This document shows, piece after piece, positions 1 through 24,905 of a stretch of DNA of 24,905 bases. Numbering within the stretch: the stretch's first letter is position 1; the number at the start of each line of letters is the position of its first letter. The stretch is from positions 1 through 24,905 of the IMG/VR virus record IMGVR_UViG_3300025132_000273. The stretch is one strand, 5' to 3'. The translations under genes were made by a program, and so were the position numbers. The notes below the pieces were generated by a model. That model worked only from the letters and a program-made list of their open reading frames with translations. It was not told where the DNA came from and did not search any database. Source of the DNA: a virus.

Positions 1-55
1 ACTTGGATAATCCTAAGCTGGTTAATAATTTTAGTGTTAGGTACTATTTAAAACT

Positions 56-292
56 ATGGAACATCCTTTAGTTCAACAGATTATAGAACTCTTTGATGGT
101 GTCCTTGTTGATGAATATGGTTGGAGACACTACAAAGTAAAAGGTAAAAATTATGACATTCGTTTTGACCCATCTCGTTTAGAGTGGGCTTGTGATTGTC
201 CTGCTTATACTTACAGATATAAGTTTAAGAAAAAGTATTGTAAACATATTTTACAAATACAAGATGAAAATTTTAACAGAAGGTATCAGTAG
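56..292 (+). CDS. SWIM zinc-finger-like protein (78 aa)
   Basis: Small protein whose C-terminal half carries the SWIM signature C-x-C-x13-C-x-H: C46, C48, C62 and H64, with the flanking pattern WACDCPAY...YCKHI. SWIM motifs bind one zinc ion and occur in DNA-binding or protein-protein contact proteins. Here the motif stands almost alone, after about 40 residues predicted to form a short helix and beta strands, so it is probably an adaptor or nucleic-acid-binding peptide rather than an enzyme. Stops in this frame just upstream (8-10 and further on) leave the ATG at 56 as the first start; no strong ribosome binding site is seen. The stop codon ends 5 bases before the first tRNA, so mRNA and tRNAs are probably co-transcribed. 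Motif call is good; function unknown. Confidence 0.75.
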   Translation: MEHPLVQQIIELFDGVLVDEYGWRHYKVKGKNYDIRFDPSRLEWACDCPAYTYRYKFKKKYCKHILQIQDENFNRRYQ

Positions 293-297
293 TGGCC

Positions 298-371
298 GTG
301 CTGGTGCCAGAGTGGTCTAATGGGGTGGATTGCAAATCCATTGTTCGTGAGTTCGAATCTCACCCAGCACT
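298..371 (+). tRNA. tRNA-Cys (GCA)
   Basis: Acceptor stem GTGCTGG (298-304) pairs fully with CCAGCAC (364-370), followed by discriminator U (371), which is the cysteine identity base. The anticodon loop TTGCAAA gives anticodon GCA. The T-arm is GTGAG/TTCGAAT/CTCAC. CCA is not encoded, so host or phage nucleotidyltransferase must add it. It is the first of three tRNAs in tandem. Confidence 0.95.
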
Positions 372-380
372 CAAACGTAA

Positions 381-403
381 CTTGTGTCGATGTTGACACG
401 AAG
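381..403 (+). other. Inter-tRNA hairpin, possible processing signal
   Basis: CTTGTGTC pairs with GACACGAAG around a six-base loop, with a single bulged G, in the gap between tRNA-Cys and tRNA-Ala. There is no U tract, so it is unlikely to be a terminator. It may help present the tRNA ends to processing nucleases. The structure is visible; the role is inference. Confidence 0.4.
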
Positions 404-406
404 TAT

Positions 407-479
407 GGGGCTGTAGCTCAGTTGGGAGAGCGCCTCCCTTGCACGGAGGAGGTCGCAGGTTCGACTCCTGTCAGCTCCA
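407..479 (+). tRNA. tRNA-Ala (UGC)
   Basis: Acceptor GGGGCTG (407-413) pairs with CAGCTCC (472-478) and includes the G3:U70 wobble (G409-T476), the alanine identity element. The anticodon loop CTTGCAC, closed by CCTCC/GGAGG, gives UGC. The T-arm is GCAGG/TTCGACT/CCTGT and the discriminator is A479. The acceptor sequence is identical to that of the tmRNA further right, so one alanyl-tRNA synthetase would charge both. Confidence 0.96.
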
Positions 480-483
480 CAAT

Positions 484-556
484 GCCAGAGTAGCTCAGTT
501 GGTAGAGCAAGTGATTTGTAATCACTAGGTCGTAGGTTCGAATCCTATCTCTGGCT
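484..556 (+). tRNA. tRNA-Thr (UGU)
   Basis: Acceptor GCCAGAG (484-490) pairs with CTCTGGC (549-555). The anticodon loop TTTGTAA gives UGU (Thr). The D-arm GCTCAGTTGGTAGAGC and T-arm GTAGG/TTCGAAT/CCTAT are canonical. CCA is not encoded. It lies only 4 bases after tRNA-Ala, so the two share a precursor. Confidence 0.95.
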
Positions 557-581
557 CACTATTAAATAAAGGATACAGACT

Positions 582-968
582 ATGATGTCTTTACAATGTA
601 ATAAATGTGGTAGATGGGTTGATAATGTTAGTGAAAGTACGAAATCAGTTACTTGTTCATATTGTACATTACAAGCCGTAGGTATGCCAGAAGAAAAAAC
701 TAAATCATACAAACCAACTGGTCGTCCTGCAGGATGGCACTTTATGAGTGAATTTGTAGATAAAGATGGGAATGTGTTTCACAAAGGTAAAGAACAACCT
801 GATTTAAAAGGTACTTTACCTCCTACTAAGATAACTAAAGCTAAGGTTAAAACTAAACGTAGGACTAAAGAACAAATACTTATCGATAGACATAACGAGA
901 AAAAACAAGCTCTGAAAAAAGCTATCAAGAAACAAAAAGATTTTTTAAATCATCAAGTAGGTAAATAA
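582..968 (+). CDS. Zinc-ribbon, Lys-rich protein (128 aa)
   Basis: The N-terminus has two CxxC knuckles (C6, C9 and C25, C28) that would form a zinc ribbon. A middle section with GRPAGWHF and FVDKDGNVFHKGKEQPDLKG resembles uncharacterised proteins of aquatic T4-like phages. The last 50 residues are very Lys/Arg-rich and probably helical, suggesting contact with nucleic acid or ribosomes. An AAAGGA ribosome binding site precedes the tandem ATGATG start; either Met could be used. It begins 25 bases after tRNA-Thr, and the stop abuts the next small ORF. The zinc ribbon is visible; a nucleic-acid role is inference. Confidence 0.75.
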   Translation: MMSLQCNKCGRWVDNVSESTKSVTCSYCTLQAVGMPEEKTKSYKPTGRPAGWHFMSEFVDKDGNVFHKGKEQPDLKGTLPPTKITKAKVKTKRRTKEQILIDRHNEKKQALKKAIKKQKDFLNHQVGK

Positions 969-1043
969 ATGTTCGAATTAATTGTAGTTTTTTTATTAGG
1001 GTATATAGCTATTAAAATGAATAATAATGATATGAGGTTTTGA
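969..1043 (+). CDS. 24-aa hydrophobic micropeptide
   Basis: The ATG starts directly after the previous stop (TAA then ATG). The product is one hydrophobic segment, FELIVVFLLGYIAI, followed by a short polar Asn/Met/Arg tail, consistent with a single membrane-spanning peptide. Its TGA stop overlaps the next start (TGATG), the translational-coupling arrangement seen throughout this segment. It could be a real micropeptide or a leader that couples translation. No family recognised. Confidence 0.45.
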   Translation: MFELIVVFLLGYIAIKMNNNDMRF

Positions 1044-1192
1044 TGAATGAAATAATGCATTTTTTTAAACACGTGATAGGTTTCTGTGGTGAACACTCAC
1101 ATCCTAGTCTTTTACTTTCAGGAGGAGTATTGTTAACAGCTATGGGACTCTATTGGACAAAATTTATCAACTTTTTTAAGGATATGTTTTAA
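1043..1192 (+). CDS. 49-aa putative membrane protein
   Basis: Starts on an ATG overlapping the previous TGA and ends on a TAA whose last base is the A of the next ATG. A basic/His-containing N-terminus (HFFKHVIGF) is followed by a hydrophobic stretch SLLLSGGVLLTAMGLYW and a basic amphipathic tail FINFFKDMF. One transmembrane helix is likely. The tight coupling on both sides supports a translated gene. Function unknown; a small holin-like or membrane-remodelling role cannot be told from sequence. Confidence 0.55.
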   Translation: MNEIMHFFKHVIGFCGEHSHPSLLLSGGVLLTAMGLYWTKFINFFKDMF

Positions 1193-1470
1193 TGGGATTT
1201 CAGGATAACTTATCGAAAAGAAACGGTAAATACAAACTAAAATCTAAGACTGGTAAAGTCCGTAAAAAAGGAACTTGTGTTTCTTGTGGACAAAATTCAT
1301 TAACTCGTGAGTTATTGTATGAATATAATACTGAAGATATGATTTTAGTTCGTCAATATATGGAAGACCATTTAACAACATATAGTAATCATCAAAGTAT
1401 GAAACCTATTTGGTGTGATGAGTGTAAAGCTCTAATTGAATATAAGAGTTCATTAAATGCAAGTAATTGA
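1192..1470 (+). CDS. Small zinc-ribbon protein (92 aa)
   Basis: Has a basic N-terminus (about 12 Lys/Arg in the first 27 residues), then paired CxxC motifs C29-C32 and C75-C78 that together could hold one zinc. The 40 residues between them are predicted mainly helical. The layout resembles small phage zinc-binding proteins that act on nucleic acid, but I recognise no named family. The start overlaps the preceding stop by one base, and the TGA stop lies inside the start of the deformylase gene (14-base overlap), so the two are translationally coupled. Confidence 0.65.
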
Positions 1471-2041
1471 TTGTTTAAAAGAAAATAATCCATATATAAA
1501 TCAAAAATTAAAAGAGGTAAGTGTAAATGAAGGATTGGATATTGCGAAAGACTTATTCAATGTCCTCACAAAACGGAAAGATGGTATTGGGTTGGCAGCT
1601 AACCAGGTTGGTATTGATGCTAGTGTTGCTGTCGTTAATGTTCGTGAACCTATAATATTAATTAACCCTAAGATTATAAAACAATGGGAACCTGTTCCTT
1701 ATTTTGAGGGTTGTTTATCATTTAAAGGTAAAAGTGTTCAGACTCAAAGATATTCTAATATAGTTATTAAGACTGAACAAGAAGAAGCAGAATGGTATTT
1801 TAGTGGAGCTCCTAATCCTAGTGATGGTAAAGGTAGTTGGGAAAAACAGGAACAGAATAAACACGACAAAGAATTAAGATTGTTAGAAGCTATATGTGTA
1901 CAACACGAAATAGACCATTTAAATGGAATGACAATCTCAGATAGACAAATAATAACTACAATCACGAATGAAGTAAAGGTCGGTAGAAATGACCCGTGTG
2001 TTTGTGGTAGTGGCAAAAAATATAAAAAATGTTGTATGTAA
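1457..2041 (+). CDS. def: Peptide deformylase with C-terminal SEC-C motif
   Basis: Removes the N-formyl group from nascent proteins, using a metal held by Cys and two His. All three family motifs are present: GIGLAANQ (residues 43-50), EGCLS (84-88; metal ligand C86) and HEIDH (150-154; H150, E151, H154). The core is therefore predicted active and has about the length of a compact phage or organellar deformylase. After a short linker the protein ends in a SEC-C motif (about 173-193: [18 protein letters not shown], with C181, C183, C192, C193), the zinc-binding tail best known from SecA. Phage deformylases are common in aquatic T4-like phages; the fused SEC-C tail is the unusual part. The neighbours are tRNAs and tmRNA, so this belongs to a translation-support block. 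Confidence 0.93.
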
Positions 2042-2053
2042 CTACTTAACTAT

Positions 2054-2230
2054 ATGAAAAGATTTTTTAAAGCACTTGGTAAATTATTAGGATTGATATT
2101 TGTATCAATAGCTACATCATTTGTTTTAATTTTACTGCTACTTACCTTTATTGTAGCATTTTTAGTTGAGTTTTTAAAGGATTTTTGGAATGGATATACA
2201 AGAAATATTAGAAAAATTAGAGGAAGCTAA
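2054..2230 (+). CDS. 58-aa single-pass membrane protein
   Basis: A basic N-terminus (MKRFFKALGK) precedes a long hydrophobic segment (about residues 11-39, including FVLILLLLTFIVAFLVEFL) and a basic C-terminal tail (NGYTRNIRKIRGS). This is a typical single transmembrane helix with positive charge on both sides. It begins 12 bases after the deformylase stop and overlaps the next ORF by 41 bases in another frame. No family recognised. The hydrophobic profile and codon pattern support a real gene. Confidence 0.5.
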   Translation: MKRFFKALGKLLGLIFVSIATSFVLILLLLTFIVAFLVEFLKDFWNGYTRNIRKIRGS

Positions 2231-2333
2231 AGAAGAAGAAAATTGGGATTTAGTTCAGGAAGTAATAGAAATTATGATTGAGATGAACATTGATAATCCC
2301 TTTGATGAGTATCAAGACGAAGATTGGGGCTGA
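2190..2333 (+). CDS. 47-aa acidic helical protein
   Basis: A highly acidic small protein (IQEILEKLEEAKEEENW then an EVIEIMIEM helix and an acidic end DEYQDEDWG), probably a helical hairpin. The upstream GATTTTTGGA offers only a weak ribosome binding site. The last codons and the TGA stop lie within the 5' acceptor strand of the tmRNA (2326-2333). Processing of the tmRNA would therefore cut this message at its stop codon. Function unknown. Phage proteins of this size and charge are often inhibitors of host proteins, but nothing here shows that. Confidence 0.45.
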   Translation: MDIQEILEKLEEAKEEENWDLVQEVIEIMIEMNIDNPFDEYQDEDWG

Positions 2334-2733
2334 CCAGGTTTCGACAGATGTTCTTTGACAATAGAGTGCAGCAGAGTATGAGTAAACTCTTTAATAAGAC
2401 TCAACAAAACTCAAATGGCGATAAATCGCTACAAGGGTTAGTAATTGATTGGCATTTAGCTGAAAATGATGGTGATTGGAATAATCCTCCCATCTCAAAT
2501 TACGAACCAACTTACGCATACGCTGCTTAAGTTACTGAGTTATCTAACACTCGGTCATAAAATAAGTTAGATAAATGTCCTCAGTAGCTCTGGACGTTAA
2601 ACAGCTACCAGTCGTCAATCTGTAAACTGACCATAGTGGGTTGTAGGTTACTACTGAATTTGGAACCTAACTAAGCTGTGAATGACTCTATCGATTAAAC
2701 ATTTGGACGTGGGTTCGATTCCCACCAGCTCCA
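2326..2733 (+). ncRNA. ssrA: tmRNA (transfer-messenger RNA)
   Basis: Rescues stalled ribosomes and tags the stalled protein for proteolysis. The 5' end GGGGCTGACCAGGTTTCGAC and 3' end GGACGTGGGTTCGATTCCCA then CCAGCTCCA match the conserved tmRNA ends. Acceptor GGGGCTG (2326-2332) pairs with CAGCTCC (2726-2732) with the G3:U70 alanine signal. The tag frame most likely resumes at GCT 2459 and stops at TAA 2528-2530, giving 23 residues that begin AENDGDW and end YAYAA, the expected small hydrophobic protease signal. Just after the stop, TTATCTAAC (2540-2548) pairs with GTTAGATAA (2566-2574), and GTAGCT (2584-2589) with AGCTAC (2603-2608), as in the helices and pseudoknots of the family. CCA is not encoded. 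No SmpB gene is seen in the window, so host SmpB is presumably used. Confidence 0.95.
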
Positions 2734-2797
2734 CAATAAAAAAAATTACCATTTTGGGTAGTAACTAGATATTTATATAAACAAAGAAAAGGTAACT

Positions 2798-3316
2798 ATG
2801 AATAAGAATACTATATTATTAGGAATAGCTATTGTATTGATAACATATGCTAATGGCATTGTATCAACTAAATTTCTTAGCGATAAGAATATCCAACTGC
2901 AATCTCTGTTAGATGAAAATAAAAGACTAGCAGAAAAGTTGGATGAATATGAAACAGAAGGAATGCACGTGACCGTAACTATGTATCATCCTGTTCGTGA
3001 ACAAACGGATTCTACACCGAACATTCTCGCGGATGGAACGCGCATTAGAACTCAGGAAGCTTCTAACTACAAATTTATAGCGGTTAGTAGAAATCTGTTA
3101 AAACGATGGGGAGGTTGGTTAGATTACGGCGACTTTGTTTTATTAAAAGGAACTAAAGATAAAGATGGTGTGTACCAAGTACGTGATGCTATGAATGCTC
3201 GTTTCGTGAATCGAATCGATATTTTAGAATCACCAGGTACTAAACCTTATAAGTTTGAGACGGCTAAGATTACTCGTACGAACTTAACATACACTGGTGC
3301 TGAAGATACTAAATAA
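2798..3316 (+). CDS. Membrane-anchored 3D-domain protein, possible cell-wall hydrolase
   Basis: Residues 5-24 form an uncleaved signal anchor (ILLGIAIVLITYANGIV), followed by a short coiled-coil stalk (about 30-55). From residue 57 there is a 3D-type double-psi beta-barrel: start TVTMYHP, then LDYGDFVLLKG and VYQVRDAMNARFVNRIDIL, with acidic residues D112, D130 and D141 in the expected places. The 3D domain is shared with MltA-type lytic transglycosylases and Gram-positive cell-wall proteins. The likely site is the periplasmic face of the inner membrane, acting on peptidoglycan at lysis or entry. An AAAAGG ribosome binding site precedes the ATG. It stands alone between the tmRNA and the deazaguanine operon. 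Fold call moderately sure; activity unproven. Confidence 0.7.
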   Translation: MNKNTILLGIAIVLITYANGIVSTKFLSDKNIQLQSLLDENKRLAEKLDEYETEGMHVTVTMYHPVREQTDSTPNILADGTRIRTQEASNYKFIAVSRNLLKRWGGWLDYGDFVLLKGTKDKDGVYQVRDAMNARFVNRIDILESPGTKPYKFETAKITRTNLTYTGAEDTK

Positions 3317-3332
3317 AAATAAAAAATAACAC

Positions 3333-3361
3333 TTGACAAATAACAAATATTTTCGTATATT
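3333..3361 (+). promoter_or_regulatory. Sigma-70-type promoter of the deazaguanine operon
   Basis: TTGACA (3333-3338) is a perfect -35 box, followed by a 17-base spacer and TATATT (3356-3361) as the -10 box. Transcription should start near 3368-3370, leaving a leader of about 20 bases before queD. This is the best host-type promoter I see in the window, and suggests early expression by unmodified host RNA polymerase. Confidence 0.75.
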
Positions 3362-3371
3362 ATATACGAAA
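3351..3371. promoter_or_regulatory. Palindromic operator overlapping the -10 box
   Basis: TTTCGTATA (3351-3359) and TATACGAAA (3363-3371) are perfect inverted 9-base arms around TTA. The palindrome covers the -10 box and the start site, where a dimeric repressor would block RNA polymerase. It has no U tract and is AT-rich, so it is not a terminator. The regulator is not identified in the window. Confidence 0.6.
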
Positions 3372-3389
3372 AAAACAAAGGTTTTGTAA

Positions 3390-3833
3390 ATGAAATTCAA
3401 ATCAACTAAACGATTTGGGCCTATCACTACAGGTCATCGTCAATGGAAAGACAAAGGTCATTGTTCTTTCGTTCACGGATATGGAAGATATGTAAGACTA
3501 ACATTTGAAGCATCAGAACTTGATGAACGAGGTTGGGTTATGGACTTCGGTGATTTAAAAGATGTTAAGAAGTGGATTGAATCAGAGTGGGACCATAGAG
3601 TCCTGATTGCAGCTGATGACCCTTTACTATCTGATTTACAAGAACTAGAAAGTAAAGGTGGTATATATCTTAATGTACTTGATGATGGTTACTATCCTGG
3701 TATTGAAGAGTCCTGTCGTTATCTATATGACAAATTAAATCCAATGATAAAAGAAAAAACAAACAATCGTGTTGAGATTACACGAGTAGAAGTTTGGGAA
3801 CACGAAAACAATCACGCAGAATATGTCAGATAA
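3390..3833 (+). CDS. queD: 6-carboxytetrahydropterin synthase (QueD)
   Basis: Second step of 7-deazaguanine synthesis: converts dihydroneopterin triphosphate to 6-carboxy-5,6,7,8-tetrahydropterin. Catalytic residues are visible: C25 in HCSFVHGY, D68-H69 in the SEWDHR motif and E137 in RVEVWEHE. The GWVMDFGDLK strand-helix (48-57) is typical. The usual zinc triad is H-x(n)-H-x-H; here H16 and H29 are present, but the third position is Tyr (Y31, HGY instead of HGH). From memory the HGY form occurs in a marine/phage branch of QueD, so it may be a lineage trait rather than damage. First gene after the operator-controlled promoter; its stop overlaps the queE start by 11 bases. A second QueD-like protein lies at 5788. 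Confidence 0.9.
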   Translation: MKFKSTKRFGPITTGHRQWKDKGHCSFVHGYGRYVRLTFEASELDERGWVMDFGDLKDVKKWIESEWDHRVLIAADDPLLSDLQELESKGGIYLNVLDDGYYPGIEESCRYLYDKLNPMIKEKTNNRVEITRVEVWEHENNHAEYVR

Positions 3834-4569
3834 AAAATTACCAATAAATGAAATGTACACTTGTCTACAAGGTGAAGGTAAACTTCTAGGTATACCTCAC
3901 ATCCTGATTCGTGTAAGTGGTTGTAGATTACGTTGTCAGTTTGCTGACTCGTTTTGTGATACACCATATAGTTCTTGGAAACCCGAGAAAGGTATTTTTA
4001 CTTATCAAGATGTTCGAGAGTTTTATCAAAAAAATTCTCATATCAATCACACTATGATTACTGGTGGAGGTCCTACTTTGCATGCTAAAATGTTACAAGA
4101 GTTATGTAAGATAGGTAAAGAGTATTATCAAACCATCACAATAGAAACTGAAGGTAGTGAGTTTGTTTCTACTATGGCAGACTTAATTTCGTTATCTCCT
4201 AAGTTGTCAAATAGTACACCGAGACCTGGTACGATAATGTCTTATACAGGTAAAGTCGTTACTGAGGCTGATAAAAAGAAACACGAAAAGTGGCGTTGTA
4301 ATTATGAAGCTATGTCTCAACTTATCGAGAATCATCCTGATTATCAACTCAAACCAGTTATCTCAAGTGAAGAAGATTTAGAAGAAGTAAAAGAGTTACA
4401 AAGAATACTAGGTGTCCCTAATCATATGGTTTATCTAATGCCTGAAGGTCTCGAACGAAATCAACTAAATGAAAGACGAAAGTGGTTAACAGAACTTTGT
4501 GTACGTGAAGGTTACAACTTTACAGATAGATTACATATTATAACTTATGGAGATGAACGTGGGGTATGA
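3823..4569 (+). CDS. queE: 7-carboxy-7-deazaguanine synthase (QueE), variant cluster motif
   Basis: Radical SAM enzyme that contracts the pterin ring of carboxytetrahydropterin to 7-carboxy-7-deazaguanine. The N-terminal YTCLQGEGKLLGIPHILIRV pattern and the CDTPYSSW segment are QueE hallmarks. The [4Fe-4S] ligands read C34-x3-C38-x6-C45 rather than the usual C-x3-C-x2-C, a four-residue insertion in the cluster loop. The SAM-binding GGEP motif reads GGGP (81-84), losing the Glu. Length (248 aa) is normal to slightly long. Both changes sit in otherwise well-kept surroundings, so this looks like a functional phage variant. The start is inside the queD end; the ribosome binding site is weak, consistent with coupling. 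Confidence 0.9.
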   Translation: MSDKKLPINEMYTCLQGEGKLLGIPHILIRVSGCRLRCQFADSFCDTPYSSWKPEKGIFTYQDVREFYQKNSHINHTMITGGGPTLHAKMLQELCKIGKEYYQTITIETEGSEFVSTMADLISLSPKLSNSTPRPGTIMSYTGKVVTEADKKKHEKWRCNYEAMSQLIENHPDYQLKPVISSEEDLEEVKELQRILGVPNHMVYLMPEGLERNQLNERRKWLTELCVREGYNFTDRLHIITYGDERGV

Positions 4570-4780
4570 TTGGATAGGTTGGATAGGAACTGCTATGATT
4601 ATAGCAGGTTACTACTTCAACGCTAAAAAAATTAAAACTTGTTTTATTATTTGGGGATTAGGTAATGTAGCATTCTTGATATATGCTTATCTGATTGATG
4701 CACCACCTCAAATAGCTATAAGTGTCTTCGTAATTGGTATGAATGTTTTTGGATATAAACAATGGAGTAAAGATGAATAA
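4559..4780 (+). CDS. Three-helix membrane protein, SemiSWEET/PnuC-like
   Basis: About 73 residues with three hydrophobic helices: WIGWIGTAMIIAGYYF, CFIIWGLGNVAFLIYAYLI and IAISVFVIGMNVFGYKQW. Three-helix units with Trp/Gly/Asn-rich packing and a final GYKQW resemble half-transporters of the MtN3 clan (SemiSWEET, PnuC), which work as dimers or larger; I cannot confirm membership. Start choice: GGAG at 4549-4552 sits 6 bases before a GTG at 4559, the best-placed start. ATGs at 4547 and 4553 lie on or before that site and would add a few residues. It overlaps the queE end and is followed by folE at overlapping spacing. In this operon it may move a pathway base or precursor; that is inference. 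Confidence 0.65.
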   Translation: MGYDWIGWIGTAMIIAGYYFNAKKIKTCFIIWGLGNVAFLIYAYLIDAPPQIAISVFVIGMNVFGYKQWSKDE

Positions 4781-5405
4781 ACTAAAACACGCTAACGGAA
4801 ATCATCCGTTGACTGAACAAGAAAAACTTAAAATGATTGAACAAGCTGCTAAACACTACGGTGATTATATGTCAGCTCTTGGATTCGATTGGAGTGAAGA
4901 CCCTAACTCCTCTGAAACTCCTATCAGAGTGGCTAAAGCTTTTGTCAATGACTTGGCTTCAGGTGTGTATAGTGAACCTCCTAAGATTACAGCTTTCGAT
5001 AACGTCGATGGATATGATGGTATGGTCTTTCAAGGTAACATAACATTACATTCATTTTGTTCACATCATCATCTTCCCTTTATAGGACACGCTCACGTAG
5101 CGTATCTTCCTACTCCTGAGGGTAAAGTGATTGGACTAAGTAAGTTAAATCGTATTGTTGAGTTTTATGCTAGACGACCTCAAGTACAAGAGAACTTGAC
5201 AATGCAAGTACACGACCACATTCACGATGTATGTGAAGAAAACATTGGTGTTGCTGTATCTGTTGAGGCAGACCATATGTGTGCTTGTGTTCGTGGTGTC
5301 AAACATAATTCTACTATGAAGACATCTAAGTTGAGTGGTGAGTTTATGAACTACAAAAGTAATTCACGAGAAGAATTTTATAACTTTATAAGGGACTTGA
5401 AATGA
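4773..5405 (+). CDS. folE: GTP cyclohydrolase I (FolE)
   Basis: First step of the pathway: GTP to dihydroneopterin triphosphate plus formate. The zinc-site and catalytic segment SFCSHHHLPFIGHAHVAYLP (about residues 94-113) is intact, as are VIGLSKLNRIVEFYARRPQV and the distal CACVRGVKH segment (about 170-178) with the second zinc Cys and substrate-binding residues. The SETPIRVAKAFV motif is also typical. The start is set at ATG 4773, since GGAG (4764-4767) is 5 bases upstream; an in-frame ATG at 4743 lies inside the preceding gene and lacks a site. The 210-residue length is normal. Its TGA stop overlaps the next ATG. Phages that modify guanine often carry their own FolE to lift pterin flux. 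Confidence 0.96.
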   Translation: MNKLKHANGNHPLTEQEKLKMIEQAAKHYGDYMSALGFDWSEDPNSSETPIRVAKAFVNDLASGVYSEPPKITAFDNVDGYDGMVFQGNITLHSFCSHHHLPFIGHAHVAYLPTPEGKVIGLSKLNRIVEFYARRPQVQENLTMQVHDHIHDVCEENIGVAVSVEADHMCACVRGVKHNSTMKTSKLSGEFMNYKSNSREEFYNFIRDLK

Positions 5406-5791
5406 AAGAGTTTATAAGTTGGAATCTAATTGATGAAGCTGTTACTGATATAGCTTTTAATATTAAAAACACAAATAAAGATTTCAAAGGTGTTTATGGT
5501 ATACCTAGAGGCGGTTTGATATTGGCTGTAATGTTGAGTCATAAGTTAGATTTACCTTTGATAATGTCTAAAGATGAGTTAGATGAAAATAGTATCATCA
5601 TAGACGATATAGCAGATACTGGTAGAACATTATGGGATTTTCTTGAATATCAATCTTATGTTGTTACTATACACAAACACGAAAAAAGCATATTCAAACC
5701 TGATTATTCAGTTTTAGATAAAGGTGATAAGTGGATTGTCTATCCTTGGGAAACTGAAGACTCAGAAGAAATACAGGATTATTTAAAATGA
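5402..5791 (+). CDS. Type I phosphoribosyltransferase
   Basis: Transfers ribose-5-phosphate from PRPP to a base. The PRPP-binding motif IIIDDIADTGRT (65-76) is textbook, with the preceding VYGIPRGGLILA loop (31-42) supplying the other conserved phosphate contacts. At 129 residues it is a minimal purine-type enzyme, closest in appearance to guanine/xanthine phosphoribosyltransferases. Base specificity cannot be read from sequence. It is embedded between folE and the QueD paralogue with ATGA overlaps on both sides. A plausible job is recapture of the guanine that DpdA ejects, giving GMP and so GTP for FolE. Alternatively it could activate a deazaguanine base. Confidence 0.85.
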   Translation: MKEFISWNLIDEAVTDIAFNIKNTNKDFKGVYGIPRGGLILAVMLSHKLDLPLIMSKDELDENSIIIDDIADTGRTLWDFLEYQSYVVTIHKHEKSIFKPDYSVLDKGDKWIVYPWETEDSEEIQDYLK

Positions 5792-6135
5792 AAACAAATA
5801 TAATATGTAGATTACAAGTTGAAGGACTACACTGGTGGTCTGAAGCTAGTAAGTATGAACCCACAATGGTGTATCTTGAATCACCACATAGGCATATGTT
5901 TCACGTTGAAGTCAAAAAAGAAGTTTTTCACGATGACCGAGATGTTGAGTTTATTGTGTTTAAAAGAAAAGTCAAAAAGTATTTAGAAGAAAAATATTAT
6001 GATGAACAATATGATTTGTGTAACTTCAAAGCAAGGTCTTGTGAAATGTTAGCTAAAGAATTACTCGAAGAATTTGATTTAGTGTATTGTTCAGTATTTG
6101 AAGATAACGAGAATGGAGCAGAAATATATGGGTAA
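5788..6135 (+). CDS. Divergent QueD/PTPS-fold protein
   Basis: Short (115 aa) member of the 6-pyruvoyl-tetrahydropterin-synthase fold. The zinc triad is intact: H15 in VEGLHWW and H34-x-H36 in SPHRHMFHVEV, and the late strand Glu is kept (E105, SVFEDNENGAEIYG). The nucleophile Cys expected four residues before the first His of HxH is absent (L30), and the catalytic Asp-His pair is not found. It should therefore bind zinc and perhaps a pterin or deazaguanine, but not do normal QueD chemistry. It could be a tailoring enzyme (for instance acting on the carboxyl of CDG) or a partner subunit for the QueD at 3390. Its start overlaps the preceding stop and its end overlaps the next gene by 8 bases. 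Confidence 0.75.
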   Translation: MKTNIICRLQVEGLHWWSEASKYEPTMVYLESPHRHMFHVEVKKEVFHDDRDVEFIVFKRKVKKYLEEKYYDEQYDLCNFKARSCEMLAKELLEEFDLVYCSVFEDNENGAEIYG

Positions 6136-7108
6136 AATAATTTACTTACCTCTTGAACATATTGAGTCAAGATACACAACTCATATGGACAGAGATATAT
6201 CAAACTATCTTGATAACTTAGATAGAGAATGTATCAAAGTTTATCCTGATATTCCCGTTCCTACAAGTATGAAAGCAGGAAGTTTTCTTGATGCTGAGTT
6301 TACAATCAGATTCAAAGCAGCTCAGATTGAAGAAGTGGCTAGATTATATCGGGAAGATGTAATTGACTCAGGTGATATTATTTGGAGTTCTGATTTATGG
6401 CATCCAGGACTTCCCGAAAGTATAGCTTATATGAATTACTTTGCTAAGAAAGATGTAAAGTTAAGAGGACTTATTCACGCGGGTAGTTTTACTGATACTG
6501 ATTTTGTGAGAGATATGGAACGATGGGCTAAAAACTTTGAAGATACTTTGTTTGATATTGCTGATGAAATTTATTGTGGTAGTGATTTTATAAAAAATGA
6601 TATTATAAAAAAACGAATGATAAATCCTGACAAGTTAGTTGTAACTGGATTTCCTTTAGATACAGAAAATCTTGATAAAGTTGAAAAGAAACCTAAAGAA
6701 GATATAGTAGTATTCTCAGGTAGAAACGTAGATGAAAAACAACCTTGGTTATTCAAACAAATGGAAGATAGATTAGGTGATGTTATAGGTAGTACTCAGT
6801 TCATCAATACTCTTGAACATAACTTTTCAAAAGATGAGTATTATGATTTGTTGAGTAGAGCTAAAGTTGTAGTAAGTTTTGCTTTACAAGAAAACTTTGG
6901 ATTCAGTATTGCCGAAGCTGTTTATCTAGGTTGTGTTCCTGTTGTTCCTAACAGATTGGTTTATCCTGAGTTTTATGGTGAACAATATTTGTATGATACT
7001 TTTGATACTGCTTGTAATAAAGTTAATATGGCTCTGAAAGGTAACTTATTAGCTCCATTACACGGTAGAGATTATCAAGAAGCTATAGAAAGGTGGTTCC
7101 GTGATTAA
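6128..7108 (+). CDS. GT4-type glycosyltransferase, queuosine mannosyltransferase-like
   Basis: GT-B-fold transferase of about 326 residues. The C-terminal donor domain begins near VVFSGRNVDEKQPWLF and carries the EX7E motif (E255-E263, QENFGFSIAEAVYLG), followed by CVPVVPNRLVYPEFYGEQYL. That last segment strongly recalls, from memory, the equivalent part of the GTDC1/QTMAN family that mannosylates queuosine in tRNA. The N-terminal half has IIWSSDLWHPG and FDIADEIYCGSDFIKNDI, the acceptor-domain pattern of GT4 enzymes. Start set at ATG 6128 because GGAG (6115-6118) is 9 bases upstream; an in-frame ATG at 6098 lies inside the previous gene. It sits directly before dpdA with an 8-base overlap, so its acceptor may be a deazaguanine in DNA or tRNA. 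The family is sure; the acceptor is inference. Confidence 0.85.
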   Translation: MGKIIYLPLEHIESRYTTHMDRDISNYLDNLDRECIKVYPDIPVPTSMKAGSFLDAEFTIRFKAAQIEEVARLYREDVIDSGDIIWSSDLWHPGLPESIAYMNYFAKKDVKLRGLIHAGSFTDTDFVRDMERWAKNFEDTLFDIADEIYCGSDFIKNDIIKKRMINPDKLVVTGFPLDTENLDKVEKKPKEDIVVFSGRNVDEKQPWLFKQMEDRLGDVIGSTQFINTLEHNFSKDEYYDLLSRAKVVVSFALQENFGFSIAEAVYLGCVPVVPNRLVYPEFYGEQYLYDTFDTACNKVNMALKGNLLAPLHGRDYQEAIERWFRD

Positions 7109-8303
7109 AACTAATTTTATTTATTTTCCTTCATTCTCAGCAGGTGAGATGGGTTCTAACTTTGTAAAAGACCATCGTTTTAGAAATGATATGACGATAC
7201 GATTTTATAGTGAAGAATATCCTGAAGAGTTTCAACACAATCAATTATTGATTACAGCTGGAGCGCATATGTCAGTAAAAGATTACAGAAACAAAATGGG
7301 ACTTACTGATAGAAATCTTGTTATGGGTGATTCAGGAGGATTTCAGTTCGCTTCTGGAGCTCTCAAATGGGACTTAAAATACAGAGATAAAATCTTTAAC
7401 TGGTTATCAGAAAATACTGATGTGGCTATGAACTTAGATTTACCTCCTCGTTTGAAGAATGAAGGTAAGTTTCACGAATGTTTAGATGTTAGTATTGACA
7501 ATTTTAAATACTTTCAATCAAAACAAGATGGTTCTACAAAGTTCTTAAACGTAGTACAAGGTGATGACGAACATACTTACAAACACTGGTACGACCAAGT
7601 CAAAGATTTTGATTTCAATGGTTGGGGTATCGGAGGTGCTGGTGGTAGTCTTTATCGTTTTATGTCAGGTGTCCATGCTCTATTACAAGGTAAAGAACAC
7701 TTGAATCCTCGTAATGAATACTTTCACATTCTTGGTACTTCTAAAATCAGAGACTTCTTGATGTTAATTCAATTACAGAAATCACTTGAGGATATTGGTT
7801 CCAATATTGTTGTAACGACTGATAGTTCGTCTCCTGACAGAGCTGTCGTTTTTGGTACATATTACACACGATTTAGTATAAAGAAAGCCACATTTGAATC
7901 AATCAACTTTCCAAGTGAAAAACATAATCCTGACATTATAGAGTGGTTTAGAGAAACACCTAATCAAGATTGGCCTCGTATGACTGCTTTTGATGATGTA
8001 CTTAGAGGACTTGTTTCTTGGAAAGATGTAGCTGACTGGAACACTCAATGTACTATGGGAATGAGATTACATAACTTCTATGTGTTTAAAGATGCTATCA
8101 GAAATGTAACTGAACTAATTTATGGACACGATTATATATTGAAACAAGCAGTAGATAGTGAAGTATATAAAGTATTGAGGTCCATTGATGATATGGTCAA
8201 GAGTGAAGACCCCTCAAGAGTATTCGAATCATATAAACAACTTTATATGAAAATGAGTAATACTAAAAAACAACCTACAAATTCAACACACAATTTCTTT
8301 TAA
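7101..8303 (+). CDS. dpdA: DpdA-like 7-deazaguanine DNA transglycosylase
   Basis: TGT-family base-exchange enzyme. The catalytic TIM barrel shows LVMGDSGGFQFASG (about 72-85; base-recognition Asp at about 77), AMNLDLPPR, LNVVQGDD, FNGWGIGGAGGS (about 172-183), YFHILGTSK and VVTTDSSSPDRAV (about 237-249), whose Asp is the likely nucleophile. The C-terminal region has NTQCTMGMRLHNFYVFKD, but the full TGT zinc set (CxCx2C...H) is not seen: only one Cys and one His remain, unlike tRNA-TGT. With the folE-queD-queE genes upstream it is best read as the enzyme that swaps guanine in phage DNA for a deazaguanine. It starts with GTG at 7101, 4 bases after AAGGTGG. A tRNA substrate cannot be excluded. 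Confidence 0.87.
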   Translation: MIKTNFIYFPSFSAGEMGSNFVKDHRFRNDMTIRFYSEEYPEEFQHNQLLITAGAHMSVKDYRNKMGLTDRNLVMGDSGGFQFASGALKWDLKYRDKIFNWLSENTDVAMNLDLPPRLKNEGKFHECLDVSIDNFKYFQSKQDGSTKFLNVVQGDDEHTYKHWYDQVKDFDFNGWGIGGAGGSLYRFMSGVHALLQGKEHLNPRNEYFHILGTSKIRDFLMLIQLQKSLEDIGSNIVVTTDSSSPDRAVVFGTYYTRFSIKKATFESINFPSEKHNPDIIEWFRETPNQDWPRMTAFDDVLRGLVSWKDVADWNTQCTMGMRLHNFYVFKDAIRNVTELIYGHDYILKQAVDSEVYKVLRSIDDMVKSEDPSRVFESYKQLYMKMSNTKKQPTNSTHNFF

Positions 8304-8312
8304 GGAGAAAAA

Positions 8313-9131
8313 ATGCAATTTACAGCAGAACAAATACAAGAAAATTGGGACAAACTAATCGGTATAATAGAAGATACCTTTGAAGGAGAAAGAAAAGAAA
8401 ATCTCTTGAAAATGTATGATTACTTTAAAGATAGAGCTATGTTTGCTCCTGCTAGTGGTGTTGTGTATTATCACAATGCTATACCTGGAGGTTATGTTGA
8501 CCATATTCTTAACATTACAGAATGTTCTCAAAAAATATATGAGATGTGGAAAGAAATGGGAGCTCATACAGACGAATATACTCTTGAAAATGTTATCTTT
8601 TGTGCTCTTCATCACGACTTAGGTAAGTTAGGTGATATGAAAGAGGATTACTATGTACCTAACGAGTCTGAATGGCATAGAATCAATCAGGGTAAAATGT
8701 ATGAGTATAATGACAAACTACATTATATGACCGTTACAGACAGAGCTGTTTGGTTACTAACTCAGTTTGATATTAAGATGAATCAAATCGAATATTTAGC
8801 TCTACGATTGACCGATGGAATGTATGAAGATGCTAATAAAGGATACTTGATGGGATTCGGTGAGGGTAAAAATCTTAAAACAAATTTACCTTTAATACTA
8901 CATCAAGCTGATATGATGGCTACAAGATTAGAAAAAGAACGTTATATGTTCAGTAAAGATTCTGATATAAATTATAGTGAGATTCTTAATCCTGAACTTA
9001 AAAAAGAACGTGAAGAACAAGAACAAAAATCAGTAAACACAATCAAAGAGGCTATCACTAAATCAGAAACTCCTGATATTTTATCAGAAAAGTCTAAAGA
9101 TTTGTTTAACGAATTATTTGGAGATAAATAA
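8313..9131 (+). CDS. HD-domain phosphohydrolase
   Basis: Metal-dependent phosphohydrolase of the HD superfamily. Ligands are visible in order: H54 and the GGYVDH segment (59-64; H64), H101-D102 in CALHHDLGK (98-105) and D200 in LHQADMMATRLE. The spacing H...GG(Y/L)xxH...HDxGK resembles the HD domain of YhaM-type 3'-5' exoribonucleases, but no RNA-binding OB domain precedes it. The C-terminal 50 residues are charged and probably disordered. It has an AAGGAG ribosome binding site 5 bases before the ATG. Substrate could be nucleotide, cyclic nucleotide or RNA. Position between dpdA and the late sigma factor suggests a nucleotide-pool or RNA-turnover role; unproven. Confidence 0.82.
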   Translation: MQFTAEQIQENWDKLIGIIEDTFEGERKENLLKMYDYFKDRAMFAPASGVVYYHNAIPGGYVDHILNITECSQKIYEMWKEMGAHTDEYTLENVIFCALHHDLGKLGDMKEDYYVPNESEWHRINQGKMYEYNDKLHYMTVTDRAVWLLTQFDIKMNQIEYLALRLTDGMYEDANKGYLMGFGEGKNLKTNLPLILHQADMMATRLEKERYMFSKDSDINYSEILNPELKKEREEQEQKSVNTIKEAITKSETPDILSEKSKDLFNELFGDK

Positions 9132-9391
9132 TGATAATAGAAATAGTATTAGGATTATTAGTCGTTATCGAGGGATATGTTATTTGGAACTTATTTAGAA
9201 AAACAGAATTTCTCGAAACTTGGGTAGAAGATTTTACACAAGTAATACAACAAGTAGATACAGATTTAAAAGAAATTGATTCAACAGGACATTTTGAATC
9301 TGATGATGAAATTGGTAGTATATTTGAGGCTATCAAAGATACCGTAAAACAATTAGAAACCTTCAAAGGAGAAGATGTAAATGCCAGCTAA
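9131..9391 (+). CDS. 86-aa N-terminally anchored membrane protein
   Basis: Residues 2-21 form one transmembrane helix (IIEIVLGLLVVIEGYVIWNLF). The rest is an acidic helical cytoplasmic tail with heptad-like spacing (ETWVEDFTQVIQQVDTDLKEID...). GGAG lies 7 bases before the ATG, which overlaps the HD gene stop. Its own stop overlaps the next gene by 11 bases. Proteins of this layout sit next to the late sigma factor in other aquatic T4-like phages as far as I recall; no function is known. Confidence 0.65.
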   Translation: MIIEIVLGLLVVIEGYVIWNLFRKTEFLETWVEDFTQVIQQVDTDLKEIDSTGHFESDDEIGSIFEAIKDTVKQLETFKGEDVNAS

Positions 9392-10112
9392 AGTTGTTAA
9401 GAAAAAAAGACGTAAAAAAAGTAAAGTATATTTTGGAACACCAGTACAAAATGCTATCATTAGGTACAATGAATGTTCAAGTCCCATAATACGAAATAGA
9501 ATTTATCGTGAACATATAGCTGCTGCTTTTGATAAATTAGCTGAAAACTTAATTCACACATTTAAGTTTTACTATTTTGATTATCCTTTTGAAGAAGTTA
9601 AACACGAAGTAGTATCTTTTTTAGTGATGCAGATGCCTAAATATAAAGCTGACAAAGGAAGAGCTTTCTCATATTTTTCTGTAATTGGTAAAAATTATTT
9701 GATTCTAAATAATAATAATAATTACAAAAAAATGAAAACACACGATGAAGTCAAAGTATTAGATTTCAAACGTAATGTTCTGAGTGAGTCTATACAAGAG
9801 GAAGCTGATGAATTTAACGTTCAGTTTGTAGACCAGATGTTAGAGTATTGGGACAATAATATTACTAATATCTTTCGTAGACAAAAAGATATTCTTGTAG
9901 CTGATGCTGTATTAGAATTGTTTAGACGTAGAAAAAATATCGAGAACTTCAACAAAAAAGCTCTTTATATTATGATTCGTGAAATGACAGGTTCTAATAC
10001 TCAACATATTACACGAGTGATAAATCAAATGAAACGTTATTACTTCAATATGATGGAGGAGTTTTCTGCAGTAGGTGAGATTGATACCTCTAATACTGGT
10101 TCGATATTTTAA
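9381..10112 (+). CDS. Late-transcription sigma factor (gp55-like)
   Basis: Reprograms host RNA polymerase to phage late promoters. After a very basic start (KVVKKKRRKKSK) comes the region-2-like core: YFGTPVQNAIIRYN, IAAAFDKLAENLIHTFKFYYFDYPFEEVKHEVVSFL and KGRAFSYFSVIGKNYLILNNNNNYKK (about residues 13-115), the recognisable signature of gp55-like sigma factors in T4-like phages. No region 4 is seen, as in gp55, so a sliding-clamp or co-activator partner is expected elsewhere in the genome. The presence of exact TATAAATA late boxes in this window agrees with it. A GGAG site is about 11 bases upstream. The stop is 5 bases before the UCA tRNA. Confidence 0.85.
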   Translation: MPAKVVKKKRRKKSKVYFGTPVQNAIIRYNECSSPIIRNRIYREHIAAAFDKLAENLIHTFKFYYFDYPFEEVKHEVVSFLVMQMPKYKADKGRAFSYFSVIGKNYLILNNNNNYKKMKTHDEVKVLDFKRNVLSESIQEEADEFNVQFVDQMLEYWDNNITNIFRRQKDILVADAVLELFRRRKNIENFNKKALYIMIREMTGSNTQHITRVINQMKRYYFNMMEEFSAVGEIDTSNTGSIF

Positions 10113-10117
10113 TTTAT

Positions 10118-10210
10118 GGCGACGATTGAGTAGCTGGTGCTCTCCTCGGTCTTCAACACCGTAGTGTAGTAGTTGATACTACAGGTAGGTTCGATTCCTA
10201 TCCGTCGCCG
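10118..10210 (+). tRNA. tRNA-UCA with selenocysteine-tRNA architecture
   Basis: A 93-base tRNA whose anticodon loop CTTCAAC (10151-10157), closed by CGGT/ACCG, gives UCA, the complement of UGA. Acceptor GGCGACG (10118-10124) pairs with CGTCGCC (10203-10209), with discriminator G10210. The 3' strand from T-loop to discriminator has 13 bases, as in bacterial tRNA-Sec (8+5); the eighth pair is either A10125-C10202 (mismatch) or G10184-C10202 extending the T-stem. The D-arm reads as a 6-bp stem (GAG, AGC with GCT, CTC; one bulged T10131) around a 4-base TGGT loop. The variable arm is long with 7 bp (10165-10171 with 10177-10183). U8 and A14 of ordinary tRNAs are missing. These are bacterial SelC features. 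It could charge serine and act as a UGA suppressor or Sec tRNA. CCA is not encoded. Confidence 0.82.
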
Positions 10211-10217
10211 CTAACAA

Positions 10218-10245
10218 AAAAAGGGAAGCCGAAACTTCCCTTTTT
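10218..10245. terminator. Bidirectional intrinsic terminator
   Basis: AAAAAGGGAAG (10218-10228) and CTTCCCTTTTT (10235-10245) pair perfectly around CCGAAA, giving a stem with an A tract before and a U tract after. It ends the plus-strand operon after the UCA tRNA and, read on the minus strand, also ends the 73-aa gene coming the other way. Confidence 0.88.
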
Positions 10246-10252
10246 AAGTGTC

Positions 10253-10274
10253 CAATAGTGTAGGAATACTATTG
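10253..10274. repeat. Inverted repeat between convergent genes
   Basis: CAATAGT (10253-10259) and ACTATTG (10268-10274) form 7-bp arms around an 8-base loop in the gap between the terminator and the end of the minus-strand gene. There is no U tract on either side. It may be a 3' stability hairpin for the minus-strand transcript or a protein site. Confidence 0.4.
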
Positions 10275-10287
10275 TACTATTTCGCTC

Positions 10288-10509
10288 CTACTTTCGAAAT
10301 AAACCCACCAACACCAACAAGGCGACGAGCCCGGCGAAACCCGATTCGCCAAACTTGTTTATGATGGATGTTAGGTTACCAATAACATTGACACCAAAGA
10401 TACCACTTCCAAAGATAACTTCAGATATAGCACCTATGGTTACAAAAGATAACAATAGATGAGCTAAGTCATCAATGTATCCTTTGACCGTTGTTACGAT
10501 TTCCTTCAT
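10288..10509 (-). CDS. 73-aa two-helix membrane protein, minus strand
   Basis: The only convincing minus-strand gene. Two hydrophobic helices are seen (LAHLLLSFVTIGAISEVIFG and FAGLVALLVLVGLF) joined by a Gly/Asn-rich loop, with a short basic C-terminus. Size and topology would suit a small holin or a membrane-bound virion or assembly protein; no family is certain, though similar proteins occur in aquatic T4-like phages as far as I recall. GGGAG sits 6 bases before the ATG. The 5' half of the plus-strand view (about 10318-10352) is richer in G+C than the surroundings. It faces the deazaguanine/sigma operon and shares its terminator. Two late-promoter boxes lie 105-145 bases upstream. Confidence 0.8.
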   Translation of the reverse strand: MKEIVTTVKGYIDDLAHLLLSFVTIGAISEVIFGSGIFGVNVIGNLTSIINKFGESGFAGLVALLVLVGLFRK

Positions 10510-10537
10510 GGTTTTCTCCCGTTAGTTAGAAAAAAAA

Positions 10538-10569
10538 GGCTACCCAGTAATTTTGCTAACCGAGTAACC
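10538..10569 (-). terminator. Minus-strand terminator or attenuator hairpin
   Basis: Read on the minus strand, GGTTACTCGG pairs with the distal TGGGTAGCC-side sequence through about 11 pairs including G-U pairs, and is followed by eight U. On the plus strand the G-U pairs become C-A mismatches, so the structure works only for minus-strand RNA. It lies between the late-promoter boxes and the start of the 73-aa gene. Confidence 0.6.
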
Positions 10570-10613
10570 TCCAATAATAACTATATTGTAAGTAAATAAT
10601 AAATTCTAATATA

Positions 10614-10621
10614 TATTTATA
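10614..10621 (-). promoter_or_regulatory. T4-type late promoter box (proximal)
   Basis: Exact TATAAATA on the minus strand, the -10 element recognised by gp55-type sigma factors, which this phage encodes. It points toward the 73-aa gene. The region is very AT-rich, so chance occurrence is possible. Confidence 0.5.
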
Positions 10622-10645
10622 TATTAAAGTTTTTAAACTACGATA

Positions 10646-10653
10646 TATTTATA
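10646..10653 (-). promoter_or_regulatory. T4-type late promoter box (distal)
   Basis: Second exact TATAAATA on the minus strand, 32 bases upstream of the first (about three helical turns), in the same orientation. Two exact copies in 40 bases make a late promoter for the minus-strand gene more likely. Confidence 0.5.
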
Positions 10654-10655
10654 AT
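10650..10655 (+). promoter_or_regulatory. Possible promoter -10 box of the structural operon
   Basis: Perfect TATAAT 25 bases before the first structural gene, with no recognisable -35 hexamer at 16-18 bases. It overlaps the minus-strand late box, so the two directions may compete. It is only a candidate; the plus strand has no exact TATAAATA here. Confidence 0.35.
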
Positions 10656-10680
10656 TGAGTAATAACATTTAAGGTAGATT

Positions 10681-11073
10681 ATGGCTATTGACTACGAAAT
10701 CTTTGAAGGAAAATCTCTTTCATCTCTTTTCAAAGACATATACGACAATACAGAATATAACAAAAAACAATTAGATATACTTACAAAAGAACTTGTTCAG
10801 TTCATCAAAGATGGTGATACAGCTGTACAATTAGTTCCTATGATAAAAGAATATCTTGAAATCAACGTTAAGAACGATGACCAACTTGTTAAGATGGCGG
10901 GTATTGTGCAAAGATTGATTTCAGCTGAAAACAAGGCTGGTTCTGAAAACGAGTTTGGTTTGTCAGAAGAAGAAAAAAGTCAACTATTAGCTGGAATGGA
11001 AGATACCATAAAAGACATTCAAATAGAATCAGACAAAATTCAAAATCGAATAGAATCAGTAAAAGGACAATAA
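10681..11073 (+). CDS. Conserved-type helical protein heading the structural operon
   Basis: A 130-residue, almost wholly helical acidic protein, starting DYEIFEGKSLSSLFKDIYDN and continuing with LVPMIKEYLEINVKNDDQLVKMAGIVQRL. Similar proteins stand at the head of baseplate clusters in aquatic T4-like phages, but I know of no assigned function. The last 40 residues look like a coiled coil. AAGG lies 6 bases before the ATG, and the stop abuts the next start. A chaperone or scaffold for the spike encoded next is possible; that is inference from position. Confidence 0.7.
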   Translation: MAIDYEIFEGKSLSSLFKDIYDNTEYNKKQLDILTKELVQFIKDGDTAVQLVPMIKEYLEINVKNDDQLVKMAGIVQRLISAENKAGSENEFGLSEEEKSQLLAGMEDTIKDIQIESDKIQNRIESVKGQ

Positions 11074-12072
11074 ATGTACAGAGAACGAAAGGGTGTTGAC
11101 ACGCATACCTCTATACCTTTAGACCGTTTAGGTACACCTCAACAAATTAGTTCATACATTAAAAAACTAATCAAAGCATCACAATACGATTTTCACGAAA
11201 CAGAACCTGTTGTTGTTGGTAAAGTATATTTAAATGATACAGGACTACAAGGAGCAATCAAGGGAAAATTTTCAATTTCGGGTGATGAAGTTGATAAAGT
11301 TTTTCCTTTGATGCCACATATTCAGATAATCCCAGTTGTTGGTGAACACGTCTTAACAGCTGAGTATAATGGAAAACTTTTTTATTTTTCGATAATCAAT
11401 AGAAAAAATTCAGTCAATGAAAATTCTATACCTGTTGATTTACCACCCGATACTAAATTCGGTAAGACTTTTTTTAAAAAAGATATTAGACATATTGAGG
11501 TAAATGAAGGTGATGTTGTTTTTGAAGGAAGATACGGTAATTCTATTAATATAGGATGTAATGATGCTAATAATTCACCAGTAATCAAGATAAGAGCCGG
11601 TCAAACTCTTGATTCTGATACTCGACAGATTACAGGAAAATCTGTAAAAGAAAATATCGATACAGATGCTTCTTCAATATACCTAACTTCAGCTGGTTTA
11701 CGTGATATTAAGTTTGATAATCAACAAATAACCGGAAAAAAAATACTAATAAAAAGTGATGGTATATTTATTAAAGGAAGTGATATTAGATTAGGTAGTG
11801 GTGATAATAACAATCTACAACCAGTTGTGAAGGGTAATGATTTAAAAGAATTACTTGACCCAATATTTGCAGCTCAACAATCTGTAAATCAAGCTACAAT
11901 AGCTAAAAACACAGCAGAAATTGTAGCTTCATCACCAGGAGGACCTACACCGAATCCTCAAAAAGTTGTTGACTTGACAAAAGAAAATAAAACACTTTTA
12001 CAACAAAATAAAGATTTACAAAATGCAATAAATAATTCCACTTATTTAAGTGATAAAGTAAAAACAATATAG
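11074..12072 (+). CDS. Baseplate central spike/hub protein, gp5-like OB domain
   Basis: Forms or caps the membrane-piercing spike at the tail tip. N-terminal residues 1-40 include a helical lead-in. Residues about 45-120 form an OB-type barrel (VVVGKVYLNDTGLQGAIKGKFSI...IIPVVGEHVLTAEYNGKLFYFSII). A beta-rich section follows, with HIEVNEGDVVFEGRYGNSINIGC and PVIKIRAGQ, a pattern seen in spike proteins of cyanophage-like T4 relatives. No lysozyme domain is present, unlike T4 gp5. Residues about 200-250 repeat short beta turns (IYLTSAGLRDIKF, ILIKSDGIFIKG) as in a beta-helix. The C-terminus is coiled-coil (LTKENKTLLQQNKDLQNAINN). Good fold call; exact T4 equivalence is uncertain. Confidence 0.72.
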   Translation: MYRERKGVDTHTSIPLDRLGTPQQISSYIKKLIKASQYDFHETEPVVVGKVYLNDTGLQGAIKGKFSISGDEVDKVFPLMPHIQIIPVVGEHVLTAEYNGKLFYFSIINRKNSVNENSIPVDLPPDTKFGKTFFKKDIRHIEVNEGDVVFEGRYGNSINIGCNDANNSPVIKIRAGQTLDSDTRQITGKSVKENIDTDASSIYLTSAGLRDIKFDNQQITGKKILIKSDGIFIKGSDIRLGSGDNNNLQPVVKGNDLKELLDPIFAAQQSVNQATIAKNTAEIVASSPGGPTPNPQKVVDLTKENKTLLQQNKDLQNAINNSTYLSDKVKTI

Positions 12073-12080
12073 GAGTTGTT

Positions 12081-12524
12081 ATGACTAAAAAAGAACTTGT
12101 AAAGATAATACAAGAAGCGGTTCGTAGAGAAGTCAAAAAAGAGATAGAAAAGATATTTATTAAAGAGGAATCTTCACCCACTTTAGAATCTATGATTTCT
12201 AAACCCGAAGTTTCTGAACCTAAAAAACAAATCAAATATACAAAAAATGAAACTTTAAATAAAGTTTTAAACGAGACACGTGGAGGTCTCCCTCAACAAG
12301 GTAAGGAAGAATATCCTACTTTAGGAGGTGGTGTATTCGATACAAGTCGAATGACTGAAATGTTAGGTTATGGTAAAAGTGAAGAAGTACAACGTGATAT
12401 GGTAGCAGTCGATACAATGAAAAAAGCAGGTGTAACTTCTGAACAAGTACCTGAACACGTAACAAATGCTTTGACACGTGATTATAGTGATTTAATGAAA
12501 GCTATGAATAAGAAAGGTAATTAA
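12081..12524 (+). CDS. Baseplate-cluster accessory protein (147 aa)
   Basis: N-terminal amphipathic, highly charged helix (ELVKIIQEAVRREVKKEIEKIF) followed by a Pro/Lys-rich flexible middle and a conserved-looking C-terminal part (YPTLGGGVFDTSRMTEMLGYG and VAVDTMKKAGVTSEQVPEHV). The ribosome binding site AGGAG precedes the ATG. It sits between the spike and gp25 genes, and its stop overlaps the gp25 start by one base. No function recognised; a minor tail or assembly protein is likely from position. Confidence 0.65.
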   Translation: MTKKELVKIIQEAVRREVKKEIEKIFIKEESSPTLESMISKPEVSEPKKQIKYTKNETLNKVLNETRGGLPQQGKEEYPTLGGGVFDTSRMTEMLGYGKSEEVQRDMVAVDTMKKAGVTSEQVPEHVTNALTRDYSDLMKAMNKKGN

Positions 12525-12940
12525 TGTCAGCTATTGAAACAGATTTAAATCCAAATAAAACCGTTGGATTGAAATTACCTTTAGGGAGAGATAAGTTCAA
12601 TGATTTTGCTTTGACAAAAACTTCCTTAGAACAAGCTGAGTTTAATTTGAAAAATTTATTACAAACTTATATTGGTGAAAGACCAATGCAACCAACTTTT
12701 GGTAGTAAACTTTTAGAACTTTGTTTCGAACAACAAAATGATGAGTTACCAGAAAACATTGAAAAAGAAGTGAGACGTGCTGTCTCAGAGTGGTTAGATT
12801 ACATTAATATTCGAAACGTTGAGACTTTGACTGAAGAAGGCGATTTAAATCAAATTTATGTCAAGATAGATTACTCAACGACATTGAATCCTACTACAAT
12901 AAATCAAATCACAATAGATGCTTCTACAGGAGGATATTAA
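12524..12940 (+). CDS. gp25: Baseplate wedge protein, gp25-like
   Basis: Sheath-initiating wedge component at the inner baseplate, with the same fold as the gp25/TssE family. The diagnostic segment is AEFNLKNLLQTYIGERPMQPTFGSKLLELCFEQ (about 38-70), matching the family pattern of a helix followed by GER-x-MQP-x-FGS. The length of 138 residues is close to T4 gp25. It directly precedes the gp6-like gene, the same order as in T4, and overlaps it by one base. Confidence 0.93.
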   Translation: MSAIETDLNPNKTVGLKLPLGRDKFNDFALTKTSLEQAEFNLKNLLQTYIGERPMQPTFGSKLLELCFEQQNDELPENIEKEVRRAVSEWLDYINIRNVETLTEEGDLNQIYVKIDYSTTLNPTTINQITIDASTGGY

Positions 12941-14931
12941 TGGCTCGTTCAAGTATAAATAAAAATGTAGTTAAACAAGTAAACTATCTCAATAAAGACT
13001 TCTCAGATTTTAGAGATAGTTTGATTGAATATGCAAAGGTTTACTTCCCTAATACCTACAATGACTTTAATGAAGCTTCACCAGGAATGATGTTTATTGA
13101 GATGGCTGCATACGTTGGTGATGTATTATCATATTACATTGATTCTTCTTTTAGAGAATCACTTTTAGCTTATGCTGAAGAAAAAAGAAATGTTTATACA
13201 ATAGCACAATCATTCGGCTACAAACCTAAAACAACTTCACCAGCTGTAGCTGTTTTAGATGTATTTCAGACCGTTCCGGCTGTCAATAATAAACCAGATG
13301 AAAGATATGCTCTCAATGTGAAAGCAGGTACAACTCTTCAAGCAGCCTCAACTGGTACGCAATTCCGCACTATTGAAGATTGTAACTTTAAGTTCTCAAG
13401 TTCTTTTGACCCTAAAGAAGTAAGTGTGTTTGAAAACAATGGTAGCACAATAACAAAGTTTTTACTGAAAAAACAAGTTAGAGTTGAAAGTGGTAACATT
13501 ACTACTGAAAGATTTACATTCGGAGCCTCTGAAAAATATTCTCAAATCAAATTAGGTTCACCTGATGTAATTGAAATATTGTCTTGTACTGATAGTGATA
13601 ATAATAAATGGTATGAAGTTGATTCGTTAGCTACTGATACTATTTTTGAAGATATGGAAAATAATTCAGTAACAGACCCAACATCGGTTGTAAACAGAGA
13701 TGTGGCTCCTTATATACTAAAATTAAAAAAGACAGCACGTAGATTCACCACTTTTATTAACGATAATGATGAAACAATTTTAAGATTCGGAGCAGGTATA
13801 TCAAGTAATCCTGATGAAGAAATCATTCCTAATCCTACAAACGTTGGTTCGAGTTTACCAGGTAGTCCATCAAAGTTGACAAGTGCTTTTGACCCAAGTA
13901 ATTTTTTGAAGACAGAAGCTTACGGATTAGCTCCAAGTAGAACAACTTTAACAATAGAGTATTCTCACGGAGGAGGTATAGATGATAATGTTCCTTCAAA
14001 TGAAATAAATCAAATCACAAATATAGAGTATGAAATACAGGATGCTTTGTTGAACGCGAGCACCGTTACTGATAGTAAGAACTCAGTTTCGTTTACAAAC
14101 CCAAGACCTGCTACAGGAGGTTCATCAGGACAAACCGTACGTGAGACACGCGAAAGTGCGTTGGCTTATTTTCAAGCGCAAAGTCGAGCTGTTACTAAAG
14201 AAGATTATGTTGTGAGAGCTTTATCACTACCTCAAAGATACGGGAACATAGCAAAAGTTCATATGGTACAAGATGACCAATTAAATAAATCAGTAGGTTT
14301 TGATGAACTCGAAAGAAAAGTTACTCAAGCAGATGTTGATGCTGGAAGAACTATTAAACAACTACAAGTAAGAACTCCTAATCCTTTAGCTATGAATATG
14401 TATACTTTAGGTTATGACAATAATAGAAATTTAGCTCCTATGAGTCAAATTGTAAAACAAAATTTATCAACGTATTTATCACAATTTAGATTAGTAACTG
14501 ATGCCGTAAATATAAAAGATGCTTACGTAATCAACATAGGTGTTAACTTTTCTATCTTAACAAAAACAGGATTTAATAAAAACGATGTTTTGTTACAATG
14601 TGTAGCAGCAGTTCAAGATTTTTTCAATACAGACAGAATACAAATAGGACAACCTATTGTTATCTCTGATATAGCTTACGAACTATCTTTGATTGATGGT
14701 GTAGCATCAGTGGTGAAACCTGTTGAAAATAATCCGAATGATTTACCGATTGTGATTGAAAACAAATATAAAACAACTGAGGGTTATTCAGGAAACTTCT
14801 ATGATATTGCTAGTGGTATTATCGATGGTGTATTATATCCTGCTTTAGACCCAAGTATTTTTGAAGTCAAATATCCTGATTCCGATATTAAAGGAAAAGT
14901 AGTCGGTGATAACTTAGGTATAGTGGAGTAA
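12940..14931 (+). CDS. gp6: Baseplate wedge protein, gp6/baseplate-J-like
   Basis: Builds the inner ring that ties the baseplate wedges together. The N-terminal segment FRDSLIEYAKVYFPNTYNDF, then SPGMMFIEMAAYVGDVLSYYIDSSFRESLLAYAEEKRNVYTIAQSFGYKPKTTSPA (about 24-110) is the gp6 signature. The central part contains the baseplate-J core, with TVRETRESALAYFQAQSRAVTKEDYVVRALSLP (about 400-432). The C-terminal half has the ligand-like INIGVNFSILTKTGFNKNDVL segment. At 663 residues it matches T4 gp6 closely. An AGGAGG site precedes the ATG. Confidence 0.93.
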   Translation: MARSSINKNVVKQVNYLNKDFSDFRDSLIEYAKVYFPNTYNDFNEASPGMMFIEMAAYVGDVLSYYIDSSFRESLLAYAEEKRNVYTIAQSFGYKPKTTSPAVAVLDVFQTVPAVNNKPDERYALNVKAGTTLQAASTGTQFRTIEDCNFKFSSSFDPKEVSVFENNGSTITKFLLKKQVRVESGNITTERFTFGASEKYSQIKLGSPDVIEILSCTDSDNNKWYEVDSLATDTIFEDMENNSVTDPTSVVNRDVAPYILKLKKTARRFTTFINDNDETILRFGAGISSNPDEEIIPNPTNVGSSLPGSPSKLTSAFDPSNFLKTEAYGLAPSRTTLTIEYSHGGGIDDNVPSNEINQITNIEYEIQDALLNASTVTDSKNSVSFTNPRPATGGSSGQTVRETRESALAYFQAQSRAVTKEDYVVRALSLPQRYGNIAKVHMVQDDQLNKSVGFDELERKVTQADVDAGRTIKQLQVRTPNPLAMNMYTLGYDNNRNLAPMSQIVKQNLSTYLSQFRLVTDAVNIKDAYVINIGVNFSILTKTGFNKNDVLLQCVAAVQDFFNTDRIQIGQPIVISDIAYELSLIDGVASVVKPVENNPNDLPIVIENKYKTTEGYSGNFYDIASGIIDGVLYPALDPSIFEVKYPDSDIKGKVVGDNLGIVE

Positions 14932-14935
14932 CTAA

Positions 14936-16075
14936 ATGCATTATTTTACATTCGCAGAAAAAGATACAACTTTATATGAAAAAAGTGGTAGTTTAAATTC
15001 AGGATTAGATGAAATATTAGAAGTACGAAAAGACATTAGTCCTTCAGGTGAAGTAATTACCGTTTCTCGTATTATGATTAAATTTGATTTAGACCCTATT
15101 TCAAAATTAAAAAATCAAAATGTTATAAAAGACAATGCACAATACTTTTTAAATTTATTTGATGCTAGACCTACAGCTCTAGCTACTTCTCAAAGTTTAT
15201 ATGCTTATCCTGTGAGTCAATCCTGGACAATGGGTGATGGACGTTCTTATGATGACCCAGTAACTACTGAAGGTTGTAGTTGGAATTTCAGACACGGTGA
15301 AACAGATGGTAAACTTTGGTCTGAAGAAACAGCTTCTGGAGGTTCTTGGTTTACTAATAATGATGGAGCATATGAAATGTCTCATTCATTCGGAGTCAAA
15401 TCTTCTGATATGAGAATGGACGTAACAGGTGTTGTGAATGCTTGGTTAGACGGGACAATTCCTAATGAAGGATTTATAGTAAAACGTAGTGGTAGTTTTT
15501 ATAATCCAACAACAACTTCAGGTTCTTTTGGAAATAATGATAGTGGAAGTGATGAGGGTAACAGCACAAGATTTGGTAATTTTTCATTCTTCTCAAGTGA
15601 TACTCACACAAAATATCCACCAACTCTTGAAGCGGTTTGGGATGACTCAAAATGGACAACAGGTTCATTAAGTCCCTTGACAAAAGGTAACATTGAAGAT
15701 ATGGTTATCTATATGAAAGGACTTAGACCAGAATATAAAGAAAAATCAATAGCTAAATTTAGAGTTGTTGGTAGAGAAAGATTTCCTGAAAAAACTTACT
15801 CAACAACAAGTGATAATTTATCAGTCAAATATTTACCAAGTGGTTCATCATTCTACTCAATACTTGATGCTGAGACTGATGACGTTGTTGTACCCTTTGG
15901 TAGTGGTTCAAAACTAAGTTGTGATTCAGACGGAAACTATTTCCTACTTAGAATGGATGGTTATCAACCTGAAAGATATTATAAAATAGAATATAGAATA
16001 CAAAGTGGTAGTACTACTGATGAAGAGACTGACCAGTATTTTGATGAAGGATTTACATTTAAGGTAACTCTATAA
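14936..16075 (+). CDS. DNRLRE-like virion structural protein
   Basis: A 379-residue protein rich in Ser, Gly and Thr. The N-terminal two thirds read like a DNRLRE-type beta-sandwich, as found in secreted and virion surface proteins: a start on ADxDTTLYE-like sequence (FAEKDTTLYEKSGSLNSGLDEIL), a SRIMIKFDL strand, the WTMGDGRSYDDPVTTEGCSW segment, and MRMDVTGVVNAWLDGTIPNEGFIVKRS. The C-terminal 120 residues form a second beta domain. It follows gp6 in the cluster and likely decorates or extends the baseplate. I cannot map it to a T4 gene; gp7/gp8-like location is inference. Confidence 0.7.
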   Translation: MHYFTFAEKDTTLYEKSGSLNSGLDEILEVRKDISPSGEVITVSRIMIKFDLDPISKLKNQNVIKDNAQYFLNLFDARPTALATSQSLYAYPVSQSWTMGDGRSYDDPVTTEGCSWNFRHGETDGKLWSEETASGGSWFTNNDGAYEMSHSFGVKSSDMRMDVTGVVNAWLDGTIPNEGFIVKRSGSFYNPTTTSGSFGNNDSGSDEGNSTRFGNFSFFSSDTHTKYPPTLEAVWDDSKWTTGSLSPLTKGNIEDMVIYMKGLRPEYKEKSIAKFRVVGRERFPEKTYSTTSDNLSVKYLPSGSSFYSILDAETDDVVVPFGSGSKLSCDSDGNYFLLRMDGYQPERYYKIEYRIQSGSTTDEETDQYFDEGFTFKVTL

Positions 16076-16626
16076 TGCCATACACAAAACAAGAATTACA
16101 AAATGTTGATTTTTATCAGGATTTTGTAAACGGATTACGAAATACATATCTTGAACAAATCAAAGATTACGCTAATAGGCCGATACCTTTCGGTGATGAA
16201 AATACAGATTTATATTTATTTGAGGACATCTTGACGGGTATGGGATTAGAAGATGCTAATGTTTCTCAGGATAGTATTTATAAAACATTTCTTACACCAG
16301 AACAACAAAATTTTTCAAATTCATATCAAACAAAAAAATATTCTATCTATGATAAATCCGAGTTATTGGAAAAAACTATTGATAGAAATATATCCGAACT
16401 ATCTGAACTAAAAGTTGGTAAAGAACTACCTGAAAACATTGAAAACGGAATGGTCGTAACTAATGATAAAGCTGACGATTCACGAAGATGGTTAATCGAA
16501 AATAATACTAAAAGAGAATTTTCAGATTTAGGTACATATTATGCTACTGATTATTCTTTAGTAAAGTTAGAGACGTTCAGTCAAAGTATTATTGATAGTA
16601 TTGTTACAGGAGATGACATACAATAA
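16075..16626 (+). CDS. Baseplate/tail protein of unknown family (183 aa)
   Basis: Mainly helical, acidic protein starting YTKQELQNVDFYQDFVNGLRNTYLEQI. It contains ILTGMGLEDANVSQDSIYKTFLTPEQQ in the middle and ends in a short helix. No signal peptide or membrane segment is seen. The start overlaps the previous stop by one base (TAATG) and the end overlaps the next start in the same way, so it is made in step with its neighbours. Position in the wedge cluster suggests a small baseplate linker, but no T4 counterpart is recognised. Confidence 0.65.
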   Translation: MPYTKQELQNVDFYQDFVNGLRNTYLEQIKDYANRPIPFGDENTDLYLFEDILTGMGLEDANVSQDSIYKTFLTPEQQNFSNSYQTKKYSIYDKSELLEKTIDRNISELSELKVGKELPENIENGMVVTNDKADDSRRWLIENNTKREFSDLGTYYATDYSLVKLETFSQSIIDSIVTGDDIQ

Positions 16627-17969
16627 TGGCTAGATTAAATCAAAAAGATTCTGATTTACTTAACACTAATCAAGTGATTGATTTGAGTAGTCAAAAGTAT
16701 GCCTATTTAGGAGGTGAGTTTGGTTCAAACTCTAATGACTATGTTGAAGTTCTTGTTTATTCTGGCGAAAATTTTTTAGAGTCAGGTGTTGTTGATTCTT
16801 CAGATTATGAAAATAGAGGACAAGATGGAATCAAAATCAAAACCGGAACAATACTCAGAAAGATGGGATATGACAGAGGTAAATTTAATGTTAAATTTAA
16901 TTTTTTTAGAAAGACTGCAGGTTCAAACGAAACACTTTTAGTTGACTCAGCAGGTAAAGTGTACAGAGGTGAGTTTCATACGATGTCTGATGGTAGTATT
17001 ATGTCAGGAGCTCAACATTCAGATGCTTCATATCCTTTATTTCTAAAAGAAAACAAATATCCTATTCAAGAAATATCACCTTCTCGAAATGAAGTTCGTC
17101 TTATTTCTCAAAACATTAAAGATAATGAATACAAAGATAATTTTAATGATAGTCAACTTTTAAGAAAAAAAGTTCAAATCAATAATGATGCCGAGTTTAT
17201 ATCTGATGGTGATTCAACAAAAAGAAATTCACTTAGAATGAAGTTATCAGGACTAACCAGTAGGTTTAAAAATGTTCAAAGTTTAGTAGGAGGTTATGTT
17301 TATTTACCCAACTCATACATTGAAAGATTTTTACCCCCTCCTCCCGCAGCTGACGGTACGACAGGAGCAGAAATAGGAGGTGAGGTTGTAAGTGAAATTG
17401 TACAAGCTAACTTTATAATATCAGACGAAAGTCAAGCTACACGTAGAAGAGGTGATACTTCATTCAAAAAAATATTTGATATTTTTAAAGATGGTTATCC
17501 AACAGAAGAATTTTTACGTGAAAAAGGATATGATGGTGATTATGGGGCTATGTTAGGTCAGGTGATAGGACATCAAGAAGGAAGAGGTGATGTAACAAAA
17601 ATTCGAAAACTCAATGAAAACACTATGGAAGTTCCAGCTTATGGAAAAGGTGATATTATAACATTAAAAAGTGTTTCGAGTAAACCAAACACTTCGACAA
17701 CCTATACTTGGACATTTTATGGATATGATTGGAACAGCGACGGAACGTGGGAAAAGTTTACTAACAACAATAACAAAATAGCTATTCAGAATCCTCCGGC
17801 TACTGGGTTACAGGTAATCGATAGAGATAAAACTAATGGTAGTGAGGTAACAATTGCTTTACAAGCATTTAACTCTCGTGTAGGTGTAAGTTTGAAAATA
17901 GACACTAAAAATGAAACAAGTACGGTGTCATTACCAGCTTGTATCGAAGTTGTAGGAAAAGGTGATTAA
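16626..17969 (+). CDS. Baseplate/tail structural protein with PKD-like C-terminus
   Basis: A 447-residue beta-rich protein. The N-terminal block (YLGGEFGSNSNDYVEVLVYSG...GIKIKTGTILRKMGYDRGKFNVKFNFFR, about 27-100) recurs, as far as I recall, in structural proteins of aquatic T4-like phages. The middle (about 130-240) carries ENKYPIQEISPSRNEVRLIS. The tail (about 335-440: GDIITLKSVSSKPNTSTTYTW...SEVTIALQAFNSRVGVSLKI) resembles an Ig/PKD-like sandwich of the kind used for surface contact. A Pro-rich hinge PPPPAADG lies near residue 238. It is followed after 2 bases by the 1438-aa gene, so the two probably interact. Confidence 0.7.
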   Translation: MARLNQKDSDLLNTNQVIDLSSQKYAYLGGEFGSNSNDYVEVLVYSGENFLESGVVDSSDYENRGQDGIKIKTGTILRKMGYDRGKFNVKFNFFRKTAGSNETLLVDSAGKVYRGEFHTMSDGSIMSGAQHSDASYPLFLKENKYPIQEISPSRNEVRLISQNIKDNEYKDNFNDSQLLRKKVQINNDAEFISDGDSTKRNSLRMKLSGLTSRFKNVQSLVGGYVYLPNSYIERFLPPPPAADGTTGAEIGGEVVSEIVQANFIISDESQATRRRGDTSFKKIFDIFKDGYPTEEFLREKGYDGDYGAMLGQVIGHQEGRGDVTKIRKLNENTMEVPAYGKGDIITLKSVSSKPNTSTTYTWTFYGYDWNSDGTWEKFTNNNNKIAIQNPPATGLQVIDRDKTNGSEVTIALQAFNSRVGVSLKIDTKNETSTVSLPACIEVVGKGD

Positions 17970-17971
17970 TT

Positions 17972-20900
17972 ATGGCCACTACAGCAGAACAATTTAGTAG
18001 AATTAGTTTAGACAAAGGACCTGATAATAGTTATTCAGGTGATTTAATCAACACGATTGAACTTGCTTTATCTGAAAATATAAATGAACAAATTGAATAC
18101 ACTTATATTAACTGGTTTGTTTATAAAGGTCAAGAAATTATATATGAAAAATTAGGTCAAGGATTAAATTTTTCTGTAAATATAGCTGACGTACTTGGTA
18201 ACAAACCTGAAAACGCTGGTCAATATGTAGTACAGGCAGTTCTTGTATCAGGTAATCAAGATGGTGAAATTGATGAGGGTTCTTTTGAGATTCAATTTAC
18301 ACTCGTCGGTAAAGAGGAAACTTTACCTCAAGCTATATATGTACCATTTGTGGCTCAGATTGCCGCTGTCGAGAATGATGAAATTACAATTAACACAAGT
18401 TGGGAAGAGTTTACAAACAAAGTAAGACCAGAACAAGAGTTTAAAAGTCCTTTAGAAAAGTTTACAACCTATGAAATCTCATCAAAAATAAATGATTATA
18501 GTGATTTAAATACTTATATGCATTTAGGAGATGATAACTTATCACTTATCACAAATGTAAAAAAAGATAACGAGACAATTAAAAATTACCCTAATTCAGG
18601 TATTTACAAATTATATGAACCTTTACCTGATGATATTGAAGTTAAGGATAATGTATTTATTGTTAAAGAGATTTTACCTCAGTTAGAACAAACAATCGAA
18701 CTTTTTCCTTATGAACAAGAAGATGAAGATGTCTTAGTTTTAAGAAATCCTGAAAGTTCACAAGTAAACTCACCCATAACAAATCGTTCTACTGAGTTAA
18801 AAAATTACACCGATTTAGTTACAGGTGATGTTAGATTAAAAAAAGAAATCGAAGACAAGTTTATAAGTGGAAGTAGAAAACCTGTAACACTAAATATTGA
18901 TTATTCAAATTATAAAAACTTCGTTAACTTTTCTTCTGCTCAAAAACGATTAGAAAATTTTAAATATAAAATAGAATTGATTGAAGATTATACTTCAAAG
19001 AGTGCTTCTTATGCTTCTATTCCGTCACCTAGTGATGCTGCTAACTTTGATAAAAAGATAAGACAAATCAAAACAAACTTTGATGGATATGAAAATTATC
19101 TTTACAACGTGAGTTCATCTTATGAGTCGAGTTCATTAGGTGAGTTTCCTGATGCTAGTTGGCCAAAAACAGGAAGTGGTACTTATGATGACCCATTTGT
19201 TCCTGTAAGTTCATCACACGCAGACTTCACAAATTGGTACGGGTCAATTTATGGTGAGTATGGACAAATTTATAGTGCCTCTCTTTATGATAATGAAAAT
19301 AAAAATAGACTCAAAAATTTATTACCTACATTTGTTAAAGAGGATGAAAACAATTCAGACTTCTTTAGTTTTATGGATATGGTAGGTCAACACTTTGACG
19401 AGTTGTGGGTTTACACTAACGGTATATCAGAATTAACCGACAGACAAAATGATTTAAGTAAAGGTTTCTCGAATGACTTAGTATTTAATTTAGCTAAATC
19501 TTTAGGTTGGTCTGTTGATGATGGTAAAGATTTATTAGATTTGAGTAGAGTAGGTTTCGGTCAAAAACTTAGTGGTGATAGTTACTCACTATACACATCA
19601 GGTTCATCAGGATTTTCTAAGATTACAGACGGGACAGCCACTTCAGTACCTGAAGGTGAAATAACAAAAGAAATCACTAAACGTTTGATAGCTAGTATGC
19701 CTTACATACTTAAAACTAAAGGTACAATTAACTCATTAAAAGCTATTCTTAATTGTTATGGTATTCCTTCAAGTATTTTGCGTGTACGTGAGTATGGAGG
19801 TTTACAAAAAATAGGACAAAGACAGCAGTTTGAAATAGCTCGAAGATTTACGAAAGCTTTAGGTTTTAGAGGAGACCAGTTCATAAGAACACCTTGGGAT
19901 GATGATTCAGTTACAAGTCGAAAACCCGACACCGTTGAATTTAGATTTAGAGTGTTGAGTGGTTCAGCTGAACAAATACTTGTCCAAAAAGATTCAGATT
20001 GGGCTATCAAGGTTAAGGATAACGGACAAGATGATAACTATGGAACGGTAGCATTTCAGTTATCTGGTTCACCAGGTTATCAGGAAATAAGTTCATCTTT
20101 ATTACCAGTTTATGATGGTGAATTTTATTCTGTAATGTTACGTAAAAACAAAGTCAATACAAATTTATTCACTAATCAAGGTTTCGAAACCTCATCATTA
20201 TTCAATCCTCCTTTTATAACAGGAGGAACTGACACAACAAGTGTAGAGTTTGGTAATTTAAAAATTGTAAGTAGTTCAAATGTATCTCGTACAGGAACAA
20301 ATGCTTTACGACACGAACACACTGGTGATTCGACAAATATATCTTACACTAATCTGTATCGTAATGATAATGTAAACTATCCTTCTCTCAATGCTTCTGT
20401 AGCGAGTGTAAGTGAAGGACAGACTTATGAGTTTTCAGTTTATGCTAAAGCTTCAGGTAGTTCAGTTGATAGTGTAGGAAGTTTAGCTTTATTTGAGTTA
20501 GATTCTGATGGTGAAGTTGTGAATTGGAACGTTGATTCTAATCTACAAAAAGGAGGTATATCTGAATCAGAGGTAGTGGGTTTAAATGAAACGGATTGGA
20601 AACAAATAAAAGTTCAAAAAACAATACATTTTTCAAACACTTCAGGACTAGGTGTAAGATTTGAAAACAGAAAAGCTAAATCTACAATCTTATGGGACGA
20701 CGTTTCAGTAAGAAGAGCAGTTACAAATACTGATGATATATCTGATGCTTTTATCTATGATTTATTTGTTAAGAAGTATGATGCAGGTGTAGACAGAATA
20801 ACTCAATCATCAAAAACTTCATTATATATTACAGGTTCAAATACAACCACATCTTCTTACAATGCTGCTTGGACTGGTAGTGGTGATTTATTTATAGGTG

Positions 20901-22288
20901 GTAACACGACTACAAGTTTTGGTACAAATAATATAAAACTTAGTGGTTCGATTATGGAGTTCAGATTATGGACTGAAAAATTAGAGGAAGATAAATTCGA
21001 TACACACGTATCTAATCCTCAATCATATATTGGAAATTCTCCTTCTTCTTCATACTTTAATTTAGTACGAAGATTTCCAATGGATGATAATACGGAATTT
21101 ACTGGTAGTAATGAAGATGGGGTTCGTGATACAAGACCTAATCAAGATGCTACACAAACTGGTAGTGCTCACGGATTTGATGGGTTAAACTTTTTCGAAT
21201 CAGTCAATGATAAAACAAAAACAATAGTTCCTAACTTTGGTCCTCAAAGAAGAACAGCCACAAAGATTAGAATCGAAAACAATTACTTGAGTGGAAGTGG
21301 TGCAATGTTGAGTCGTTTCTCAAGATATGACCAAAGTTCAAATGATTTTGCTCCTCTTGATTCAAACAAGTTAGGTATTTATTTTTCACCAGTTGATGCA
21401 GTAAATGATGACATTGTTAATTCATTTGCTAATTTAGATTTCAATCAACTATTAGGTGACCCACGTGATAATTACGAATCAGAGTATAGAAATTTAAAAT
21501 ACACAGCTGATAACTACTTCAGAAAATATACCGATAATAATAACTTTTGGGATTATATGCATCTTATAAAGTTTTATGACCAATCAGTATTTAAACAACT
21601 CAAAAAAGTTATACCTGCTAGAGCTAAAACACAATTAGGTACGGTCATTGAGGGTAATTTATTTGAAAGACCTAAATCACCTGTACAGAGAAACAGACCT
21701 TCATTTACTCAACCTATATATGAAGATGAATTAAATATTAGTAATTTCGAACTTAACAATGAAAATGAAGATAGTCGTTCAATAGTCAGGATAGAAACTC
21801 AATATCCTAATTATGAAGGTGTAGCTGACAATGTTGATATATTTAAAACACCTTCTTTGTATGCTTTGAATGAAGTGAATTTCAACTATGATGACCCAAA
21901 TATTTATTTAAGAGCCACAGCTTCTTACGGAGGACCAAACAGAGTATTTAGTGAGGCAACTGGTTCGATGATACTAGAAGGTGTAAAATCAGAATTTAAT
22001 CAAGTGTACAACTTTGTCTATACAAGTTCAGGTGAATTTAGAAGAAGTAACAGATTTACACTTGATAAAAGTCAACATTTCTATCACACTAAATCATTAG
22101 CAAGTACTGATATTGACCCTCGATATACTGAGATTACAGCTTTCAATAATAGTTTTTATGAGGGTGTGAAGAATACATCAAATACAACTTTAGATGGTGA
22201 TTTACCAATCATCATAAGAAAAACAGCACCTACGGTAGCAGTTCCAACAGACGTTGGTATTTCTAACCTACAGGTTGATGAGGATTAA
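17972..22288 (+). CDS. Giant tail/baseplate protein with nested lectin-type domains
   Basis: A 1438-residue virion protein. Parts in order: Ig-like N-terminus (about 1-125); a linker of mixed strands; a tail-protein-I-like region with NLLPTFVKEDENNSDFF (about 447-463) and ITKRLIASMPYILKTKGTINSLKAILNCYGIP (about 568-600); a LamG/concanavalin-type sandwich starting DTVEFRFRVLSGSAEQ (about 652); within it an inserted carbohydrate-binding-type jelly roll from NLFTNQGFETSS to ILWDDVSVRR (about 730-915); then the rest of the sandwich (FIYDLFVKKYD to EFRLWTEKLEED, about 925-1005); and a C-terminal virion part with RAKTQLGTVIEGNLFERPKSP (about 1215-1235). The P2 gpI-like piece would attach it to the baseplate while the lectin domains face the host. 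Assignment of the domains is by pattern only. Confidence 0.75.
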   Translation: MATTAEQFSRISLDKGPDNSYSGDLINTIELALSENINEQIEYTYINWFVYKGQEIIYEKLGQGLNFSVNIADVLGNKPENAGQYVVQAVLVSGNQDGEIDEGSFEIQFTLVGKEETLPQAIYVPFVAQIAAVENDEITINTSWEEFTNKVRPEQEFKSPLEKFTTYEISSKINDYSDLNTYMHLGDDNLSLITNVKKDNETIKNYPNSGIYKLYEPLPDDIEVKDNVFIVKEILPQLEQTIELFPYEQEDEDVLVLRNPESSQVNSPITNRSTELKNYTDLVTGDVRLKKEIEDKFISGSRKPVTLNIDYSNYKNFVNFSSAQKRLENFKYKIELIEDYTSKSASYASIPSPSDAANFDKKIRQIKTNFDGYENYLYNVSSSYESSSLGEFPDASWPKTGSGTYDDPFVPVSSSHADFTNWYGSIYGEYGQIYSASLYDNENKNRLKNLLPTFVKEDENNSDFFSFMDMVGQHFDELWVYTNGISELTDRQNDLSKGFSNDLVFNLAKSLGWSVDDGKDLLDLSRVGFGQKLSGDSYSLYTSGSSGFSKITDGTATSVPEGEITKEITKRLIASMPYILKTKGTINSLKAILNCYGIPSSILRVREYGGLQKIGQRQQFEIARRFTKALGFRGDQFIRTPWDDDSVTSRKPDTVEFRFRVLSGSAEQILVQKDSDWAIKVKDNGQDDNYGTVAFQLSGSPGYQEISSSLLPVYDGEFYSVMLRKNKVNTNLFTNQGFETSSLFNPPFITGGTDTTSVEFGNLKIVSSSNVSRTGTNALRHEHTGDSTNISYTNLYRNDNVNYPSLNASVASVSEGQTYEFSVYAKASGSSVDSVGSLALFELDSDGEVVNWNVDSNLQKGGISESEVVGLNETDWKQIKVQKTIHFSNTSGLGVRFENRKAKSTILWDDVSVRRAVTNTDDISDAFIYDLFVKKYDAGVDRITQSSKTSLYITGSNTTTSSYNAAWTGSGDLFIGGNTTTSFGTNNIKLSGSIMEFRLWTEKLEEDKFDTHVSNPQSYIGNSPSSSYFNLVRRFPMDDNTEFTGSNEDGVRDTRPNQDATQTGSAHGFDGLNFFESVNDKTKTIVPNFGPQRRTATKIRIENNYLSGSGAMLSRFSRYDQSSNDFAPLDSNKLGIYFSPVDAVNDDIVNSFANLDFNQLLGDPRDNYESEYRNLKYTADNYFRKYTDNNNFWDYMHLIKFYDQSVFKQLKKVIPARAKTQLGTVIEGNLFERPKSPVQRNRPSFTQPIYEDELNISNFELNNENEDSRSIVRIETQYPNYEGVADNVDIFKTPSLYALNEVNFNYDDPNIYLRATASYGGPNRVFSEATGSMILEGVKSEFNQVYNFVYTSSGEFRRSNRFTLDKSQHFYHTKSLASTDIDPRYTEITAFNNSFYEGVKNTSNTTLDGDLPIIIRKTAPTVAVPTDVGISNLQVDED

Positions 22289-22363
22289 TAATGTGTAAAA
22301 ATTTAACTTACCAATATTTATTAGTAGGAAAGTTATATATACACTCAAATCTTGGAGATAATA

Positions 22364-23020
22364 ATGGGATTTTTAGATAATTCAACGATTACCGTTGATG
22401 CTATTTTAACAAAAAGAGGACGTGAAATACTCTCACAAGGAGGTAATTTCAACATAACTAAGTTCGCTCTTAGTGATGAAGAGGTTGATTACACCTTGTA
22501 TGACGTAACTCATCCAGACGGGACTGATTCTTATGGAGCAGTAATTGAGAATATGTCTTTACTTGAAGGAGCTCCTAACAGAAGTAATTTCAATAGTTTT
22601 CTAACAAATCAAACAGCTGCAGGAGCAACAATAGAACTTGCTAATCTATCTTACCCAAGTGTAAAAGCATTAGCATCTATACCTTTGAGTCCCACTACTA
22701 AAGGAGGAGCAGCTGAAGACTACATATTTACGATTGATAATACAAACATTGTTAGATTCAAAGGACAAGCAGCCGCTAAAACATTTACAGGTAAGAGTGT
22801 TGAATTGATAGCACAATCATTTGGTACACCTACTCCGAATGCTTCAACTCTTGTTAATGTTCAGGGTGTTGAATCAGGACTTGTTTCAGTAGTTAATATC
22901 ACGGTAGTAGCTGATACAACAGGTACTGGTGACGCTCAAGGAACTCAAGACCCAACTACTACTACAACAACCGGAGGTGACACAACCAATGGTCGTGGAG
23001 GAGTAATCTACGATGTATAA
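22364..23020 (+). CDS. Virion structural protein (218 aa), Thr-rich tail
   Basis: Begins MGFLDNSTITVDAILTKRGR, a start seen again and again in structural proteins of aquatic T4-like phages, then FNITKFALSDEEVDYTLYDVTHPDG and a beta-rich middle. The last 30 residues are a low-complexity Thr/Gly stretch (PTTTTTTGGDTTNGRGG). The ATG at 22364 is chosen because GGAG (22354-22357) is 6 bases upstream; a TTG at 22352 would overlap that site. The 75-base gap before it is the longest in the structural cluster and is AT-rich (GTTATATATAC), so a promoter there is possible. The stop overlaps the next gene by 8 bases. Function within the tail unknown. Confidence 0.72.
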   Translation: MGFLDNSTITVDAILTKRGREILSQGGNFNITKFALSDEEVDYTLYDVTHPDGTDSYGAVIENMSLLEGAPNRSNFNSFLTNQTAAGATIELANLSYPSVKALASIPLSPTTKGGAAEDYIFTIDNTNIVRFKGQAAAKTFTGKSVELIAQSFGTPTPNASTLVNVQGVESGLVSVVNITVVADTTGTGDAQGTQDPTTTTTTGGDTTNGRGGVIYDV

Positions 23021-24035
23021 ACAACTTACAGAAGCCGACAAAGTATCTGATGTTGCTATAGTAACATCTGGTTTATTTCAAGATGGTGCTTCAAGCATCA
23101 CAACTTTTCACACCTCATCAACTCAATACACAAACACTGGTGATTACAACATTGATTTATACAGATATGCTCCTGGTACAAATGCTTCAGCATCTGTTCA
23201 GTTTGGTGTAGTGTTTGGTCATAGAGATGGAAGTGGTTCACTAGGAGGTGTTGGTGTCAGCGGTGATAGACCTACAGCTGCTGTATTCGGTCAGTTCAAT
23301 AATACTTTAAATCCGCCCGAAACAACACAATTTACTTTCGGTGATTTATCAACAAAAGAATTTTATGCAATCTCATTTAATCGTGCTAGAATCAGAGAGA
23401 GAATGGAAGCAGGAGGTTGGGAACTTCATTTAAAAAATGGAGCCGCTGGACCTGTTGTAAAGTTGATTGATGATTCATCTACTAACAAAGGTGGTAACTC
23501 AAGTCAAGTTAATTTTGCTCCTGAGTACAACATTGTCAGTGGTACATTAGTAGGAGGAACAAGTATTGATACAGCTGCTGCTAGTGAAGGAGCAACAGGT
23601 ACTTATGGTAAGTTTTATCCAAGTATCGGAGTCTTAGTATTGAATCCTACAAAGTTAGCTGACCCAGATAATCTTAATTTGGTTACCGTTAGTGGTTCGA
23701 ATAGTGATGATAGAAATAATGAGAAACTTTATAATGTAATCAAAACAGGTGCTTACTTCCAAGCTAAACGTGAAGAACAAATAACTTCACGTCATTTCTT
23801 TGTAAGAGCAACAGCTAATGAATTTAACTCAACAACTAACGAGACCTATTATACTGAATCAGTATCAGGTGTCAAAAGAGTAATTGATGGATTAAGTTCA
23901 GACCCTAAAACTTATATTACAACCGTAGGTATGTATAATAGTGATAATGAATTGTTAGCTATTGCTAAACTAAGTCAACCAATCTTAAAATCAAAATCGA
24001 GAGAAGCTCTTATCAAAGTCAAACTTGATTTCTAA
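23013..24035 (+). CDS. Virion structural protein (340 aa)
   Basis: A beta-rich, Ser/Thr/Gly-rich protein without signal peptide. It contains VQFGVVFGHRDGSGSLGG (about 62-79), FTFGDLSTKEFYAISFNRARIRERMEAGGWELHL, a GVLVLNPTKL segment and a conserved-looking end MYNSDNELLAIAKLSQPILKSKSREALIKVKLDF. The last pattern is one I associate with tail/neck-region structural proteins in aquatic T4-like phages, without a firm T4 name. It begins inside the end of the previous gene, and the following gene starts 11 bases after its stop. Confidence 0.68.
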   Translation: MYKQLTEADKVSDVAIVTSGLFQDGASSITTFHTSSTQYTNTGDYNIDLYRYAPGTNASASVQFGVVFGHRDGSGSLGGVGVSGDRPTAAVFGQFNNTLNPPETTQFTFGDLSTKEFYAISFNRARIRERMEAGGWELHLKNGAAGPVVKLIDDSSTNKGGNSSQVNFAPEYNIVSGTLVGGTSIDTAAASEGATGTYGKFYPSIGVLVLNPTKLADPDNLNLVTVSGSNSDDRNNEKLYNVIKTGAYFQAKREEQITSRHFFVRATANEFNSTTNETYYTESVSGVKRVIDGLSSDPKTYITTVGMYNSDNELLAIAKLSQPILKSKSREALIKVKLDF

Positions 24036-24046
24036 GGGGGTTTTAA

Positions 24047-24905
24047 ATGTCATTCAAGAAAAACCTTGAACCCGAAGATATTGTAGTTTCGTCATTTCAA
24101 GTTCACAAGACGTTTTCGTTTACTGATGCTGATAGTGGGAGCGGAATATATTCTGTACCAATAACGAAAGGTACTGATAGCACTATATTCAACTATAACA
24201 CTACTGATGGTGATTCAAAGACAATATCAAACCCCTCTGAAAGTGTTTTCTATAAAGTTCCTACGTATCACGGTATAAACAATTTATACTATCGTAATAT
24301 AACACAAATGAGCGGTTACATAGACTTGATACGAGGAGTACCTACATCTTCAGAAGCTATAATTGACTATACATTTACAAGATTTCTCACTACTGGTTCA
24401 CAGCCTCAAACTTTTAAATATCGAAGACCCTACACACGTCAACTCAGAGACACAGCTAATGTTTTATCAATCCCTCAAGAATTATTCGGTGAAAATATAA
24501 GACCTAGTTCTGTCAAGATTGTTGATGATAGCACATCTAAAACAATAACTTTACGAGATGATGGTAGAGGAAATATTTATGACGTAGCTTTCTCAGCTAG
24601 TTATGCTAGACGTGAACCAAATACAAATACAATGAGTGGAAGTGTCGTAGGTAATGTCTTTTATAATGACGGAATAATCGTATTTACTGATACAGGTTCG
24701 TACGATACGATAAGTTCAGGTACAGGTACAGATGGATTTACGTTAGAGTTTGATTCCACACAAACAATTTACGAACGTTCATATTTTTGTACGATTGATG
24801 AGAACCAATTTACACATACCACAAACAAAAGTCTAAAAGTAGGACAGAGTGGAAGTATATCTTTTGCAGGTACACCTTTCACCTCTTCAGTATTTTCTAA
24901 TAATG
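24047..24905 (+). CDS. Virion structural protein, 5' part (cut by window end)
   Basis: Open from ATG 24047, with GGGGG 6 bases upstream, to the last base of the window, giving 286 residues so far without a stop. It begins SFKKNLEPEDIVVSSFQVHK and contains PTYHGINNLYYRNITQMSG, RPYTRQLRDTANVLSIPQELFGENIRPSSVKI and YDVAFSASYARRE. The composition (Ser/Thr/Asp-rich, beta-prone, no helices of note) agrees with the neighbouring structural proteins. The gene continues beyond the window, so length and C-terminal domains are unknown. Confidence 0.75.
   Translation, partial: MSFKKNLEPEDIVVSSFQVHKTFSFTDADSGSGIYSVPITKGTDSTIFNYNTTDGDSKTISNPSESVFYKVPTYHGINNLYYRNITQMSGYIDLIRGVPTSSEAIIDYTFTRFLTTGSQPQTFKYRRPYTRQLRDTANVLSIPQELFGENIRPSSVKIVDDSTSKTITLRDDGRGNIYDVAFSASYARREPNTNTMSGSVVGNVFYNDGIIVFTDTGSYDTISSGTGTDGFTLEFDSTQTIYERSYFCTIDENQFTHTTNKSLKVGQSGSISFAGTPFTSSVFSNN

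Follow-up and report, generated by a model that had tools for sequence, protein, structure and literature searches.

The window, a virus record analyzed over its entire 24,905 bases, carries a genuine bacterial-type tRNA-Sec. The gene was probably acquired from a Marinimicrobia-type host: with a probability of roughly 0.6, it is a bona fide tRNA-Sec taken up from such a host that would serve as SelC with the host's SerRS, SelA and SelB, sustaining selenoprotein synthesis during infection.

Identity and anatomy of the tRNA gene

ARAGORN called tRNA-SeC(tca) at 10118-10211, and Rfam model RF01852 matched 10118-10209 with 65.4 bits (E 1.8e-11), above its gathering score of 47 and at the top of its clan there. 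The interval 10118-10210 given by the initial annotation is correct. The other RF01852 matches in the record were 2 ordinary tRNAs under the cut-off (28.8 and 23.1 bits). The cloverleaf is the minimum-energy fold of the gene (-37.3 kcal/mol, z -4.23), which was equaled by 0/200 shuffles. The features of the tRNA and its surroundings are listed in the table.

The UCA loop, the discriminator G (10210), the 13-nt 3' side of the acceptor and T arms and the 22-nt variable region were all described accurately in the initial annotation. Three details of that description were corrected: the D-stem contains a bulged U, acceptor layer 8 is mismatched, and the anticodon stem begins with U.U at its foot. 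The layer 8 mismatch is A.C in the window and A.C or U.C in 9/9 distinct phage sequences. The acceptor/T arm thus consists of 7 pairs, 1 mismatch and 5 pairs; its 13 layers equal the 8-bp acceptor plus 5-bp T stem of bacterial tRNA-Sec in number, with layer 8 unpaired. The bases directly 3' of the gene are GCTA, so CCA is not encoded.

Covariance models were used to compare the gene with tRNA-Ser. The Sec model was built from 23 genes outside this phage group (19 of the Marinimicrobia phylum and 4 of other virus-collection loci), and the Ser model from 32 genes (24 virus loci and 8 Marinimicrobia-phylum genomes). The window tRNA scored 90.9 bits with the Sec model vs 39.5 with the Ser model. 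Conversely, two true tRNA-Ser, both members of the Ser training set, scored 84.4 and 92.4 bits with the Ser model and 44.0 and 45.7 with the Sec model. A Sec score below that of tRNA-Ser, or relatives lacking a 7-base UCA loop, had been named as grounds for rejecting the gene; the scores were the reverse, and the loop is kept among relatives. Phage origin and the tRNA-Sec layout are borne out by these scores and by compensatory changes among the relatives.

Features of the tRNA slot (window coordinates)
Feature	Position	Strand	Basis
Conserved 243-aa protein gene, slot marker, ends 5 nt before tRNA	9381..10112	+	Relatives; no family match
tRNA-Sec gene (SelC), anticodon UCA, discriminator G, CCA not encoded	10118..10210	+	ARAGORN, RF01852, Sec model, fold
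Acceptor stem 5' strand, pairs with 10203-10209	10118..10124	+	2/7 pairs with both-side changes among phages
D arm, 6 bp: 10128-10134 (bulged U 10131) / 10139-10144, 4-nt UGGU loop	10128..10144	+	3/6 pairs with both-side changes
Anticodon loop CUUCAAC (7 nt), UCA at 10153-10155	10151..10157	+	ARAGORN; CTTCAA invariant, 9/9 phage sequences
Variable arm, 7-bp stem (variable region 22 nt)	10165..10183	+	Covariation, fold
T arm, 5 bp; outermost G.U invariant, 9/9 phage sequences	10185..10201	+	Alignment
Terminator-like hairpin GGGAAG CCGAAA CTTCCC TTTTT, 3' of tRNA	10218..10245	+	Read from sequence; absent from terminator scan list

Carriers, conservation and the tRNA slot

The tRNA-Sec was found in 20 records of the phage group, the window and 19 contigs (ARAGORN) from 17 metagenome ids. 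The 19 contigs were drawn from 69 stretches matching a tight tRNA pattern, which was used because a looser pattern scan was too unspecific; a scan for the TTTCAA variant returned 8 stretches. Each of the other carriers (19/19) also has one or more of the window genes that adjoin the slot. The carriers are T4-like phages from metagenomes. The window encodes baseplate wedge proteins, a tmRNA and three other tRNAs, and the best phage-collection matches of one baseplate protein were a Microcystis phage (44.8%), an uncultured phage (41.5%) and Flavobacterium phages (40.6%). By reading, the Sec+ phage fragments contain mostly structural, tail and modification genes. Since tRNA-Sec was above the cut-off in 0/40 other relative records, no near-complete Sec+ genome was found. 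An extension beyond the left end of the 51-kb record G001 held terminase- and portal-like genes by reading and nothing related to Sec.

Pairing was examined in a MAFFT alignment of the 9 distinct phage tRNA-Sec sequences (30 pairs). Both-side changes occur at 9/30 pairs, a count reached by 0/500 shuffles, and 96.3% of pair cells are paired. Covariation was 0.239 vs 0.131 in shuffles (0/500 as high), and sliding the partner columns by 1-3 lowered pairing to 36-60%. One of five covariation measures was flat (further pair types 14 vs 14.8, 457/500 shuffles as high). The variable arm of L142 is 1 base shorter and MAFFT placed the gap inside the stem, so that some L142 pairs were scored as unpaired. 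All 9 sequences share CUUCAA and the G discriminator. Because both-side changes exceed those of 500 shuffles, the alignment shows the phage tRNA-Sec to be a functional RNA with pairing under selection rather than a decaying one. In a tRNA tree the 9 sequences form one side of a branch with support of 89/99, a value from few columns for which the bootstrap had not settled; the same tree did not settle where these sequences branch relative to cellular genes.

Candidate stretches from one scan included 347 relatives of the 243-aa slot gene, whose product matched nothing in Pfam, PHROGs, NCBIfam or PDB sequences. Of 80 relatives, 15 had tRNA-Sec in the slot, 42 had only other tRNAs there, and in 23 ARAGORN called none; tRNAs for Ala, Glu, Thr and Sec replace one another in it. 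A hairpin similar to that 3' of the tRNA lies 3' of the slot gene in many tRNA-less relatives. A slot-gene tree was built from 80 proteins (63 distinct rows, window included), leaving out L142 and L146, whose slot gene was unmatched, and L186, with 77 residues only. The presence of tRNA-Sec on this tree is patchy, many relatives being without it, and needs 5 changes, 4 of them forced by well supported branches. Because the tRNAs form one group while presence changes several times, the trees suggest that tRNA-Sec was probably gained once and later lost or passed on several times.

Several other features of the window were observed. Relatives of QueD, QueE and FolE, under NCBIfam cut-offs, are grouped at 3390-8303 together with a 400-aa protein that matches TGT weakly (E 6e-4 in Pfam, under the cut-off). 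The group may represent a DpdA-like cluster for 7-deazaguanine modification of DNA. A peptide deformylase with a fused C-terminal SEC-C motif is encoded at 1457-2041. On the 3' side of the slot, a membrane-like 73-aa ORF (10288-10509, minus strand) is conserved in relatives and has no family match; in one antisense frame of it a UGA is kept in 91/91 counted matches.

Relation to Marinimicrobia selC and the probable host

The exact tRNA pattern was found in 1 contig only among genomes of 84,980 species, that of Candidatus Marinimicrobia UBA1611, where the surroundings of selC read as chromosomal genes. A tRNA-Sec model built from the phage sequences matched 134/245 Marinimicrobia-phylum genomes at E <= 1e-8 (best 92.6 bits). 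RF01852 scored above its cut-off in 127/199 genomes of the phylum, some of the matches near the cut-off being tRNA-Ser, and SelA was above the cut-off in 175/245, G025 and G284 included. The nearest Marinimicrobia selC genes (L457, L470) are identical to the window tRNA in 72/96 columns, and 22 consecutive bases around the D arm (10124-10145) are identical in L457. In the acceptor stem, 3/7 pairs are changed relative to the closest host genes, with pairing kept. Of all relatives found, selC of Candidatus Marinimicrobia is the closest.

Other host hints were sought in the proteins and the tmRNA. A G001 protein with no Pfam name has homologues in 204/244 Marinimicrobia-phylum genomes, the only phylum in which it was sought; the top-scoring homologues come from small genomes (0.4-1 Mb), and in several of these SelA matched only weakly or not at all. 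The tag encoded by the window tmRNA (2326-2734), ENDGDWNNPPISNYEPTYAYAA, is long and differs from the short ones of six Marinimicrobia tmRNAs (five ADYGYMAAA, one ADNGYMAAA). The G001 proteins that look secreted or outer-membrane-like all lacked a Pfam name. A curli-like gene was dropped as a host hint, since pelagimyophages carry curli genes too according to the part of PMC7029224 consulted. The sequence comparisons point to a Marinimicrobia-type host as probable, though not proven.

Possible functions and comparison with known systems

Phage tRNAs are usually explained by codon usage. Because tRNA-Sec serves few UGA codons, and those via SelA/SelB only, codon-usage compensation hardly explains its retention. 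We favor a single uptake by the T4-like phage group from a Marinimicrobia-type host, after which the gene would have been kept in the changeable tRNA slot. The tRNA would be transcribed with the upstream 243-aa gene and receive its CCA from an enzyme. Host SerRS would charge it with serine, host SelA would convert the seryl form to Sec-tRNA, and host SelB would deliver this at SECIS-marked UGA codons. When an infected cell loses or dilutes its own tRNA, phage SelC may in this way maintain selenoprotein synthesis, a role comparable to the one proposed for other phage tRNAs at ordinary codons. The proteins to benefit would be selenoproteins of the host, or one that the phage encodes outside the sequenced fragments.

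The initial annotation had suggested three uses: supplying selenocysteine to phage proteins, competing with host SelC, and inserting serine at UGA. It had also proposed searching the phage for SelA and SelB, and neither was found in the Sec+ records, all of them fragments (0/20 each). No selenoprotein candidate was present in the window or in G001. A conservation scan for UGA-crossing frames covered 221 phage-group loci (2.87 Mb, overlapping). Its frames were at first mostly antisense, and removing those overlapping standard ORFs left 203, of which 0 were selenoprotein-like in a scan run without a known-selenoprotein positive control and on Sec+ genomes sampled as fragments. By reading, the 203 comprise antisense or sense frames crossing tRNAs, the tmRNA or small ORFs, frames that run from the end of one gene into the next, and intergenic matches. 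Cysteine occupied the UGA position in at least half of the matches in 8/203 frames; the strongest such row (L253/L255, 12/12) reads as the antisense of a homologue of the small ORF at window 1040-1192. Supply to phage selenoproteins therefore found no candidate in the fragments scanned. A further possibility, to which we give distinctly less weight than to the reading favored above, is that the phage itself encodes selenoproteins, such as a UGA- and SECIS-containing redox protein, served by phage SelC with host SelA and SelB. It would account for a tRNA-Sec kept under selection, and the structural, tail and modification genes that dominate the Sec+ fragments leave the rest of the genome largely unseen; against it stands the lack of candidates in the window, G001 and the 203 frames.

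The UCA anticodon would also suit suppression of UGA, by insertion of serine or some other residue or by readthrough of phage stops. Stop codon use was therefore compared in ORFs of at least 100 aa chosen by length, from loci that overlap. UGA ended 23/158 genes in five Sec+ sets (3/23, 9/46, 3/27, 1/16, 7/46) and 73/435 in two near Sec- sets (63/368, 10/67). Three distant relatives without tRNA-Sec above the cut-off (G228, G229, G231) had 28/96, 36/97 and 16/60 UGA stops (80/253, 27-37%), about twice the share of the window's group, and the share was raised too in the subset of these genes for which G001 or the window has a homologue (9/30). Because UGA stops are as scarce in the near Sec- relatives as in the Sec+ phages, this difference follows phage type and not the tRNA. 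UGA stops being as frequent as in Sec-less near relatives, the tRNA is not a general UGA suppressor. No UGA was found inside conserved genes of the window or G001, which show no sign of general UGA recoding, and the Sec-specific layout is retained. Some UCA tRNAs that ARAGORN calls SeC do occur in such a setting (L157 3029-3123, L179 6071-6163, L122 413-512); since UGA lies inside conserved-looking frames of these contigs, they are probably UGA-recoded phages rather than tRNA-Sec carriers. For the window tRNA, suppression is thus disfavored and in our judgment highly improbable.

Attachment sites offer a different origin, in which the gene would be a leftover or copy from integration into host selC. 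Genes resembling selC do adjoin integrases elsewhere: the annotated 'tRNA-Sec' of phage Pf8 (MN710383) adjoins an integrase at the record end, as an att-site copy would, and selC-like genes adjoin integrases in L133 and L160. Two further loci have tRNA-Sec above the cut-off, L125 (in a tRNA array) and L132, and no integrase was among the neighbors scanned (0/6 and 0/4 proteins, respectively). In the window an integrase was found in 0/24 proteins scanned, the gene is full length, its acceptor departs from the closest host genes while remaining paired, and the slot exchanges tRNAs of four kinds; an attachment-site origin is accordingly the hardest of the explanations to credit. Phage tRNAs can counter tRNA-cutting defenses, and a replacement for tRNA-Sec destroyed by a host defense nuclease, or a decoy, would fit the patchy distribution as an arms race. 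We know of no nuclease specific for tRNA-Sec, and this explanation is very unlikely. Supplementing host SelC, rather than competing with it, seems the likeliest of the uses considered.

A selected phage SelC would make viral dependence on, or upkeep of, host selenoproteins during infection a testable matter, and it would provide a tRNA-based host link for uncultured phages. If the phages encode a selenoprotein of their own, they would be selenocysteine users, with a selenoprotein pathway that employs a phage-encoded tRNA-Sec.

The gene also provides a standard for checking earlier annotations. In the passages available, tRNA-Sec is claimed for Basilisk-like Bacillus phages as 'the first example', of unknown significance (PMC6145125), for Salmonella phage SSBI34 (PMC8879037) and for mycobacteriophage cluster C arrays (PMC5966550). 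The full SSBI34 record had no RF01852 match above the cut-off; its best match scored 35.5 bits and is tRNA-Ser by ARAGORN, so that this claim fails the Rfam model. No report of a phage tRNA-Sec backed by covariation among relatives, or tied to Marinimicrobia, was found in the literature searched, part of it in the form of passages.

Further tRNA-Sec matches were seen outside the phage group. L132 194-284 (record G003, 113 kb) scored 69.4 bits near a peptide deformylase. L166 8121-8213 scored 76.5 bits in record G002 (532,729 bases), a huge phage or bacterial contig that also encodes FolD and ClpX; a SelB match there (148.7 bits, under the cut-off, 396-aa frame) was rejected as probably EF-Tu. 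The selC of L174 recurs unchanged in two records named as Campylobacter phages (MG065686.1, MG065691.1), possibly through contamination or mislabelling, since records of an Escherichia phage and of Salmonella match it fully too.

In an autonomous selenocysteine system SelA and SelB are encoded along with the tRNA, whereas the phage fragments are without both. The tRNA sets of T4-like phages are alike in occupying a compact slot next to a conserved gene, where individual tRNAs come and go, but the phage tRNA-Sec differs from them in requiring a dedicated SelA/SelB pathway that is not in the phage fragments. Its molecular anatomy is that of Marinimicrobia selC (L278/L474, L457): both have UCA in a CUUCAA loop, a G discriminator, a long D-stem with a 4-nt loop and one bulged base, a long variable arm, and a 13-layer acceptor/T arm mismatched at layer 8. 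CCA is not encoded in the phage tRNA, nor in several of the closest Marinimicrobia selC genes. Unlike the closest Marinimicrobia genes read, the phage tRNA has an invariant G.U at the outer T pair, reminiscent of a pair in E. coli tRNA-Sec that contributes to the rejection of EF-Tu, and unlike Marinimicrobia selC it sits in a phage tRNA slot.
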